DNA of 64,000 nt, from assembly GCA_029881805.1 (NCBI GenBank), contig JAOULW010000008.1, forward strand, positions 1-64,000, written 5' to 3'. Source of the DNA: Candidatus Bathyarchaeota archaeon. Lineage in GTDB: Archaea > Thermoproteota > Bathyarchaeia > Bathyarchaeales > Bathycorpusculaceae. Positions 1 to 64,000 of this stretch are shown in pieces. How positions within the stretch are numbered: position 1 is the first letter of the stretch; every line of letters begins with the position of its first letter. The notes below the pieces were generated by a model. It ran no database searches. It was not told the DNA's origin and saw only the letters and a program-made list of their open reading frames with translations. The position numbers were made by a program, and so were the translations under genes.

Positions 1-385
1 CGTTGTCAAAAAGTTTTTTCCCTTCCATGAACTGTTTCACGTGGACCAGTTCGTGGATCAAATCAAGGTATACATCTATTTTGTCACCTTTATTCAAATA
101 ACGCGCGTCAACCATTATGTGCCCGTCTGCACTATTGACCCACATGTAGCCGCCAATCCATGTAAACTCAATTTGGAGATTGCGTAGCACCTCTTCTGTT
201 TTATCGCCGAAGATTTGTCTCACAGCTTGAACCTTCTCCAAGCCCTTGAAGTAATCAGTAATGGGATAGGACGTTCCTTTAATGAGGGCTAATTTGTTCA
301 AGCGTAATACTCTATCTATGCGCAATATGCTGATGATATGAAACATCGTAGTGATGAGTATTTCCCGCCAGTCTATGATTGACAC
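1..385 (-). CDS. Putative HExxH metalloprotease-like protein (3' end outside window)
   Basis: The minus strand is open from a GTG at 385 to the window edge (about 128 residues); the C-terminus lies outside. A HELVH motif near residue 115 is the zinc-binding HExxH signature of metallopeptidases. It is preceded by a soluble alpha/beta-looking region with the sequence IGGYMWVNSADGH. A strong GGAGGTG overlaps the GTG, so the true start could instead be the ATG at 346. I do not recognise the family. The peptidase call rests only on the HExxH motif and its helical setting. Confidence 0.5.
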   Translation of the reverse strand, partial: MSIIDWREILITTMFHIISILRIDRVLRLNKLALIKGTSYPITDYFKGLEKVQAVRQIFGDKTEEVLRNLQIEFTWIGGYMWVNSADGHIMVDARYLNKGDKIDVYLDLIHELVHVKQFMEGKKLFDN

Positions 386-479
386 CTCCGCTTGGAATTT
401 ATCTTATGTGCATTTTGGTTAATCTTATATTTGCTGAAATATAGGCGATTCTCTTAATCAGTTGAACGGAGGTGGAAAA

Positions 480-620
480 GTGGCGAAGAAAGGCGCCAAA
501 TACAAGTGTGAAGAATGTGGACTTGTCGTTTTAGTTGATGAGGCGTGCGGTTGCGTTGCATGCGATTTGATGTGTTGCGACGAACCAATGAAGGAAGTCA
601 AACCGAAAGCTAGGAAGTAG
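480..620 (+). CDS. Desulforedoxin-like small iron-binding protein
   Basis: A 46-residue protein starts at a GTG preceded by GGAGGTGG about 5 bases upstream. It carries CEECG near residue 10 and then Cys-rich CGCVAC and CCDEPMK segments. The CxxC...CC..PMK layout is that of desulforedoxin and the N-terminal domain of desulfoferrodoxin, where four Cys bind one iron in a rubredoxin-like site. Two extra Cys (in CGCVAC) are unusual. The likely role is redox or oxygen-stress protection in an anaerobe. It ends 5 bases before the convergent gene at 625. Confidence 0.7.
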   Translation: MAKKGAKYKCEECGLVVLVDEACGCVACDLMCCDEPMKEVKPKARK

Positions 621-624
621 ACTG

Positions 625-843
625 CTATGCCCTTTGGCTCCATGCTTCTTCCAACTTCGAAGCGAAACCGTCCTCATCTTCGGCTATTCTTTTCTTCACT
701 TCCTTCCAAGTCATTGGACAATTCTTGTATTCAACGCCTACGACATTGTGGATGATTTTGTCGATTTGAAGCTTATTTTCGCTTGTAACTTCTACTCCTG
801 CCTTTTTGAAAATTTCTTGAAGATGTCTAAAATAACAAGTCAA
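625..843 (-). CDS. Small conserved archaeal protein, unknown function
   Basis: About 72 residues from a TTG at 843, chosen because GAGGTGG sits 6-7 bases upstream; the frame stays open to a TTG at 858. It is soluble, charged and probably all-helical, with the stretch VGVEYKNCPMTWKEVKKR in the middle and a single Cys there. It looks like a small archaeal protein family, but I cannot name a function. It is convergent with the desulforedoxin-like gene. Confidence 0.55.
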   Translation of the reverse strand: MTCYFRHLQEIFKKAGVEVTSENKLQIDKIIHNVVGVEYKNCPMTWKEVKKRIAEDEDGFASKLEEAWSQRA

Positions 844-900
844 AGCAAGCCACCTCAATAACGCTAATTGTGTTCTTCAAGTTTATAACCTCTGAGAAAG

Positions 901-1971
901 CTAGACTTTCCAGAATTCTTTAGGCGTCACGTCAGCCTTTCCTGTTCGGACGGTGTTGTATGGGCAGACTTTAACGCAGGTGGAGCAGTCTATGCCGTTT
1001 TCGCACCAGAAAAGATAGCATAATTCCGCATTTACATACCATTTGAGAGCTCCAGGATTATTAGATAAACAGGCAACGTTGAAACTCGGTTCATCATCCA
1101 TTGAGATTGCGTCAGCTCTGCAATATTTGGCGCACAGTTTACACTTTTTGCAGAATTCTTTTACGCCGAATTTTATGGGCTTGTCAGGTTCAAGCGGAAG
1201 ATCTGTGAGAATCTTGCAGAGTCTAATCCTTGGGCCATATTCAGGCGTTATCAGCAAGCCATTTCGACCTAGCTCTCCGAGTCCAGCGTCGATTGCAAGG
1301 GGAACACTTAATGCGGTGTCGTTTCCGCATTGAATTGCTTCGTATCCTAGGTTTCGGATGAACTCGCCCACGCAGGAGAGGGTGAACGCCATTTTTGAAT
1401 AGCCGATTCCTGTAGCAGCCGCTGCGGGAGCCGCAGGAGAAGTTGCGATTCCGGGCGCATTCATTTCAACAGCCATAACGATGACATTTTCAAATTTTCT
1501 TGGAACATTAGCCTCCGCGTATAACCATTTTCTGTTTAGTCTGCATATTCCTGTAAGTGACGCACCAAAAAGCGTGGCAGCCTGCTTAACATATTTGCTC
1601 ATTTCAAGTGGGTCATTAACCGAGTATTTTGTCTTCGTCCAGTCAATTCCAATCGTGGCTGCCGAAGCCCTGTAGGGTTTGATTTTTACTCGTGAAAAAC
1701 CACCTTCAAAAGCGTCATGTACTGTCCAAGAAGAATAGGCCAAGGCGAAGTCAACCCTTGAATAGCCAAGTTCCCCTTTTTTAATTATGTTAAGAACGTT
1801 TTCATCGTACATTTGCATGTAGCCTTTCCACGATGTATTCCACGTCACTCTTTCAAAAATTATGTTTTTGCTGCTGAACCTTGTAAGTTTTGATTGATCA
1901 AGAATATATGGGGATTTTTCAGCCTTGTGCACATTGATTTTTGGGATTTTTCGTGTTTGACTTGAATTCAT
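901..1971 (-). CDS. Double 4Fe-4S reductase, QueG/reductive-dehalogenase-like
   Basis: A 356-residue protein. The C-terminal third has two ferredoxin-type clusters: CKKCKLCAKYC near residue 275 and, after a CLFWCENG-like stretch, DCSTCVKVCPYN near 330. This pattern, a substrate domain followed by two 4Fe-4S clusters, is seen in QueG (epoxyqueuosine reductase) and in reductive dehalogenase-like cobalamin enzymes. The spacing and the W/C-rich segment before the second cluster resemble the dehalogenase-like branch. No Tat signal is visible at the N-terminus, so it is probably cytoplasmic. Its substrate cannot be read from sequence. A second, distant relative lies at 16494-17372. Confidence 0.7.
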   Translation of the reverse strand: MNSSQTRKIPKINVHKAEKSPYILDQSKLTRFSSKNIIFERVTWNTSWKGYMQMYDENVLNIIKKGELGYSRVDFALAYSSWTVHDAFEGGFSRVKIKPYRASAATIGIDWTKTKYSVNDPLEMSKYVKQAATLFGASLTGICRLNRKWLYAEANVPRKFENVIVMAVEMNAPGIATSPAAPAAAATGIGYSKMAFTLSCVGEFIRNLGYEAIQCGNDTALSVPLAIDAGLGELGRNGLLITPEYGPRIRLCKILTDLPLEPDKPIKFGVKEFCKKCKLCAKYCRADAISMDDEPSFNVACLSNNPGALKWYVNAELCYLFWCENGIDCSTCVKVCPYNTVRTGKADVTPKEFWKV

Positions 1972-2162
1972 ATGTTACACTCAAACAATGAGATATGGCC
2001 ACAGATTTAAAAAGAAATAGTGTCGAGAGTTCAATGTCATACCATGATAATTTGGCAAGGAGGTTCTTCTAACTAGCTAATGCAAAACTGGTTTCTAGAA
2101 CAAGTTTTCAAATGCTTATTGTTTTTCTATATTGCTAATTCATAAAAATTATCGGTCGCCGA

Positions 2163-2642
2163 ATGAGAGATTATTTGATGATTCGGATTCAGACGGGCTT
2201 AACTCTGTCTCTTTTCTTCATTATAATATTGTCAAATCTTGTCCAGCTTGCGCTTTCAACAACTATGAATTTCACTGTGCCAGCCGGAGGAAAAAAACCT
2301 GTATCGATTAATCTTTCGATTGAGGACCATGTCGTAATAAAATTTTCAGTCATAGGACAAACTGCTAATAGATTAAATTTCTCTATGACTTATCCTAACG
2401 GAACCGTGAAAGATTTTGGCGAAACAGGATTTCTTAATTATGCTTTCGTTTGTGATGATGAAGGAGAGTACGTTTTGCACTTTTCAAACGTGGACTCTTC
2501 AGAAGATAAGCTCGTGACTTTAGACTACGAGGTTCAGCATTACATTTTCGGAATCCCACAGATGCTCTTTCTAACCTTGATTATTGTACTAGTCTGCATG
2601 GTCGCTGTCGCAGCATTCGTTTTAATGGGAAAGCCTCACTGA
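2163..2642 (+). CDS. Type I membrane protein with GOLD/emp24-like lumenal domain
   Basis: A 159-residue protein. Residues 8-32 form a hydrophobic signal peptide or anchor. Residues 33-125 are a predicted beta-sandwich with several N-x-S/T sites, and residues 130-153 form a C-terminal transmembrane helix followed by only a few residues (MGKPH). This layout, with the run DEGEYVLHFSN before the helix, resembles GOLD domains of emp24/p24 proteins. The similarity is my reading and was not searched. The ATG at 2178 is an alternative start. Confidence 0.55.
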   Translation: MRDYLMIRIQTGLTLSLFFIIILSNLVQLALSTTMNFTVPAGGKKPVSINLSIEDHVVIKFSVIGQTANRLNFSMTYPNGTVKDFGETGFLNYAFVCDDEGEYVLHFSNVDSSEDKLVTLDYEVQHYIFGIPQMLFLTLIIVLVCMVAVAAFVLMGKPH

Positions 2643-2762
2643 AAGCAATCAACCAGCAATATTTCTAATGTGATAAGAATCATAAATGCCGACGAAGTTT
2701 TTGGAGCCATGTAAATGATTTATACTGTAATATGCAGATTCACTGATGAACCTACAAAACCT

Positions 2763-3134
2763 CTACGGAGTATCTTCTGCAATTTCAGCTTCTTGTCTTT
2801 GAACATATTTTGCTTTTCGAATTACTGCAGCTACTGCGGCAGGTATCAAAATAAGTTCAGAGGAAGCTACATAAAACATTGAATAAAATGATAAAAGCAT
2901 AAAGAACGGTAACAGGGTAAAGCTAACAATACTTATGAATAATAGGGTAAGAAAAAGATATTTTGAAAAGTAATGCAAGACGTCACCCTCCAGAAATTCC
3001 TCAGGAATTGTTTTGCGAATCCAGCAGCCAAGTATTGCGCCAGAAAAGTTGACTAGCAGAAAGAAGTAGAAGACGAGTGAGCTCTCAAAGGAAGAGACTC
3101 TAAAAATCTTGAATGAAACAACGTAACTCTCCAT
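2763..3134 (-). CDS. Multi-pass membrane protein, unknown
   Basis: A 123-residue protein with three or four hydrophobic helices and a charged C-terminal tail (RQEAEIAEDTP). The ATG at 3134 has a GGGGAG ribosome site 7 bases upstream, so it may be translated independently. It overlaps the C-terminal part of another hydrophobic frame (3053-3331) in a different phase. Together the two could be one gene split by a frameshift. No family recognised. Confidence 0.5.
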   Translation of the reverse strand: MESYVVSFKIFRVSSFESSLVFYFFLLVNFSGAILGCWIRKTIPEEFLEGDVLHYFSKYLFLTLLFISIVSFTLLPFFMLLSFYSMFYVASSELILIPAAVAAVIRKAKYVQRQEAEIAEDTP

Positions 3135-3331
3135 GAAAAGTCTCCCCAGATATCTACAGGAATAAAGAAGAACGGAAACGAAAAAACGTAAAAAGGAAGA
3201 GCTATGAAGAATGGAACATAAGTAAAGAGAGAGAGAAAAGACATTAGTGCCGTCAAGGCAACAACTACTAAAATATTTGATAATTTGCCTTTTCCAGCCA
3301 GATGATAGGCCAAGTATAAAGAAAGAAACAT
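3053..3331 (-). CDS. N-terminal membrane segment, possible frameshifted half of 2763-3134
   Basis: A 92-residue frame. Its first 65 residues are three strongly hydrophobic helices ending in FFFIPVDIWGDFS; after that it turns into a polar, low-quality tail where it overlaps the next gene. The pattern suggests that the real protein changes frame near 3130 and continues as the downstream gene. That would mean either a sequencing or assembly indel or a recent mutation. A separate short gene is also possible. Confidence 0.35.
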   Translation of the reverse strand: MFLSLYLAYHLAGKGKLSNILVVVALTALMSFLSLFTYVPFFIALPFYVFSFPFFFIPVDIWGDFSWRVTLFHSRFLESLPLRAHSSSTSFC

Positions 3332-3553
3332 TCCTTTTCTAACATTAATTAAGCGAGGAAGGTTTTATAACTCTATTGTCTTCTCGCTTAGTCTACTTAT
3401 GATATTAAAATTTAAACTGAACGTAACAGAACGGATTCGAGGGAATGAGGTTTTCTCCACGAGCTATAACATCAGCCATGCAACTTTATTTCACTGGCGA
3501 ATCTTTCAGGAATGTTAAAAGTATTGTGTGCGTTAGACACTTACGCGCGCGAT

Positions 3554-3868
3554 TTACACGCTTTTTCGGCGATCTCCACTCAATTCCCTTGTAAGTACAC
3601 CAACAAGATCTCTGTGTTTTTTCAAGATATCATGCCATATCTCGCCCTTCTCCGTTTTGTGATAACCTTTTGTTTTGTCCCCTTTAATCAAACCATTTTC
3701 TTCGAGATAATCTATCATACGATCTGTTTGCCACTGTGTTCCTGCCCTTCTGTATATGTCATGCCTAAGCGTTTTACCGCGTTTTGCATGCGCTATATCA
3801 AATATGTCCAAGTATTCTTTCAACCTCTCCGCAGCCCTCGAAGGAGAAGGGGTAATCCTTGGACACAT
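3554..3868 (-). CDS. Winged-helix DNA-binding protein
   Basis: A 104-residue protein of archaeal winged-helix type. Residues 10-60 hold helices including the turn RRAGTQWQTDRMIDYLEENGLI, followed by the wing KGYHKTEKG near residues 66-75. These single-domain regulators bind as dimers near promoters. It starts 5 bases after the stop of the membrane gene 3874-4218, so the two probably form an operon. This suggests a regulator paired with a membrane partner. Confidence 0.7.
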   Translation of the reverse strand: MCPRITPSPSRAAERLKEYLDIFDIAHAKRGKTLRHDIYRRAGTQWQTDRMIDYLEENGLIKGDKTKGYHKTEKGEIWHDILKKHRDLVGVLTRELSGDRRKSV

Positions 3869-3873
3869 CCTAT

Positions 3874-4218
3874 CTAATCCTCGATAGTCTTTTCCAATCG
3901 GATCAATCGCGCATATCGGTTTCTAAGCCTGTTATACCAGTAAAGCAAGGCAACACCAAATGCGACATAGAACACTGCGCCAGGCGTCTCAGCTATTGCG
4001 TAGAAATAGGTGAGAGTACTTGCGCTTCCTGAGAGTATCTTGTTCCAGTCGGAGATTGCTGTTCCAATAATTATGACCGAGAAAACCAACGTTATGAAGC
4101 CCGCGAAGAGATATATGGAGATGCTTCTTTTCATATCTTTAATCATAGTTCTTGCGTCACTCCACAGCTCATCGTACAGCGCCTTTAATTCTGGTAGTTC
4201 TTTATCTTCATCTGCCAT
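3874..4218 (-). CDS. Two-helix membrane protein
   Basis: About 114 residues from the ATG at 4218, chosen because GGTGG lies 7 bases upstream; the frame is open to 4248. A charged N-terminal helix (about 30 residues) is followed by transmembrane segments near residues 35-57 and 72-95 and a basic tail (NRLRNRYARLIR). It shares an operon with the winged-helix gene at 3554-3868. Function unknown. Confidence 0.6.
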   Translation of the reverse strand: MADEDKELPELKALYDELWSDARTMIKDMKRSISIYLFAGFITLVFSVIIIGTAISDWNKILSGSASTLTYFYAIAETPGAVFYVAFGVALLYWYNRLRNRYARLIRLEKTIED

Positions 4219-4440
4219 AATTCTAACCACCAATAAGAAGAGACTCAATCGAATATATTATCATGCTTCTAGAAATAAGATCATTATAATATCCATATGT
4301 GAAACAACGTGCGTTGGATACAAAGACTAGATTAAGAGCGCGCGTCTTCGTTTTGTACGCCTCTGAGTAATGACATATGAAACTCACACTGTCATGAATA
4401 GTGCGCGTTACTAAAGCAAAGTATTCTCTAGTAACATGTA

Positions 4441-4475
4441 AATCATTTATACTGATTTACGGGTAATATCACTCA
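4441..4475 (+). promoter_or_regulatory. Promoter of the aldolase-phosphofructokinase operon
   Basis: An AT-rich TATA-like element (TTTATACTG, about 4446-4454) lies about 27-35 bases before the GTG/ATG start of the aldolase gene. No ribosome site is visible before the start, which fits a leaderless transcript. A near copy of this sequence (CATGTAAATGATTTATACTG) occurs at about 2709-2728. Confidence 0.45.
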
Positions 4476-4478
4476 GCA

Positions 4479-5405
4479 GTGGAAAATATGCTTGTCTCAA
4501 ATCGAGATTTATTAGCGCCTGCTAGAACTAGGGCTTATGCGGTTGGCGCCTTTAACATTAGCAATCTTGAAAGCCTACTAGCTGTTACTGAAGCTGCCGT
4601 TGAAGAGAAATCGCCAGTCATTGTTGCGGCCACCCCAAGCGCCATCAAATATGGCGGATTATCTTATCTAGCAAAAATGGTTAGAACAGCTGCAGAGTCT
4701 AGCCTTGTGCCTATGTCTTTACATCTTGATCACGGCAGCGACTTCGAAATGGTTTCAAAGTGTGTAGCTGCTGGCTTCACGTCGGTAATGATTGACGGTT
4801 CATTTCTAACTTTTGAACAGAACGTTGCCCTAACAAAACGTGTAGTTGATCTTGCACATCCAAAGGGAGTTTCTGTTGAAGCTGAGCTTGGAAGACTCGC
4901 CGGAGTCGAAGAGAAAACTGTGGAAGAGAAAGAAGCAGTTTTGACCGACCCAGAAACAGCCAGGGAGTTTGTTGAAAACTCCTGTGTGGACGCGCTTGCA
5001 GTTGCAATAGGAACTTCCCATGGCGCCTACAAGTTCAAGACTGAACCCAAACTTGACTTCGAAAGATTGAGGTCTATCAGCGAAAAGGTTGACGTGCCGC
5101 TGGTCTTGCATGGAGCCTCAAGCGTGCCCGCGTGGATAATTGAAAAAGCCAGCAGGTACGGAGCTGAATTGAAAGGAGCGAAAGGGATTCCCGAAGAGCA
5201 CATTCAAAAAGCTATCTCACTAGGGATTGCAAAGATAAACATCGACACTGATTTGCGACTGGCTTTCACAGCCACAGTGCGTGAAGTTTTGACAAATTCA
5301 CCGAAAGAATTTGATCCAAGAAAGATTCTGGGTCCGGCAAAAGAAGCCATGAAAGAGGTTGTTAAGAGTAAAATGCGCCTATTCGGGAGCTCTGGAAAGG
5401 CGTAA
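4479..5405 (+). CDS. Class II fructose-bisphosphate aldolase family protein
   Basis: A 308-residue protein; the ATG at 4488 is an alternative start to the GTG at 4479. Family motifs are in order: AVGAFNISNLES near residue 25, LHLDHG with the zinc-ligand His near 85, GTSHGAYK near 180, LVLHGASS near 210, and KINIDTDLR near 255. Enzymes of this family split or form fructose-1,6-bisphosphate (or a related ketose bisphosphate) with a divalent metal. Most archaea use a different aldolase, so this is a bacterial-type enzyme. The phosphofructokinase gene begins 16 bases after its stop, consistent with one glycolytic or gluconeogenic operon. Confidence 0.9.
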   Translation: MENMLVSNRDLLAPARTRAYAVGAFNISNLESLLAVTEAAVEEKSPVIVAATPSAIKYGGLSYLAKMVRTAAESSLVPMSLHLDHGSDFEMVSKCVAAGFTSVMIDGSFLTFEQNVALTKRVVDLAHPKGVSVEAELGRLAGVEEKTVEEKEAVLTDPETAREFVENSCVDALAVAIGTSHGAYKFKTEPKLDFERLRSISEKVDVPLVLHGASSVPAWIIEKASRYGAELKGAKGIPEEHIQKAISLGIAKINIDTDLRLAFTATVREVLTNSPKEFDPRKILGPAKEAMKEVVKSKMRLFGSSGKA

Positions 5406-5421
5406 CCAAAGGGAATATGAA

Positions 5422-6450
5422 ATGAAAGTAGGAATCTTAAGCGGGGGCGGAGATGCGCCGGGAATCAATGCTGTCATAAGGGCGGTTGTTAGAAAGGGCC
5501 TTCAAAATTACGGCTATGAAATGATTGGCATAAAAGACGGATGGCGTGGGCTTTTAGAAAACGATTTCCTTTCTTTAGATTTGAAGTCAGCATCTGGTAT
5601 TCTTCCTCGTGGAGGCTCAATTCTGGGTACCTCGAGGACGAATCCTTTCAAGCATGAAAAAGGATCAGAGAAAATCTTGAAAAACGCCAAGAAGGCTGGA
5701 ATAGAGGCTGTCGTTGTTATCGGTGGTGACGACACACTAGGCGTGGCGCAAAAAATGGGCGAACTTGGGCTCAAATGCGTGAGCGTGCCAAAAACCATTG
5801 ATAACGATCTGTCTGGAACGGATTACACCTTCGGCTTCATGACCGCCGTTGCGATAGCTACGGAAGCTCTTGACAGGCTTCACACCACAGCGGAAACACA
5901 TCACAGGGTAATGATACTTGAAGTCATGGGACGATACACAGGCTGGATTGCATTAATGGCTGGACTTGCCGGAGGTGCCGACGTCATCTTGATACCAGAA
6001 AAGCCATTTGACACAAACGAAATTTGCAGTTTCATTAAACGCAGACAAGCGCGCGGTAGAAACTTCAGCATAATTGTTGTGGCTGAAGGAACGAAACCTA
6101 AGGGTGGAGCCGAAATAGTCTACAGCGAAACTGTTGACGAGTTTGGACACATCCGCTTTGGTGGAGTAGGATACTATTTGGGAAAGGAAATTGAGAAGCG
6201 CATGGACATCGAGACCCGCGTCGTGGTATTGGGGCATCTTCAACGTGGAGGCTCGCCAACAGCTTTTGACAGAATTCTGGCTACACAGTATGGAATAGCA
6301 GCTATCGACCTTGTGCATAAAGGAAAGTTTGGTTACATGGTCGCTTTCAAAGGCAACAGGATAGTTTCGGTGCCGCTTAAAGATGTTGTTGGAAAACGGA
6401 AAACAGTGAATTTAGAACTCTATGATATTGCAAGCGTATTTTTCGGATGA
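5422..6450 (+). CDS. pfkA: 6-phosphofructokinase, PfkA family, PPi-dependent type
   Basis: A 342-residue PfkA-family enzyme. The start at 5422 is chosen because MKVGILSGGGDAPG is the normal N-terminus; the frame stays open into the aldolase gene. It phosphorylates fructose-6-phosphate at C1. Residues 101-104 read GGDD and 123-129 PKTIDND. Asp at 104 and Lys at 124 are the hallmark of pyrophosphate-dependent enzymes, whereas ATP enzymes carry Gly104. The reaction is therefore probably reversible with PPi. MGRYTGW near 172 is the substrate-binding motif. It is cotranscribed with the aldolase. Confidence 0.9.
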   Translation: MKVGILSGGGDAPGINAVIRAVVRKGLQNYGYEMIGIKDGWRGLLENDFLSLDLKSASGILPRGGSILGTSRTNPFKHEKGSEKILKNAKKAGIEAVVVIGGDDTLGVAQKMGELGLKCVSVPKTIDNDLSGTDYTFGFMTAVAIATEALDRLHTTAETHHRVMILEVMGRYTGWIALMAGLAGGADVILIPEKPFDTNEICSFIKRRQARGRNFSIIVVAEGTKPKGGAEIVYSETVDEFGHIRFGGVGYYLGKEIEKRMDIETRVVVLGHLQRGGSPTAFDRILATQYGIAAIDLVHKGKFGYMVAFKGNRIVSVPLKDVVGKRKTVNLELYDIASVFFG

Positions 6451-6458
6451 CAAATTAA

Positions 6459-6830
6459 ATGGAAAAACAATCTGCCAAAGAAAGCGTATCAGTTTATGCA
6501 ATCATAAGTTTCGTCATTGGAATCGTTCTTGGAATGTCCGCAGTAATTACAGGAATTACGTATTACTATGCTCCTTGGCCAGCTCATGGTCCGATTGGAG
6601 TGGTAGGAATATTTCTCATAGTTTTCGGAGCATTAGATATTTTCGGCAGTATCTTGGTGCTGAAGAGAAAAACCGTGATTTTGGGAGCTTCAATGGTTCT
6701 GGCCTTCGGAATTCTTAGCGGTCCCTCAAGCGTAGGAATACTTGTACCATACGGGTTTGAAATTGCTTTGGGCTGGGCATTGCCAATAGTTAGCTTTGCA
6801 TGCGCCCTTTACAGCAGAAAATCTACTTGA
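6459..6830 (+). CDS. Four-helix membrane protein
   Basis: A 123-residue protein with four hydrophobic segments (about residues 12-34, 45-66, 72-95 and 100-118) and short loops. It begins 9 bases after the phosphofructokinase stop and is probably in the same transcript. No family is recognised and no catalytic motifs are visible. Confidence 0.6.
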   Translation: MEKQSAKESVSVYAIISFVIGIVLGMSAVITGITYYYAPWPAHGPIGVVGIFLIVFGALDIFGSILVLKRKTVILGASMVLAFGILSGPSSVGILVPYGFEIALGWALPIVSFACALYSRKST

Positions 6831-6864
6831 ACAAACAAGTTATAGTGGAAACCTACAATGAGGT

Positions 6865-7827
6865 TTACGTAGCAAGTACATTTGCTAATTTCAACAGGCT
6901 CAAATCTAAGGGCTTCTTTGTATTGCATGATTTCTCAAGTTTTATGCTTGTGACTTTACCATTCTGCAATCCAACGACCTTGCTTCCTTGCCCTTTCGAT
7001 AGTAGTTCAACCGCTTCATTTGCGAATAAGCTGGCTAAGAATCGGCTTCTTGCTGTTGGAGTGCCGCCTCTTTGAGCATAGCCCAAAATGCTAATTCTTA
7101 CTTCTGTTCCAGTATTTTCTTCGATTTCTCTCGCAAGAACGCGGTTATCTCCGACACCCTCCGCAGCTACAATTATGCCTGATTTTTTTCCCTTTGCAGT
7201 ACTTTCCCTTATAGTTCTGAAAATTTCTTCTTTCTTGTAATTGACTTCAGGAACTAAAATTGTTTCGGCTCCTACGGTTAGTCCTACTGTTAAGGCGAGA
7301 AAACCTCTTGTTCTTCCCATGACTTCAACTATGAAAACTCTTTCATGCGAGATTGCTGTGTCTCGGATTTTGTCGATTTCGGCGACCGCCGTGTTTACGG
7401 CTGTGTCGAAGCCTATCGTTTCGTCTGTGCCGAAAACGTCATTATCAATTGTTGCCGGAATTCCAACAATCAACGTTCTGGTTTTTTTGCTCAATTCTAG
7501 TGCTCCCTTCATGGAGCCGTTGCCACCGATCACTATGAGTCCGTCAATTTTGTTGAGGGCGAGTGTTTTGGCGGCTTTTTTGATCCCCTCTTTCTTTTTA
7601 AACTCGGAACATCTTGACGTGAGAAGTATTGTGCCGCCTAATTGTATGATTCCACCAACGGAGCGCGGGGTCAATGGTGTAAAAGTGTTTGTTATTAAGC
7701 CTTCCCAGCCTTTTTGAAAACCTAAAACCTGAAATTTCTTTGAATGGGCAATTCGAGTGACGGCTCGGATAGTGGCGTTCATGCCTGGCGCATCTCCACC
7801 GCTTGTTACTACGCCAATCTTTTTCAA
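6865..7827 (-). CDS. pfkA: 6-phosphofructokinase, PfkA family, ATP-type
   Basis: A 320-residue PfkA-family enzyme from a TTG start at 7827 with GGAAG upstream. Residues 101-104 read GGNG: Gly at position 104 is ATP-type, while the usual Asp103 is Asn, a variation known in some bacterial sequences. The second motif is PATIDND. Other motifs are SGGDAPGMNATIRAV at the N-terminus, MGRTRGF and AQRGGTPTA. It is convergent with the PPi-type enzyme's operon. The cell therefore seems to hold two phosphofructokinases with different phosphoryl donors. Confidence 0.85.
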   Translation of the reverse strand: MKKIGVVTSGGDAPGMNATIRAVTRIAHSKKFQVLGFQKGWEGLITNTFTPLTPRSVGGIIQLGGTILLTSRCSEFKKKEGIKKAAKTLALNKIDGLIVIGGNGSMKGALELSKKTRTLIVGIPATIDNDVFGTDETIGFDTAVNTAVAEIDKIRDTAISHERVFIVEVMGRTRGFLALTVGLTVGAETILVPEVNYKKEEIFRTIRESTAKGKKSGIIVAAEGVGDNRVLAREIEENTGTEVRISILGYAQRGGTPTARSRFLASLFANEAVELLSKGQGSKVVGLQNGKVTSIKLEKSCNTKKPLDLSLLKLANVLAT

Positions 7828-7888
7828 TCAAGGCTTCCTCAATTGCGTACTTTTTTTAGTTAAGACTAATAGAAGTTGCTATTGCTCA

Positions 7889-7903
7889 GGTAAAGTTTTA
7901 TCC
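7889..7903 (+). repeat. Dispersed palindromic repeat, copy 1
   Basis: GGTAAAGTTTTATCC, followed by AACAAACC. It shares the TAAAGTTTTA core of the family found at least 11 times in this window. It lies in the gap upstream of the phosphofructokinase gene. Confidence 0.75.
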
Positions 7904-7943
7904 AACAAACCTCAATGACTGATAAGCCCCTTTCCTGATGCTT

Positions 7944-8129
7944 CTAGAGAACTAGAATGCCAAGAATTATCATGATGATGCCAGCGATGCCTGACGTTGT
8001 AATAGCGGTTTCTCCAAGCCCTCTGACCTCGATTTTTACCTTGCGTCCAGGTCCCAGGGCGAGGAGCACAGCTCCCGTTGTCACTAGTATTGCAGAAGCA
8101 AGCAGATTGTAAAGACCACCCATTCTCAC
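7944..8129 (-). CDS. Two-helix membrane mini-protein
   Basis: A 61-residue protein with two hydrophobic helices (residues 6-27 and 41-61) linked by the basic loop GPGRKVKIEVRGLGE. It resembles the many small archaeal membrane proteins of this layout. ATG at 8123 is an alternative start. Unknown function. Confidence 0.5.
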   Translation of the reverse strand: MRMGGLYNLLASAILVTTGAVLLALGPGRKVKIEVRGLGETAITTSGIAGIIMIILGILVL

Positions 8130-8212
8130 TCAATATTACCAGCTACAGCTCTTCTTAATAATTCTTAGCGCGCGTGTCAGCTTTAGCAAGTATTTGTTGG
8201 TTGGATTAAAAT

Positions 8213-8377
8213 TTAAATCCCACTCCTACATTTCTGTTTCTTTTCGATGCTTTTCTTATGTTTTGTTCTCCGCTTTTCATAGTACCCAATCAAGAGAACA
8301 AAGAGAAGTCCGGAAAAGCTAAGAGCTAAATCTGAAACTTCTACAGGATTATTTTGAGAGAGCTTGTTGACCTGCAA
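8213..8377 (-). CDS. Single-helix membrane mini-protein
   Basis: A 54-residue frame from a TTG at 8377. Residues 14-31 are a hydrophobic helix (DLALSFSGLLFVLLIGYY), followed by a strongly basic tail (KRRTKHKKSIEKKQK), which obeys the positive-inside rule. The codon content looks coding. The start is uncertain and no ribosome site is clear. It occupies part of the otherwise empty 8130-8617 stretch. Confidence 0.4.
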   Translation of the reverse strand: MQVNKLSQNNPVEVSDLALSFSGLLFVLLIGYYEKRRTKHKKSIEKKQKCRSGI

Positions 8378-8617
8378 GGGCTAACTTCGCGTTTACCATT
8401 TTTGAAGAGTCCAAGCTTAGATTTTGTAAAGTCGTTACATTTGTAGATGCGAAGAGGTCTTGTTGGTTTTATTCGGCAGTGTTTACGCGCGTTCTTTCGC
8501 TTTATTCGCGGAGCCAGTTGAAAGAAAGGACACTTTGAACAGAGAGTACTCAGGTCTTTTTTCCTCCTTCTAGGATCACACGGCACTCAACAAATGTTGC
8601 TACTATCTACCGAGTGC

Positions 8618-9820
8618 TTATCTGGTCATTGCTCTCTTGAACACCGGCACTGCTATAGCGATCATGACTAGTCCGAACGTTATCAATACTGCAAGTTCAG
8701 TGGTTATTTGCGGTATTCCAGCTCCGAGAACCATCACTTTTCTCAACGCGTCAGCCGCATAAGTAAGCGGCAAGACTTTGGATATGCTTTGCATGTACCA
8801 TGGCATCTGCTGTACTGGAAAGAATACGCCGCTTAGGAACATCATTGGAAACATGAGTGTCATCATAACCATCATGGCTGTCTCTTGATCCTTAGCGAAC
8901 GACGTGAGTACAACGCCTAAGCCTACGAAACTGAACACGCCGAGCAACAGCAGACCGAATACTAACAGGATGCTTCCTTGAATAGAGATCCCGAACAAGA
9001 CCGAGGCCAATATCAGTATAAGCACGCCTTGCAGAAGGCCTCTTGCGGTTTGAGCGAGAGTCTTGCCGACTATTATGGAGAGCCTATTGATCGGGGCCAC
9101 CATCATCCCGTCTAAGGTGCCGACTTCCTTCTCCTGAGATATGGCCGCAGGCAAACCAGTCATGACGCTCATCATCACCGTCATAGCCATTATGCCCGGA
9201 GCAATGAAGTCAAAGTAGCTAGAATGCCCAGAAACGACGCCTTCCACTTCAACGTTGTACGGCTGCACTATTGCCAAGGCGCTGGTTGCGTTGATTGCCG
9301 GGTTAAGCGCTATGACGTTCTGCTGGGCTAACATTGTGCCCATCTGCTGGAACACGGCGGTCAACGCGCCTTGCATAGCTGCTGACACCTGCGGGTTAGA
9401 ATTATCTGTCATGATAATCAAAGTTCCCTGCTGGCCGCTCAATATGCATTGAGTGAAGTTGCTGGGTATGACTATGCCGCCTTGGACATCGCCCCTCTGA
9501 ACCGATTCTTTTAACGCGTCGAGGTTTGTAACGTTAGAAATGTCCAGCATACCTGTCTGATCATTGATACCGTTCAAAACAGTAAGGAAAACTTGACTTC
9601 CGACAGTAGACCCGCCGAAACCTGCATCCTGATTAGCCAATGCGACTGGCACATGGTTTAATGAGTTGTTGGATGGAAATATGAAGCCGACCATGGCCAT
9701 CATGAATATTGGCATCAGAACAAGCATGACTAGGCCTAATCTATTTCGGAAAAGTTCCATCAAGTCTTTCCAAGCGATTCGGAGACTGTTTGACATCAAT
9801 GCTTTTCCACGCATTTTCAT
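8618..9820 (-). CDS. ABC-2 type transporter permease
   Basis: A 400-residue membrane protein. It has an N-terminal transmembrane helix (about residues 28-50), a large extracytoplasmic domain (about 55-210) and five C-terminal helices with the ABC-2 pattern SQEKEVGTLDGMMVAPINR near 230. This is the layout of YhgE/DrrB-like exporters. GGAAGGAGG precedes the start; the ATG at 9814 has the better spacing. The start overlaps the stop of the ATPase gene by 4 bases (ATGA), so the pair is translationally coupled and forms one exporter. The substrate is unknown, but lipids, drugs or peptides are typical. Confidence 0.88.
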   Translation of the reverse strand: MKMRGKALMSNSLRIAWKDLMELFRNRLGLVMLVLMPIFMMAMVGFIFPSNNSLNHVPVALANQDAGFGGSTVGSQVFLTVLNGINDQTGMLDISNVTNLDALKESVQRGDVQGGIVIPSNFTQCILSGQQGTLIIMTDNSNPQVSAAMQGALTAVFQQMGTMLAQQNVIALNPAINATSALAIVQPYNVEVEGVVSGHSSYFDFIAPGIMAMTVMMSVMTGLPAAISQEKEVGTLDGMMVAPINRLSIIVGKTLAQTARGLLQGVLILILASVLFGISIQGSILLVFGLLLLGVFSFVGLGVVLTSFAKDQETAMMVMMTLMFPMMFLSGVFFPVQQMPWYMQSISKVLPLTYAADALRKVMVLGAGIPQITTELAVLITFGLVMIAIAVPVFKRAMTR

Positions 9821-10842
9821 CGCCTCCTTCCTCGAGACACACCGCCAAAACCGTGTCGATGCTCTGCAAGAGGTATCTTTTGATCGGCGGTGTCCCTCAC
9901 CTCACGGCCCGTTATGTGCAAGAACACGTCTTCTAACGTAGGTTGAATGTTCTGCATCGAGACCACGTTGCCATTCTTCGCACGTACGGCATCTATGATA
10001 CTGTCAAAAGCGTCATCGCCGTGGGCATGAATCTTTATGTGACTAGAATTTTCCTGAGAAACAGTCTCCACGCATTTGAGAGCTCGCAATGTTGCTAACA
10101 GGTCCGGTGTCAGGTTAGCTATTTCCAAGGTGAATATCGTCGTGTTTGCACCTGAAATCGCATTTTTCAGGTTTGTCGACGTGTCGAGAGCAACGATTTT
10201 TCCATGGTCAATTATTCCAATGCGATCACATAACAAGTCTGCTTCAACCATCATGTGAGTCGTAATAAGGATGGTCGTGTTTTGCTCCTGGTTGAGTTTC
10301 CTTATGAACTCGCGGATCTCAACGGTTGATTGAGGGTCAAGACCCAAAGTTGGCTCATCAAGAAACAGCACTTGCGGCATGTTAAGCAATGCTCTTATGA
10401 TGTTCATTTTCTGTTTCATGCCTGATGAAAACGTGCCTACCTGGGCTTTTCCCCATTTAGTCAATTGGACAAGCTCCAGCAACTCATCGATCCGCCTATT
10501 AAGTTCCTCTTTCTGCATGCCGAAAAGGTTTCCAAAGAACCAGAGATTTTCCCTAGCCGTCAAACGATTGTACATTATCATTTTTTCTGAAACTATACCA
10601 ATCAATTTCCTGACTTCATTATCCTGTTTCACAACGTCAAAGCCACCTATGGTTGCTGTGCCTTTAGTGGGTCTAGTCAAAGTGGAAAGCATCCGAATAG
10701 TGGTGCTTTTTCCCGCGCCGTTAGGCCCAAGCAAACCAAAGATTTCGCCTTTCTTCATGTCAAACGTGACGTTGTCAACTGCTACGAAGTCACCAAAGGC
10801 CTTCGTCAAGTTCTGGACTACGATTATAGACTCATTGTTCAA
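9817..10842 (-). CDS. ABC transporter ATP-binding protein
   Basis: About 341 residues from the TTG at 10842, chosen because AAGGTG lies just upstream; the frame is open to 10884. Walker A is GPNGAGKST, the signature is FSSGMKQK (a degenerate LSGGQ), and Walker B is VLFLDEPTLGLD followed by the H-loop THMM. A C-terminal extension of about 90 residues is typical of drug-exporter ATPases (DrrA/CcmA-like). It powers the adjacent permease. It is divergent from a PadR regulator that probably controls it. Confidence 0.92.
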   Translation of the reverse strand: MNNESIIVVQNLTKAFGDFVAVDNVTFDMKKGEIFGLLGPNGAGKSTTIRMLSTLTRPTKGTATIGGFDVVKQDNEVRKLIGIVSEKMIMYNRLTARENLWFFGNLFGMQKEELNRRIDELLELVQLTKWGKAQVGTFSSGMKQKMNIIRALLNMPQVLFLDEPTLGLDPQSTVEIREFIRKLNQEQNTTILITTHMMVEADLLCDRIGIIDHGKIVALDTSTNLKNAISGANTTIFTLEIANLTPDLLATLRALKCVETVSQENSSHIKIHAHGDDAFDSIIDAVRAKNGNVVSMQNIQPTLEDVFLHITGREVRDTADQKIPLAEHRHGFGGVSRGRRR

Positions 10843-10923
10843 GGCAACACCTTCATTATGAACCACTGCAATATATCGAAGCAAAATATAAATATTCCGT
10901 ATGCATTACGAAGAAATGATAGC
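10843..10923. promoter_or_regulatory. Divergent promoter region, ABC exporter / PadR regulator
   Basis: An 81-base gap between the two probable starts. It holds a TATA-like AAATATAAATATT (about 10888-10900) and a partly palindromic TTCCGTATGCATTACGAA (about 10898-10915) that could be the regulator's binding site. PadR proteins usually repress the neighbouring exporter by binding such palindromes. This is an assignment by position only. Confidence 0.4.
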
Positions 10924-11493
10924 ATGCAGCAAGATGAAGAAACCGCTGCCTCAAATTGGCTTAAAGAAATACAGAAGGGCTACATTCGGATAGCGACGCT
11001 CATATTACTCAGCAAAAAGCCTCATCATGGATACGAAATAATGAAGGAAATAAAGGAAAGAACCAAAGGCTTTTGGAAACCAACCGCCGGCGGCATTTAT
11101 CCCATACTCAAAGACCTGCAGAAGTCTGGATACATTCAAGGCGAATGGAACGACAAAACAAGAAGAAGAAAGAAAATATACATAATTACAAAGACGGGCA
11201 GAACTGTTCTCAGACGATCCCTTGCAAAAGAAAACCAGCTTGCTGTCACTATGAGAAATCTATTCGAAGAATACATGAAAGGCGTGTTAGAAGTGGATAC
11301 ACAACTTGACCAGACATTAAGGATACCTCTTCCCCTCTCAGAGTTGCTAAGAGAGACTGATGAAAAAAAAGAAGACACAATCAGAAGACTAGAGGAGCAA
11401 CGCAGACAGATTCAAGGCATGATCAAACAACTGCAAAAAAAGCTTGGAACAATCACGAAAAGACTCCGCACGCTGAAACGCCACACTTCCTGA
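10924..11493 (+). CDS. PadR family transcriptional regulator
   Basis: About 189 residues from the ATG at 10924; the frame is open to 10858 but would then overlap the divergent ABC gene. The N-terminal winged helix (residues about 17-95) has the PadR pattern HHGYEIMKEI...GGIYPILKDLQKSGYI...RRRKKIYIIT. The C-terminal half is a coiled coil (EEQRRQIQGMIKQLQKKL) for dimerisation. PadR proteins often sense small toxic molecules and repress adjacent transporters. The position here supports control of the ABC-2 exporter. Confidence 0.85.
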   Translation: MQQDEETAASNWLKEIQKGYIRIATLILLSKKPHHGYEIMKEIKERTKGFWKPTAGGIYPILKDLQKSGYIQGEWNDKTRRRKKIYIITKTGRTVLRRSLAKENQLAVTMRNLFEEYMKGVLEVDTQLDQTLRIPLPLSELLRETDEKKEDTIRRLEEQRRQIQGMIKQLQKKLGTITKRLRTLKRHTS

Positions 11494-11541
11494 ATTTTCA
11501 ACAGACTCTCATTAAGATACAATCAAGAACTCGAACAAAAT

Positions 11542-13491
11542 CTAAAACACTCCATCACTTTCAACGAAGTCTTTAGAATTTTTGTGACGTAGATTGACGT
11601 TTCTTGCCGTTGCAGAGGTTGGTTGGGGTAAAGTTTTATTCCTTCCTTGCAACTTATTTTTTGTTTGCTTAATTATGTGCAAGAATTGAATAAGGTCTGT
11701 ATCCTTTAGAATTATTAGAGATTTATTCTTCAGCCTGGCAAGATTTTCGAGTTGGATCCTTAGGCGGTTTCCTATTTGTCCCGAAATAGCTATAATCACA
11801 ACTTCAACTCTTTGGTCGCTCAGTTTCTCGATCAGTTGCCTTGTCAAACCGTGATCATTCCCCCAAGTTAATTTGTCAAGACCTTTTGCAAGAACTGGAA
11901 CAACAAGTTTCTCAGCGTTTTGCACTATCACCAACAAATCGGAATACTCAAAACCATGGTGTGGAAGTACCTCTGATTCACACACGATACCAATAAGGTT
12001 TACGACGCACAAGTTCTTAATTTCTGTAACACAATTTCTGCACTTATTTGCATCGATTTTAGCCGCACATTTTTCTGGCATTTTTCTGATTTCTCCTAAT
12101 AGACTGACATACGAGTCATTGCTGATTTCACGACGAAAATCCAAGTCGTTTTTCAAAAAACTGAAGAGATCAAACTTTGATGCTCCTTTTTTCTCCGATG
12201 TAAATACCTCAAAACAAAGGACCTCAAAATCCCTCGCGCCAAGTAATACAGTTAGATCAGCTCCATGCAATCTATGAATTTTGTCCCCTTTAAATTCATA
12301 AATGGCTTTACAATTGGTGAAATCTAGAAATTTCGGTGCAGTTTGATCAAGAGAGCGCGAAGTTTCATACGGTAGTCGTTTTAAGTACGAGTCTTTCACA
12401 CAAAGATTCGGATCACTTTCAATAGTGACATTTGGCGCTTCAATTTCCACTCTTTTGAAGGGAAAGAATAATCCAAATTGAAATGGATCGCTTGCTGAAT
12501 TCCGAATTATCTTGATTTGAAGCCTGTATTTATTTCTGAAAGAAAGCTTCCAATAGAAAATTCTCGCAATGCCAAAAAAGTACATGAAATTTTCACATAT
12601 AGGCATAGGGAAAACAAATCCACCTATTGGATAGGAATCAGGAAGAAAAATATTCCAATTCTGCTCTCTTGAGTCAAAGCTCAATTTGTTGCCTTTGTCA
12701 TCCTCTATTCTTACGTCTTTCCCAACGATTCGTGTTTTTGGACCATAGAAGAGGACAAAATTAGGCGAACTTTCTTCTATTGTTGGTTCTAGCATAGGCG
12801 GTTTGTTCTTCTTCCATGCATCTTTTTTGTACAGGTTTTCCCTTATTTCATCTTGACCCAAAACAACAAAATCGATGGCAACAGTTGCTTCAAGTGAATT
12901 AACGATTGCTAAATTTACGTTTTCAACCCTCGCAGTTATATAATTGAAGAGGCTTGGCAAATATTCCATATCTGCGATACTAAAGGTCGTATCCCTTGTA
13001 GTTCCAATTCTTACGTCTGCAAACTGAACTAATGGACGTTTGTCTTTTGCATACTCCGTGTTAGTAATTTCCGATTTTACATCATTCTCTAAGCGCTTGT
13101 TTCCTAGTTTTATCGAAAGTTCAAGAGCCTCGTTTAAAATTGATAATGAATCGACATATTGACAATTAGCTCGGTAGGATTTGGCTAGGTTCATAATCGT
13201 AGAAAAAAGAAATTCTTTGTTACCTAGTTTTCTTTTTATTTTCAAAGCGCTTTCAAGTATTCTGACTGATTCAGGAAAATCGCCGTTGAAGAAAAGGGCA
13301 ATACCTTTGTCATTTAAGAATCCTGCCCACTCTTTATCACCACACATGCTCAGTTTCGTCAAATCTTCTAGTAGTTCCTCAAGTTTTTTATAAACAGCCA
13401 AAGCATCAGCAAATTTCTTGTTACTAATATAGCTCCTGCCAAGTTGAAGCAGATGATTTGCTCTACCCGCAATTTCCCTGCCCTTTCTCAT
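11542..13491 (-). CDS. TPR-repeat protein with large uncharacterised C-terminal region
   Basis: About 649 residues from the ATG at 13491, preceded by GGGAGGG. Residues 1-150 form TPR-like helix pairs (ADALAVYKKLEELL, FPESVRILESALKIKRKLG, SLSILNEALELSIKLG). Residues 160-420 are a mixed beta region with no recognised domain. Residues 480-620 hold CxxC pairs (CRNC) and an alpha/beta segment, SDLLVIVQNAEKLVVPVLAKG, that loosely recalls a PD-(D/E)xK fold but lacks a clear catalytic acid before the Lys. The last 40 residues are partly encoded by a copy of the dispersed repeat, giving NKTLPQPT. Function unknown. Confidence 0.65.
   Translation of the reverse strand: MRKGREIAGRANHLLQLGRSYISNKKFADALAVYKKLEELLEDLTKLSMCGDKEWAGFLNDKGIALFFNGDFPESVRILESALKIKRKLGNKEFLFSTIMNLAKSYRANCQYVDSLSILNEALELSIKLGNKRLENDVKSEITNTEYAKDKRPLVQFADVRIGTTRDTTFSIADMEYLPSLFNYITARVENVNLAIVNSLEATVAIDFVVLGQDEIRENLYKKDAWKKNKPPMLEPTIEESSPNFVLFYGPKTRIVGKDVRIEDDKGNKLSFDSREQNWNIFLPDSYPIGGFVFPMPICENFMYFFGIARIFYWKLSFRNKYRLQIKIIRNSASDPFQFGLFFPFKRVEIEAPNVTIESDPNLCVKDSYLKRLPYETSRSLDQTAPKFLDFTNCKAIYEFKGDKIHRLHGADLTVLLGARDFEVLCFEVFTSEKKGASKFDLFSFLKNDLDFRREISNDSYVSLLGEIRKMPEKCAAKIDANKCRNCVTEIKNLCVVNLIGIVCESEVLPHHGFEYSDLLVIVQNAEKLVVPVLAKGLDKLTWGNDHGLTRQLIEKLSDQRVEVVIIAISGQIGNRLRIQLENLARLKNKSLIILKDTDLIQFLHIIKQTKNKLQGRNKTLPQPTSATARNVNLRHKNSKDFVESDGVF
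11617..11642 (+). repeat. Dispersed palindromic repeat, copy 2 (inside a coding region)
   Basis: GGTTGG, then TTGGGGTAAAGTTTTATT, within the last 40 codons of the TPR protein gene. Read in that gene's frame it encodes NKTLPQPT. It is one of two copies that contribute to a protein C-terminus. Confidence 0.85.
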
Positions 13492-13703
13492 GCTGGGCCC
13501 TCCCTGAACCAAATATCTGGCACACGCTAGATGCTTTTCTTCGGCTCCTACTTAGTTGGTACTCATTATTAAAATTATGTACTCGATTGGGTTCTTGGAT
13601 TTGCTTCGAGATCACTCCAATAGCGAAACAAGAAATGCGTGAAGCCCAATGCTTTTTTTCGTTTCTTAGGTATTTGGCTAGTAACAAAGCATCTTCATTA
13701 ATT

Positions 13704-13719
13704 AATAGCGTGCGCTATT
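13704..13719. repeat. Perfect palindrome AATAGCG-TG-CGCTATT
   Basis: Seven-base arms around a 2-base centre, directly at the TTG start of the possible small gene 13718-13864. It could be an operator or an RNA hairpin. No other copy was noticed. Confidence 0.45.
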
Positions 13720-13864
13720 GATTAGCCAAAAGACGATAGATGTTGATGGCAAGGAATATACCCTCACCGTCTACCAGCTTCCTAATGGTGAGAAGGAATC
13801 CAGCATAGAAAGTGACCCTACTTTTTCTGAACTCTTGAGCAAGATTTGGAAAGGAGAAGCATAA
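13718..13864 (+). CDS. Possible 48-residue protein
   Basis: A short frame from TTG at 13718. The translation (…TIDVDGKEYTLTVYQLPNGEKESS…SELLSKIWKGEA) has a strand-turn-strand look, acidic residues and normal codon use. No clear ribosome site. It could be a real small protein or the tail of a decayed gene. Confidence 0.35.
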   Translation: MISQKTIDVDGKEYTLTVYQLPNGEKESSIESDPTFSELLSKIWKGEA

Positions 13865-13954
13865 AGTAAGGAAGGATTTTCGTGTCCAATGCAGAATTAC
13901 TTCTGAGAGATATTTTGCGAACGTATCTTCCTCCTTTAAAGAATGACGATACAG

Positions 13955-14119
13955 TTATTTTGCCAATCTTTTGTTTACTTTTTCGATAATCTCTGGTAAT
14001 CTACTCTTTAAAATATTCTTGAACTCGTTTCGGTCTCTTCTCGTAAGTTTGAAATGTCTTTGTATGACCATTACTGTTCCGCAGTACATGTCTAAAGTTC
14101 CTAAGATGAATCCTAGCAT
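13955..14119 (-). CDS. Possible 54-residue protein, hydrophobic N-terminus
   Basis: A frame from ATG 14119. The first 20 residues are hydrophobic (MLGFILGTLDMYCGTVMVI) and the rest is a basic amphipathic helix (KNILKSRLPEIIEKVNKRLAK). It lies 47 bases downstream of the membrane gene 14167-15006 on the same strand and may be cotranscribed. The codon pattern looks coding; there is no homolog knowledge. Confidence 0.4.
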   Translation of the reverse strand: MLGFILGTLDMYCGTVMVIQRHFKLTRRDRNEFKNILKSRLPEIIEKVNKRLAK

Positions 14120-14166
14120 CAACTCTGAAAAGACTTAACAAAGATTCCGTCTGTAAGCTCTCAGTG

Positions 14167-15006
14167 CTACTTTGATTTAAACTCCCATGCTGAGAACACG
14201 ACAAAAGTCGAACCTAGAATGATAATAGCAAAATCTGAAAGAGGTTTTGAGAATACACATGATAAAACGTAGGCCACACCAATTACTAAAACCGCTGAAG
14301 CTCCAAGTCTTCCCGAATGAGCCAAAAAAGAACGCAAACGAGGTCTAGCCTCAAGAAACGATGGTTTCAGTCTGAATTCCCCAGTTTCCGAAATGCTTTC
14401 AATATTTGTGATGCATGAGTCGAGGCGGCTATTACTAGCTTCAGCGAATGAGTCTGCCATGTCTATAATCTTCTGTTGAATCATAGGCAACTCTTTTCTA
14501 TTCCTCAAGTAAAACAAGATTTTTGTCTGAATAAGCTCGCCAATCTTAACATACTTGCCATTTACTTCTTTAATCAAATCGTAACTAGTGCTTTTCTCCT
14601 TTCTTGCCAATAATCTCTCTGAGATTTTCTCGAGGATTTTTTTAGCCTCATGTAAATCGGATTCTTTCTGTGACTGAGAACCAGACAGAGCGTTGAATGT
14701 TTCAAGACATTCGTATGCATCCAGAGTTTTGAGAAACATCCTCTTTTCAAAAGATAGTGGGTCCACTCTTGTGAGCAGAAACGTTGCGATAATGGGTGGA
14801 ATAAAAATCAATACAAAAAAAATCTGGTTTGCAAGTGGTAACTGTAAGACGGGTCTATTCTCTGGGTTAAAGTAACCATAAAGCCCGACAGACACGACAA
14901 AAACGATACAACAGACAAATGCTCCTCTCAAATGTTTCAACCATTTTGAGTGGTCCTTCCGACTTGTCTTACGTATTTCAACAAGTTTTTTGGGAATCTG
15001 TGGCAT
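14167..15006 (-). CDS. Four-helix membrane protein with central coiled domain
   Basis: A 279-residue protein. Transmembrane helices lie at about residues 28-46 and 60-82, then a helical cytoplasmic region of about 140 residues (QSQKESDLHEAKKILEKISERLLARKEK), then helices at about 230-250 and 255-272. It is basic at the N-terminus. No enzyme motif is visible. The layout resembles signalling or scaffold membrane proteins rather than a transporter. Its neighbours are also uncharacterised. Confidence 0.55.
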   Translation of the reverse strand: MPQIPKKLVEIRKTSRKDHSKWLKHLRGAFVCCIVFVVSVGLYGYFNPENRPVLQLPLANQIFFVLIFIPPIIATFLLTRVDPLSFEKRMFLKTLDAYECLETFNALSGSQSQKESDLHEAKKILEKISERLLARKEKSTSYDLIKEVNGKYVKIGELIQTKILFYLRNRKELPMIQQKIIDMADSFAEASNSRLDSCITNIESISETGEFRLKPSFLEARPRLRSFLAHSGRLGASAVLVIGVAYVLSCVFSKPLSDFAIIILGSTFVVFSAWEFKSK

Positions 15007-15192
15007 ACACGGGACTTTCCTTGTTCAATTTATCCAGTATGGCGTTATATATTTTATTGAATTCGTTATGTTCTTCATGCTTTTGTGATTTTTGCAATAA
15101 TGGGAAGAGCTAACAGAAAAAAAGAGTCAAAAAAGAAGAAGAAAAGCAGAAAAATATGATTTAGGACGAGATAGTAGCTAATAGAAGTTAAC

Positions 15193-16059
15193 CTAATCTA
15201 CAACTTCAATGGTAAGTTTGTGGACCGAACTCCCAGTTTTTCTTTCGTAAATGCTTATTGGAATCTCGTAGGTTTTTTTCTGCTCTGGTGGAGTAACCGA
15301 AATAGATTGGCTGAGAACAATGTCAATGTGAATCAAATTTGCGCTAAAAATTGCCGCATCATAGTTTGGATGGTCTGAATCAGCAGTTTGCTTAACAACA
15401 ACATATTGTCCAGAATGAACTTTGAAGGTAGGTGGAAACATTACGTAAACTTCCACATTCTCAGCGATATCTTCTCCTATGTTGTGCACAAAGAACTCAA
15501 TTCCTGTTCTCTCGTTACGTCTAAGTTTAACCAGCTGATCTCGATTTTCAAAATAGACATCAAACTTTGGTCTTGGCAGTTGTTTTGCGGCAGAATCAAT
15601 TGTCCTAATCACAACTAGAAGAATCATAAATCCAAAAGCTATAGTACTCGAAGAGAGTACTATGAAAATCTGTTCAAGAAACCCAATGATTGATAGGTGT
15701 TGCGACAGCATCTCTGAATTCATTCCGACTACAGCAAATATAAAGGAAATAATGAAGAACGTTGATGGCAGTATTACCGCACCTAGCCAAGAAAGACGGA
15801 AAATCCTTGCGCTTAGACGTTCTTGTTCGCTATCAGCCTTCTTAATCTCCGTCTTTATACTTTCGATTTGAGCTGTTTCTCTTAGTTTTTTCAGTTCCTC
15901 TAGAAGACTATTCTTTCTTCTTTCCATTCTCCATCTAGATAGAACGGATTCTCTACCCAAATAAGACGCTGATACTGCATAGTTAGCGATAGTAATTGAC
16001 AACAATGCTATATTGAAGTATGCTAAAAGTAAAAAAGTCTGCAATGCACTCTCCGTCAT
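15193..16059 (-). CDS. Membrane protein with C-terminal CARDB-like beta domain
   Basis: A 288-residue protein. A first helix lies at about residues 8-32, followed by a coiled coil (LEELKKLRETAQIESIKTEIKKADSEQERL), two more helices at about 90-115 and 135-155, and then a beta-rich domain from about 175. That domain contains GIEFFVHNIGEDIAENVEVYVMFP, the pattern of CARDB/NEW3-type immunoglobulin-like folds used in adhesion. The role may be cell-surface or membrane organisation. Unknown function. Confidence 0.55.
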   Translation of the reverse strand: MTESALQTFLLLAYFNIALLSITIANYAVSASYLGRESVLSRWRMERRKNSLLEELKKLRETAQIESIKTEIKKADSEQERLSARIFRLSWLGAVILPSTFFIISFIFAVVGMNSEMLSQHLSIIGFLEQIFIVLSSSTIAFGFMILLVVIRTIDSAAKQLPRPKFDVYFENRDQLVKLRRNERTGIEFFVHNIGEDIAENVEVYVMFPPTFKVHSGQYVVVKQTADSDHPNYDAAIFSANLIHIDIVLSQSISVTPPEQKKTYEIPISIYERKTGSSVHKLTIEVVD

Positions 16060-16113
16060 AACTCAGTATTCAAAAGTCTCGCTATAAATAACTTTCCAGT
16101 ATGAATGACATGT

Positions 16114-16134
16114 AGGGTAAAGTTTTATCCCAAA
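16114..16134 (+). repeat. Dispersed palindromic repeat, copy 3
   Basis: AGGGTAAAGTTTTATCCCAA, an almost perfect palindrome in this copy. It lies about 48 bases upstream of the TTG of the zinc-ribbon frame at 16171. Confidence 0.8.
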
Positions 16135-16242
16135 CGCAAAACGCGCTAAAGTGTGTGACATATTCGTAATTTGGAAATACTTCTTTTTAGCTTTGAACGG
16201 CAAAATTGGTGTAAGAAAGAAAACTTCAAGCATGTTGGGAGC

Positions 16243-16371
16243 GTGACAAAATTGGCTAGGAGAATTTTCTGCGACAAATGTGGTCGTGAACTAAAAGCTT
16301 CAGAGTTAATTCTGCTACTTGGATACGACTTATGCATTAAGTGCAGCAAAGAGTTAGTCAGTTCTAGTTAG
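16243..16371 (+). CDS. Small zinc-ribbon protein
   Basis: 42 residues from the GTG at 16243; the frame is open to a TTG at 16171. It has FCDKCGREL and LCIKCSKEL, two CxxC knuckles 19 residues apart, a treble-clef or zinc-ribbon layout. Such proteins usually bind nucleic acid or partner proteins. It lies between two repeat copies and is convergent with the QueG-like gene. Confidence 0.55.
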   Translation: MTKLARRIFCDKCGRELKASELILLLGYDLCIKCSKELVSSS

Positions 16372-16443
16372 TCCACGGTATTCTTTTGAATTCTGATCCT
16401 TTGATCAACTCTTCATTTCTGACATAATCCAAAAGGTTTGGAT

Positions 16444-16469
16444 TTTGGGGTAAAGTTTTAACCAACCAA
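16444..16469 (+). repeat. Dispersed palindromic repeat, copy 4
   Basis: TTTGGGGTAAAGTTTTAACC followed by AACCAA, in the short gap between the zinc-ribbon and QueG-like genes. Confidence 0.8.
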
Positions 16470-16493
16470 AAATAAACTATAGCAGGCACTGCG

Positions 16494-17372
16494 CTACTCA
16501 AGGTCTTGCTCTGTGGGGATTTTGGATTCGCATGGAACACCTGTCTGGCATAGTCCACAGCCATAACTCTTGAAACCATAGTTGGATTTCACGAATTCTT
16601 CGACCACATTGTGAAGATAGTTTCTGCATTTAGTCTTGTCATGACCTGCTCTGCTAATTGCTCCTGCAGGGCATCGCTGGATACACTTTCCACATATGCC
16701 TTTTGAAAAGTAAAGACAATAAGCGTGATGGTCACTGTAGGGCCTCCTCGTCGGCGAGATTTTGATGTCAGCAACGACTGATCCACAACGCATGGCTTTT
16801 CCTCTAGGAGTGATCAACCCGTCACATAGACCGAAGGTTCCAAGACCAGATGTGTAAGCCGCGTGTCGCTCAGACCAATTTGAGGCAAGGCCGTAACGCT
16901 CAGACGTTCTCTGCTCCCATAGAAGAGAAAGCATAGGAGCAACTGCTCTGAAACCCTTTTCGTGTAGAGATGATACAACAATCTTTCGAAGTTTGTTATT
17001 GACCTCCTCCCCTTGAACACGTGCCCTAGCCCATCTTTCCGAAGGGTATTTGGTCTGTCTTCTGTTGTCTTCCTTTGTCGCCTCAGTCTGCGGCAAAACC
17101 CAGCTTAAGACTGTCAATTGATCTGCTCTGACCTTCGACGAAGGAAAAGTCTTCAAGAAAATCTCAAATGGAGTCCAATAGAAATCCCCGATATCCGATT
17201 TATAGAACTGATAGAGCGGATCGTTCCCAGAAGAAAATCCTATGAGCGGTTTTGCCCAAGCCTTATCGTTCATTCTGTTTCCCAACGAGTTTTCAGGGGA
17301 TTCAGTAATAAAACTCTCAATGAGATTTTCAATCCACCCTGATGGGCCCTTCATCAGACCGTTTGATTCCAT
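16494..17372 (-). CDS. Double 4Fe-4S protein, QueG-like
   Basis: A 292-residue protein; the ATG at 17372 has GGAAGG 6 bases upstream. Residues 175-215 contain SGLGTFGLCDGLITPRGKAMRCGSVV, close to the QueG substrate region, and GICGKCIQRCPAGAIS near 235 is a 4Fe-4S motif. The second cluster, GCGLCQTGVPCESKIP near 275, is shifted and ends with CES instead of the usual CP. It is probably an oxidoreductase related to epoxyqueuosine reductase. It lacks clear HEAT repeats, so it is not a full QueG. A dispersed repeat sits 30-60 bases upstream at a promoter position. Confidence 0.7.
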   Translation of the reverse strand: MESNGLMKGPSGWIENLIESFITESPENSLGNRMNDKAWAKPLIGFSSGNDPLYQFYKSDIGDFYWTPFEIFLKTFPSSKVRADQLTVLSWVLPQTEATKEDNRRQTKYPSERWARARVQGEEVNNKLRKIVVSSLHEKGFRAVAPMLSLLWEQRTSERYGLASNWSERHAAYTSGLGTFGLCDGLITPRGKAMRCGSVVADIKISPTRRPYSDHHAYCLYFSKGICGKCIQRCPAGAISRAGHDKTKCRNYLHNVVEEFVKSNYGFKSYGCGLCQTGVPCESKIPTEQDLE

Positions 17373-17407
17373 AATGAACCTTCCACATCAAATATTCTCA
17401 CAAATGT

Positions 17408-17432
17408 TTGGAATAAAACTTTACCCCAAACC
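17408..17432 (-). repeat. Dispersed palindromic repeat, copy 5, probable promoter
   Basis: Minus orientation, GGGGTAAAGTTTTATTCCAA. Its TTTTAT lies about 40-50 bases upstream of the QueG-like ATG on the same strand, a suitable place for a TATA box with a short leader. Confidence 0.8.
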
Positions 17433-17508
17433 AAAAAGTGACTCAAAAAGGACTGATAGAAGTATCTTCTATTTTCGCTGTTCTCTTTTCTTCACTTTCT
17501 GACAAAGT

Positions 17509-17655
17509 TCATTTCTCTAGTGGCAGACTGCTGTTCCAGATATCTCGGTGCAGTTTCCAGCCAGAGGCAGTATGTTTCCAGATGCTGATGTATTTTCCTT
17601 TTTCTTCGATGGGCTTTTGTCCTCTTGGTTGGATGTTGATATTATAATTGCCCAT
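17509..17655 (-). pseudogene. C-terminal fragment of a DUF4440/SnoaL-like protein
   Basis: A frame of 48 residues from ATG 17655. Its last 30 residues (GKYISIWKHTASGWKLHRDIWN) match the well-known end of DUF4440/ketosteroid-isomerase-like proteins, where a strand GKYxxxW is followed by KxxRDIWN. The full family is about 130 residues; the N-terminal two thirds are missing and a stop closes the frame about 30 codons upstream. It is probably a remnant. The rest of 17373-17843 shows only repeat copies. Confidence 0.6.
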
Positions 17656-17843
17656 AAAATTATGCAGAACAAGTGTGCACATTCCAGAATTGAGGAGTGA
17701 ATGATGGAAAAAGAATACTGAAAGTTAACATTTGTCACACTGAGATTCAAACAGTCTGTATGTAATCTTCTAGAACCTTATTCTAAACGTTTCTTGGAAA
17801 ACAAATCCCAAAGGCACGCGCTAATGCTTTCGGTCTTGCTATT

Positions 17844-18188
17844 TCATGAGGTGTTACGCTCGGAAGTGAGTGGTGCGATGTTTAAGGGTCTTCCTTGGCT
17901 GAGAGCTTGTGCAGTCTTTCTTCTCGCATTTTGAACGAGTCTCCAGATTGTTCCTCTCGAAACACCCATTTTTCGTCCAGCTTCTTCTTGTGATAGTCCT
18001 TCCAGATCGACGAGTCTGAAGGCTTCTAGTTCAGCCATTTCTATGAATATGGGTTCTAGGTTTCCTGGTGGGTCAGGAGTAAAACTGTTTACAGGCGGCG
18101 TCATCCCTAACATAATGGGTTTTGGAAATCTCCCCCTTCTGCCACATCTGTGTCTTCGTCGCCACACTGCTCTTCTTCCTCTACTCAA
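17844..18188 (-). CDS. DUF134 (UPF0251) family DNA-binding protein
   Basis: A 114-residue protein from a TTG start. After a basic Arg-rich N-terminus comes PIFIEMAELEAFRLVDLEGLSQEEAGRKMGVSRGTIWRL (residues about 47-85), the family's sigma-70-region-4-like helix-turn-helix. DUF134 genes commonly sit beside NifX-like and MinD-type Fe-S protein genes. Here the divergent operon has DUF5320, a zinc ribbon and a NifX-like gene, so it may regulate them. Confidence 0.85.
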   Translation of the reverse strand: MSRGRRAVWRRRHRCGRRGRFPKPIMLGMTPPVNSFTPDPPGNLEPIFIEMAELEAFRLVDLEGLSQEEAGRKMGVSRGTIWRLVQNARRKTAQALSQGRPLNIAPLTSERNTS

Positions 18189-18208
18189 ATTATAGTTTCA
18201 ATATCCTG

Positions 18209-18376
18209 TTAGTATGTTAAGAGATTATCTGTCTCTTCAAGAACCCACTCCAAGGTTTGTTTCATCGCTTTTCTGGCGATATTCTTCTGTTCAGTGAATG
18301 GCCCTTCGGTTTTCCTCTCCTGTTCAAGACGCTCTAGTCGTTTTCTAATCTCTTCTTCCGACCTCATTTTCTTCAT
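18209..18376 (-). CDS. Possible 55-residue charged helical protein
   Basis: A frame from ATG 18376, with a long amphipathic helix (SEEEIRKRLERLEQERKTEG) and a second helix (RKAMKQTLEWVLEET). A TATA-like AAATATATAAAAG lies about 60 bases upstream on this strand. It lies directly upstream of DUF134 and may be cotranscribed. It fills most of the 18189-18504 gap. Confidence 0.45.
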   Translation of the reverse strand: MKKMRSEEEIRKRLERLEQERKTEGPFTEQKNIARKAMKQTLEWVLEETDNLLTY

Positions 18377-18424
18377 GTCCAATGGTTTTCCAAGTTCTAT
18401 TTGGTTGATGATTCTAATGTGAAG

Positions 18425-18504
18425 CGGAACTTTTATATATTTCTGTGCACAGTCACATATTTAGAAAAGTGTGCATAAACACAAAAATAGAGGTGACATG
18501 AAAA
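18425..18504 (+). promoter_or_regulatory. Promoter region of the DUF5320 operon
   Basis: A TATA-like TTTTATATATTTC at about 18430-18442 on the plus strand is followed by a CTGTGCACAG palindrome (about 18443-18452). A GAGGTGAC ribosome site lies 11-18 bases before the ATG at 18505. The palindrome lies close to the expected transcription start and could be an operator. Confidence 0.45.
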
Positions 18505-18939
18505 ATGCCAAGAGGAGACAGAACAGGCCCATGGGGATTAGGGCCGAGAACTGGAAGAGCAGTAGGCTATTGTGCTGGTTATTTTGTGCCAGGGTTCATT
18601 AATCCTGTGCCAGGATTTGGAAGAGGGCTTGGTTTCAGCAAAGGCTGGGGCAGAGGACGAGGTCGAGGTTTTGGGAGAGGCTTTCGCAGATGGTGTTGGA
18701 CTTATCCACCTGCATATCCCTACGCATACCCGCCAGCTTACACATATCCTCCGAGCATGTATCCAGCGACACCCTTACGACAATCTCCGGAAGACGAACT
18801 AGCAGCACTGGAAGACTACAAGAAAGAAACAGAAGAGGAAAAAGCCAGCATAGAACAAGAAATCGCCGATCTAGAAACACGAATAAGAGAACTGAAGGCA
18901 AAGCTTGAACAAGAAAAGAGTCAACAACCAGGGCAGTGA
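18505..18939 (+). CDS. DUF5320 family protein
   Basis: A 144-residue protein. The start MPRGDRTGPWGLGPRTGRAVGYCAG is the hallmark of DUF5320. It is followed by a Gly/Arg-rich stretch (about 40-65), a Pro/Tyr-rich stretch (about 70-92) and a C-terminal coiled coil (about 100-140). This family travels with NifX-like proteins and MinD ATPases in anaerobes, but its biochemical role is unknown. The first gene of a short operon with a zinc ribbon and a NifX-like gene. Confidence 0.85.
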   Translation: MPRGDRTGPWGLGPRTGRAVGYCAGYFVPGFINPVPGFGRGLGFSKGWGRGRGRGFGRGFRRWCWTYPPAYPYAYPPAYTYPPSMYPATPLRQSPEDELAALEDYKKETEEEKASIEQEIADLETRIRELKAKLEQEKSQQPGQ

Positions 18940-18956
18940 ACTGTTTGAGCCTGCCA

Positions 18957-19133
18957 ATGAAAATCTTTCAATGCGGAAACTGCGGACAAACAATAGAGGT
19001 TCCACAAGGAGTCCCAAAACCACCTAGTTGCCCGAGATGCGGTGCGTCTTCTGCAATGATTCATCGCATAGACAAGGGGCCGCCCGGAGGAAGAAGAGGC
19101 GGAGGACCTCCATGGCAACGTTCCCCGCAATAA
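18957..19133 (+). CDS. Small zinc-ribbon protein
   Basis: 58 residues from the ATG at 18957. FQCGNCGQTIEVP and PSCPRCGASS form a CxxC...CxxC zinc ribbon, followed by a Gly/Arg/Pro tail (PPGGRRGGGPPW). It lies 17 bases after DUF5320 and 54 bases before the NifX-like gene. It may bind metal or partner proteins of the Fe-S cluster system. Confidence 0.7.
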   Translation: MKIFQCGNCGQTIEVPQGVPKPPSCPRCGASSAMIHRIDKGPPGGRRGGGPPWQRSPQ

Positions 19134-19187
19134 TATCCTCCCTTTTTTAGTTCCAAGAAAGGAAGTAGCTTTCCAGGAGGTATTAAG

Positions 19188-19535
19188 TTGAAAATAGGTA
19201 TTCCAACCAACGGTCGCGAAGGGTTAGAGGACAGTGTTTCAGAAGTCTTCGGCAAAGCAAAAACATTCACCATCATCGATGTTGAGAATGACAGAATCAG
19301 AAAGGTGAAAGTCATCGAAAACCCTGCATCATCCTACGAGTATGGTTCCGGCCCTGTTGTGGCGAAGACATTGGCTGATCTCAAAGTACATCTCGTAATA
19401 TCTGCTGAGCTTGGTCCTGGAGCAGCAGGTTTGCTTGAACACCACGGTATAAAAAGAATATTGGTTACGCCAAAGATGAAAGTTGCAGACGCCATAAAAG
19501 ATGCTTCAACTAGGCTGAAAGGCAAGCACATTTAG
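19188..19535 (+). CDS. NifX/NifB-type dinitrogenase cofactor-family protein
   Basis: A 115-residue protein from TTG 19188, with AGGAGGT 6 bases upstream. The fold motifs are KIGIPTNGREGLEDSVSEVFGKAKTF and EYGSGPVVAKTL...SAELGPGAAGLL. Proteins of this family (NifX, NafY, the orange protein ORP) carry metal clusters such as Fe-Mo or Mo-Cu between partners. No nitrogenase is in the window, so the role is more likely in general metal-cluster handling. It is one of three copies in the island. Confidence 0.85.
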   Translation: MKIGIPTNGREGLEDSVSEVFGKAKTFTIIDVENDRIRKVKVIENPASSYEYGSGPVVAKTLADLKVHLVISAELGPGAAGLLEHHGIKRILVTPKMKVADAIKDASTRLKGKHI

Positions 19536-19726
19536 GCAAACCTATAAACCGACCGCTATACCTCCGGAGACTGTGTAAGAAAGGGAATGGAATGTTTGGA
19601 AAAAGGCGAGTATAAATGTCCTATGTAACTTGATCTAGGCGACTTATCTGTAAGGTTAACGATCTGCCTCTCTTGACCTCAGCGCGCAGAATCAGTAGTT
19701 TCTTAGCCTATGCTTTTTCTCAGTCT

Positions 19727-20191
19727 TCAGCTGTACCTTAGCCGCGTTTGCTCGTCCGTCAATATGTGCTTCAATTTTTCGTTCCATTCATGCGAACTCC
19801 AGGTTCCTAAAGCTTGGTGAGTATTGTAGTAGCTTTGTGGAACTGGATGTGTACCAATAATAACATCTACGTCATATTTCTCTTTGATGAAATTATTGAA
19901 ATGGTCAATATACGGGCATGGAGGATAGCCTACTACCATACCTGTTGCCAAATGAACAATTCTAGCGCCATTTTTCTTCATCTCTTCAATGCAATACTCT
20001 ATGTTTCCGCCGGGGCATCCCCCGCATGTGGTGTATCCTACTAGCTCCACTTCGTGGTTTTTGTAAATGCTAAAAGCGCCTTCTCTGTTTCTTAATGCTT
20101 TGAGACATTTGCCTCCTGCACAAGTATGGTAACGGTCACAGATGATTATACCAATATTCTTCTTTTGTCTGGTCATGCAAGTCACGTTCAT
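19727..20191 (-). CDS. CGGC domain protein
   Basis: A 154-residue protein. It contains IIICDRYHTCAGGKCLKAL near residues 15-33, GYTTCGGCPGGNIEYC near 53-68 and GYPPCPYIDHF near 88. The CGGC motif defines this family of putative metal-binding proteins. The Cys pairs could bind a cluster or metal. It lies at the downstream end of the minus-strand redox island. ATG at 20173 is an alternative start. Function unproven. Confidence 0.8.
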   Translation of the reverse strand: MNVTCMTRQKKNIGIIICDRYHTCAGGKCLKALRNREGAFSIYKNHEVELVGYTTCGGCPGGNIEYCIEEMKKNGARIVHLATGMVVGYPPCPYIDHFNNFIKEKYDVDVIIGTHPVPQSYYNTHQALGTWSSHEWNEKLKHILTDEQTRLRYS

Positions 20192-20380
20192 TTGCTATTC
20201 CATACTGTTATTTATCACTTGCCAAGAGAGAATGGTTATTCCAAATCATACAACTAATGGCAAAGCAGTTGCATTCCATCATGCTTGTAAGTTAACAGTA
20301 AGAACGAGATCGACTAGAAGCTTGAAGCTCCAAAAAAACAGATCAATGAAGTTCAAAAGACTAAGCGCTTTAGGGTTTCA

Positions 20381-20599
20381 CTATTCAATCTTCTCGATTA
20401 TTATGGCCTTGACAGGACAAGCTTCGGCAAGCTGCTTGACGCGATCGTAGATGTCCGCAGAGAAAACTCCCAGAGACTCACCTTCTCGGTTCTGGCTCAG
20501 TAGTTGTGATAGAGTCTTTGCGTGAGTGGGACATTGCCCAGTTGATATGCCACAGTCAATGCACCGATCTCTATTAATGATAACTCTATATTTTTTCAT
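20381..20599 (-). CDS. Single-cluster ferredoxin
   Basis: About 72 residues from the ATG at 20599 (frame open to 20617). CIDCGISTGQCP near residue 13 and EACPVKAIIIEKIE at the C-terminus supply four Cys for one 4Fe-4S cluster, with the second cluster lost. The spacing CxxCx5C in the first motif is unusual (normally CxxCxxC). It is probably an electron carrier for the neighbouring radical SAM protein or ATPases. Confidence 0.75.
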   Translation of the reverse strand: MKKYRVIINRDRCIDCGISTGQCPTHAKTLSQLLSQNREGESLGVFSADIYDRVKQLAEACPVKAIIIEKIE

Positions 20600-20666
20600 A
20601 CAAATCTCATCTATCACAACTGAAATTTAAAGCACATGCCCAATTCCTCTATCTGGAAAAAGCGTA

Positions 20667-21668
20667 TCAGCGTCCTTCACCATCAGCCTTCATTCTACTC
20701 GTAGTTTTCCTCATGTAATATGTGTTTCCTTCATATTCAAGCTCTAGGAGTTTGCCTTCTTGCAACAGCTTGTGCATAATTTGCCAGTCCGTATTTGCTT
20801 TTTTTAGAAACTTTTCCACCGCTTCTTTACGCATGGGATGCACCGTTGTTATGCTCAGCAAATCCTCTTCGACCTTTCCTGTAAAAGCGAAGGCATCGCC
20901 CTCATAGCCTATCAAATATTCAACTCTGTCTACGCCAAGTTTTTCAGAGAACACTTGAAAGGCTCTGTTCACTGCCTCTTCTTTTGGCGTTCTGACCCAA
21001 TTCTCAGTTGGAGGTCTTGTCGGAACAGCAATATACGCCCTATTCAGCCTTTCCAGGCTTTCCAAAAAGTCTGCAATCTTCTGAAACTCGTTCCCGTAAT
21101 CCACGCTTTCTACAAGCATCGTTTCACTAATAATTGTTCCCTTGTACTCTTTTGCAAATGTGGCCATACCTTCCATGACAAGACCAAGTCTCAAATCTTT
21201 GCTAGGTCTGTTTACCCTTCTCCATATTCTGTCACTTACAGCATCCACTTTTAGAGACATCATGTCTGCTTTCCCCAGATCCTCTCTTACGTCTCTCCGC
21301 CAAACAAGCGAAGCATTAGTTAAAACAGCCACTCTTATTCCAATCTGCTTTAGAAGAGATATCTCGCTGCCAAGGTTAATGTCTAAAGTTGGTTCGCCAT
21401 CTGGAGCAAAAGTCAAATAGTCAATACTCTCGTTTCTCAGGCTTGCTCTTTGAATTTTCTTTTTCACTTCCGTCACGATTTTTTCTGGCTTGTGAAAAAT
21501 TCGCCTTTCACATGTCATGTTTGTAGTCTTTCCCACTTGACAATAAACGCATGAATATGAGCAGTTTTTGGCAGGGATATTGTTTATTCCCAGACTTCTT
21601 CCTAAACGTCTCGAAGGAACAGGACCAAAGACTAATGTTTCCATCCTTGGCAAGTCATTGACTTCCAC
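20667..21668 (-). CDS. Radical SAM protein, COG0731 type
   Basis: A 333-residue protein. NCSYSCVYCQVG near residues 32-43 is the CxxxCxxC site that binds the SAM-cleaving 4Fe-4S cluster. LTFAPDGEPTLD near 85 is the GGE-like motif. The start MxTLVFGPVPSRRLGRSLG is typical of archaeal COG0731 proteins, whose substrate is not settled. The GTG at 21668 overlaps the preceding gene by 14 bases; the ATG at 21644 is an alternative. Context suggests cofactor or cluster maturation. Confidence 0.85.
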   Translation of the reverse strand: MEVNDLPRMETLVFGPVPSRRLGRSLGINNIPAKNCSYSCVYCQVGKTTNMTCERRIFHKPEKIVTEVKKKIQRASLRNESIDYLTFAPDGEPTLDINLGSEISLLKQIGIRVAVLTNASLVWRRDVREDLGKADMMSLKVDAVSDRIWRRVNRPSKDLRLGLVMEGMATFAKEYKGTIISETMLVESVDYGNEFQKIADFLESLERLNRAYIAVPTRPPTENWVRTPKEEAVNRAFQVFSEKLGVDRVEYLIGYEGDAFAFTGKVEEDLLSITTVHPMRKEAVEKFLKKANTDWQIMHKLLQEGKLLELEYEGNTYYMRKTTSRMKADGEGR

Positions 21669-22530
21669 ATTTCAAAGCTGAAACGGTTCTTTTCCACATC
21701 TCGATTATTTTTTTCGCGATTCTGCTTTCAGATGCGTATTCAACAATAGGCTTTTCGTTAACCATGGCTTCCGTAGCTATCGGGTTGAAGGGTATTTTTC
21801 CAATGACTTCAACTCCATTCTCGCCGCAAAAGTCCACGATTCTCTTCGTATTTTCGTCGTTGATGTCATGCATGTTTATGCAAACAAAAGGTCGCACATT
21901 AAAATGCCCTAACAAACGCAACACTCGTTCAAGGTCGTGAATTCCCGACATTGTCGGTTCTGTAACGATTAAACCCGCGTCTACTCCGGTAACCGAAGCT
22001 ATTACTGGGCAACCTATTCCGGGCGAGCCATCAATTATGACGAGATCAGCGTGTTCTTTTTCAGCCAGCACTTTGGCGTTTTGTCTTACTAAGGTCACAA
22101 GTTTTCCCGAATTCGATTCGCCAGGATTCAACAATGCGTGAGCCATAAAACCATACTTTGTCTCTGAGATGTAAGCATGTCCGGAAACACGTTCAGTCAA
22201 TGTTATTGCACTTACTTGGCAGACAAGACTACAGACACCACAACCTTCGCACGAAATAGGATCAATTTGCAGGTTTTCTGTTATTGCATTGAAATTGCAT
22301 TTCTCTCGACATAAATCGCATTTTGTGCATTTTGTTTCGTTAATTGTTGCTAGTTTTGAACCTCTGAACTCTTGTGTTTTGACTATTTTTGGATGCAGAA
22401 GAATGTGCAGGTCAGGAGCGTCTACATCGCAGTCGGCCACAACTGCATTGCGGGCTAAAACTGCAAAAGAGGCGGTTATCGTTGTTTTACCTGTGCCACC
22501 CTTTCCACTTAGAATGGTAAGTTGCTTCAT
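21655..22530 (-). CDS. MinD-type P-loop ATPase with inserted ferredoxin domain (second copy)
   Basis: About 291 residues from the ATG at 22530, which overlaps the previous gene's stop by 4 bases. The deviant Walker A, SGKGGTGKTT, is at residues 6-15. The inserted ferredoxin pair is CTKCDLCREKCN near 65 and CEGCGVCSLVCQ near 95. VIIDGSPGIGCP is the Walker B region. This COG1149 family is paired in tandem in many anaerobes, for example in the orange-protein operon of Desulfovibrio. The role is probably ATP-driven cluster or electron transfer. Confidence 0.88.
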   Translation of the reverse strand: MKQLTILSGKGGTGKTTITASFAVLARNAVVADCDVDAPDLHILLHPKIVKTQEFRGSKLATINETKCTKCDLCREKCNFNAITENLQIDPISCEGCGVCSLVCQVSAITLTERVSGHAYISETKYGFMAHALLNPGESNSGKLVTLVRQNAKVLAEKEHADLVIIDGSPGIGCPVIASVTGVDAGLIVTEPTMSGIHDLERVLRLLGHFNVRPFVCINMHDINDENTKRIVDFCGENGVEVIGKIPFNPIATEAMVNEKPIVEYASESRIAKKIIEMWKRTVSALKCGSQ

Positions 22531-23363
22531 TTGTTGACAAACTTCCTCACAGTGGTAAAAAGAGCCTGAAGCTTTATTTTCCATTCAGGCATTTCTTGGC
22601 TGAATGGTATGCCTCTGGAATAAAGCTCTGCTATTCTTCTCTCATACGGAATTTCAAGTAATATTGGGATGCCTTTTTCTTCGCAGTATTCATAAACTCT
22701 ATTGTCGCCAACACCTGCACGATTGATTACGACGCCGAAGGGAATTCTCATGCTTTCTAAGACTTGAATCATTATCTTCAAATCATGAAGGCCGAAAGGC
22801 GTTGGTTCTGTTACAAGAATGCAAAAGTCGCTATCTTTGACGGTTTGTATGACAGGGCATGAAGTGCCTGGCGGCGAATCAAGAATCACGTTCTTGCCTT
22901 TTTCAATACGCCTTTTGACTTCTTTTATGACTGGAACAGCCATTGGTTCGCCCACTTCAAGCTCTCCATATACCAACTCCAGACCGCCAGCTGAACCAAG
23001 CTTCAAAGTTCCAATCTTGTGCTGATCTTCACTGATTGCCTCTTTTGGACAGACAAGAGCACATCCACCGCAACTGTGGCACAGGTCTGGAAAAACCAGA
23101 ACTTTGTCTGAGCCTATAAAAAGGGCGTTATATTGGCAGAAACCGGCGCATTCTCCGCAGCGGTCACATAATTTCTCATTCACGATTGGGACAGAAACAG
23201 TGACCGCTTGGGTTTGGCTTATCTTAGGGTTTAGGAAAAGGTGAGCGTTTGACTCCTCAACGTCACAGTCAAGAAGTTGAACATTCCCTATTGAAAGCGC
23301 CATGTTTACAGCTACTGATGTTTTTCCCGTTCCTCCTTTTCCGCTCGCTACCGAAACTATCAT
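22527..23363 (-). CDS. MinD-type P-loop ATPase with inserted ferredoxin domain (first copy)
   Basis: A 278-residue paralog of the next gene. VASGKGGTGKTS is at residues 5-16, and the ferredoxin insert has CDRCGECAGFCQ near 65 and CHSCGGCALVCP near 93. VILDSPPGTSCP is the Walker B region. The two genes overlap by 4 bases and probably make a heterodimer. Both ATP sites and all eight cluster Cys are present in each copy, so neither looks decayed. Confidence 0.88.
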   Translation of the reverse strand: MIVSVASGKGGTGKTSVAVNMALSIGNVQLLDCDVEESNAHLFLNPKISQTQAVTVSVPIVNEKLCDRCGECAGFCQYNALFIGSDKVLVFPDLCHSCGGCALVCPKEAISEDQHKIGTLKLGSAGGLELVYGELEVGEPMAVPVIKEVKRRIEKGKNVILDSPPGTSCPVIQTVKDSDFCILVTEPTPFGLHDLKIMIQVLESMRIPFGVVINRAGVGDNRVYEYCEEKGIPILLEIPYERRIAELYSRGIPFSQEMPEWKIKLQALFTTVRKFVNK

Positions 23364-23402
23364 AGGACAACCAGTTAAAACAGAATTTTCTGATAGATTC
23401 GA

Positions 23403-24086
23403 CTATGTTCTTTTTTGTGATTCTACTATGCCTTTATGATAATCACTGTAGAGTGCTATCACTGGATTGTGACCTAGTAGACGATCTTTGACGATAAGAG
23501 TCGTGACTGGAGCTTCAGGGTTTATAGTGAAGAGCATGTCGTGTCCAACGCAAAGACCAACAATCACATTGATATCGGTCCCTACATCATTTAGAAGCTG
23601 TGCTTGAAGAACTGGGTTACAACCTGCCTCGTATTTTGAAGCTTTGCCAATCTTGTATTCTTTGGCAACGCCAAGTTTTGTCTTGTCAATCCCTCCACAT
23701 TTGCACAAAACTGAAGCAACGGCAAAACCAGACTTTCCTAGCACCTTTACAATTCTCGCCGCCTCATCGCGCATCCCAGCACAAAAGGCTAATCCAATCT
23801 TTCGTGCATGAATTAGCTTGCCAAACTCGACTAGTTCTTTGATTCTGGGACGGACAGCCATGCGCACACCTCTAACCAATTCGTATGCTTCTTTTTCTGT
23901 CACAGTAGCTGGAACGTAGATTTTTCTCACGTTCTCTTGTCCATACCTCTCTGTCACAGCTTTGATAGTAATTTCGCTTATTTTCATTGGGCAGAACTTG
24001 GGGAGAACGTTTTTGCTGACTTCGTCTCCGTGCATGCGTTGGCAAAAGGTATTCGAACACTTGGCGCATTGAGGTAAAGTCGCCAT
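23403..24086 (-). CDS. DUF1847 family metal-binding protein
   Basis: About 227 residues from the ATG at 24086, chosen for AGGAG 9-10 bases upstream; the longer frame starts at 24131. Cys-rich motifs are QCAKCSNTFCQRMHG at the N-terminus, AFCAGMRDEA near 118, CKCGGID near 142, AGCNPVLQA near 170 and GLCVGHDMLF near 190. This is the DUF1847 pattern, a conserved anaerobe protein thought to bind a metal or cluster. It sits directly after the NifU-like scaffold gene. Confidence 0.85.
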   Translation of the reverse strand: MATLPQCAKCSNTFCQRMHGDEVSKNVLPKFCPMKISEITIKAVTERYGQENVRKIYVPATVTEKEAYELVRGVRMAVRPRIKELVEFGKLIHARKIGLAFCAGMRDEAARIVKVLGKSGFAVASVLCKCGGIDKTKLGVAKEYKIGKASKYEAGCNPVLQAQLLNDVGTDINVIVGLCVGHDMLFTINPEAPVTTLIVKDRLLGHNPVIALYSDYHKGIVESQKRT

Positions 24087-24090
24087 TTTC

Positions 24091-24546
24091 TCATTCTCCT
24101 TTACATGACAATGAAGGTTTACTTCCTTCATAATTCACTATCGCTTTTTTCAATGTTCTTATCACAAGCTCAATGCAATCTATTTTTGGATCAGGCAAAC
24201 CTCCAAGTTTATTGAACACATTCTCTTCAGTAATCTCCTTAGCAGCTTCAATGGTCTTACCTTTCAATAGGCTCGTCACTGCAGAAGCCGCAGTAGCAAC
24301 ACCTGGACAACCGAGACATTGGAATTTCGCGTCTTTTATGACATGATTCGTGTCTAGAGCTAAGTATAGTCTGACTACATCTCCGCAGGGACCAGTGTGA
24401 GTCTCAACTATATCGGGCTTCTCTAGCACGCCCATGTTGACTTTGTTTAAGTATAACTCGATAGCCTTGTCAGAATATCCCGATTCTTTCAACAATTCGA
24501 GTTCTTCTTTGGTTGCTTTCTTTTGCATTTCCTCACGTCCGTTCAA
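24091..24546 (-). CDS. NifU/IscU-like Fe-S scaffold protein
   Basis: A 151-residue protein; start TTG 24546 or ATG 24528. An N-terminal helical extension (about 35 residues, KEELELLKESGYSDKAIELY) precedes the NifU-N fold. The ligand set is GPCGD near 54, FQCLGCP near 75 and KIDCIEL near 122. The CxxC in the second motif and the extension differ from standard IscU. It probably assembles Fe-S clusters for the proteins of this island. Confidence 0.8.
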   Translation of the reverse strand: MNGREEMQKKATKEELELLKESGYSDKAIELYLNKVNMGVLEKPDIVETHTGPCGDVVRLYLALDTNHVIKDAKFQCLGCPGVATAASAVTSLLKGKTIEAAKEITEENVFNKLGGLPDPKIDCIELVIRTLKKAIVNYEGSKPSLSCKGE

Positions 24547-24569
24547 TTATACTGCGAACACAGTATTTT

Positions 24570-24944
24570 CTAGTGGTGGTCCGCGTGATGACAGCCTTCT
24601 GTTAGTTCCTGAAGAATATCTTTATTATATGCAGCCACATTGCCTGCCACTGTGTTGACGTTAGCCTTCAAAACAGCAACACCAGCGTCCTGAAAAGCGC
24701 TTAAACCCCTAGGGCCCATTCCGTAAACTATTATCGCGTTTGGCTTCAGTTTCACTATGTGATCATGGCTTTGCCCCATGCCGCCAGCATGTTCACCGAC
24801 ATTTGGCACTGTTTTCACGTTTGAAACATTTCCACTCTCGTCCAGTTCAACAACAGCGAAGTAAGGCGCCCTTCCAAAATGTTCAGCTACTTGCGCACCC
24901 AAACCACTTTCGTCTACTACTGGAATCACAACTCTAAATCCCAC
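24570..24944 (-). CDS. NifX/ORP-like cofactor-family protein
   Basis: A 124-residue protein from a GTG start at 24944 that shares a base with the preceding TAG stop; GGAGGTGACG is the ribosome site. Motifs: VAEHFGRAPYFAVVEL and IVYGMGPRGLSAFQDAGV. A His-rich tail (CHHADHH) ends the protein and may bind metal. It is coupled with a second NifX-like gene. Confidence 0.85.
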   Translation of the reverse strand: MGFRVVIPVVDESGLGAQVAEHFGRAPYFAVVELDESGNVSNVKTVPNVGEHAGGMGQSHDHIVKLKPNAIIVYGMGPRGLSAFQDAGVAVLKANVNTVAGNVAAYNKDILQELTEGCHHADHH

Positions 24945-25429
24945 TACGTCACCTCCTTCTTTCTTAACTCCTGAAATCTTGAGTTCTTGTGTTTCATGTC
25001 TTCAGGCTCTTTATTGTTCATGTTTTCTAAGTGCCCCATTGTCCTCGTCCCCCTACTCCGTCCTCTACCCATACCAAAATGTCCACCAACAGTTGGTGCG
25101 CCGGTCTCCACTAGTTCGCCTCTCTTGTATTTCTCAACAACTTCTTGCACTGTTCCAAAAGCACCTGTCACGATTTTTATTCCCGCCGCTGACAACGCTT
25201 GAAACGCGTTTGGACCGACATTTCCAGTTATGAGCACTTTAGCACCTTTGCTCGCTATGGTTTGAGCTGCTTGAATTCCAGCACCGCCCGTTGCGCCAGA
25301 AGCCATGTTTTGAATGACCTCAAATTGCATGTTTTCAGAGTCTACGATCACAAAGTATGGGCATCTGCCAAACCTTGGGTCTATCGGGGAGTCCAAGCTG
25401 TTTGATGCTGCTGATACACATATTTTCAT
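24944..25429 (-). CDS. NifX/ORP-like cofactor-family protein, Gly/Arg tail
   Basis: A 161-residue protein. Residues 1-115 carry the family fold (IDPRFGRCPYFVIVD, ITGNVGPNAFQALSAAGI), followed by GHFGMGRGRSRGTR and a charged tail. The MGRGRG-type tail is common in anaerobe ORP-like proteins. It begins 49 bases after the CdhA stop, so it probably belongs to the same transcript. Confidence 0.85.
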   Translation of the reverse strand: MKICVSAASNSLDSPIDPRFGRCPYFVIVDSENMQFEVIQNMASGATGGAGIQAAQTIASKGAKVLITGNVGPNAFQALSAAGIKIVTGAFGTVQEVVEKYKRGELVETGAPTVGGHFGMGRGRSRGTRTMGHLENMNNKEPEDMKHKNSRFQELRKKEVT

Positions 25430-25478
25430 TCAATCACCTCTCTTGATCCAGTTTTTCATGTTGCTTTAAAACCAACAG

Positions 25479-27827
25479 CTACTCCTTCTTTTTTCTAATT
25501 AACCTCGGTAATAGAGTAGGGTCTGGTATTGTGCACTCTTTCCACTTCTTCTCTTCCAGGATTTTCAGTATCTCGTCCTTCATGGTCACGGGAATATCGG
25601 TGGCTGTGCGAACAAAAAGGTGGATGTCGTCTGGCATTATACCGTAGAGACGCTTGTGCAAGTCGACATAATGCGTCAGCTTTATTGCCCGACCCTTTGA
25701 AGTGTCATTTGGTCGCATACAAAGTTTAGCAATCATAACTATGGCTTCTTCCTTCGTCTCAGCCGCAATAAACAGATGCTCAGGCGCGGGACCAGCATAA
25801 ACGCGGTCACCAGTACGAGCATCATAAACATACCAGTCCTCCTCTCGATCTTTTCTTCCCAAAAGCATGCGTCTATACTTGGACCCGTGGGGTCCAACGA
25901 TCACTGGCACTCCCAATCTCCAGAAACCGCTCGCAATGGAAGCAGCCTTCTGCGACATCGCCCCCCATGCGACCCCGACAGCACCAACCCGATTTAATAC
26001 GTAGTCAGCGATCTCCTCGTAATTGCCCCGCAAGCTTCGCTTAGCAAAAATACTGGCTATCTTGATCGCGGCACCAGCTATGTGAGGATTAGAAACACAT
26101 GAACCCACGTTCAAGACGCCACCAGCTTCGAAGGCACCTGAATATTTCTCGTAGAGGGTCTTTCCCTCCTCATTCTTTACCATGGCTATGGACATGGCTG
26201 CGCATCCTGATGCGACAACGATAAATCTACGCCTCGCGAACTCTTCAGCGATCTTTACAACTTCCTTTCCCCCATGGGGGTAATTGGCGCATCCTACAAT
26301 AGCTACAACTCCCGGAATCTCGCCGAGGACTATCGGTCCGCCGACATTCCTTATTTCAACATCTTGAATTGCTCCTCGTCCGACTCTCATCTTAAACTTC
26401 TCTTTCCAAAGTTGTTCCTGTCCAGCTGTGACAAAGAAGCTATGGAGAGGGAAGTCGTTGGGACAAGCACTGTCGCATCTAGCGCAACCAATGCATTCAC
26501 CTAGGAGTTCAGCGAGGGGGTTGAGGTCGCCATTAGCAGCAGCTTTCATAGCGTCGGGTATGGGTTGATCGTTTGGGCATGCCCTTCTACACTCGTTGCA
26601 TTCCGTGCAGTTTTTAGCTGCCTCGATGATTTCTTCTTTTTTTGGAATAACCGTGAATTTATTCCGCTTTGAGGCAACCTTCATTACGGTTTCAACAGCC
26701 ACTTCTCCTACTTTATCCGCGTCCAGAATTAGTGCTCCTGGAACCTTTCCTTCCACCAAGTCTGATACAGTCTCATTTGATGGACTTTCGGTTCTGTTTT
26801 CCAGCCCCAAGCAGTTCTTGGGGCTAGAAGCGATAACTGGCACATTCACTTTTTCAGCTTCAGCCAATGTATCTGCCCGAATGCACTGCTCATCCACCAC
26901 AATTAAGTCGGCCAATCCGCTCCTTAGGTAACGCAATTGCCAAGATATAGGACCAATTATCTTGGCCATGGAGCTGTACCTTGTGAGGTCGTGGGCGGTG
27001 CAGCATATGCCTACTACTTCGATCTTTCCTACAAGTCCCTTGTCCGTTAAGTAGTCGATTATGCCCACAGAAGATGGCACGTTGTGACCAATGACTAAAA
27101 TGGTTGGCTTGGAGACATCGGCTATGCCAAAGCCCAGATCCGTCAATGGAGCCTCCGGATCGGCCTTTGGAAAACCAAACACGGAAATCTGTGCCAGATC
27201 TGCGACTTCCATGCCTACTTGATCCACCATTCCGGCGTGAAGCACTTTTGACTCAAAGTCAAGGTTACTGCCTTCTTGTCCTGTGTGGGTTGCTGACAAG
27301 AGATGAGTAACCTGTTTTTCCAAGTAATCCAAAACGTCTTCTAGATCCCTGAGGGTTTTCGGTCGGACGCCACAGACTAAGCGGGTGACCGGAGCCTCAA
27401 CTTCAATGTTCAAACCTCCGACATCGATGGAGTGCCTCGGACCAAACTTCTCAATCAAATGCTCGACTAAGTGCCTAGCGTGACCTATGTGCGTCGCGGC
27501 TCCTATGCAGCAAGCAAGAAGGACTATTCGCGATTGCTGGGCAGACATGTTCAGTCCACATGCTCCACGCTTGTCGCCCGTTAAGTCACATTTACCGAAG
27601 GTGCAAAGACAACAAACATCACAAAAAGGCAGGTAAAACGGCTTGTAACGTTGCAGAAGTTTCAAGTCCCACTCTCTTAGGTCTGTAATGGATGGAAAAG
27701 GCGTGGGACCAACTGGTTCTGCCCAAGTCTCTTCAAAGATTCTACCAATGGACACTTCAAGGTTCTTTATGGCTAGGGTGTCCGATTTTAGTTCATCTAT
27801 TTTTACATGCGCGGCTCTTTTGGACAA
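25479..27827 (-). CDS. cdhA: CO dehydrogenase/acetyl-CoA synthase alpha subunit (CdhA type)
   Basis: A 782-residue protein, full length for CdhA. It oxidises CO or reduces CO2 at a Ni-Fe-S C-cluster. All expected ligands are visible: His248, Cys275 or 276, Cys315, Cys513, Cys542 and Cys577. Residues 69-90 hold the N-terminal cluster Cys. Two extra ferredoxin motifs at 407-417 and 445-455 are specific to the archaeal form. The TTG start has AAGGTGAG upstream and lies 6 bases after the hydrogenase stop. No CdhB, C, D or E gene is nearby, so it may not work in the normal acetyl-CoA complex. Confidence 0.92.
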   Translation of the reverse strand: MSKRAAHVKIDELKSDTLAIKNLEVSIGRIFEETWAEPVGPTPFPSITDLREWDLKLLQRYKPFYLPFCDVCCLCTFGKCDLTGDKRGACGLNMSAQQSRIVLLACCIGAATHIGHARHLVEHLIEKFGPRHSIDVGGLNIEVEAPVTRLVCGVRPKTLRDLEDVLDYLEKQVTHLLSATHTGQEGSNLDFESKVLHAGMVDQVGMEVADLAQISVFGFPKADPEAPLTDLGFGIADVSKPTILVIGHNVPSSVGIIDYLTDKGLVGKIEVVGICCTAHDLTRYSSMAKIIGPISWQLRYLRSGLADLIVVDEQCIRADTLAEAEKVNVPVIASSPKNCLGLENRTESPSNETVSDLVEGKVPGALILDADKVGEVAVETVMKVASKRNKFTVIPKKEEIIEAAKNCTECNECRRACPNDQPIPDAMKAAANGDLNPLAELLGECIGCARCDSACPNDFPLHSFFVTAGQEQLWKEKFKMRVGRGAIQDVEIRNVGGPIVLGEIPGVVAIVGCANYPHGGKEVVKIAEEFARRRFIVVASGCAAMSIAMVKNEEGKTLYEKYSGAFEAGGVLNVGSCVSNPHIAGAAIKIASIFAKRSLRGNYEEIADYVLNRVGAVGVAWGAMSQKAASIASGFWRLGVPVIVGPHGSKYRRMLLGRKDREEDWYVYDARTGDRVYAGPAPEHLFIAAETKEEAIVMIAKLCMRPNDTSKGRAIKLTHYVDLHKRLYGIMPDDIHLFVRTATDIPVTMKDEILKILEEKKWKECTIPDPTLLPRLIRKKKE

Positions 27828-27833
27828 CTGGAC

Positions 27834-29294
27834 TCACCTTTCAAGAGTTTTCATCAACTTCTTATTATGATCGTATATGGAGACTTGGAGGGGCATCTGA
27901 CCTACTGCAAAGTGAGTTGCACATGCAAGGCATGGGTCGTAAGCTCTGAAAGCCATCTCTACCCTATTCAAAAGTCCTTCACTCACATTTTCACCATGTA
28001 TAAGGGCTTTGGCTGCGTCTCTTATGGAGATGCATATAGCTGGACTGTTGTTTGTTGTAGCTACTATCAAGTTAACGCGCTTCATCAAGGCTTCTTCATC
28101 CAGAATGTAGTGATGAATCAAGGTGCCTCTAGCAGCTTCAACGATTCCAACTCCTTCCCCAGGAGTCCTAGGTTTGTTTCGAATATCCCTGCTCGTTATT
28201 TCCTTGTCCCTGCTCAGTTCTAAACATCTTTCCGCCACGTACAACAATTCTATCAGTCGAGCCCAGTGAAAGGCGAGGGTTGAATGGACGGGTTTTCCAC
28301 CCAAGGTTTCATACATTCTCTTGTACTCTTGCTGAGCTAGGGGTGTCGCCATTCCCTCCGAAGCATTCAGTCTTCCGAGGGGTCCAACACGATAAATGCC
28401 GCTGTCTGATCCGCCGACAAAGCCTTTCCAACCAACTTTCTTTAGGTAGGGAAACTTGACATAAGTCCAAGGTTCAACACGCTCCTCAATTACATCCAAA
28501 TATTCACGTGGAGCAAACTTCACAAACTCTCTGCCTTCCGGATCAACCACTCGCACTTTGCCATCGTAAAAGCCAACTTTGTTGTTTTCATCAACCATAC
28601 CCATGTAATATGTTTTCAAGGTATAGGCATCGCTCAGAACCATGTCCACGTAATTCTTATTCTTCAACACCACATCGTCAAAAAGTCTCAGGCTGAATTT
28701 CGCGAACTCAACGCTGGACTCTGCCATCTTTTCGATCTCTTGCCTCTCTTCCTCGCTCAACGGTTTAGAAATGCCCCCAGGCAATCCGCATACCGGATGG
28801 GTCGCCTTTCCACCAAGAATGGCTGTGATTTTTTGTCCATAGGCTCGATGCTTGATCACTTCTTGGGCGACGTCGAGACCAACCTTCTTAATCACTCCAA
28901 AAATGTTTCTTTCACCAGCTGGAGCGTCGGGACCTACAACAAAGTCTGGTGCACCTAAGAAGTAGAAGTGAAGTGTGTGATCATAAATCATGTAGCCACA
29001 GTAAATGAGTTCCCTAAGCTTTTTAGCAGCTGAGGGAGGATCCACATTGAACGCAGCATCCAAAGCCTTTGTCGATGCGAAATGATGAGCGACAGGGCAA
29101 ACGCCACAAATCCTCGAAGTTATGATCGGCATATCTTCAGCTTTTCTTCCCTCACAAAATCTTTCAAAGCCTCTAAGCTCGGGAACCTGGAAATAGGCGT
29201 TTTCTACGTTTCCCTCTTCGTTCAAGAAGATTTCTATCTTGCCGTGACCTTCGAGACGGGTGATTGGATTTATGGTTATCGTCTTTGTGCTCAT
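27834..29294 (-). CDS. [NiFe]-hydrogenase large subunit, group 3 type (MvhA-like)
   Basis: A 486-residue protein. RICGVCP (Cys63, Cys66) and DPCLACATH (Cys455, Cys458) supply the four Ni-Fe ligands. It begins with the typical TITINPITRLEGHGKIEIFLN. A 25-residue tail after ATH at 461 should be removed by a maturation protease. Group 3 enzymes such as MvhA react with H2 in the cytoplasm and pass electrons through a small subunit. No small subunit (MvhG) or MvhD gene is found next to it. Instead it is coupled to CdhA downstream and a Mrp/NBP35 ATPase upstream. Confidence 0.92.
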   Translation of the reverse strand: MSTKTITINPITRLEGHGKIEIFLNEEGNVENAYFQVPELRGFERFCEGRKAEDMPIITSRICGVCPVAHHFASTKALDAAFNVDPPSAAKKLRELIYCGYMIYDHTLHFYFLGAPDFVVGPDAPAGERNIFGVIKKVGLDVAQEVIKHRAYGQKITAILGGKATHPVCGLPGGISKPLSEEERQEIEKMAESSVEFAKFSLRLFDDVVLKNKNYVDMVLSDAYTLKTYYMGMVDENNKVGFYDGKVRVVDPEGREFVKFAPREYLDVIEERVEPWTYVKFPYLKKVGWKGFVGGSDSGIYRVGPLGRLNASEGMATPLAQQEYKRMYETLGGKPVHSTLAFHWARLIELLYVAERCLELSRDKEITSRDIRNKPRTPGEGVGIVEAARGTLIHHYILDEEALMKRVNLIVATTNNSPAICISIRDAAKALIHGENVSEGLLNRVEMAFRAYDPCLACATHFAVGQMPLQVSIYDHNKKLMKTLER

Positions 29295-29305
29295 TTCTTA
29301 GTTCC

Positions 29306-30226
29306 TCATTCAGGTACACTCGGCTTAGGCGGGCTTTCTAATCGCTCTTTTCGCTCCAAGAAACGTTCGATTTTCTTGACGATTTCCGTAAATGCCTTTG
29401 TTGCAGAAGAATCGGCATGTTCAGTTATGAAAGGCACTCCGTTATCAGAGTCACGACAAATCTCAGGGTCTATTGGAATTCGTCCCAAGAAAGGAACAGA
29501 CAAATCATCTGCTATCTTTTTTCCTCCTCCCACCTTGAAAATGTCGATCTCCGCTCCACATTTTGGGCAGACGAAGCCGCTCATGTTTTCGATAACGCCG
29601 ATGACGGGAATGCCCAGTTTCCTAGAGAAGGTCACAGCCTTCTTAACCACTATCTGGGAAACCTCTGAGGCGATGGTGACTATTACCACCCCATCCATCT
29701 CCGGAATAAGCTGCATGATGCTCAGAGGCTCATCTCCCGTTCCAGGGGGAAGGTCTATAAAGAGAAATTCGAGTTCTCCCCAGACGATATCCGATAAGAA
29801 CTGGCTGATCGCCCTCATCTTCAGTGGGCCGCGCCAAATGACTGGTGCTTCTTCGCTTGGAAGCAGGAAGTCCATGGACACAACCTTGATTCCCATAGGA
29901 CCTAATGCGGGAAAGATGCCTGCTGGACTGGCTTGAAGCCTCTGCCCGTGTAAGCCAATCATCTTCGGCACGCAGGGACCAGTTATGTCGGCGTCAAGGA
30001 TGCCAACGCGGTTAACATATCCATGCATTGCAAAAGCCATTGCTAGGTTCACTGTTACAGTACTTTTGCCTACGCCGCCTTTACCGCTTATAACCGCTAT
30101 CTTGCGCTTGATCCTACTCATTTTGAGCTTAAGTCTCTGTTCTTCTTCATACTTCTCTTTTCTTGGGTCAGTGCATCCATTAGCCTCTGAACAAGAATCA
30201 CATTTCCCGTCGCATTCTCCATTCAT
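29306..30226 (-). CDS. Mrp/NBP35 Fe-S cluster carrier ATPase
   Basis: A 306-residue protein. The N-terminal Cys5, Cys9, Cys12 and Cys18 resemble the NBP35-type cluster site. The deviant Walker A, SGKGGVGKST, is near residue 47, and the C-terminal FVCPKCG supplies the bridging-cluster CxxC. These ATPases load 4Fe-4S clusters onto target apoproteins. As the first gene of the operon, 11 bases before the hydrogenase, it probably matures the hydrogenase and CODH clusters. Confidence 0.92.
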   Translation of the reverse strand: MNGECDGKCDSCSEANGCTDPRKEKYEEEQRLKLKMSRIKRKIAVISGKGGVGKSTVTVNLAMAFAMHGYVNRVGILDADITGPCVPKMIGLHGQRLQASPAGIFPALGPMGIKVVSMDFLLPSEEAPVIWRGPLKMRAISQFLSDIVWGELEFLFIDLPPGTGDEPLSIMQLIPEMDGVVIVTIASEVSQIVVKKAVTFSRKLGIPVIGVIENMSGFVCPKCGAEIDIFKVGGGKKIADDLSVPFLGRIPIDPEICRDSDNGVPFITEHADSSATKAFTEIVKKIERFLERKERLESPPKPSVPE

Positions 30227-30279
30227 GCCTATCTTCTCTCATCGTGATTGTCGTGTTATCTTCATCGTAATGTGGAGGA

Positions 30280-30300
30280 ATAGTTTAATACATAAACTAT
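30280..30300. promoter_or_regulatory. Operator candidate 1: ATAGTTTA-N5-TAAACTAT
   Basis: A perfect palindrome with 8-base arms and a 5-base spacer in the divergent gap between the Mrp-hydrogenase-CODH operon and the Lrp-type regulator. It shares GTTTA-N5-TAAAC with a second palindrome about 31 bases away, three helical turns, as expected for cooperative binding. Confidence 0.65.
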
Positions 30301-30312
30301 ATTAATACTTTA

Positions 30313-30329
30313 TGTTTAGAAAATAAACA
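30313..30329. promoter_or_regulatory. Operator candidate 2: TGTTTA-N5-TAAACA
   Basis: A perfect palindrome with 6-base arms and a 5-base spacer that ends 1 base before the regulator's GTG start. Binding here would block the regulator's own transcription. It has the same core and spacing as candidate 1. Confidence 0.65.
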
Positions 30330-30330
30330 G

Positions 30331-30909
30331 GTGCAGCATTTGGACGAAGTTGACCGGAATATAATTTCTCAGCTTCAGCTAGATGGCCGAACAACATTAG
30401 AAGAATTGGCCAAGACTGCGGGATTCACGAGCATGGGAATCAAGAAAAGATTACAGAAACTTCTGAGTAATGACTCTCTCAAAGTGTCAGCCATGCTCAA
30501 CCCGTTCTCCTTTAAACTCTCTCCAGCCATTGTATTGCTAGAAATGGAAAGCGCGGGAGCAATGCAAAACCTTCTGGATCGATTCAAAGACTGCCCGAGA
30601 GTTATCCAAATCTTCAAGACGATAGGAGGCTACAACCTAATAGGCCTAGTTATCGCTGAAGACCAAGACACTCTCGAAAGCATATCTGTTGAGAAATGCT
30701 CTTTACGAAGTAGTACTGGGATACGTAGATCAGAATTTTATCCTATCGGTGACATTTATTTCTCCCCCTTCCTTTCGGTGAGAGAACATCTTGCTCACAA
30801 GGAAAAAACAGTCGCACCCTGTAATGTTGACTGCAGACCATGTGCGCGATACAGAGACAAAAAATGCGTCGGCTGTCCAGCAACAATCCACTATAGAGGA
30901 ACACTCTAG
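30331..30909 (+). CDS. Lrp/AsnC-type regulator with five-Cys C-terminal tail
   Basis: A 192-residue protein from GTG 30331. Residues 1-60 are an AsnC-type helix-turn-helix (DEVDRNIISQLQLDGRTTLEELAKTAG). Residues 65-140 are the ligand-binding RAM-like domain (SPAIVLLEMES, TIGGYNLIGLVIAED). Residues 164-182 form a CX3CX2CX7CX2C cluster, which could hold an Fe-S cluster or zinc. It is divergent from the hydrogenase-CODH operon and flanked by two palindromes. A redox- or metal-responsive regulator of that operon is the simplest reading. Confidence 0.85.
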   Translation: MQHLDEVDRNIISQLQLDGRTTLEELAKTAGFTSMGIKKRLQKLLSNDSLKVSAMLNPFSFKLSPAIVLLEMESAGAMQNLLDRFKDCPRVIQIFKTIGGYNLIGLVIAEDQDTLESISVEKCSLRSSTGIRRSEFYPIGDIYFSPFLSVREHLAHKEKTVAPCNVDCRPCARYRDKKCVGCPATIHYRGTL

Positions 30910-30988
30910 CTGGTGAATTTTCACGATTAAAAAAGACCATAGAACGCCTAAACAAATTGTTCAACTTAAAGAAGTCGATGGCGCAGAG

Positions 30989-31914
30989 ATGATAACCCTA
31001 ATGGACAACTCTGCTGATTTTCTGTCCACAATCGAATGGGAAGAAGCCCAGCAAGTTCGAAAGTGGGTGAAAGAAAGCAAAGGAGAGGAATGGATAAAAG
31101 AGCATTTCCTTTTACCCGTGGCTGAACATGGTTTTTCAATGCTGGTCCGCCTCTTTTGCAACGGTGCTTCTCACAGCGTACTATTTGACACGGGCGGAAG
31201 CCCCGAAGGAGTGGTAGCTAATGCTGATCGAATGGGGTTTGATCTATCTGAAATCGAGTCTATTGTTCTCTCTCATTGTCATTATGACCATTTCGGTGGA
31301 CTATTGACAGCCCTGAAAGTTGTCAATAAGCGAAATTTGCCTATCATCGTGCGTGAAGATATGTTCAAGACCAGAGGTGTAGCTGACGTCAACGGAACGA
31401 TTAGAAAACACCCGGATTTTCCTACAGATTATCAGGTGAAGCCAGCCAGATACGTTAGAACGAAGCAGCCATACCTCACAGCCGATAGAACACTTCTTGT
31501 CACAGGCGAGATTCCCCGTGAAACTGACTTTGAAAAAGGCGTTCCACAAGACAGAGTCTTGGCCAATGGCAACCCCATACTTGGATCTGGGATGATAGAG
31601 CAATTGTAATTAACTTTAAGCAGAAAGGTCTAGTAGTTATATCTGGCTGTGCTCATGCAGGCATAATCAACACGACATGTTATGCACAGCAAATCACTGG
31701 AACTGACAATGTTTTTGCAATAATGGGTGGATTCCATCTGGCTGGAAAAGAATACGAGCCAAGGATAAGCCAAACAGTCGAAAAACTGAAACGCATAAAC
31801 CCCAATCTGCTAATGCCATCACACTGCACGGGCTGGAAGGGAATTTACGCTATAGCCGAAGCTATGCCTCACGCTTTCGTCTGGAATAGCGTTGGAAACC
31901 TCTACGAGTTTTGA
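30989..31914 (+). pseudogene. Metallo-beta-lactamase-fold hydrolase split by a frameshift
   Basis: The first frame (30989-31609, 206 residues) has the HCHYDHFGG motif near residue 95. Near 31575 the frame breaks. The family sequence continues in another phase (TWIWDDRAIVINFKQKGLVVISGCAHAGIINT) up to the stop at 31914, with GGFHL and PSHCTGW. One missing base in the run of four C at 31572-31575 would restore a protein of about 308 residues. That points to a sequencing or assembly slip, or a very recent mutation. The family includes phosphate synthases and flavoprotein-type hydrolases of unknown substrate. Confidence 0.75.
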
Positions 31915-32237
31915 TCACGCCTAATTACAGAAAGCAATGTGTAGGTTCAAACGTGCTATCTTGATCGAGAAGCCACTACACGAGCGATGAGGTTGCATCC
32001 ATTAAGTGTGGAGAACATGTGAACCACACTGGGCCAATCTCCAAGGTACTCGAGCTCTCTGGTGAATAGCCGAAACGCGAGTAAGTTCTAGTCTAATCGC
32101 TGTTGACAGCTAGTTCTCGCCCTCAGATAGTGCGCGCAAATGGAAAAATGGAAGCAACACCATAAGGATTGAAAGTTGTAAAATATTGAAATGCGCGCGC
32201 ATTGGATGAAATTGCTGATAACAGAGTAGTAGACGAA
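31915..32237. other. Intergenic stretch, no gene seen
   Basis: About 320 bases with no convincing frame on either strand. It contains two GCGCGC-rich spots (about 32130 and 32192), which also occur in other intergenic regions of this window. No repeat of the main family and no RNA gene were recognised. Confidence 0.5.
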
Positions 32238-32381
32238 TTATTCTCCACAAACTGGACATTTTAAGTTAGTGCCTTCGGGTTTCTGGGGATGAACTTCGTT
32301 ATCTAGTTTATCTTTTCCTCCATAACAATGATAGCATTCACACTCTTTAGAATAGCCAAGTTTTGCTTGCTTGCACTGCAA
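32238..32381 (-). CDS. Small Cys-rich zinc-ribbon protein
   Basis: 47 residues from a TTG at 32381, 6 bases after the stop of the upstream gene. It has CECYHCYGG (residues 14-22) and KCPVCGE at the end, plus an early Cys. This is a rubredoxin/zinc-ribbon-like layout. It is tightly downstream of a Cys/His-rich DUF6144-like gene and is probably cotranscribed with it. Confidence 0.55.
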   Translation of the reverse strand: MQCKQAKLGYSKECECYHCYGGKDKLDNEVHPQKPEGTNLKCPVCGE

Positions 32382-32387
32382 TCATCT

Positions 32388-33017
32388 TCACTGGCTGTCT
32401 AGTGGGAGATGGAAGGCATGTGTGCAGCAATCATCTCCTCTTAGGAGACACTTGACTAGGTCTGCTTGCACTTGTTTTTCTAAAACGCCCTCCAATAACT
32501 GCTTGTCCCATGAAGCTGAGCAGTAGCAGAAGAGCGGTGTGACTTTTTCATTAGCAGTTAATGCTGCTTTAATCCAAGGGCAGTGGCAATAGGCTAATTG
32601 CTTTTCTTGTTTGGTCTTTGCTTTTTTGTGAGCCAGAGGGTTGTATGGAACCTTTGTCATGTAGATGGTGTTTCCTTTTCTTATTGGGTAATCATAGTAT
32701 GAGGCTCCTTTATATGAGCGGTCGTTACGCATGATCTCCAAGAGTTTGTCAATGTTGCCGAGCTTCTTATATCGCTCCTTGAGTTTTTGAACACGACTTT
32801 TAGGGTATGTGTGCGGACATGTGGCTATCATTATTTCCTTTATTGTTTCTCTGTCAACGGAAGCCTCCAATTTTCCCATTGCTTTTCTGATCCACTCAGC
32901 TTTTTGAGTGGGGCTAGAACCTGATCCTAGTTTTCCACTGGCTTCCATCACTTCTTTTCTTACAGTTTCACCAGCAAAATGATCAATGCTTTCAGTAAAT
33001 TTCTCGACCCACTTCAT
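32388..33017 (-). CDS. Cys/His-rich protein, DUF6144-like
   Basis: About 209 residues from the ATG at 33017 (frame open to 33116). Motifs: ATCPHTYP near 85, YCHCPWIKAAL near 153, FCYCSASWDKQLL near 172 and CLLRGDDCCTHAFHLP near the C-terminus. The repeated Cys/His sites suggest a metal centre. This conserved anaerobe family has no proven function. It is followed at 6 bases by a zinc-ribbon gene. Confidence 0.65.
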   Translation of the reverse strand: MKWVEKFTESIDHFAGETVRKEVMEASGKLGSGSSPTQKAEWIRKAMGKLEASVDRETIKEIMIATCPHTYPKSRVQKLKERYKKLGNIDKLLEIMRNDRSYKGASYYDYPIRKGNTIYMTKVPYNPLAHKKAKTKQEKQLAYCHCPWIKAALTANEKVTPLFCYCSASWDKQLLEGVLEKQVQADLVKCLLRGDDCCTHAFHLPLDSQ

Positions 33018-33120
33018 GTAAGATAACCTGCTAAACCTTGAAGAAGGCCTATTATAGACTAGGGCGTAATTAAGATTTTGTTGCATGCATGATGAAATTT
33101 TAATCCAACCAACCATATGG

Positions 33121-33561
33121 CTAGATGGGTGACAGATAGTATATCAGACATCCCATTAATATCAAGAACGTTACTATCACTACGGATCCTATTTTCTTGT
33201 TTTTCTCGAAGGAAACACCTATCATACTGAACAGAGCAGCATAGAAGACTATGATGTAGGGAACATGAATTGCCAGTATTTCTCTGAATGGAATCTTGAG
33301 GATATAATCTAACAGCAATTCCAGAAAGAGATAGAAGAGAATAAATGCGTGAGATATTATCGTCCTTTTTTTCGCCTTCTTCCTCACATAACCTAACAAT
33401 GTGATAGTAAAAGGAACCATCAGAGAAATAATAATACCACCACATACTTGCACAATTACCATTTCACCAAGTTTTGTTGCAATGTACAAAGCGCTCACAG
33501 AAATATTGAAAACAAGAGAAGAACAAATGAATACGACATCAATTAATCTATTCATATTCAT
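33121..33561 (-). CDS. Multi-pass membrane protein
   Basis: A 146-residue protein with about five hydrophobic segments and basic loops (RKKAKKRT). A repeat copy with a TATA-like TTTTAT lies about 40 bases upstream on this strand. No family recognised. The codon use is ordinary. Confidence 0.5.
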   Translation of the reverse strand: MNMNRLIDVVFICSSLVFNISVSALYIATKLGEMVIVQVCGGIIISLMVPFTITLLGYVRKKAKKRTIISHAFILFYLFLELLLDYILKIPFREILAIHVPYIIVFYAALFSMIGVSFEKNKKIGSVVIVTFLILMGCLIYYLSPI

Positions 33562-33597
33562 CAGTCGGTCTTTATTCCGTTAATTATTTTTGGGGTC

Positions 33598-33624
33598 GGG
33601 ATAAAACTTTACCCCAACAACAAC
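33598..33624 (-). repeat. Dispersed palindromic repeat, copy 6, possible promoter
   Basis: Minus orientation, TTGGGGTAAAGTTTTATCCC, about 40 bases upstream of the start of the membrane gene ending at 33121. Confidence 0.8.
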
Positions 33625-33627
33625 AAA

Positions 33628-34035
33628 TCACTTCGATTCAGCTATAACTTTTCCGCATAGTTTGTTCATCGCAATTTCGGTTGGTTGGGGTAAAGTTATA
33701 TCAACCAACCCAAAAACTATCTGGAGGCGTTTTTTTCCAAGTCGCTCGAAAATCTTCTTAAACAACTCAACATTCTCAATAGCTTTGGCTATGGCTTCCG
33801 TCTTCTCTTCTTCAGACATGGGATGAAGTATCTGTTTGGCAAGCTGAGTAATAGTCAATTCCCCTCTTCCAGAAACTAGACCATATCGCCTCAGAGCAGT
33901 AATTTTTCCAATGTAACCACCGCTTTTGACAGTCTTATGACCCAACGCCGCTGCAAGAGTCGCTTGAATCTCGACCTTCCCCTTGAATCGCTCCTCAATT
34001 ATCTGTGTGATTTGTATGCAATCAGTTATTTTCAT
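33628..34035 (-). CDS. Winged-helix-like protein with repeat-derived C-terminus
   Basis: A 135-residue protein. Residues 25-72 look like a helix-turn-helix (AAALGHKTVKSGGYIGKITALRRYGLVSGRGELTIT), similar to small archaeal DNA-binding domains. The C-terminal 25 residues are encoded by a composite repeat, giving ITLPQPT and NKLCGKVIAESK. The original stop may therefore have been replaced when the repeat inserted. Confidence 0.55.
   Translation of the reverse strand: MKITDCIQITQIIEERFKGKVEIQATLAAALGHKTVKSGGYIGKITALRRYGLVSGRGELTITQLAKQILHPMSEEEKTEAIAKAIENVELFKKIFERLGKKRLQIVFGLVDITLPQPTEIAMNKLCGKVIAESK
33641..33710 (+). repeat. Composite repeat: GCTATAACTTTTCCGC element plus palindromic repeat copy 7
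   Basis: GCTATAACTTTTCCGCA (33641-33657), then GTTCATCGCAATTTCGG, then the palindrome GGTTGGTTGGGGTAAAGTTA (from 33679). The same order recurs at 39568-39657, which shows that the two parts can form one unit of 70-90 bases. Confidence 0.8.
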
Positions 34036-34118
34036 TTAGGAATATTCAAAATTTCCTTTTTTCGCCATTAGGTTGCAGTTTGCGGGTTGAATTAGCTGGC
34101 GAATCCTTGCTTTAGTTG

Positions 34119-34610
34119 TCAAGAATAAAGCCAAGTTGTGATTGCTCTGTGCGACACACGTAGAGTTTTTAGAGCAAGGAAAAAAACAAAAATCACTACC
34201 AAGATAAGCATGATTCCACTGAACGCGGGATGCAGACGCACCAAGAACGGAAAATACAACAAGTAAAGAACCACAATTGAAAGCATGTAAAGTATTTGTT
34301 TTGAAACAGCGACAGCGTTCTCTTTGGCTAATCCTCTCTTAATCAGGTATTTTCGTGCGGGAAAAACCGAGAATGTGTCAATCAGATTCTTAAAGCCGGA
34401 AATCGCTCTTGAAACGAGAATTGTAAAGGCAACAAGAACGATTAGAGTGCATACTAATTCAGCATTCCATCCTATCGAGGATGCCATCGGAATAAAAACC
34501 AGTACTCCGAAAAGCCAAATCAACATAGCCGACAAAAGAAGATGCAAAGTTTTTGCACCATAAAGTCTAAGGGCTTGCTTGAAATTTGTTATTTCTTCAG
34601 CTGTGCTCAT
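34119..34610 (-). CDS. Four-helix membrane protein, paralog of 34671-35279
   Basis: About 163 residues from the ATG at 34610 with GGAAGTG upstream. A helix near residues 18-40 (LLSAMLIWLFGVLVFIPMAS) matches LSVGAAILIWLAGRLIFVPIAQ in the neighbour. Three further helices follow. The likely origin is an old tandem duplication. Function unknown. Confidence 0.6.
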   Translation of the reverse strand: MSTAEEITNFKQALRLYGAKTLHLLLSAMLIWLFGVLVFIPMASSIGWNAELVCTLIVLVAFTILVSRAISGFKNLIDTFSVFPARKYLIKRGLAKENAVAVSKQILYMLSIVVLYLLYFPFLVRLHPAFSGIMLILVVIFVFFLALKTLRVSHRAITTWLYS

Positions 34611-34670
34611 TTTCTTTGCACTTCCAATGGTATGCATTAATATTTTCAAAAAAATTGGGGGTTTGAGTTT

Positions 34671-35279
34671 TTATTTCTTTTTTGCCTGCTTCTCCAGTTC
34701 GTTAGCCGCTTTTGAAGTGTATTTGCCAACAATGTTTGCTACTGCGCGGGTGCTTCTGTACAAAGCGAATATCGCCCAGATCACGATGAGTATCAGTAGG
34801 ATTGCTGGAATTGCCGTGTGTATAGTTGCAAGATAATCCACGAAAAGCAGGTATGACAGTGACACTATGACAACGTATAGGACGCCGTCTAGGGCGGTTC
34901 GGTAGTTGTCGTATTCTGCTTTTTGCACTTCACCGCTGGCTTTTCCGAAGTGATAAGCCATTATTCCTGCCAAGCCACCGGTTAATCTGCGAATGTCGAT
35001 GAACACGGTGAAGATTATCACTGCCAATGCCACAGCGATGATTGCGCCGACTATTCCTGCTACTGGATAGCCTAATAGTTGCTCTGTTAACCCTTGGGCT
35101 ATGGGAACAAAAATTAATCGTCCTGCAAGCCATATGAGTATAGCTGCGCCGACAGATAGCACTACTCGTGCACCTACCTGCCGCATCGCTCTTGCAGATT
35201 CCTCGTACATCTCCGCTCCGAACTTTTCGCTTTCGTCTTCACTTGCTGCCTTGACCACTGGTTCTTTTTTTTCACCCAT
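34671..35279 (-). CDS. Four-helix membrane protein, paralog of 34119-34610
   Basis: About 202 residues from the ATG at 35279; GGAGG is 8-9 bases upstream. A charged N-terminal helix, then hydrophobic segments near 38-58, 68-95, 130-150 and 155-175, and a Lys-rich tail (NELEKQAKKK). Probably one operon with its paralog 60 bases downstream. Confidence 0.65.
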   Translation of the reverse strand: MGEKKEPVVKAASEDESEKFGAEMYEESARAMRQVGARVVLSVGAAILIWLAGRLIFVPIAQGLTEQLLGYPVAGIVGAIIAVALAVIIFTVFIDIRRLTGGLAGIMAYHFGKASGEVQKAEYDNYRTALDGVLYVVIVSLSYLLFVDYLATIHTAIPAILLILIVIWAIFALYRSTRAVANIVGKYTSKAANELEKQAKKK

Positions 35280-35398
35280 GGTAAAACCTCCTCGACCTAT
35301 AATGGATAGCGACAACTTATAAGTATTTCTAAGCTAGAAAACGAGAAAGTTACATTCTATTAGGATAAAAGCTTAAATAATTTGTCATACTTTCCTCT

Positions 35399-35911
35399 AT
35401 GTATGTGTGGGTTATGCCAGGAAAAAGTATTGATGCGTTAGATATTGAACTTTTGAAGCAGTTACTTGAGGATAGTCGACAGACTAGCAAAGAATTGGCA
35501 TCAAAGTTGAAGGCGCATAAAGACACTGTACGAAAGCGAATAAGCAATCTAGTCAGTAAAGGAGTAATTGAACGTTTCACGATAACAATTAATCAGAGTA
35601 AATTGGCTGAACTGTATCCTTCGATATGGCGAGTTATTTTTTCAGTCGCGGTTCTTAGAGATCGAGATGCCCTTGTTAGAGAGTTGCTTGACAATCCGAA
35701 CGTAGTTGAGATCGATGAAGCCAGTCCAGCTGCAATTCACGATATAATAGTGTACACCCAATTCAGAGATGCTAACGAGTTTGACGAGTTTGCGCATTAT
35801 GTAAAATCAAAATCGAATATTGATCCGACCAAACTCGATGTGACACCTATCCATAAGCAGCATCTGAGAAGAAGGAGAATCATTACCGCAATATCTAACA
35901 GCAAAAAATAG
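35399..35911 (+). CDS. Lrp/AsnC-type transcriptional regulator
   Basis: A 170-residue protein; the ATG at 35414 is the more likely start. Residues 10-65 hold the AsnC helix-turn-helix (DALDIELLKQLLEDSRQTSKELASKLKAHKDTVRKRI). The rest (about 70-150) is a RAM-like domain with a less conserved sequence. A TATA-like CTTAAATAATTTG is 25-45 bases upstream, which fits a leaderless transcript. The target is unknown; the divergent membrane pair is a candidate. Confidence 0.8.
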   Translation: MYVWVMPGKSIDALDIELLKQLLEDSRQTSKELASKLKAHKDTVRKRISNLVSKGVIERFTITINQSKLAELYPSIWRVIFSVAVLRDRDALVRELLDNPNVVEIDEASPAAIHDIIVYTQFRDANEFDEFAHYVKSKSNIDPTKLDVTPIHKQHLRRRRIITAISNSKK

Positions 35912-35990
35912 AGATTAAGTGAATCTCTAAGATTTACAAATAGCATACACTCGAATGACAACTATTCGTAGAGCATTATTCGCTAAACAA

Positions 35991-36560
35991 ATGAATAAGG
36001 ATCAGGATGGAATCTCGGAAGAAATCGAGATTGAAAGATAAAGGGAAAAGCTTTGCAGAAACAAGGAAGATGTTCGCAGTATTGAAGGAACCATAAAGAG
36101 AGATCGCCATCTCTCTTCGCGGATATTCGTAGTGCCCGACCTTGTAGATGTGAACGAAATGCAGGCTAGAGTCGATCAAGCTGTCGCTTTGGGAAAAGAT
36201 GTAGTTCTTACGAGCGCATCAAATCGATTCTGGGAAGGTGTAAATATCAATGGTTTACGACTTGTCTTAATTGATGCCTTGCCGTATCCATCGCCTGAAC
36301 CTCTAGAAAGGCGCACTCGTGGTCATTGGCGTAGCTCACGCATGTTTCGCTTTATGATAAGAAGATTGCAGCAAGGTATAGGTCGACTAGTGCGACATGA
36401 GAAAGAGTGGGGGATTGCTTTAGTGATTGATGGTAGATTCAATGCTCAATGGCGAACGATAAGATCTGCTGTACCAAATTACATGCAAAATGTTTCCTTT
36501 GTTCCTCGAAGTGAAGTGTCAAGAAAAATAAAAAGTGTAGCACAAGAGTACTCAGAATGA
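35991..36560 (+). pseudogene. C-terminal fragment of an XPD/DinG-type helicase
   Basis: The frame from GTG 36132 gives 142 residues: VLTSASNRFWEGVNINGLRLVLIDALPYPSPEP (motif V region) and RRLQQGIGRLVRHEKEWG (motif VI, QxxGRxxR). Upstream the same frame is open to an ATG at 35991 but has an in-frame TAA at 36039. Full helicases of this superfamily exceed 600 residues and need Walker A, which is absent. This is a decayed remnant. A hairpin AGAGAGAT-CGCC-ATCTCTCT lies within it at 36097-36116. Confidence 0.7.
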
Positions 36561-36583
36561 CAAGACAATATTCAGGCTTCTAG

Positions 36584-36633
36584 CCCACCGCCAAAACATT
36601 CATGAGCCATTCATAACTATAAAACTTTACCCC
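36584..36633 (-). repeat. Duplicate of the SRP RNA promoter and 5' end (repeat copy 8)
   Basis: Read on the minus strand this 50-base block matches 39751-39800 at 48 of 50 positions. It includes the GGGGTAAAGTTTTATAG promoter element and the first bases of the SRP RNA (GGCGGTGGG). The similarity ends there, so no second RNA gene follows. It lies just behind the helicase remnant. Confidence 0.85.
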
Positions 36634-36711
36634 ACACACAGGGCGTGAGTGAATGAAGCGCGCGCCAATGCTTAAATCGATGACTGCAAAGGTTTGCAAG
36701 GGGAAATATCC

Positions 36712-37944
36712 GTGGGAATAATAGATTCTATTAAGCGGGAATTTTCGTTCATAACTGGCAATTACAGAATTCTAGTCATCAGCTGGATAATAATGGATCT
36801 TGCTAACGAAATGCCCTCGCCGAATTTTCAGTATTATGTTCAGGAGGTTTTAGGCGGTAGCGGACTGGCACTTGGGTTGATAGGGCTGGTTGCGTTCCTT
36901 TGCAATGCTGCTGTGGCTTTTCCGGGCGGCTACTTGGCTGACAAGTATGGCAGACGTTGGCTCATAACTACTATGACCTTCGGGATGGCGTCTTCATTCC
37001 TTCTCTTTGCATTCGCCCCGACATGGCACTTTATTCTCTTGGGAACAGCGGCAAACAGTCTCTGTCTCATTTATCAGCCAGCCCTTTTTTCGATGATTCA
37101 GGATTCCCTTCCCCCTGAACGTAGAGGCATGGGATCATCCATCATTCAGCTCATTCACAGCACCTTCAACACTCCCGGTCCTGCAATAGCTGGCCTCCTC
37201 CTTTTGCAGTTTGGACTGGAATGGAGCATGAGAATAATCTATTTGACAATGACGGCTCTGTTTCTTACAGCGGCCGTCTGGCGTCTGAGACTAAAGGAGA
37301 CTATGCACAGCACAGAGCCGATCCGCTTCCGCTACTTCATTTCATCTTACCCCAAAGCCATAAAAGAGAGCTTCGGAATGTGGAAAACGCTGCCACGTTC
37401 AATGTTCTGGCTTGCCGTCTCCCAGATTCTCACAATGCTTGGGCTATCAATGTTCTTCGTAATCAACGCAGTCTATGCAAGAGATGTGCTTTTGATTCCC
37501 AAATCCCAGTGGTGGCTTGTCTTCATACCCCTGACAATTACGATGATCGTCGCCTCCATTCCAGTCGGTAAGGCGATCGATAAGTTCGGAAGAAAAATTC
37601 CGTTGATCCTTGGACTAGTTGTGTTCGACGCTGGTCTTACGGCATTCATTGTAGGCGATCTTCTTCTTGTATCAATAGCGATGATTTTCTTCGGCCTAGG
37701 GCAATTACTTGTGATGTCCTCCTCGATGGCTCTGGCATCAGACCTAGTAGAACGAGAATACAGAGGCAAAGTAAACGGGTTCATAAACTTCATGGGCTAC
37801 ATAGCAATGGGGTTTGGCATGCTTCTGGGCAACTATTTATACATAGCTTTTACACCGCAGCTACCATTCTATGCGGCTTTGGCGATAACAATCCCTGCGT
37901 TCGTCATAATCATATTTCTAGTAAAAGAAGCACATCCCAAGTGA
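36712..37944 (+). CDS. Major facilitator superfamily transporter
   Basis: About 410 residues from the GTG at 36712, with AAGGGG upstream. Twelve hydrophobic helices are expected. The MFS signature GGYLADKYGRRWLI is in the loop after helix 2 and its repeat, GKAIDKFGRKIPLI, in the second half. Members move sugars, drugs or metabolites with H+. The substrate is not readable; the sequence resembles multidrug-type members. Confidence 0.88.
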   Translation: MGIIDSIKREFSFITGNYRILVISWIIMDLANEMPSPNFQYYVQEVLGGSGLALGLIGLVAFLCNAAVAFPGGYLADKYGRRWLITTMTFGMASSFLLFAFAPTWHFILLGTAANSLCLIYQPALFSMIQDSLPPERRGMGSSIIQLIHSTFNTPGPAIAGLLLLQFGLEWSMRIIYLTMTALFLTAAVWRLRLKETMHSTEPIRFRYFISSYPKAIKESFGMWKTLPRSMFWLAVSQILTMLGLSMFFVINAVYARDVLLIPKSQWWLVFIPLTITMIVASIPVGKAIDKFGRKIPLILGLVVFDAGLTAFIVGDLLLVSIAMIFFGLGQLLVMSSSMALASDLVEREYRGKVNGFINFMGYIAMGFGMLLGNYLYIAFTPQLPFYAALAITIPAFVIIIFLVKEAHPK

Positions 37945-38031
37945 TTCTGAACACGCGAGTTTTTGAGGAAGAAACCAGATAGAGCTCTCAGAAACTAGCG
38001 AACGCGCGATTGTTAGAAGAAGTCCAAGATT

Positions 38032-38073
38032 GTTGGTTTGGTTTGGATAAAACTTTACCAACAACAACCAACC
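38032..38073 (-). repeat. Dispersed palindromic repeat, copy 9
   Basis: The core TTGGATAAAACTTTACCAA is flanked by repeated TTGG on the left and CCAA on the right, which makes the longest palindromic arms in the family. Confidence 0.85.
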
Positions 38074-38104
38074 CCTACATAATTTGGATACTATTTTTAT
38101 GAAG

Positions 38105-38176
38105 TTGACAGTTTTAAACCCTTAATCAAGATCCAGTGCGGGGGGTTAGGTTTATACTTACGTTTAAAACTGTCAA
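38105..38176. repeat. 15-base perfect inverted repeat, 72-base element
   Basis: TTGACAGTTTTAAAC (38105-38119) and GTTTAAAACTGTCAA (38162-38176) are exact reverse complements with 42 bases between them. The second arm is followed by a further small inverted pair (ACGTTT...AAACGT). It could be a tiny non-autonomous mobile element or a double regulatory site. Confidence 0.7.
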
Positions 38177-38361
38177 ATTCGTTCAAACGTATGCTGAACC
38201 AACGAGTACACCATGTCAAGGTCGAGTTTGTACCAGCGACAAGTGGAGATGTCTCCCGAAAAGTCCACTCTTAGTCTGGATTTCTCACTTTTCCCAATAG
38301 GCAGTAATTAATCAGTTGCCTAAAAGGACTGATAGAAGAAACCTCTATTCTAATGCTTTCT

Positions 38362-38922
38362 TCAAGTGGTTCTTGTCAGTATTTTTGGTTCTTTCCATTC
38401 GTCTCTGAGGATGCTGTAGAGATTGGAATCAGTCCATACTCCTCTCACGAAGGATGACTTTCGGGAAGTCCCTTCTATTCTGAAGCCTGCTTTCTCCAAA
38501 ACCCTTTGGGATGCTTTGTTCCTCACATTTGTTGCCCCCTGTATGCGAAAGATGTTCCTTGAGAGAAATAGATAATCAACCATTAACTGAACCGCTTCCG
38601 TTCCATATCCTCTCCCCCTTTCGCTGGGAGCAATATTGTAACCAATATCCAGAATCCCAGATGGCTGATTAGCTATATGCCAGATAATTCCTATTCTGGT
38701 TCCGTCCTTCTTCTGAATGATGAACGTCTTCGTCTCACACAAAATTTGCAAGTTCGAAGGATTATCAAATCCCTTCATCAATTCTGACTTCGAATACTGC
38801 TCAATGGGGACGTATTCTCCCTCGAAATTTAAGTCATTGATGGATTCAACAAGAAAATCAATGTCATCCTTCTCGGCAACCCTTAGATTCACGTTCTTGC
38901 CTTCAAGCAATCCTGACACCAC
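38362..38922 (-). CDS. GNAT acetyltransferase, RimJ/RimL type
   Basis: A 186-residue protein from a GTG start. IGYNIAPSERGRGYGTEAVQLMVDYLF near 95-120 is the acetyl-CoA loop (RGRGYG). NVRNKASQRVLEKAGFRIEGTSRKS near 140 is the conserved C-terminal part. It transfers acetyl from acetyl-CoA to an amine, perhaps a protein N-terminus. A repeated GGAAAAGTTATAG promoter-like element lies 27-43 bases upstream, which suits a leaderless transcript. Confidence 0.85.
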   Translation of the reverse strand: MVSGLLEGKNVNLRVAEKDDIDFLVESINDLNFEGEYVPIEQYSKSELMKGFDNPSNLQILCETKTFIIQKKDGTRIGIIWHIANQPSGILDIGYNIAPSERGRGYGTEAVQLMVDYLFLSRNIFRIQGATNVRNKASQRVLEKAGFRIEGTSRKSSFVRGVWTDSNLYSILRDEWKEPKILTRTT

Positions 38923-38948
38923 TTCTGATAATCAATTCTAGAAGTTTT

Positions 38949-38969
38949 GGCTATAACTTTTCCGCAAAA
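38949..38969. repeat. GCTATAACTTTTCCGC element, copy 2
   Basis: GGCTATAACTTTTCCGCAAA. Read on the minus strand it gives GCGGAAAAGTTATAGCC, a BRE/TATA-like order, 27 bases before the acetyltransferase start. Confidence 0.75.
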
Positions 38970-38977
38970 TCTGCTTT

Positions 38978-39535
38978 TCAGACTCCCCTTTTGAGGAGTC
39001 GTAGTTTGTGACCTAGAATTTCAACGGTATCTTGTCTTTCGGGAAAGTCATTCATGGTAAGGTCTTTTCTGAGTTCGAGCATGTTGAGTGTGTCATAACC
39101 GTTGTGAATAAGATACTTGATAGAAACAGAGTGCTTGGGCTCAACTGTCAGGTAAATAGAGGTTTCTCCGTTCTTCAACACCAAATCCTCACAACTTGTG
39201 AGCAGCTTACTGCCTAGTCCATTCCTTCTAAACGGTTTTTTCACAAAAACCTCTCTGACAAAATATGCACCTTCCCAAAACTGCACTCGGGCAAAACCGA
39301 CCAGTTCTCTATGATTTTCAGCTAAGAAAACATAGGACTTGCCTTCCAAACTCTCTCTAGCCACTCGATCTGCCTCTTTCTTGTCAAGTCTCGATCTTTG
39401 ACCCTGCGATTCACGGAGTTCATTATAAAAGTCCATATACAAAGACGATAAATGATCAAAATCGCTTGCTTGAAATCTTCTAATCACAACTTCTCCTATC
39501 CCACTCTCAAACGCGCTTTTCTTATGTCCAGCCAA
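38978..39535 (-). CDS. GNAT acetyltransferase
   Basis: A 185-residue protein from TTG 39535, with GGTGAC 5 bases upstream. EVFVKKPFRRNGLGSKLLTSCEDLVLKNG near 95-120 is the acetyl-CoA loop (RxxGLG). It is not a close copy of the neighbouring acetyltransferase. Substrate unknown. The same repeated promoter-like element lies 33 bases upstream. Confidence 0.85.
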   Translation of the reverse strand: MAGHKKSAFESGIGEVVIRRFQASDFDHLSSLYMDFYNELRESQGQRSRLDKKEADRVARESLEGKSYVFLAENHRELVGFARVQFWEGAYFVREVFVKKPFRRNGLGSKLLTSCEDLVLKNGETSIYLTVEPKHSVSIKYLIHNGYDTLNMLELRKDLTMNDFPERQDTVEILGHKLRLLKRGV

Positions 39536-39567
39536 TCAGTGTCACCATTTGCGTGATATACAAGTTC

Positions 39568-39657
39568 GGCTATAACTTTTCCGCAAAACCGAGACTGCTC
39601 ATCTATCGCAGTTTTGGTGGTGGTGGGGGTAAAGTTTTATGAAAAACCCCATACCAC
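39568..39657 (+). repeat. Composite repeat: GCTATAACTTTTCCGC element plus palindromic repeat copy 10
   Basis: TCGGCTATAACTTTTCCGCA, then CTCATCTATCGCAGTTTTGG, then GGTGGGGGTAAAGTTTTATG. It has the same two-part order as 33641-33710. Confidence 0.8.
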
Positions 39658-39741
39658 AATTCTGACGGGCAAGCTGTCGCTGGCGTGACGCATGCCTAGG
39701 CTGCAACTCTCAGTTAGGATGAGGTTTAAACTCTTGGTTCA

Positions 39742-39772
39742 GTGGTTGTTGGGGTAAAGTTTTATAGTTATG
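39742..39772 (+). promoter_or_regulatory. SRP RNA promoter, made of repeat copy 11
   Basis: GTTGTTGGGGTAAAGTTTTA continues into TAGTTATG. The TTTTATAG lies 27-34 bases before the predicted 5' end of the SRP RNA, the normal TATA distance in archaea, with a purine-rich BRE-like GGTAAAG in front. Confidence 0.7.
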
Positions 39773-39794
39773 AAAGGCTCATGAATGCTTTGGC

Positions 39795-40133
39795 GGTGGG
39801 TCTTAGGCGGGGGGCTAGGGGTCCCTTGCACCGTAAACCCTCTATATGACGGGCCGAAAGCTGAGGCTGAGGCGCCTAAGGTCGCTGAGACCCTCATTTC
39901 CGAAGCGAAGACTATCCGTCCTTTGGGGCTGGCGGTCGTTGAGCAGCTTTCGTAGGAGAGCTGTCTTCAGTGTTTGCCAGGTGAATCCGGCCAGGCCCGG
40001 GAGGGAGCAACCTAAGTCTGGGCGTTCAGCGCTCAAGGGGGCGCGGGTACGAGCATAGGGCTTGAGGGCTAGGCGGATTCTGGGCGTCAAACCCCAGTGG
40101 CCTGCCGCCTTTCTTAACTCTACAAGACCCAAC
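39795..40133 (+). ncRNA. Signal recognition particle 7S RNA
   Basis: The domain IV core is unmistakable: GTGAATCCGGCCAGGCCCGG, then GAGGGAGCAACC near 39978-40012, with a GNRA-type GGGA loop. The ends pair as TGGGTCTT (39797-39804) with AAGACCCA (40124-40131), and AGGCGG with CCGCCT, forming the long terminal helix of archaeal SRP RNA. The size of about 339 bases is slightly above the usual 300-310. With SRP19 and SRP54 it targets nascent membrane proteins. Reading frames in this stretch are artefacts of its high GC content. Confidence 0.93.
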
Positions 40134-40281
40134 TGACCCATAGTAAACCCTTTTTCCTACGCGCAAGTCAGAGTCAAGGTCAACCTATGTACAAGAAAGT
40201 GGTAGCTCTTCCAAAAAGCAAGAGTTTTGGAAAATGCTAAATGTTGTGTGCGTTAATCTAATGCTGTTGGATGTATAGGCT

Positions 40282-41319
40282 ATGGGCTTCAACGAAGTTC
40301 GCAAAGACTATTTACTTGAGCGCTGGGTTGTGATCGCCACCGAACGCGGTCGCAGACCCACAGACTTTGCAAAAAAAGAAAGAGAACAAGCCAAAACCAG
40401 CGTTTGTCCCATGTGTCCGGGCAACGAGCACATGACTCCACCGGCAGTTCTAGCCTATCTGAAATCGGGCAGGAGTATTAAGAAAGCCAAGGATAAGAAT
40501 GGTTCTAGACATAAGAACTGGCTAATTCGCTGCGTTCCAAATCTTTATCCAGCATTTGCTCCACCAAAAGAAAAACTCACACAAAAGCAAATAATGAAAA
40601 ATGACAATTTAGCTGTAGCTGTTGGTCATCATGAAGTTCTAATCGAATCACCAAATCATGATGAACACCCAGCGAATGCAAGAATTCCGCAGCTAACACA
40701 CGTTATAAACGGCTACATCGACAGACTGCGCGAATTTTCTGCAAAACCATACGTGCGATATATTTCCATTTTCCGCAACCACGGCATAGAAGCTGGAACA
40801 TCACTTTCGCACGCTCACAGTCAAATTATTGCAATGCCGTTCACTCCGCAGATTGTGGAGCAAGAGCTTAATGCGAGCAAAAGATTCTGGAAACAAAAAA
40901 AGAAATGTGTTTTCTGCGAAATTATGAAAAATGAGCTCGACGGTCCAAGAATGATTCTCGAAAATTCGCGATTTGTCGTTTTCGCCCCTTACGCAAGTGT
41001 CAACCCTATTGAGTTTTGGATAATTCCCAAGAAACATCAAACTACTTTGCTTGACTTGTCACCAACTGAAGTGAAAGCTTTTGCTGAAACATTGAAGACG
41101 TGTCTCGGTGGATTAAAGAGGGTAGTGAATGATCCACCCTATAATTACGGTTTCCACCTAACCATGAACAAAGATGCGCGTGATTATTATCATTGGCATT
41201 TGGAGGTCTATCCTAAACTGGCTGTTTGGGCTGGATTCGAAAAAAGCACAGGCGTGTACATAAACACAGTGACTCCAGAAAATGCAGCAGAAAGTCTTAG
41301 AAAGACGATTTCATCTTAG
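40282..41319 (+). CDS. galT: Galactose-1-phosphate uridylyltransferase
   Basis: A 345-residue protein. The zinc ligand motif CPMCPGNE is near residue 53. The active-site HAHSQIIAMP near 178 is the family's HxHxQ (normally HPHGQ). FCEI and GFHLTMN...YYHWHLEVYPK are near 210 and 295. It moves UMP between UDP-glucose and galactose-1-phosphate in the Leloir pathway; archaeal members may also use ADP or other sugars. The last 9 bases overlap the convergent debranching enzyme gene. Confidence 0.9.
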   Translation: MGFNEVRKDYLLERWVVIATERGRRPTDFAKKEREQAKTSVCPMCPGNEHMTPPAVLAYLKSGRSIKKAKDKNGSRHKNWLIRCVPNLYPAFAPPKEKLTQKQIMKNDNLAVAVGHHEVLIESPNHDEHPANARIPQLTHVINGYIDRLREFSAKPYVRYISIFRNHGIEAGTSLSHAHSQIIAMPFTPQIVEQELNASKRFWKQKKKCVFCEIMKNELDGPRMILENSRFVVFAPYASVNPIEFWIIPKKHQTTLLDLSPTEVKAFAETLKTCLGGLKRVVNDPPYNYGFHLTMNKDARDYYHWHLEVYPKLAVWAGFEKSTGVYINTVTPENAAESLRKTISS

Positions 41320-43395
41320 CGTCTGCAAGACTTCTTTTTCATATCTTGGTCGGGCTTGCATAACGTCTTCCACATAAGCTCGTAGTGGTTCGGCTATGCT
41401 CCACGCTTGAGATATGCATCCTCCGGGATTGTGCGGTTGGTCTCCATCAAAGATTTCGCTTATGGTTCCGAGTCCAGCCTTGAGAATCTGTTCATTGAAT
41501 AATGGCAGAAGAAAATTTTTCAGCGCATATTCCCGTCTATATTCCGCGTGGCCTTTGGTTTTCAGGAATGCTGTTGTAAAAGGACCTAGTAACCATGGCC
41601 ATGTTGTGCCGTTATGGTAGGCTTCATCTCTGCTTCTTCGGTTTCCAGCGTAAGCTCCAACGTATTTTGGATCGTTTTTCGCCAAGGTTCTCAAGCCATA
41701 TGGCGTCAGAAGCTCACGATGCACGGCGTCAACAACTTTTTCGCCTTTGACGGTGTCCAGCATGGTGAAATCCAAGGCAACTGCAATAATTTGATTAGGC
41801 CTCAAAGAACCATTCCGCTGATGTTCGTTTACAACATCAAACAAACAGTTGTTTTCCGAATTCCAGAATTTCTCAACAAAGCTTTCTTTGGTCCTTTCAG
41901 CTGCTGAAGCGTATTTTTCTGCTTCTTTTTTCTCATGAAATCTGTTTGCCAAGAGCTCCATGGTTCTTAATGTGTTGTACCATAAGGCTTGAATCTCAAC
42001 CGCTTTTCCAGCCCTGGGAGTTGCTGGTTGACCGTCCACTGTAGCGTCCATCCATGTCAGTTGAGGATCATGAGAAAGAAGTCCATCATTATCCACACGT
42101 ATGCCAAAACCAGTTCCTTTAACGTGATTTTCGACAATTACCTTAAGGTCTTCCCACAACTGTTCTTGAACAAATCTAAAATCGCTTGTGTATTTTAAGT
42201 ACTGTAACGACGCATTCACGTACCACAATGTCGCATCGACAGCGTTATAGGCCAAATGTTGAGCTTGATCTGGAATAAAGTTTGGAATTAAACCATCCTT
42301 GCAACGTTTTCTGAAAAATAGAAAAACTTTTCTTGCATCCTCAAATCTTCCAGTCAAGAGCATCAATCCAGGCAAAGAAATAAACGTGTCTCGTCCCCAC
42401 GCCTCAAACCAGTGATATCCAGCGATAATGGATCTTTGCTCATCATTCACTCCATTAACCATAAACATGTCTGCAGCCAAAATAGCCCAGTTTAACCAAT
42501 CATTTGTGGGAGTTCCTTTGTGCTCCTCGTAGAATCTCGTCAATAAATCCTCGCGGTATTTTATTTCTCTCTCTTGCAGGTCTTCTATGTCATAAATGGT
42601 GAAAGGTAGTTCAGCCAAGATTTTTCTTGCAACATCCTCATTTTCATCTGCAACCATGATGAATGCAAATTTTTCAGCTTCATTGGCGTTTAAGCTTGTT
42701 TCAAAATATCCAGGTCTGTAGCAATCGTCTAGACTACTTTCTCCACGCGCAGCCTCTTCTCGATAGTATATCTTCTCAATCCATTCTCCTATAGCATGAT
42801 AACGTCCATTTGTTGCTCTCATAACTAACACGGACTTTGGAAGACCAAATTGCATTTGCGCCTCTTTATTGTCTTGTTTCTGAGCAAATTCCCAAGGAAT
42901 TTTCCACCTGTTTGTTACGGAGTGAAAATGTCGTCCGTTGATAAGTGGGAAAACTCGGGTTTTGATGCTGAAGCTGCTTTTATTCGAAACATTGTAAAGA
43001 GCTATTACCGCGTTTTTCTCATGAGGCATTAAGATGGTTTTTTCCACTTTCACTTTGTCCACTGCATAAGAATATCTTGGAAAAGGAGAGACTGAAAACT
43101 CTTTGAGGAACATGTGTCCTTTTGGGAAAACTCCGTTTTGGAACTCGTTAGCGCCAAGCGGATAAGTATTGTTTCCAATGCTTATTTCCTCGTCCAATTT
43201 TGCGAGGGACACTCTGCGGTCTCCCGGCGGATGAAAAGCAGCAACAAGCAACCCGTGGTATTTTCTTGTGTTTATGCTCAAAACTGTCGAAGACGCGTAA
43301 CCGCCCAAGCCGTTTGTTATAATCCATTCTTTCTGGATTGCATTTTCGAAGCGAGAAAGCATGTCTTGGCTGAGGCTTATAGAGGGTAGCTTCAT
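41311..43395 (-). CDS. Glycogen debranching enzyme (amylo-alpha-1,6-glucosidase type)
   Basis: A 694-residue protein. The N-terminal beta domain (about 1-280) has the typical EWIITNGLGGYASSTVLSINTRKYHGLLVAA. The C-terminal (alpha/alpha)6 domain of GH133 type has SGYHWFEAWGRDTFISLPGL near 330, LSHDPQLTWMDATVDG near 440 and NGTTWPWLLGPF near 595. It removes alpha-1,6-linked glucose from glycogen or related glucans. It is the last gene of the tpiA-DUF89-GDE operon. Confidence 0.92.
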   Translation of the reverse strand: MKLPSISLSQDMLSRFENAIQKEWIITNGLGGYASSTVLSINTRKYHGLLVAAFHPPGDRRVSLAKLDEEISIGNNTYPLGANEFQNGVFPKGHMFLKEFSVSPFPRYSYAVDKVKVEKTILMPHEKNAVIALYNVSNKSSFSIKTRVFPLINGRHFHSVTNRWKIPWEFAQKQDNKEAQMQFGLPKSVLVMRATNGRYHAIGEWIEKIYYREEAARGESSLDDCYRPGYFETSLNANEAEKFAFIMVADENEDVARKILAELPFTIYDIEDLQEREIKYREDLLTRFYEEHKGTPTNDWLNWAILAADMFMVNGVNDEQRSIIAGYHWFEAWGRDTFISLPGLMLLTGRFEDARKVFLFFRKRCKDGLIPNFIPDQAQHLAYNAVDATLWYVNASLQYLKYTSDFRFVQEQLWEDLKVIVENHVKGTGFGIRVDNDGLLSHDPQLTWMDATVDGQPATPRAGKAVEIQALWYNTLRTMELLANRFHEKKEAEKYASAAERTKESFVEKFWNSENNCLFDVVNEHQRNGSLRPNQIIAVALDFTMLDTVKGEKVVDAVHRELLTPYGLRTLAKNDPKYVGAYAGNRRSRDEAYHNGTTWPWLLGPFTTAFLKTKGHAEYRREYALKNFLLPLFNEQILKAGLGTISEIFDGDQPHNPGGCISQAWSIAEPLRAYVEDVMQARPRYEKEVLQTLR

Positions 43396-44277
43396 CTACG
43401 GCATCAGCTTTGCAACGTTTTTTCCTCTTGCCACACCAAAGAAGTTTGCTACAGGATTGCATTTAGTCCTAAAGAGAAGAGCGTGCGGTTTTTTAAGCTT
43501 GTACTCTGTTAGGGTTTCAGCGTAACCCATGCCTTTCGCAAAAACCAAGTCCACAGAATTGTAAGCATCTAAGAATTCTGCGGAAAGTTCTTTAAAAGCT
43601 AATCCAACAGCATCTGTTCCAGTTGTTATTATTTTGTCAGCCATTTTGCTCATTCCAGAAACTTCCGAATCTTCCAAAGTAGCATCGTTAATTATGGGTT
43701 CGCCTTTGACTCCAGCAATTACATTTAAGCCCATGTTCTTTAACTGCTCAACGAGCAAGGTGTCGAAAACTATCTCTCCGGCATTGTCAGTCAAATAGAG
43801 AACGGTGCGTGCTTTTTTGGCCAGTTCATAAATCTTGCCGATGTCGTCTATGACCAAATCCTTTCCAGCTTCTCGGAATTCTTTTCTTAGGCTGCCAAAA
43901 GTAAATCTGTGACCAGGAATGTCAAATTCCATTATGTTGCCAACTATAGCGCATAGGCATGCTTTTTTGAATCTGTCCTGTTGCGTGTAGCCTTCTTCAA
44001 CAAGCTTTCTTGCGTATGGCAAAACTTTCAAGGCTTTCTCGTTGCTTGTCCTTTTGCTTCTTTTATACGGGTCGTCGTTCCCGGTGATTCTTTTTATTAA
44101 GCGGTCTCTTTTCGTGCCTAAATCCGCAGGAACAGCTGTTGGTCTAAACTCTTTGTGTAGCAAACGCAAAAGCTCGTTCATTACTCTGAAACGTAATGCA
44201 GGATTTGTTGTCGCCTCTGTGGCTTCTGCTGAGGCTCTACTGAGTATGCATGAGGCGCATTCTGCTTCGACTTTCAA
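43396..44277 (-). CDS. DUF89 family damage-control phosphatase
   Basis: A 293-residue protein. CASCILSRA near the N-terminus, YLTDNAGEIVFDTLLVEQL near 158 (the metal-binding DNxGE motif), GVKGEPIINDATLEDS near 190 and FAKGMGYAETL near 248 fit the archaeal DUF89/ARMT1-like fold. Relatives dephosphorylate harmful sugar phosphates (metabolite repair). It is directly between tpiA and the debranching gene with no spacer before the latter, so a role in sugar-phosphate clean-up is plausible. Confidence 0.85.
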   Translation of the reverse strand: MKVEAECASCILSRASAEATEATTNPALRFRVMNELLRLLHKEFRPTAVPADLGTKRDRLIKRITGNDDPYKRSKRTSNEKALKVLPYARKLVEEGYTQQDRFKKACLCAIVGNIMEFDIPGHRFTFGSLRKEFREAGKDLVIDDIGKIYELAKKARTVLYLTDNAGEIVFDTLLVEQLKNMGLNVIAGVKGEPIINDATLEDSEVSGMSKMADKIITTGTDAVGLAFKELSAEFLDAYNSVDLVFAKGMGYAETLTEYKLKKPHALLFRTKCNPVANFFGVARGKNVAKLMP

Positions 44278-44292
44278 GGATGCTCGACTCGC

Positions 44293-44994
<702 letters not shown>

Positions 44995-45057
44995 CTATCG
45001 TTAACACTGATTACTAATATCGTTTTAGAATAAAAATTGGTAATCTATTAATCAGTG

Positions 45058-45627
45058 CTATTTTTTACGTTTTGGCGAATTTCTTGCTGGTACAAAAACA
45101 GCCGCTGCGATTGTGGTTGTCCACAAGCCGCCTTTGTCTCCTGTTGCAGATTGCGTTATGTTGGTTGTTTTGATTATCAATCCACTGGTTTTGAACAATT
45201 GCTTTCTCTCGTCCCATGCGGTTTCTGGGTCAAACTGGATTCCCATGGTTGTTGCAAGCATTGTTGCAGCCAAATCTTCTGCATAATCCCCCGCCGCTTC
45301 GTATGTCTGTCCAGAGGAATGATGCTCAGAAAGATAGCCATAATTGTTCTTGCCCGATGGGATGGCTACACCTATTGATGCTGCAATGAGTCTGTGCGGC
45401 TCGTTTGTCGAGTTCCTAGCCAAAACAACGAAAGTTATTTCTCCAGGCTTTACGATTTCTAAGCCTCTTTCTCTGGGCATCAATTTGCAGCCAGGTGGTA
45501 TTATGCTCGAAACATTGACTATGTTACAATGCTCTATTCCAGCGTTTCTCAAGGCTAATTCAAAAGATTGCAGTTGCTCTTTGTGTTTGCCAACACCTTT
45601 GGTTAGAAAGAAATTTTTAGGAATCAT
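45058..45627 (-). CDS. pdaD: Pyruvoyl-dependent arginine decarboxylase
   Basis: A 189-residue protein. [15 protein letters not shown] near residues 33-47 contains the Ser-Ser at which the precursor cleaves itself to form the pyruvoyl group. [21 protein letters not shown] near 85 is the substrate region. It makes agmatine from arginine, needed in archaea for polyamines and for agmatidine in tRNA-Ile. Divergent from orc1/cdc6. Confidence 0.92.
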
Positions 45628-45632
45628 TTTGC

Positions 45633-45655
45633 AAGTAGATTCACAGAATCTGCTT
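45633..45655. promoter_or_regulatory. Near-perfect 10-base inverted repeat between pdaD and orc1/cdc6
   Basis: AAGTAGATTC and GAATCTGCTT around ACA, with one mismatch. It lies in the 128-base gap before orc1/cdc6, where archaeal origins and initiator binding sites are often found. No clear ORB element was recognised, so it may simply be an operator. Confidence 0.4.
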
Positions 45656-45755
45656 ATTAATCTTTTGTTTTTGGCAAACGCTATCTTGTCTGGGTTAGTT
45701 GCGTTAGAGAAAAGAATAACAAGTCTTACACATAATTACTTTGAGGTTTAGCCAA

Positions 45756-46940
45756 GTGCCGCTTCATCACAGAATATTCAGGGACGAGACAAAACTCGAC
45801 ATCAACTTTATCCCTTACAGGCTTCCACATAGAAGTAGAGAACTGAATCTACTAATGGAATTTTTCAGTTTTGCGCTACAGTTTCCTGGAAAAATGAGTC
45901 AAAGGATCATGATAACCGGCAATGTTGGCTCGGGCAAAACTGCCCTTTCCCAACGTTTCGGAGCAGACATAACTCGGGAAGCTAATAAGCGTGGGATAAA
46001 TCTGTGCTACATTCACGTTAATTGCCGCGAATATCGTGGAAGCCTCTTTCTCATCCTGCACCACGTAATTTCCGTTTTTCACCCAAACTTTCCGAAACGC
46101 GGCTACTCTGCTGAAGAGCTTCTGCGCATGCTCTTAAAGACGTTGGATGATAAAAGTGCTTTTGTGATCTTGACTTTAGACGAATTTGAAAGCCTAGTTG
46201 ATAGAGAAGGCTCAGAAGCTGTTTACAAACTCACGCGTTTGCAGGAAATAAGGCAGAGTAAGCCTCAAACGCTTTCACTCATATGCATTCTACGAAATTT
46301 GAAAGTGATTGAACAGCTAGACGCCAGCACGAGAAGCACTTTACAGTCCAACATAATCAATCTTGAAAATTATTCAAAACAGCAACTCATCGACATTCTC
46401 AATGACCGTGTTTCGCTTGCCTTCAAGCCTTCAACCGTGTCAGAAGATACCATCGGCCTGATTGCTGAACTCTCCTTTTCCGAAGGTGGAAACGCCCGTT
46501 TCGGCATCGAATTGCTCTGGCGGGCCGGAAAATACGCAGATGCTGAAGATCTGAACATTGTCGCGCCGGAGTGTGCTCGAAAAGCTGTTTCAAGCATTTA
46601 CCCCATCATGCGGAAAAGCGACTTATCCCTTCTAAGCGTTCACGAAAAGCTCTTCTTGCTTGCTTTAGCCAGATTCTTCGAGAAGAGTCAGAAGGTTTAT
46701 GTTTCTTTTACAGAAGCCGAACAAGCCTATGCTGTTGCATGTGAAGAATTTATTGTTCAGCCACACAGCCACACGCAACTCTGGAAATACCTTCAGAACC
46801 TTTCGAATTTGAATATAGTGAAGACCGAATCTTCCACTGGGGGCTCTCGAGGAAGGGTGACACTTATTTCTCTTCTCAGAATTTCAGCCCACGAACTAAA
46901 GAAGGAATTGAGTGCTCTCTTAGAAAAGGAGGAGGCTTGA
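45756..46940 (+). CDS. cdc6: Orc1/Cdc6 replication initiator
   Basis: About 394 residues from GTG 45756, chosen because GAGGT lies 9 bases upstream. Walker A GNVGSGKTAL is near 55, Walker B LTLDEFESL near 145, sensor-like RNLKVIEQLD near 190, and a C-terminal winged helix after about 290 (LSVHEKLFLLALARFF). It binds origin DNA and loads MCM. A small winged-helix gene follows at 7 bases. Confidence 0.9.
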   Translation: MPLHHRIFRDETKLDINFIPYRLPHRSRELNLLMEFFSFALQFPGKMSQRIMITGNVGSGKTALSQRFGADITREANKRGINLCYIHVNCREYRGSLFLILHHVISVFHPNFPKRGYSAEELLRMLLKTLDDKSAFVILTLDEFESLVDREGSEAVYKLTRLQEIRQSKPQTLSLICILRNLKVIEQLDASTRSTLQSNIINLENYSKQQLIDILNDRVSLAFKPSTVSEDTIGLIAELSFSEGGNARFGIELLWRAGKYADAEDLNIVAPECARKAVSSIYPIMRKSDLSLLSVHEKLFLLALARFFEKSQKVYVSFTEAEQAYAVACEEFIVQPHSHTQLWKYLQNLSNLNIVKTESSTGGSRGRVTLISLLRISAHELKKELSALLEKEEA

Positions 46941-46947
46941 AGGCAAC

Positions 46948-47220
46948 ATGGATTTTGAGGATGTTTTCTGCTCAAAACTCAGGATGAAAATACTTAAAAT
47001 TATATCAAATGTCGGTGAACTTAACGTTTCTGAGATTGCACGCAGAATAGGGGCAAACTATGGAACTACAAATAAGCATCTAGAAATTTTGGAAGGTGAA
47101 GGTATTCTTCTGCATAAAATGTTTGGGAGGATACGGTTGTATAGGCTTAATGAACGTTCACCTAAGACTAAGGCTATCCAAAACCTTATTGATGTGTGGG
47201 AGCACGCAAATAAGAAATAG
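46948..47220 (+). CDS. Winged-helix regulator, ArsR-like
   Basis: A 90-residue protein; GGAGG lies 14-18 bases upstream of the ATG. SKLRMKILKIISNVGELNVSEIARRIGANYGTTNKHLEILEGEGIL is a classical winged helix, and the wing is HKMFGRIRLYRLN. It lacks metal-binding Cys beyond one. Seven bases after orc1/cdc6, so it may be cotranscribed. Confidence 0.8.
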   Translation: MDFEDVFCSKLRMKILKIISNVGELNVSEIARRIGANYGTTNKHLEILEGEGILLHKMFGRIRLYRLNERSPKTKAIQNLIDVWEHANKK

Positions 47221-47244
47221 GATACAACAAATATTCTTTGCTGG

Positions 47245-47949
47245 ATGTGTGAAATTTTGATCGTGGACGAATTCAATAAGAATATTGGTGAGCTTGAAGA
47301 GATTTTACAGAAGATTGCTAGCGACATAGCTAGCGGGATGCTATTTGAAAAGCTTCCGCCTCCAGAGTTGCTGAAAAAAACTGAGAATTACATCAGCCGC
47401 CTCAGTGATTCAGTCACTCATAGTGAGGATCTTATGCTTATGCTTAAACCAGAGAAGGCTTACACCGTTAAGTCTATGTGCAAGAACTTGACTCAAACTT
47501 TGACGACTTTTAAGGAAATCTTGATTCAGAACACATCGGATCCACTTGCAAACTCTCGTTTGGCATTGGAGCAATTGAGAAAAGCTCTAGCAGACGGGTC
47601 AGACCTTCTTTTCTTGATGCGAGAAATAAGAGATAATCCTTCCCCACTCATGGCGGAAATACTTGCAGTTAAGAGAGCCTCAGAGGCAAAGGGTTCAGTT
47701 GTAAGCATACACGCCTCAGAGGATGTTCAGCCTTTAATCAAATATGTTCTAGGCCGCGTTGATGATTTAAGAGAAGCGCTAATGGGTTTGGAAAAGAAAG
47801 TCGGCGAAATGAAGCAAGTTATGCGAGAGCTTCAAGAGGAAAGTCTGAAAGTCCTTTCGAGCAAGACCTCTGGGCAGCCTTCAGAATCTGAAAACAAAAC
47901 AGAAAATAAGCAGCTTTCCATGTCGAACTTCAAAGGAGCAGAAAACTGA
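47245..47949 (+). CDS. Helical coiled-coil protein, unknown
   Basis: A 234-residue protein, almost all helical. Residues 10-120 are heptad-like (LEEILQKIASDIASG, LKKTENYISRLSDSV), a middle segment is PSPLMAEILAVKRASEAKG, and residues 165-200 are a further coiled coil (VDDLREALMGLEKKVGEMKQVMRELQEE). The tail is polar. It lies between the winged-helix gene and moaC. Function unknown. Confidence 0.6.
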   Translation: MCEILIVDEFNKNIGELEEILQKIASDIASGMLFEKLPPPELLKKTENYISRLSDSVTHSEDLMLMLKPEKAYTVKSMCKNLTQTLTTFKEILIQNTSDPLANSRLALEQLRKALADGSDLLFLMREIRDNPSPLMAEILAVKRASEAKGSVVSIHASEDVQPLIKYVLGRVDDLREALMGLEKKVGEMKQVMRELQEESLKVLSSKTSGQPSESENKTENKQLSMSNFKGAEN

Positions 47950-47961
47950 GGAGAATGCAAC

Positions 47962-48429
47962 ATGACAATGGTTGACATATCTGATAAACCAGAAGTTTTT
48001 CGTGAGGCAACCGCAACTGGGACTATTAGGCTGAAATCAAATACCATACGTTTGATCAATGAAGGAAAAGTTGAAAAAGGAGACCCACTTTACACAGCGA
48101 AGGTTGCAGGGATTCTGGCCGCCAAGGAAACAGGCGCTTTGATTCCTTTTTGTCATCCGCTACCATTGACTAAAGTGGATGTCAAGATAGCAATCTTGAA
48201 CAAGTCTACAGTCCAAGTTATTTCTAATGTAAAGACGAAAGCCCAGACTGGAGTTGAGATGGAAGCCCTTGTTGCAACGACCATCAGCCTTTTAACAATT
48301 TGGGACATGGTAAAGCAATATGAAAAAGATGCCACGGGGCAGTATCCAGCTACCTGCATTGAAAAAGTCCGTGTCGTGAAAAAGATTAAAGAAGGTTCGT
48401 CTGTTGAGCGAAAGCGCAAGAAAGCATAA
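47962..48429 (+). CDS. moaC: Cyclic pyranopterin monophosphate synthase MoaC
   Basis: A 155-residue protein. MVDISDKPEVFREATATG at the N-terminus, LIPFCHPLPLTKVDV near 55 and TKAQTGVEMEALVA near 92 are the family motifs. It converts the radical product of MoaA into cPMP, the first intermediate of the molybdenum/tungsten cofactor. The first of three moa genes. Confidence 0.95.
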   Translation: MTMVDISDKPEVFREATATGTIRLKSNTIRLINEGKVEKGDPLYTAKVAGILAAKETGALIPFCHPLPLTKVDVKIAILNKSTVQVISNVKTKAQTGVEMEALVATTISLLTIWDMVKQYEKDATGQYPATCIEKVRVVKKIKEGSSVERKRKKA

Positions 48430-48934
48430 GGCTGAAGCGCCCAGAAAACTGAATTTTGGAATTTTTATCTGCAGTACATCCCGGCATCAACAATTGAAAA
48501 AAAGCAAGCGAGTGAAAGATCTCTCAGGAGATTTGATTGAGTCTTTTCTGAAAAATGCAGGACATACAATAAGTTTTAGAAAGCTTATTCCAGACGACAA
48601 AGTTTCCATTGAAGAAGCTGTGCGCCAAGCATTGGCCTCTACCAAGTTGGATGCTGTTGTTTTCAGCGGTGGCACTGGTATAGCCCCGTCTGACATAACT
48701 ATTGAGACCGTTTTCCCTTTTCTGGAGAAGGTTTTGCCGGGGTTCGGTGAGATTTTTAGGCGTCTAAGTTTTGATGAAGTCGGCTCTGCGGCGGTTTTGT
48801 CTCGTGCGGTCGCAGGAGTGGCAAAAGGCAAGGCGTTTTTCTGTGTTCCAGGCTCGCCTGACGCGGTTAGGCTTTGCTTTGAAAAGCTTATATTACCGGA
48901 AGCCCCCCACATCGTTAAGCATGCACGGGAATAA
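48404..48934 (+). CDS. moaB: Molybdopterin biosynthesis protein MoaB/MogA family
   Basis: A 176-residue protein from TTG 48404, overlapping moaC by 26 bases. DAVVFSGGTGIAPSDITIETVFPFLEKVLPGFGEIFR near 85-120 is the molybdopterin-binding SGGTG signature. ARAVAGVAKGKAFFCVPGSPDAVR follows. It adenylylates molybdopterin before metal insertion. It ends 2 bases before moaA. Confidence 0.93.
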   Translation: MSESARKHKAEAPRKLNFGIFICSTSRHQQLKKSKRVKDLSGDLIESFLKNAGHTISFRKLIPDDKVSIEEAVRQALASTKLDAVVFSGGTGIAPSDITIETVFPFLEKVLPGFGEIFRRLSFDEVGSAAVLSRAVAGVAKGKAFFCVPGSPDAVRLCFEKLILPEAPHIVKHARE

Positions 48935-48936
48935 CG

Positions 48937-49860
48937 ATGACTCTAAAAGACAATCATGGACGTCCCCTACTTAATTTGCGTGTTGCAATTACACGACGCT
49001 GCAATTTACGTTGTCAATACTGCCATATGGAAGGCGAAGAAACAATTCCAGAAAATTCTATGGATGAAATGACAGTTGACGAAATCGTCCGCATTGTAAG
49101 AATCGCTGTTGAATTAGGCATTTCTAAGGTGAAATTAACAGGCGGAGAACCTCTCATGCGCAAGGATGTCTTAGAGATTGTCAAAGGTATAGCTGCATTA
49201 CCAGGCTTGAGAGACCTTTCCATGACAACTAACGGGACTATGCTTGCTTCATTAGCACAAGAATTGCATGCAAGTGGCCTAAAACGCGTAAACGTTAGTT
49301 TTCCAACTTTGGACAAAGAAGTCTATAACAAATTGACTGGTGGCAGATTAGAAGGTGTTTCTGAAGGCATCAGAGCCGCCGTCAATGTTGGTTTTTATCC
49401 CGTTAAGCTTAACATGATTGTTTTGAAGGGAGTAAACGATTATGCTGTTCCCGAAATTATCGATTTTGCCAGGGAAACTGGAACTATTCTGCAGCTAATT
49501 GAGCTTGAGCCAATAAACATAAGTGACGAGTATTATTCTGCGTACCATAAATCAATGGATGAATACGAAGACATGTTAAGGCAGAAGGCAGTGACTGTTG
49601 AAACTAGGCAGTATATGCAAAATCGTCTCATCTATCACTTGCCAGATGCGAAGGTTGAAGTTATACATCCCACAGAAAACATGGAATTTTGCATGAACTG
49701 CACACGCCTACGCTTGACAAGCGATGGAAAACTCAAGCCTTGCCTTATGAGAAATGATAATTTGGTAAACGTTATAAAAGCCGTCAGAAACGGGGCAGAC
49801 GACAGAGAATTGATAAAACTGTTTGAGCTGGCAAATCAAAGACGGCAACCGTATAACTAG
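48937..49860 (+). CDS. moaA: GTP 3',8-cyclase MoaA
   Basis: A 307-residue radical SAM protein. RRCNLRCQYCHMEGEE near residues 20-36 is the first cluster. The C-terminal ENMEFCMNCTRLRLTSDGKLKPCLM near 245-270 is the second cluster that binds the GTP substrate. Length and order are as in archaeal MoaA. With MoaC it makes cPMP for the W/Mo cofactor. The same operon as moaC and moaB. Confidence 0.95.
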   Translation: MTLKDNHGRPLLNLRVAITRRCNLRCQYCHMEGEETIPENSMDEMTVDEIVRIVRIAVELGISKVKLTGGEPLMRKDVLEIVKGIAALPGLRDLSMTTNGTMLASLAQELHASGLKRVNVSFPTLDKEVYNKLTGGRLEGVSEGIRAAVNVGFYPVKLNMIVLKGVNDYAVPEIIDFARETGTILQLIELEPINISDEYYSAYHKSMDEYEDMLRQKAVTVETRQYMQNRLIYHLPDAKVEVIHPTENMEFCMNCTRLRLTSDGKLKPCLMRNDNLVNVIKAVRNGADDRELIKLFELANQRRQPYN

Positions 49861-49957
49861 AGAAAAATTTATCTGCAAATTCTGTCAAGTTTTTTGGACG
49901 GAAAATTACCAGAATGAATGGATTGGCTTCGCGCTAGAAAACAAGAGTGGTTGAAAA

Positions 49958-50890
49958 ATGAGGATTTTGACTTATAGAGATTTAGAATCGAAGAGTGACC
50001 TTTTGCCGTTGTTGGACAACTCTTTTGGTTGGCCATTCAACCCAAGAACGTATGAGAAGCTTGTCAAGATTGATTCTAGACTTAGGAACAGTTCAGTTGG
50101 CTTCTGCGCATTGGAAGATGGACGCGCGGTTGGATTTGTTGGGGTGATGGATTTGGCTACCCGAACTCTGGAAAAGAACATTGAATATGTTGGGGGCATT
50201 TATGGCGTTGCCACCTTGCCGAACTACGCGAGGAGAGGAGTCTCCACAGCACTAATGAATAGAGCACATCAGCATTTCAAAGATAAGGGCTACGCTTTTT
50301 CGTTTCTGTGCACTAACCGCACGCTTGTAGCATATGCAATGTATCAGAAGCTGGGCTATACAGATTTGCTGGAAAGACCAAGTGCGTATAAAGTGTTAGA
50401 ACCCAAAAAAGCCAAATCCTCTGAGAAAAAGAAGACTCCGAAGGTTGATTTTGACAGACTTTTGAAGGTCTATGATGAATGTGTGAAAGACAAAACAGGT
50501 CTTGTTGTGCGGGATAAAGCCTATTTAACAATGCTTAAGAAGACAGTGGGGTTCAGCGACAAAGAGTGCATTATTGCTGAAAATGGATATACTATTTTCA
50601 AAAGCAATTTCGGCGGAGTTTGGAGTAAGGCAACATGGATCAGAGAACTTGTAGCATTAAACAGGAAGGAAATGAATGCGCTGTTGGATCTAGTGGAAGC
50701 ACAAGCAAGTGACTTGATTCTGGACAGAGTTGTTTTAGACCAAGATCTGCTTCAAACTTACAGGTCTCGCGATTACATGATTCAGAGCAGAAGCCATGTA
50801 GTGATTATGGTTAAACCCCTAACCGCCAATGCATCGTTCAAGCAAACTTACGGCGACAAATTCTACCTAACAGACCTAGACCTCTTCTAA
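49958..50890 (+). CDS. GNAT acetyltransferase with C-terminal extension
   Basis: A 310-residue protein. VGGIYGVATLPNYARRGVSTALMNRAHQHFKDKGYAF near 85-120 is the acetyl-CoA site (RRGVS in place of RGxGxG). The C-terminal half (about 165-310) has a second alpha/beta region with no obvious acetyl-CoA loop, as in two-domain Eis-like acetyltransferases. Substrate unknown. Confidence 0.8.
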   Translation: MRILTYRDLESKSDLLPLLDNSFGWPFNPRTYEKLVKIDSRLRNSSVGFCALEDGRAVGFVGVMDLATRTLEKNIEYVGGIYGVATLPNYARRGVSTALMNRAHQHFKDKGYAFSFLCTNRTLVAYAMYQKLGYTDLLERPSAYKVLEPKKAKSSEKKKTPKVDFDRLLKVYDECVKDKTGLVVRDKAYLTMLKKTVGFSDKECIIAENGYTIFKSNFGGVWSKATWIRELVALNRKEMNALLDLVEAQASDLILDRVVLDQDLLQTYRSRDYMIQSRSHVVIMVKPLTANASFKQTYGDKFYLTDLDLF

Positions 50891-50924
50891 TTAAGCGAAT
50901 CAGAAGTTCAATCTATATATAAGA

Positions 50925-50975
50925 GCGGCTAGACGCCATAGAGGCTAATAAAATAAAAGGGCGTGTCTAGTCTCC
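50925..50975. terminator. Imperfect hairpin after the acetyltransferase gene
   Basis: GGCTAGACGCC (about 50928-50938) can pair with GGGCGTGTCTAGTC (about 50959-50972) with a few bulges, around an A-rich loop of about 20 bases. It lies between convergent genes and could end transcripts or be a small RNA. The assignment is weak. Confidence 0.3.
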
Positions 50976-51005
50976 TAACAAAGAGCTAGAGAACGGCTCC
51001 TAGAT

Positions 51006-51503
51006 TTACAGTTCCACTATTTTGGCTTCGCGCTTAACCGTGTCAAGCAAGGCGATCGTTGATTTACCAGATAAATATCCGCAAACTTCACCTGGATTCA
51101 CAACTAACGTCTCGCCTTTCAGATAAACATCTGCCTTATGCGTATGCCCATGAACGACAACATCAAAACATTCTCCATTAATTAGAGACTTCAAAAGCTC
51201 CTCCTCACTTCCATGTAACAATGCGATTTTCGCATCCTCAACAACTAATTCAGCGAAGTCCCCACGTATCTCCAAATCATTGCATTCGCCGAACCGCTTC
51301 TTTAAGAACTCACGGTCACCGTCATTGTTGCCAAAAACGCCAACAAGTTCCGCTTTCAATTCTTTAAATCTTGGAATAACAAAGGGCGCAACGTAATCGC
51401 CAGCATGAAGCACAAGCGTAACCGGCTCTTCATTCAACTTTTTTACTGCTTTCTCCACCATCGGCAAACAGTCATGCGTATCTGCCATTAAGCCCACAAG
51501 CAT
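51006..51503 (-). CDS. YfcE/MJ0936-type metallophosphoesterase
   Basis: A 165-residue protein; AGGTGAGG precedes the ATG. MLVGLMADTHDC, LVLHAGDYV, GVFGNNDGDR and VVHGHTHKADV are the metal-binding motifs in order (DxH, GD, GNxD, GHTH). It hydrolyses phosphodiesters or phosphomonoesters with Mn or Ni. The cellular substrate is unknown. Confidence 0.92.
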   Translation of the reverse strand: MLVGLMADTHDCLPMVEKAVKKLNEEPVTLVLHAGDYVAPFVIPRFKELKAELVGVFGNNDGDREFLKKRFGECNDLEIRGDFAELVVEDAKIALLHGSEEELLKSLINGECFDVVVHGHTHKADVYLKGETLVVNPGEVCGYLSGKSTIALLDTVKREAKIVEL

Positions 51504-51624
51504 TTTTCCTCACCTTTTCTAACATTTCAATTTGTGGCAAATAAAGCCTTTCGGGAAGTTCTTCTCACATAGAGGTTTGTTCTAGAGAACAGTACTATTT
51601 TGGAGTGAATAATTCTGTTTTTTG

Positions 51625-51850
51625 TCATTTGCGCTTTCGGAAGATTTTGCCGCCGTTTTGGTAGTCGCCGGTGACATATTCGAAGCTGACTTCTACTAGC
51701 TTACAGACTTCCTCAGTATTTGTGGCTCAATTCCTTCACAATCTTAACCCGAGAAAAACCCAAACCTTTAAGCTTCAGCAATTCCAAACGCCTAGCAACC
51801 GCATCCAAACTCGCCTGCCCCCCTCAAATTGCAACTTTTCTTCAATTCGT
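51625..51850 (-). pseudogene. Multiply frameshifted gene remnant
   Basis: Two minus-strand segments look coding but lie in different frames. One reads QASLDAVARRLELLKLKGLG...KIVKELSHKY and the next EEVCKLVEVSFEYVTGDYQNGGKIFRKRK before the stop at 51625. A third segment upstream (CGVLIPFRLADVVGRIEEKLQFEGG) is in yet another frame, with the break at a run of six G. The helix-turn-helix look of the middle part suggests a dead DNA-binding protein. The rest of 51504-52198 shows no gene. Confidence 0.5.
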
Positions 51851-52198
51851 CCAACCACGTCCGCCAATCTGAAAGGAATTAAAACACCACAAGACTTGGT
51901 TCAGCAAATCAGCTGCCTAATACACACCGCGGAAAACAAGACACCAAATATTGACATTATTGTCTTTCACTTTGAAGTATTGCGCTTCTCACATTAGCTA
52001 ACCTGTTCTGTCCACGGTGTAATGGCAGCCCGGGATAAGTTCAGACTTTCCCACATACTATCGATTCGCGAGTAGAAACTAGCTTAATTGCGATTGAAAC
52101 GGCAATGTTTCTGCTAGCATTTTCGCTAGTCACCCGAAAGCTCGGCATTTTTCGCAGTCATTCAAGCGTTGCACGCCTCGAGAAAAAGGAAAAATGGA

Positions 52199-54133
52199 TT
52201 AAGCGCTTTTCAATGTTTTCTTATGTCTAACTTTGATGAAGATGAATGCCAGAATTGCTACCATGATGAAGCAGGATGTTATTGGGGTTGCTGTAGTGGG
52301 GGTGTTCACGAGGATGCTGTAGCCTCCTACTGGTATGAAAACTACTATGACTCTGTGGGTTACTGTGTCTGTTTCTGGTGTAGCGTCAAGTGCATAAACA
52401 GTCAATTCTACATAGTAATTTCCAGAATCGGTGAAGCTGTGATATACGATTGGAATGGATATTGTCGTCTTATTACCATCTCCAAAATCCCAACGGTATT
52501 CGGTTATTGGCATTTCATGCGTGCCATTCCATCCCGGCTGAGCGCTTGAAGCATCGAATTTTACAGATTCACCAACGTTTGCTATTTCAGGTATTGCTGT
52601 GAAATCTGCTATTGGACCAGCTGGTGGAACAGCGAATTCAAATACGCCAGTCAATACAGTGCTGCCGGATAAAATAATCATTTTTGTTCTGCTTGGATCC
52701 TCGTCTTCAAGCCAATGTGACCAAACGTATCCGTTGTAAGTTTCTGGCATTACAACTACGTAAGAGCCCTCAGGCATCGATCCAGTGTATGGTGTGGTTT
52801 GTGGGGCTCCATCTATGGTGAATGTTATTCCAGTTATGGGTGATGAGGTGACAGTCAATTCGCAGTATGTGAGGGGTAATCCTAAGAAGTATGCCTCCCA
52901 GTTTCCATCTTTGAGATCCTTTGTCACAACATAGACCTGATCACCAATCACTGCGAGGCCTGTGGGATGAGAGGGACACGCGTCGTCTGGTGTGATAATC
53001 TGCGAAGGAATAATTATGTTCCCGCTCGTGTCTATCTTCATGTAATACGTCTCCCTGGTTTCAGTAGCTGTGCTTGAGTAGACTATGTGAATAAAACCAT
53101 AATCGTCAATCTCCGCGAAATAATCAGACCCCATTCCTGGCGCATCCTCCATTAATGTGATTCCTCCATAGTATGGAATCCAATTTGAACCATGATCTAT
53201 GCTGTACTTGAACAACAATGAGTTTGGGGAAGGATATCCATTCCAAACGACGTAGACGCCTCCAGTATTGTTACACATAAGTCTTGGACGATAATCGCCG
53301 TTTTCTCGTCTTGTAATAACCATCTGAGGATCCCACGTGACTCCATCGTCTTGGCTTCGGCGGAAGTACGTCTCACCTGTCCAAGCCACGTTATACCAGT
53401 CATCACCGGTAGCATAGTATAAATAGCCCAAATCATCTGCAGCCAATGAAAGAGGCATGCCACAGTCAAACCAATTGAATGCATTGATGTTTTCAGGTGT
53501 AGTCCATGTGAGACCACCATCTTCACTTCTGGAGTACCAGACATCACCGTTATCATCGCCAGGATAGTCTGATCCATAGGCCAAATGAACTATGTTGTTC
53601 CTCCCGATGGTAATATCGTTGGTGTATAAGCACAAGTAGCCAGGAGACATGTTTTCATAAATTGGAATTGGTGCTGACCAGCTTGTTCCATCATATTTTG
53701 CATAGTAGATACCAGTAGGCGCTGTATCACGAGGCCACACAGTTTTTTGACGAGCGAAGCTCATGTGGACCTTTCCATTGTCATCCATCGCTATTGCAGC
53801 GCAATTCAGCTCATCAGTCATGACGTCGAAATCAGGATTAACGGCTATCTCAGGTGTGGTCCAAGTCTCCCCACCATCCGTACTCTTGGTGAAGTACCAA
53901 TCAAATTGCCCAGCGAGATTATCCGTGAAGACGACTACAATGTAGTTAGGATCATATCTCTCATTCGCGGTGACCATCGCCCAGCGTGTCTCTGTAAGAG
54001 TATAACTCAACCTCGTGTAAGGGTCCCAGAGGAGCGGGTCAAGAGGCTGTGCAACAGTAGGTCGCATCCATATGCCCAAAATGCTTACTGGCAGTAGCAT
54101 CAACATTAACACTAGGGTAGTTTTCCTAACCAT
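52199..54133 (-). CDS. Secreted BNR/sialidase-like protein with PKD domain and C-terminal anchor
   Basis: A 644-residue protein; GGGAG precedes the ATG. Signal peptide at residues 1-28. Residues 40-420 hold BNR/Asp-box repeats (STDGGETW, SEDGGLTW, SQDDGVTW, SIDHGSNW), which build a beta propeller. A short TIDGAPQTTPYTG beta domain follows at about 435-500, then a PKD domain (about 515-605, WDFGDGNKTT...FTDSGNYYVELTV) and a membrane anchor at about 615-635. It is probably a surface glycan-binding or adhesive protein. The sialidase active-site Arg triad is not evident. Confidence 0.8.
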   Translation of the reverse strand: MVRKTTLVLMLMLLPVSILGIWMRPTVAQPLDPLLWDPYTRLSYTLTETRWAMVTANERYDPNYIVVVFTDNLAGQFDWYFTKSTDGGETWTTPEIAVNPDFDVMTDELNCAAIAMDDNGKVHMSFARQKTVWPRDTAPTGIYYAKYDGTSWSAPIPIYENMSPGYLCLYTNDITIGRNNIVHLAYGSDYPGDDNGDVWYSRSEDGGLTWTTPENINAFNWFDCGMPLSLAADDLGYLYYATGDDWYNVAWTGETYFRRSQDDGVTWDPQMVITRRENGDYRPRLMCNNTGGVYVVWNGYPSPNSLLFKYSIDHGSNWIPYYGGITLMEDAPGMGSDYFAEIDDYGFIHIVYSSTATETRETYYMKIDTSGNIIIPSQIITPDDACPSHPTGLAVIGDQVYVVTKDLKDGNWEAYFLGLPLTYCELTVTSSPITGITFTIDGAPQTTPYTGSMPEGSYVVVMPETYNGYVWSHWLEDEDPSRTKMIILSGSTVLTGVFEFAVPPAGPIADFTAIPEIANVGESVKFDASSAQPGWNGTHEMPITEYRWDFGDGNKTTISIPIVYHSFTDSGNYYVELTVYALDATPETDTVTHRVIVVFIPVGGYSILVNTPTTATPITSCFIMVAILAFIFIKVRHKKTLKSA

Positions 54134-54732
54134 CTTTCTCCCTTCTCCTCTTTTCTCTTTCAGAAACTGCGAAATCTGTATATGTCTTTTCTGTATAAAT
54201 AATTTATGGAAACGTCTTCTATTATATCAGAATAGATTATTGGCCACAAAAAAAGTATTAAATGCAACAAAATTGGCCAGATGATAGGGAGTACTTTTTA
54301 TTCCTTGTCTTCTTTCTCACGAAGAATCACTAGTCGATGTGTCTTTTGATTCAACCAAGCTAGCAGAAAAGTAGGAATTGGCAAAGACTATGAAGACATC
54401 ACATCGGACTACGGGTTCAAACACATTTCCTATCACTACCGAGCCGAGAGTTTGAACTTAGACCTGATTGGTGATTGTAGTCGGGAGAGATTCGAACTCC
54501 CGTTTCAATTTCTATGAATCTACAATGATACAGTCATCAGGCAAATTGCATCCCAGACTTGGGTATTTAGAATATCCAAAGAAAAAGGGGAGTTGCGGGA
54601 GACGTCTCCACTAGAAGTTAGTTCTAGAGAATATTTCGATTCTTGGAATACTCAAACATGCGAAACACTGCTTAAGACATTCCAAGCCACTTGTTCATCA
54701 TAGAAAACTGTTCTGAAAGAGGGATATAGAGA
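54134..54732. other. Intergenic stretch with a tRNA-like hairpin, no full gene seen
   Basis: About 600 bases between the surface protein and a winged-helix gene. A short plus-strand frame (about 54367-54516) is open but not recognisable. The tRNA-like double hairpin at 54474-54526 is the only structured element noticed. Confidence 0.5.
54474..54526 (-). other. tRNA-like minihelix (acceptor stem plus T-arm)
   Basis: Read on the minus strand, ATTGTAG (54526-54520) pairs with CTACAAT (54480-54474) as a 7-base stem. Inside it, CGGGAG pairs with CTCCCG around TTCGAATCT, matching a T-arm with its TTCGAAT loop. The 3' side continues CACC. The D-arm and anticodon arm are replaced by about 17 unpaired bases. 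It is not a working tRNA. It could be a tRNA remnant left by integration or a small structured RNA. Confidence 0.5.
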
Positions 54733-55071
54733 ATGAATCCATGGGGTTCAAACCCATCCTCAAAAAGAAGAGACAAACTGTACATAGTTGCAGAAATCTT
54801 GGAAATAGCAAAAGAAGGAACTTTGAAAACCCAAATCATGTATAAGGCAAATCTGAGTTTCACACAGCTCAACGATTATCTCGGCTTCATGCTAAAAATC
54901 AACCTATTAGACAAGAATATCGAGAACGACAGAGACACATATAGAACAAGCGAGAAAGGTCTGGAATTTCTCCAACGCTACCGCGACATAACGGAACTTC
55001 TCAAAAGCGAAGCGGATAATTGCAGAAACAATGTCAAGATACCTCCTGCCCACCTTCTTAGAAGAAATTAG
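54733..55071 (+). CDS. Winged-helix protein, HTH_45 type
   Basis: A 112-residue protein; GAGGG lies 12-16 bases upstream of the ATG. RRDKLYIVAEILEIAKEGTLKTQIMYKANLSFTQLNDYLGFMLKINLLD, then YRTSEKGLEFLQRY, is the archaeal single-domain winged helix (HTH_45) pattern. A related gene lies at 60485-60715. Target unknown. Confidence 0.85.
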   Translation: MNPWGSNPSSKRRDKLYIVAEILEIAKEGTLKTQIMYKANLSFTQLNDYLGFMLKINLLDKNIENDRDTYRTSEKGLEFLQRYRDITELLKSEADNCRNNVKIPPAHLLRRN

Positions 55072-55125
55072 AAAACACGACGAATAATTGAACAGCCACT
55101 GCGAAGAAGCAATAATGGATTTTTG

Positions 55126-55245
55126 CTATTTGAGTTTCTGTTCCGTCAGATAATTCTTAACTCTCTCTTTTAATGATGGAAACTCGTCTAACATGGCCTT
55201 TATGACTTGCCAGCGGATTTCCTCACTTCTAGAGCTAACGTTCAT
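55126..55245 (-). CDS. Possible 39-residue helical protein
   Basis: A frame from ATG 55245 that reads as one amphipathic helix pair (RSEEIRWQVIKAMLDEFPSLKERVKNYLTEQ). A TATA-like GTTTATATGG lies about 35-45 bases upstream, which fits a nearly leaderless transcript. Probably a real small gene, but unrecognised. Confidence 0.45.
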   Translation of the reverse strand: MNVSSRSEEIRWQVIKAMLDEFPSLKERVKNYLTEQKLK

Positions 55246-55336
55246 GTTTCAGGCATCCCAAGTATTATGTAGCAATAAACCATATAAACTTTTATTTCCA
55301 CCCATGATATATCAACAAAAAAGAAAAAGGGGAAGT

Positions 55337-56689
55337 TTAGCGGACGCTTACAATGTTGACTGTTTTCTTTCGCATCTTAACTGCTGCCACTGCCATTGCT
55401 ATTGCGATAGTGGCTCCTATTAGAATCATCAGCAGATTAGTCGACAACCACGGAACAACATTCTCAACACCGATGGAAGGATCATGCTCCAAAGTATTGC
55501 TGCTGAAGTATGGATAGCCAATGAACAGGCGCATGTGGTTTCCCGCTGAAATATACGCTGCCGTTACATTAACTATGGATTTCTCCTGAGTCGTGGAATT
55601 AATGACTACCGCGGTGTTGACAAAGTCGAAGAAACCAGCCAATGTTTGGCTTCCTCTGGCAAAGCGAAGTCTGAAGCGCTCATGCAGGCGAGTCCTGACG
55701 TTTAGAGGCGCAGTTGTACTACCTACATTGTTTCGCAACTGAATCCTTTGTCCTCCCGCGATTATGTCTGACGTGTCTGAGTTAGTTTCAACTGGCTCGA
55801 GCGGAGCAGTGTAACTACTTTGAGGCAGAACTTGTAGCGTAGAATTCGCGTCTTGCTCTGCAATTGGAAATTCTTCAATGTTTATAGATGCCATGTCAAT
55901 CCATAACGCTAGACCAGCGCGTAGTTTTGGAACAGTTATGTCGAATTCTTCTTGTAGAGTTTCGAAGAGGCTGTTGAGCTTGTCGATGTTCCATTCCCAG
56001 TTTTGTATTATCAAATCCATCTTCAGTTCTCCAGGTTTTACTGTGTAGTTGTATAGATCATAGACGTTTTCTGTGGCTTCTGTCGCGTAGAATCTACATC
56101 GAATTATTACGTTGCCTTCAGCAAAATCAAATATCGCAGGCGCATCTGTGAGTGTGAAGTTGAAGGAAATGTATGAGACGCCGTCTTCCCTTGTAACGTT
56201 AATTGGACCAGTGAGGTTCCAACGACAAGCGCTGAAAGGCAGATAGGCCGGATGTAAACCTAAGAGCCATCCAAAGTATTCTGTGATTCTGTTTCTTATT
56301 TGAGTTTGATGTGGACCTTGAGAGGCGTATTTTGCTTCTAATCGCTCTCGTATTGTCAACTGGTTGGCTTCATACATTTTAGTATAGTACTCGTAGTCAA
56401 TCGTCATGTATTCAATTAGGCCCTTATACTTCACAACATAGATATTGTCTGTGTCATTTGAATACCACCAAAGAAACATTGGCTTCTTTCCACCAGAAGG
56501 AAACAGTATAGTGATGAGGTCTGTTTTGATCTTCCACCAGTGTGCTCCATATTGATCAACTTGTACTTTGCTAATATCGCCGTTGCCGTCTGAGCCATTC
56601 ACATTGTTTATTAGTAACGCTGGCGTCGCTATCGACAGTAAAAGAAGCGCCAAAGTTGTGCTTATTATCGCTTTTTTCGTGTTTTTCAC
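55337..56689 (-). CDS. Secreted protein with C-terminal membrane anchor, unknown
   Basis: A 450-residue protein from a GTG with GGTGAAG upstream. Signal peptide at 1-32, a large extracellular beta-rich domain with many N-x-S/T sites, and a C-terminal helix (about 420-440) followed by KMRKKTVNIVSVR. Aromatic-rich (HWWKIKTDLITILFP, FLWWYSNDT). Probably an archaeal surface protein. No enzyme motif recognised. Confidence 0.65.
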   Translation of the reverse strand: MKNTKKAIISTTLALLLLSIATPALLINNVNGSDGNGDISKVQVDQYGAHWWKIKTDLITILFPSGGKKPMFLWWYSNDTDNIYVVKYKGLIEYMTIDYEYYTKMYEANQLTIRERLEAKYASQGPHQTQIRNRITEYFGWLLGLHPAYLPFSACRWNLTGPINVTREDGVSYISFNFTLTDAPAIFDFAEGNVIIRCRFYATEATENVYDLYNYTVKPGELKMDLIIQNWEWNIDKLNSLFETLQEEFDITVPKLRAGLALWIDMASINIEEFPIAEQDANSTLQVLPQSSYTAPLEPVETNSDTSDIIAGGQRIQLRNNVGSTTAPLNVRTRLHERFRLRFARGSQTLAGFFDFVNTAVVINSTTQEKSIVNVTAAYISAGNHMRLFIGYPYFSSNTLEHDPSIGVENVVPWLSTNLLMILIGATIAIAMAVAAVKMRKKTVNIVSVR

Positions 56690-56788
56690 GGTTCTTCACC
56701 AAAAATAAATACGTAGAACGGCTTATTAAGAAAACCGTTTCGAAAAAAACCGAATATTGCCTTTCCAGAGTTCTAGAAATCTCGAACT

Positions 56789-57580
56789 TTATGTGAAGCG
56801 TCCTATCATGAACAGTATCGCTATGTTCAGGTAGATGGCTGTCAGGCTTATGACTATGGCCTTGTCAAGCCTTATGCCTTTTCCGAAGCAGAGCGCCGCA
56901 GAAACAAGCAGCAAACTCCAAATCTGCAAAATGAACATGGCGTACTGCGAGACGATTTCTGACGTAAAGAGATAAAGGTAAGGAAAGATCGCCAATGGAA
57001 ACGCCGCAAGCCCTATACATGTGAAGAGTTGAAGGTCGTTTCCTACGCGTCGATAAAGCAGGTAAGCGAGGAATTCAGCGAAGAGGAATAAGCCTATCCA
57101 GTTGAAGAAAAATAACGCCGCTATCGTTGTGGAACCATAAGTGGAGAACGGAAAATAGAAGAACAAAGCAGAGTCAAGAGTTGCATAGGATGTGCCTAAA
57201 GCACCAATCAGCAGTATTGCTATCGAGACTGGCAAAAGCCTTAGAGGCTTGGTTGTCTTGGCGAAGACCGGAGATAGAAAAAGCCATCTTCCTAAACGAT
57301 GACTGAAGGCCTCACTTATCTCCAGAGTTGCAGGAATACTTCCTTCTTTCAAAACCCTGTAGAGCGCCTTTCCACGGTCATTAAGCCGATATTTGCGTTG
57401 CTTGTCTTGCGTAAGGAAGCTCGAGAGCATGTCCAAATGATAGTAGACAGTGCCTACGCCTAAGCCTAACACTTCTCTCAGTTCTTTGAATCCAATTTTC
57501 TCTTGGTTACCTAGAATCTCGACTATTTTTCTACGCGCCGGATCTCTAAGCAATGTGTAGTACTTTGATAAATCTTCCAT
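56789..57580 (-). CDS. Membrane-anchored winged-helix regulator
   Basis: A 263-residue protein. Residues 5-85 are an ArsR-like winged helix (LLRDPARRKIVEILGNQEKIGFKELREVLGLGVGTVYYHLDML). From about 112 to 258 there are five or six transmembrane helices. The order, DNA-binding domain first and membrane domain second, suggests sensing of a membrane signal. It is divergent from a glycosyltransferase gene, a possible target along with the surface-protein gene downstream. Confidence 0.8.
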   Translation of the reverse strand: MEDLSKYYTLLRDPARRKIVEILGNQEKIGFKELREVLGLGVGTVYYHLDMLSSFLTQDKQRKYRLNDRGKALYRVLKEGSIPATLEISEAFSHRLGRWLFLSPVFAKTTKPLRLLPVSIAILLIGALGTSYATLDSALFFYFPFSTYGSTTIAALFFFNWIGLFLFAEFLAYLLYRRVGNDLQLFTCIGLAAFPLAIFPYLYLFTSEIVSQYAMFILQIWSLLLVSAALCFGKGIRLDKAIVISLTAIYLNIAILFMIGRFT

Positions 57581-57776
57581 TAGGCGTGTTCACCATCGAT
57601 TCTTAGAACTGTGTTTTTGACTACATATTTATACATTTTTCGAAAGTTGACGCTTATAGTTCTTTACTTGAGAATATTATTTTAGCGGAATACTCGCTTT
57701 ATTCTGCAAAAGCCTTGCTTACTATCGGAGAAAGGAGGAGAGCTTCAAAATCACCTGCTGAAGGAAAGGTTCACTT

Positions 57777-59174
57777 ATGAAATTTAGGCCACCGCAAAAT
57801 TCCAAACTAATTTACTTAGTTTTTTGCATACCATTTATTCTAGCCTATATTTCTTGGCAATTTTTTCCAATTCTTGCCAATTGGCTTGTTGTACAAATTT
57901 TCAGGTATGAGGTAATTCGACCCGCAGATTGGCTTTGGTACGCAGTTGTCCACTTTTTCTACAGTTGGTACACTTTTCTCGCTATTGGTGTAGCCGGAGC
58001 TTGGGCTGTTGCGGCAACCATCGCTAGAAGGCAGAAAAAACAGAGTGGCAAACGTTATTATCCGATGGTCTCTTTTGTCGTTCCTGCCTATAACGAGGAA
58101 AAAAACATTTCCCGCTGCATAAGAAGCCTCTTCAAATGCGCTGAGCAATACGCGGGTTTGTGCGAAATTATTGTCGTGGATGACGGTAGCAACGATTGCA
58201 CTTACGAAGTTGCTTGGTCAACTATTGAACTTAATCGCCGACGACATCCACAGATTCGAGGAAAAGTTGTCAGACACTCTGTTAATGTCGGCAAGGTGGA
58301 ATCAATCAGAACAGGAATGTGCAAGGCTCTCGGTGGCATTATAGCTGTTGTCGATGCGGACTCTTGGTGGCTGTCCGACACCTTAGTGAGGCTTGTGGAT
58401 TATATGTTTCTGAATGGAAAGAAAGCCGTGACAGGCTATGTGCATCCTTCAGATGGAAACGGTGAGCTTAATCCTTACGTAGTTTTGCAGCAACTTGAAT
58501 ACAGTCAAGGTTTGGGCGTGGCTCGCTGTGCGCAGTCTCTAGGCAATACCGTCTTAGTTGTTTCGGGAGCAATTGGCTTGTATGACGCTGAGGCACTACG
58601 TGGAATACTAGATGAGAAAAGTGTTCGCTCCGTAACCGAGGACTTGGAAATTACTTTGGAGATGCATAAAAGAGGCAAAGAGGTTGGCTATGTTAGCATC
58701 GCTAAAAGCTCCACAATTGCTCCAGCTTCATTCAGTATGCTATGGAATCAAAGGCTAAGATGGTTCACCGGTTGGCTCCACAACACCCTAAGCGTCCATA
58801 AGGATTTGCTTTTCAAGAAAGCTTGGATAACTTTGCTTCTGTGGTATTGCTACATTTTTGAGTACGTGGGCGCCTTTATTGACTTGGCCGCCCTGTTTGC
58901 CATTCCGTTTCTTTTCTGGTTTGCACCGGACCGCATCTTCTTCATTCTTAACTTGTTGTTCTTCGTGCCGTATGGTTTACTTATAGGTGTCATAAACCAA
59001 GCTGTAGCCTTGAAATACGCCTACAACAGTCACAACTTTAGGACTCTGCTCTTTTACACACCATTCTATCCAATTTTGAGGTTGATTAACATATTCGCAC
59101 GGTTAACTAGCTCCTTCAAGTATTTTCTTGGAGACCATGGAAACTGGCACGGCAAGATAAAAGAAGTGGTTTAA
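57777..59174 (+). CDS. Membrane glycosyltransferase, family 2
   Basis: A 465-residue protein. Two N-terminal helices (about 8-28 and 58-80), then a GT2 domain: VSFVVPAYNEEKNISRC near 95, IIVVDDGSND near 125, VVDADSWW near 185, TEDLEITLEM near 280 and the QRLRW motif near 322. Three or four C-terminal helices follow. This is the layout of cellulose and hyaluronan synthase-like processive enzymes. It probably makes a surface polysaccharide from UDP- or GDP-sugars. Confidence 0.9.
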   Translation: MKFRPPQNSKLIYLVFCIPFILAYISWQFFPILANWLVVQIFRYEVIRPADWLWYAVVHFFYSWYTFLAIGVAGAWAVAATIARRQKKQSGKRYYPMVSFVVPAYNEEKNISRCIRSLFKCAEQYAGLCEIIVVDDGSNDCTYEVAWSTIELNRRRHPQIRGKVVRHSVNVGKVESIRTGMCKALGGIIAVVDADSWWLSDTLVRLVDYMFLNGKKAVTGYVHPSDGNGELNPYVVLQQLEYSQGLGVARCAQSLGNTVLVVSGAIGLYDAEALRGILDEKSVRSVTEDLEITLEMHKRGKEVGYVSIAKSSTIAPASFSMLWNQRLRWFTGWLHNTLSVHKDLLFKKAWITLLLWYCYIFEYVGAFIDLAALFAIPFLFWFAPDRIFFILNLLFFVPYGLLIGVINQAVALKYAYNSHNFRTLLFYTPFYPILRLINIFARLTSSFKYFLGDHGNWHGKIKEVV

Positions 59175-59243
59175 GAATACTTTTAATTGTTCATTTCAAA
59201 AATTGTTTTATGCTTGGCACGAAACATGATTCTCGGTGGAAAG

Positions 59244-59963
59244 ATGCAGGTTGAAGCCGTCTTATTCGACTTGTTTGACACTCTACTAATACTGGATGAT
59301 GGTGAAGCATATTATACGCCATCTCTGATGAAGCTTTGGGAATTTTTGGCAAAAAAAGAAGTCAAAGTTTCTTTTGATGAATTTAGACAGGCTTATTTTG
59401 AGGTCACAGACGAGTTTTATTCTGAATCAAGAAATAGCCTAGAGGAGCCACATTTTAACATTCGAGTCTCAGAGACGCTGAAGAGATTGGGGTATGAGTT
59501 CAATGCGTCTGACCCGGTCGTTTCCGGCGCTACTATGGCTTTTGCCGAAGAATTTATGCACTATGTTCGTTTAGATTCAGATACCATTGACGTTCTGCAG
59601 AAACTAAGCAAAAAATACAAAATCGGACTAGTTTCAAATTTTGCCATCCCAGAATGTGGCAGAAAACTATTGGAAAAATTCGATTTAGAAAAATTCCTTG
59701 ACGTTGTTATAATCAGCGGCGAGATTAACCAACGTAAACCAAGCCCAAAAATTTTCGAGAAAGCCTTGAGAAGTTTAGGTGTAGACGCTTCAAAGGCGGT
59801 CTTTGTTGGTGACATGTTAGATTTAGATGTCAAGGGACCGAAAAGCGTTGGAATTACAGCTATTCTCATCGAGAGAAGACCTATCAGGCATGTCCCAGAT
59901 GCCAAACCAGACCATACGATCAAAAGTCTAAACGAGCTACTAACGATTCTTGAGGATTGTTGA
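59244..59963 (+). CDS. HAD superfamily hydrolase
   Basis: About 239 residues from the ATG at 59244, chosen for GGTGG upstream. LFDLFDTLLI near residue 10 is motif I (nucleophile Asp), LVSNFAIPE near 128 motif II, INQRKPSPKIF near 160 motif III, and VGDMLDLDVKGPKSVG near 185 motif IV. A helical cap (about 20-90) makes it a C1-type HAD phosphatase. Substrate unknown. It lies 69 bases after the glycosyltransferase gene. Confidence 0.88.
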   Translation: MQVEAVLFDLFDTLLILDDGEAYYTPSLMKLWEFLAKKEVKVSFDEFRQAYFEVTDEFYSESRNSLEEPHFNIRVSETLKRLGYEFNASDPVVSGATMAFAEEFMHYVRLDSDTIDVLQKLSKKYKIGLVSNFAIPECGRKLLEKFDLEKFLDVVIISGEINQRKPSPKIFEKALRSLGVDASKAVFVGDMLDLDVKGPKSVGITAILIERRPIRHVPDAKPDHTIKSLNELLTILEDC

Positions 59964-60140
59964 CGACAAAAAATAGCATACATCAAGGTTAAGTGTAATG
60001 ATGGCAGCAAATTCTCCCTTAAACGAAAACAGGCGTAGATAAATTAAGAACAATGGTCGATAAGTTTTTATTTGCCGTTAATCGTCTAGAGGTAAGTACC
60101 ACGTAAACCTATCAAACATATCAATCAGGAATGATAAGCA

Positions 60141-60452
60141 ATGGCCAGAAAAGCACGAATTCGCTTGACGAGCACAGATTACAAAAAGTTAGAAGAAGTA
60201 TGCGAAGAACTGAAGATGATCGCCCAAAAAACAGGAGTCAGAATAACTGGCCCAGTTCCATTGCCAACGAAGAGATTGCGAGTTCCCGTTCTGAAGTCAC
60301 CGTGTGGCGAAGGAACCTCAACATGGGATAGATGGGAAATGCGCATTCACAAACGTCTCATCGAAATTGATGCTGAAGAACGTGTTATGAAACGCGTCAT
60401 GAGGATTCGTGTCCCAGAAGAAGTACACATAGCTATAGACTTTACCAATTAA
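60141..60452 (+). CDS. rps10: 30S ribosomal protein uS10
   Basis: A 103-residue protein. [72 protein letters not shown] is the archaeal uS10 sequence. It is part of the small-subunit head and, in archaea, usually follows elongation factor 1A. Here no such gene precedes it. No ribosome site is clear. Confidence 0.97.
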
Positions 60453-60484
60453 ACAATAAATTACCTTTTTTGCGTATGCCAGTC

Positions 60485-60715
60485 TCACAAAAAGCATTCT
60501 TCACATTTTTCTATAAACTCTAAGCCTTTCTTTGTCGTTTTGTAATATCTCTTTTGGTCGATTTCGAGCACTCCTTTTTTCACTAACACATCAAAATACT
60601 GTTTGGTCTGCAAATAGGAGAGACCAACATCTCTCATCAATTCCGTTTTGGTCTTTCCAGAAGTTGCCTTCTTCAATATTTCCATGACAATGTCGTGTCT
60701 GTCCCTGTTGACCAT
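60485..60715 (-). CDS. Winged-helix protein, HTH_45 type
   Basis: A 76-residue protein. RDRHDIVMEILKKATSGKTKTELMRDVGLSYLQTKQYFDVLVKKGVLE and the wing YYKTTKKGLEFIEK match the archaeal single-domain winged helix. Two Cys at the end (CEECFL). Convergent with rps10. Target unknown. Confidence 0.85.
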   Translation of the reverse strand: MVNRDRHDIVMEILKKATSGKTKTELMRDVGLSYLQTKQYFDVLVKKGVLEIDQKRYYKTTKKGLEFIEKCEECFL

Positions 60716-60793
60716 TCTTTACCACCGAAAAGTCTGCCCAATATCTATCTAAGCTTTTCACTGAAACAGCATATATAATTTGCCACCGAATTT

Positions 60794-61603
60794 CTAATAG
60801 ATAAATCTGTACGAAATTATCGTTAGGGCCAAGCTTGCTGTAAAAGCTAGAACCCATATTTTCTTGTTCCACAAAAAGACTTTGAACCCGTCAAGTATTC
60901 CGAAAGGAATCAGGTTGAAAATAGCTATCCACGCGTTAAAAGCAGCTCCGAGCGAAAACATCAGATCATATTGTGGAATAAGAACCACGGTCATCAAAAA
61001 TATTGCTGACAATGTAATGTTTGTTGCCGGTCCAGCTATGGATATTTTTCCCATACTTTCTCTGTCGACAAATCCAGCCACCATAACTGCGCCTGGGGAT
61101 ATAATTTTGAAAAGCGGTGAGATTATGGAAATTAGAGTTAAGATTGCACCCATGAATGTCAGTCTAAACTCTGCCCACAGACCTTTCTTTTGTGCGGCTA
61201 TTTTGTGCGCTATTTCATGTATGAAAAAAGATCCTGTCAAAATTGCTGCAAATAGAGTCAACATGTAAGGTCCTCCTATTTCAGCGTAGATATTTGGGAA
61301 CATTCCCGCCGATAACCCAATGCCCATGACAAGTAGTGCAGCTATCGCTAAATGTCTGATTTCCTTGTCGCTGAAATATATGTTTTTGCGAACCGTTCCA
61401 AGTGGTGCATATGAAACTGTGTAATCATACGATTTTTGCCTTTGAACTGCTTTTGCTTGAGCTTCTTCTCTGGGGACGCGTGCTAGTTCCCTTCGTGGAC
61501 ATTCGTGGTTTTCAGGCAAACGATGTTCAGAACAGAAATAGCCTCCACAGTATGGACACTTGAAAGGTAGGAACGCTTCTTGTCCGCATTTCTGACATTT
61601 CAT
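60794..61603 (-). CDS. AN1-type zinc finger fused to a site-2 protease (M50)
   Basis: A 269-residue protein. Residues 1-36 are an AN1-like zinc finger (CQKCGQ, CPYCGGYFCSEHRLPENHEC). About residues 85-265 form an M50 membrane protease: FFIHEIAHKIAAQKKG near 127 is the HExxH site and NLIPFGILDGFKVF near 235 supplies the Asp ligand. M50 enzymes cut membrane proteins within the bilayer. The N-terminal finger may recruit a substrate or partner. All catalytic residues are present. Confidence 0.88.
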   Translation of the reverse strand: MKCQKCGQEAFLPFKCPYCGGYFCSEHRLPENHECPRRELARVPREEAQAKAVQRQKSYDYTVSYAPLGTVRKNIYFSDKEIRHLAIAALLVMGIGLSAGMFPNIYAEIGGPYMLTLFAAILTGSFFIHEIAHKIAAQKKGLWAEFRLTFMGAILTLISIISPLFKIISPGAVMVAGFVDRESMGKISIAGPATNITLSAIFLMTVVLIPQYDLMFSLGAAFNAWIAIFNLIPFGILDGFKVFLWNKKIWVLAFTASLALTIISYRFIY

Positions 61604-61768
61604 GTTTGTTGCAGCCTTTTGTAAGATGCTGTAGGTTGATCTTTTATCTGTTTATATGTTTCCGTAAGGAATTGAAAAATTATGAATAACTCAATGCACT
61701 AAACACTTAAGACTAACCGCAGTAAGCTAAATCAGAGCTACCATTCAAAGAGATGGAGGAAGGAATAT

Positions 61769-62974
61769 TTGAAGGCTTTCAGTTTTGTTCATGCCGCGGA
61801 TTTACATCTGGGTTATTCCCAGTATGGCTTAGAAGCCAGGCGCGAAGACTTTGATAAAGCTTTTGAAGAACTGGTCAGCAAGACAATCGAGCTGAAACCA
61901 GATTTTATGATCATTGCCGGCGATTTGTTCCATCATGCTCGCCCATCTAATGCAACATTAGAGAATGCTATCAGAAACTTTAGTCGCTTACGTGAAGCTG
62001 GGGTTCCTGTCTTGACTGTTGATGGTTCGCATGATTCAGCACCTAATATTGTAACGGGCACAATTCTGAATCCTCTGGACAGTGCTGGGCTAATTTGTCA
62101 TTTGCCGAGACACAATCGTGCCTGTTGGCGAAAGCAAGAGTGCTGCTATGTTTACGGTGTGCCAAACTACAGGACTAGACGCAAAACTGAGGAGTTGCTC
62201 CCAGCTTTCATGGAACAAAACAAGCCGACCCCAGACCAATCCCTGTTCAACATTTTCGTTTTCCACATGGCATTAGATCTTCCAAGCGTCAAACCTCCAT
62301 ACATGGAAGCTGAAGCTTCGCCTGAACTTGTGCCCGAAGGCTTCAATTATTATGCTGCTGGACATATACATTCACGCTATAGAGAAAATTTCAAGACAGG
62401 GTTGCTGATCTACAGCGGATGTACTGAAACTGTCAACTACGATGAGGCTAAAGACAAAAAAGGCTTCTACCACGTTAAGGTGGACGAAAAAGGCGAAATT
62501 ATACCAGAGTTCATAGAACTTGAATCTCCACGCAAATTCATTGTTTTAGAACAAGATTTCACAGGCTTGACTTCCTCGAGAATTACGGAGTCAGTTGTCC
62601 AGCTTGTTAAGGGAGCTGATGAAGAGGGAGTGATAATTATTCCCGTGTTGAAGGGAGTTCTGCCCGCTGAGGCGAGTCGTGCAGACGTGGATGTTGCCCT
62701 GATTAGAAGCACCGCAGAGAGGGCTTTGCTCGTGCATCCTATTGTTTTGCTGCGCGAAAGTGAGGTTTCTGAAGAAATTATTCGTTCAATATTCGAAGGC
62801 GAATCCAAGGATTTACGAACGAAGGCTTTCGAATATTTCCTGCAGATTTTCTCGGAACGCTACAGCCGTGATGAGGCCGAAAGGATAGCACGCATTGCAG
62901 TAAGTCTTGTTGAGCCACTAACCAAGAAACAAGAGGAAAAAGTGAAACAAACCATAGAGGAGTTCTTAAAATGA
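61769..62974 (+). CDS. mre11: DNA double-strand break repair nuclease Mre11
   Basis: A 401-residue protein from TTG, with GGAGGAAGG upstream. FVHAADLHLGY (motif I), IIAGDLFHHARPS (II), VDGSHDSAPN (III), FVFHMALD (IV) and YAAGHIHSR (V). In motif III the usual GNHD is GSHD, so the Asn that normally helps bind metal is Ser; the catalytic His is kept. It resects DNA ends with Rad50. Its stop overlaps the rad50 start (ATGA). Confidence 0.92.
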   Translation: MKAFSFVHAADLHLGYSQYGLEARREDFDKAFEELVSKTIELKPDFMIIAGDLFHHARPSNATLENAIRNFSRLREAGVPVLTVDGSHDSAPNIVTGTILNPLDSAGLICHLPRHNRACWRKQECCYVYGVPNYRTRRKTEELLPAFMEQNKPTPDQSLFNIFVFHMALDLPSVKPPYMEAEASPELVPEGFNYYAAGHIHSRYRENFKTGLLIYSGCTETVNYDEAKDKKGFYHVKVDEKGEIIPEFIELESPRKFIVLEQDFTGLTSSRITESVVQLVKGADEEGVIIIPVLKGVLPAEASRADVDVALIRSTAERALLVHPIVLLRESEVSEEIIRSIFEGESKDLRTKAFEYFLQIFSERYSRDEAERIARIAVSLVEPLTKKQEEKVKQTIEEFLK

Positions 62975-64000
62975 AGATCGAAATAGTTCAGCTAGAGAAC
63001 ATCCGCTCTCACGTAAAATCAACAGTGCCCTTCGCGAAAGGATTCAACTGTCTTGTAGGCGGCTTGGGCTGTGGAAAGTCCAGCATTTTGTACGCGGTAG
63101 ACTTCGCGTTGTTCGGAGAACCCCTTGGTAGAAGCTACGATTACCTACTCCGAGAAGACACAAACAACGGGAAAGTCATTGTCCAATTTATTCAAAACGG
63201 AAAAACCTACAAAATTTCCAGAGGTCTAAAAAGACGTGGAAAGGGCATAAGCCAGGATTTTGATGAATTGAAACTCTTCGAAGACGAAAGCGTGATAGCG
63301 AGTATTAACAGTGAGGCAGTAACTGAGCAACTTAGGGCATTGACTGGTTTGGAGAAGGAGCTTTTCCGTGAAATAGTGTGGGTTAGACAAGAACACTTGA
63401 AAGAACTCATTAATGCTCGGCCAAGAGAAAGGCAAACACGCTTAGACGAACTGTTTGGTTTATCAGACTACGAAACCGCGTGGAGTAATCTTGGAGGTTA
63501 TCAGAGAGAATATGAAGGAGAAAGGAAAGCCTATGAAAAAGACCCTGACATCGTTGGACTGGAAAACCTGAGCACAGAATACAATCGGACTATTGAGGAA
63601 TTTTCACTCATTGAAATCGAATTGCAGCAAGCGACGAAAAGATTGGATGAAGCCAAAAAATCCCTAGGAGAGGCTGACTCAAAGCTCAATACATTAGAGG
63701 AGCTTAAAGCCCAAATTGAAGAACTCAAACGCAAAGAGGCACAAATACTTGCAAACCTGACAAATGTAGAGGATACATCAGACTCCTTAGCTGAGAAAGT
63801 TGAGGACAAGAAAACCACCACAGAAAATTTGAAGCAACGATTGGGCGCTGCTGAAGCACAAATTGAGTCCCACAAAGCTGAGTTAAAGGAGATCGGACTA
63901 TATCCACCTATAGAGGCTCTGAGACAAAACTTAGCAACGTTTGACGACCAAATTTCCAGTCTCAAAGGTGAAAAAGAAGCGACTTTCAGAAACATGCAAA
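62971..64000 (+). CDS. rad50: DNA double-strand break repair ATPase Rad50 (3' end outside window)
   Basis: The first 343 residues are in the window. MKIEIVQLENIRSHVKSTVPFAKGFNCLVGGLGCGKSS contains Walker A (residues 30-38, GGLGCGKSS, with Cys between the two Gly). FREIVWVRQEHLKELI near 131-145 is the Q-loop region. From about 200 the long coiled coil begins. The Walker B, signature and zinc hook lie beyond the window. Coupled with mre11. Confidence 0.93.
   Translation, partial: MKIEIVQLENIRSHVKSTVPFAKGFNCLVGGLGCGKSSILYAVDFALFGEPLGRSYDYLLREDTNNGKVIVQFIQNGKTYKISRGLKRRGKGISQDFDELKLFEDESVIASINSEAVTEQLRALTGLEKELFREIVWVRQEHLKELINARPRERQTRLDELFGLSDYETAWSNLGGYQREYEGERKAYEKDPDIVGLENLSTEYNRTIEEFSLIEIELQQATKRLDEAKKSLGEADSKLNTLEELKAQIEELKRKEAQILANLTNVEDTSDSLAEKVEDKKTTTENLKQRLGAAEAQIESHKAELKEIGLYPPIEALRQNLATFDDQISSLKGEKEATFRNMQ

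Follow-up and report, generated by a model that had tools for sequence, protein, structure and literature searches.

The DNA between a Bathyarchaeia gene for an Lrp/AsnC-type regulator and the divergent operon headed by an Mrp/NBP35-type ATPase carries two matching palindromes, and comparison with related genomes identifies this pair as a conserved operator of the regulator's orthologues. We give a probability of roughly three in four to the reading in which the regulator itself operates the double site, repressing its own gene and controlling the operon at a shared TATA box in response to redox or Fe–S status. What comparison shows is the conservation of the operator, its autoregulatory placement, the set of target genes and the match of specificity between protein and half-site. 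The features are listed in Table 1.

Table 1. Features of the operator, the regulator and the neighbouring genes (positions in the window, the whole 64 kb stretch of DNA analysed)
Feature	Position	Strand	Basis or remark
Left palindrome ATAGTTTA-ATACA-TAAACTAT	30280..30300	.	Centre 30290; read directly
Left palindrome core GTTTAN5TAAAC	30283-30297		
Right palindrome TGTTTA-GAAAA-TAAACA	30313..30329	.	Centre 30321; read directly
Right palindrome core	30314-30328		
TATA box TATTAATA, self-complementary, between the palindromes	30300..30307	.	95% conserved
Likely operon-promoter BRE, ATAAAG on the minus strand	30308..30313	-	CTTTAT or similar conserved beside TATA
Likely regulator-promoter BRE AAACTA, overlapping the left palindrome	30294..30299	+	AAACYA/AAACCT conserved; inferred
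GGTG Shine-Dalgarno element	30330..30333	+	6 nt before TTG 30340; contains GTG 30331
Lrp/AsnC-type regulator, 189 aa from TTG, C-terminal cysteine tail	30340..30909	+	Pfam HTH_AsnC-type, AlphaFold2, Foldseek
Recognition helix region FTSMGIKKRLQK, residues 29-40	30424..30459	+	Helix H31-43 in model; type covaries with half-site
Cys cluster C161-x3-C165-x2-C168-x7-C176-x2-C179	30820..30876	+	Invariant in 72 homologues
Metallo-beta-lactamase-fold gene behind the regulator	30965..31908	+	Pfam; two frames in tblastn
Mrp/NBP35-type Fe-S carrier ATPase, operon gene 1	29306..30226	-	Pfam ParA 4.6e-95; NCBIfam MrpORP best relative
F420-non-reducing [NiFe] hydrogenase large subunit, VhuA-like	27834..29294	-	NCBIfam VhuA 2e-128, below equivalog cut-off
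CdhA, CODH/ACS alpha subunit	25479..27827	-	TIGR00314, 1178 bits, above cut-off
Two NifX-like proteins (dinitrogenase FeMo-cofactor domain)	24570..25429	-	Pfam PF02579
NifU-like Fe-S scaffold	24091..24546	-	Pfam PF01592
DUF1847 protein	23403..24131	-	Pfam PF08901
Two MinD-type ATPases with ferredoxin inserts	21655..23363	-	Pfam CbiA and Fer4

Direct reading of the window confirms what the first-pass annotation had described, two palindromes with a common GTTTAN5TAAAC core and centres 31 bp apart. They are the only two occurrences of this core in the window, far above the 0.06 expected by chance, and none of 100 shuffled sequences contained two. The whole genome holds nine exact copies against one for a reversed control pattern, while a profile of the double site, run against the 2.2 Mb genome, returned one strong match, this pair (E-value 2e-14, the next being 0.115). 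The search for the core across the genome, by which a regulon was to have been defined, thus gave seven further single sites and no second double site; most of the seven lie within reading frames, and single sites were rejected as a regulon in this genome.

Regulator orthologues were detected at E < 1e-59 in 48 of 121 relatives. The double site (E < 1e-3) was present in 41 of these 48 genomes and absent from all 73 that lack the regulator (Fisher 2e-25), a comparison in which recovery of the 32 regulator-adjacent sites that had trained the profile is circular, the informative parts being the extra sites and the absence of the double site from other genomes. The same block, with the consensus AGTTTAATACATAAACCATATTAATACTTTATGTTTAnAAAATAAACAG, stands upstream of orthologues with at least ~57% identity; its palindromes are spaced by 31 bp in 32 regulator orthologues and by 32-33 bp in most others, and real upstream regions mostly have 0-2 mismatches of 20, where the best shuffled ones reach 4. 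Column identity is 91-98% in the arms, 95% in the TATA box and 46-47% in the flanks (over the 32 orthologous sites, 91-96% for the left arms, 46% for the left flank and 98% for the right arms). Loss of the palindromes upstream of orthologous operons had been named beforehand as grounds for abandoning the idea; the pair is kept there together with its spacing. Some arms have paired changes, e.g. GTTTG/CAAAC, which would be expected of an RNA hairpin as well. Still, hairpins in RNA, or inverted repeats arising by chance in AT-rich DNA, are scarcely credible as an explanation, given that conservation covers the spacing, the TATA core and the arms but not the flanks, that the palindromes are placed upstream of the expected starts or at them, and that shuffled sequence yields so low an expectation (only 0.06).

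Sites of the same layout were also seen upstream of orthologues from other classes of the phylum (L187 and L191), and no clear pair was found upstream of the most divergent orthologues (~48-57% identity). Two orthologues of the Bathyarchaeum tardum type (L057 and L060, 48-51%) have a diverged operator upstream, approximately GTTTAC..TTTAATAAACG..GTTTAGTAAAATAAC. A contig labelled as Asgard group archaeon (L040) encodes a regulator 77% identical, with the same operon and operator as in Bathyarchaeia, which may reflect a mislabelled bin or a transfer.

One palindrome had been described as abutting the regulator's own GTG. The right palindrome does adjoin GTG 30331, but this codon is not the start. 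At the position of TTG 30340 a start codon is found in 40 of 41 orthologues with at least 55% identity (TTG in 25, ATG in 14 and GTG in one), whereas the position of GTG 30331 is occupied by a start codon in only eight of 41 and by a TGA stop in one. GTG 30331 was rejected as the regulator start on account of this conservation. A Shine-Dalgarno-like tetramer precedes the same start in 21 of the 41.

The assignment of the protein to the Lrp type holds. The AsnC-type HTH scores above the cut-off (PF13404, 2.4e-9) and the AlphaFold2 model (pLDDT 89.5) has the Lrp fold; the RAM domain falls below the Pfam cut-off (19.4 vs 25 bits) and is recognized by its fold, with Foldseek matches to full Lrp proteins at TMt up to 0.86. 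Some 45 extra residues at the C-terminus extend beyond the Lrp fold, and a PDB sequence search gave matches to residue ~144 only and no relative of the Cys tail. Apart from the cluster in this tail, two cysteines lie within the RAM domain: C85, invariant across the 72 homologues, and C120, present in 71 of them. It is likely that the regulator senses redox or Fe–S/metal status via these conserved cysteines. Amino acids are the usual effectors of Lrp proteins, and the RAM fold is intact here; the tail could accordingly be a structural zinc site in a protein that senses an amino acid or another metabolite through its RAM domain and has no redox or Fe–S activity. We consider this doubtful, as two extra invariant cysteines are located inside the RAM domain itself and the targets have mostly Fe–S and thiol redox functions. 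A distant Lrp paralogue encoded by this genome (L213, G000:C25:31455-32000; 29% identity) shares the C-terminal Cys cluster and has neither a GTTTA nor a GTTAC operator upstream.

That the encoded Lrp-type regulator binds the palindromes is very probable; the strongest evidence for this in the sequences is that half-site and recognition helix vary in step. Among 56 homologues with a TSMG-type helix, GTTTAN5TAAAC (at most one mismatch) is present upstream in 50, neither motif in six and GTTACN5GTAAC in none; among 15 paralogues with an SHV-type helix, GTTACN5GTAAC is present in 10, GTTTA in one and neither in four (Fisher 1e-10, counted over related sequences, so that the p-value ignores relatedness). 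Archaeal genomes are rich in HTH proteins, any of which could in principle be the binder, yet confinement of the operator to genomes with this regulator and covariation of the half-site with the helix of the neighbour make a regulator other than the neighbour very improbable. Several SHV-type paralogues (L061-L063, L199-L204, L209 and L210) share this Cys tail and have a GTTACN5GTAAC site near a TATA-like stretch; the left partner site in these paralogues is weaker.

The space between the palindromes, on which the first-pass annotation was silent, is occupied by the TATA box TATTAATA with conserved AAAC..CTTT flanks, and its presence there makes the layout that of a shared promoter. Variants of the box (TTTAAATA and TATTTATA) are likewise TATA-like, and leftward-only promoters retain both the TATA box and the left palindrome. 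The BRE of the operon was assigned from the RRAAA consensus (PMC6640164). In Pyrococcus furiosus the last TATA base is 23 bp from the start (PMC6640164), a distance that would put one start near 30330 and the other near 30277, both just beyond the palindromes. In copies of the site that are unlinked from the regulator, mrp starts within ~30 nt of the site, often after a GGTGAAA-type Shine-Dalgarno sequence, so the leftward promoter should lie within the site, with TATTAATA as its TATA box by position. One TATA box thus probably serves both the regulator and the operon directions.

The operon had been described as a hydrogenase-CODH operon. Both genes are present here, but they are not the conserved target: among the loci read, VhuA and CdhA are found within the mrp operon only in this genome (G000) and in G006, and the hydrogenase-CODH pair was rejected as a conserved target for this reason. 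By comparison of gene content, the genes for hydrogenase and CODH were added locally, and the conserved target is the Mrp–NifX–NifU–MinD cluster-carrier operon, with a common core of mrp, nifX1, nifX2, often nifU, minD1 and minD2. The Mrp ATPase scores below the cut-off of the MrpORP NCBIfam model (342 vs 450 bits), and the P-loop and Di-Nase domains are in separate genes. The VhuA-like subunit (27834-29294) has a VhuU-like C-terminus, and no hydrogenase small subunit was seen among the annotated operon genes. On the other side, the metallo-beta-lactamase-fold gene follows the regulator in most relatives in the same order; here it is split across two frames near 31565, by a frameshift or an assembly error.

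The site remains before the regulator when the adjacent gene is not mrp (L020, L027, L028, L029, L031, L032, L034, L036 and L038). In genomes with an unlinked operon (G042, G024, G048, G055 and G062), the regulator, which in G024 is split or partial, and mrp each have their own double site; in such cases genes such as a histidine-phosphatase family gene intervene, or the mrp copy is far from the regulator. Two separate genomes (L107:6479-8253 and L095:4642-6435) share a conserved cassette, a histidine-phosphatase gene plus two further genes, between two copies of the double site. Other sites precede nifX-osmC-flavodoxin operons in G055, G062 and G017, operons of this kind that lack osmC in G065 and G048, a gene for a pyridine nucleotide-disulphide oxidoreductase (G048) and, in G071, a nifX-nifU operon that runs towards cdhA; in G058, G066 and G070 a nifX-flavodoxin-cdhA operon with a site is divergent from the regulator, and weaker sites precede a 1-Cys peroxiredoxin gene in G062, G017, G048, G064 and G069. 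In G055 an S-adenosylmethionine synthetase-like gene is preceded, at a distance of ~160 nt, by a perfect double site (L094:15305-15350). The target set suggests a role in Fe–S maintenance and peroxide/thiol stress rather than in hydrogen metabolism as such. A search of the present genome with one peroxiredoxin query sequence gave no match; since it also has one double site only, a single promoter may make up the whole regulon here.

In the mechanism that we propose, one regulator dimer would bind each palindrome, the two being three helical turns apart on the same face of the DNA and flanking the near-symmetric TATA box, which would be used rightward for the regulator and leftward for the Mrp operon. 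Cooperativity of the dimers on one face, the shared TATA box, repression as the sign and the redox or Fe–S signal are the parts that we infer. With both sites filled, the BRE would be covered on one side and the TATA-to-start region on the other, so that the bound pair would most likely repress both directions, combining negative autoregulation with control of the operon. When clusters are damaged or scarce, the regulator would leave the operator or rearrange on it, and its release would free the cluster-carrier and antioxidant genes. For archaeal Lrp proteins, sites spaced two or three turns have been described, as have autorepression by LrpA beside its TATA box and repression by LrpA from downstream of TATA (PMC2995911).

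The sign of regulation is the least certain step, as each palindrome holds a repressing and an activating position, one per direction. The same regulator on the same operator might activate the operon, a dimer on the right palindrome recruiting TBP while the left one represses, as with Ptr2 and BarR. The right palindrome is the better conserved of the two and is situated just upstream of the leftward BRE, and Ptr2, LysM and Ss-LrpB activate from a dimer site immediately upstream of the BRE, an upstream-bound dimer of Ptr2 or LysM activating by recruiting TBP (PMC2995911); furthermore, BarR is a precedent for a divergent dual regulator that represses one direction and activates the other (PMC10201364). 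On the other hand, the left palindrome falls between the TATA box and the operon start, an LrpA-like repressing position, and it is kept in the leftward-only promoters. We therefore regard activation as unlikely and repression of both directions as the better account.

The regulator is a member of the Lrp/AsnC family by its fold and by the rules of its operator. With the archaeal Lrp/AsnC proteins (FFRPs) FL11/PH1519, LrpA, Ptr2 and Ss-LrpB it shares the HTH plus RAM fold, a palindromic site of 13-15 bp with an AT centre, two- or three-turn spacing and autoregulation by the TATA box (PMC2995911); as for Lrp, the distance between its semi-palindromic sites is a whole number of helical turns (31 bp in 32 orthologues). 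It differs in having five invariant cysteines in the C-terminal tail and two in the RAM domain, a tightly conserved pair of sites flanking one TATA box in place of degenerate clusters, and Fe–S/redox genes as targets instead of amino-acid metabolism. BarR of Sulfolobales is likewise an Lrp-type protein, divergent from its target and with sites in the common intergenic region (PMC10201364), but has three TTG..CAA-type sites, beta-alanine as a ligand and an aminotransferase target. SurR of Thermococcales resembles the present case in its autoregulation, in the GTT..AAC type of its sites and in its redox control of hydrogenase and thiol genes (PMC12162507); it is, however, an ArsR-type wHTH protein with CxxC in the HTH and the motif GTTn3AAC. 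Membership in the SurR group was rejected, as the regulator here has an AsnC HTH without CxxC and the motif GTTTAn5TAAAC (gap 5, 5-bp arms), and no homology between the two was found.

The MrpORP/ORP cluster of Desulfovibrio similarly combines an Mrp/NBP35 ATPase, a dinitrogenase-cofactor domain and MinD ATPases in Fe–S delivery (PMC6345978); here the domains are separate proteins, and the operon adds hydrogenase and CODH subunits in this genome and G006. The bidirectional promoters of P. furiosus also have a near-symmetric TATA box with a BRE on either side, one box firing in both directions from starts separated by 49 bp (PMC6640164); theirs were read as mostly non-functional antisense promoters, while in the present case, with predicted starts, the genes on both sides are coding and an operator flanks the box. 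The open literature searched gave no account of this regulator, and neither its Cys tail nor the TATA-flanking pair was found described there. We see the odds as evenly balanced that the protein represents a new Lrp-type class in Bathyarchaeia and related archaea, defined by a Fe–S/redox-active Cys domain and by a TATA-flanking, two-dimer bidirectional switch controlling Fe–S carrier, CODH/hydrogenase and antioxidant genes.

By comparison alone, the largely uncultured Bathyarchaeia gain a transcription factor whose operator is defined and testable and whose regulon is predicted. Sites of Lrp proteins have been described as hard to predict (PMC2995911), and two helix types with two half-sites offer a ready recognition code for this family. 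The layout also offers a natural setting in which to test how bidirectional transcription from a single archaeal TATA box is regulated. If the cysteines carry an Fe–S cluster, the regulator would be an Lrp-family counterpart of IscR- and SurR-type sensing in anaerobic archaea of the acetogenic type.
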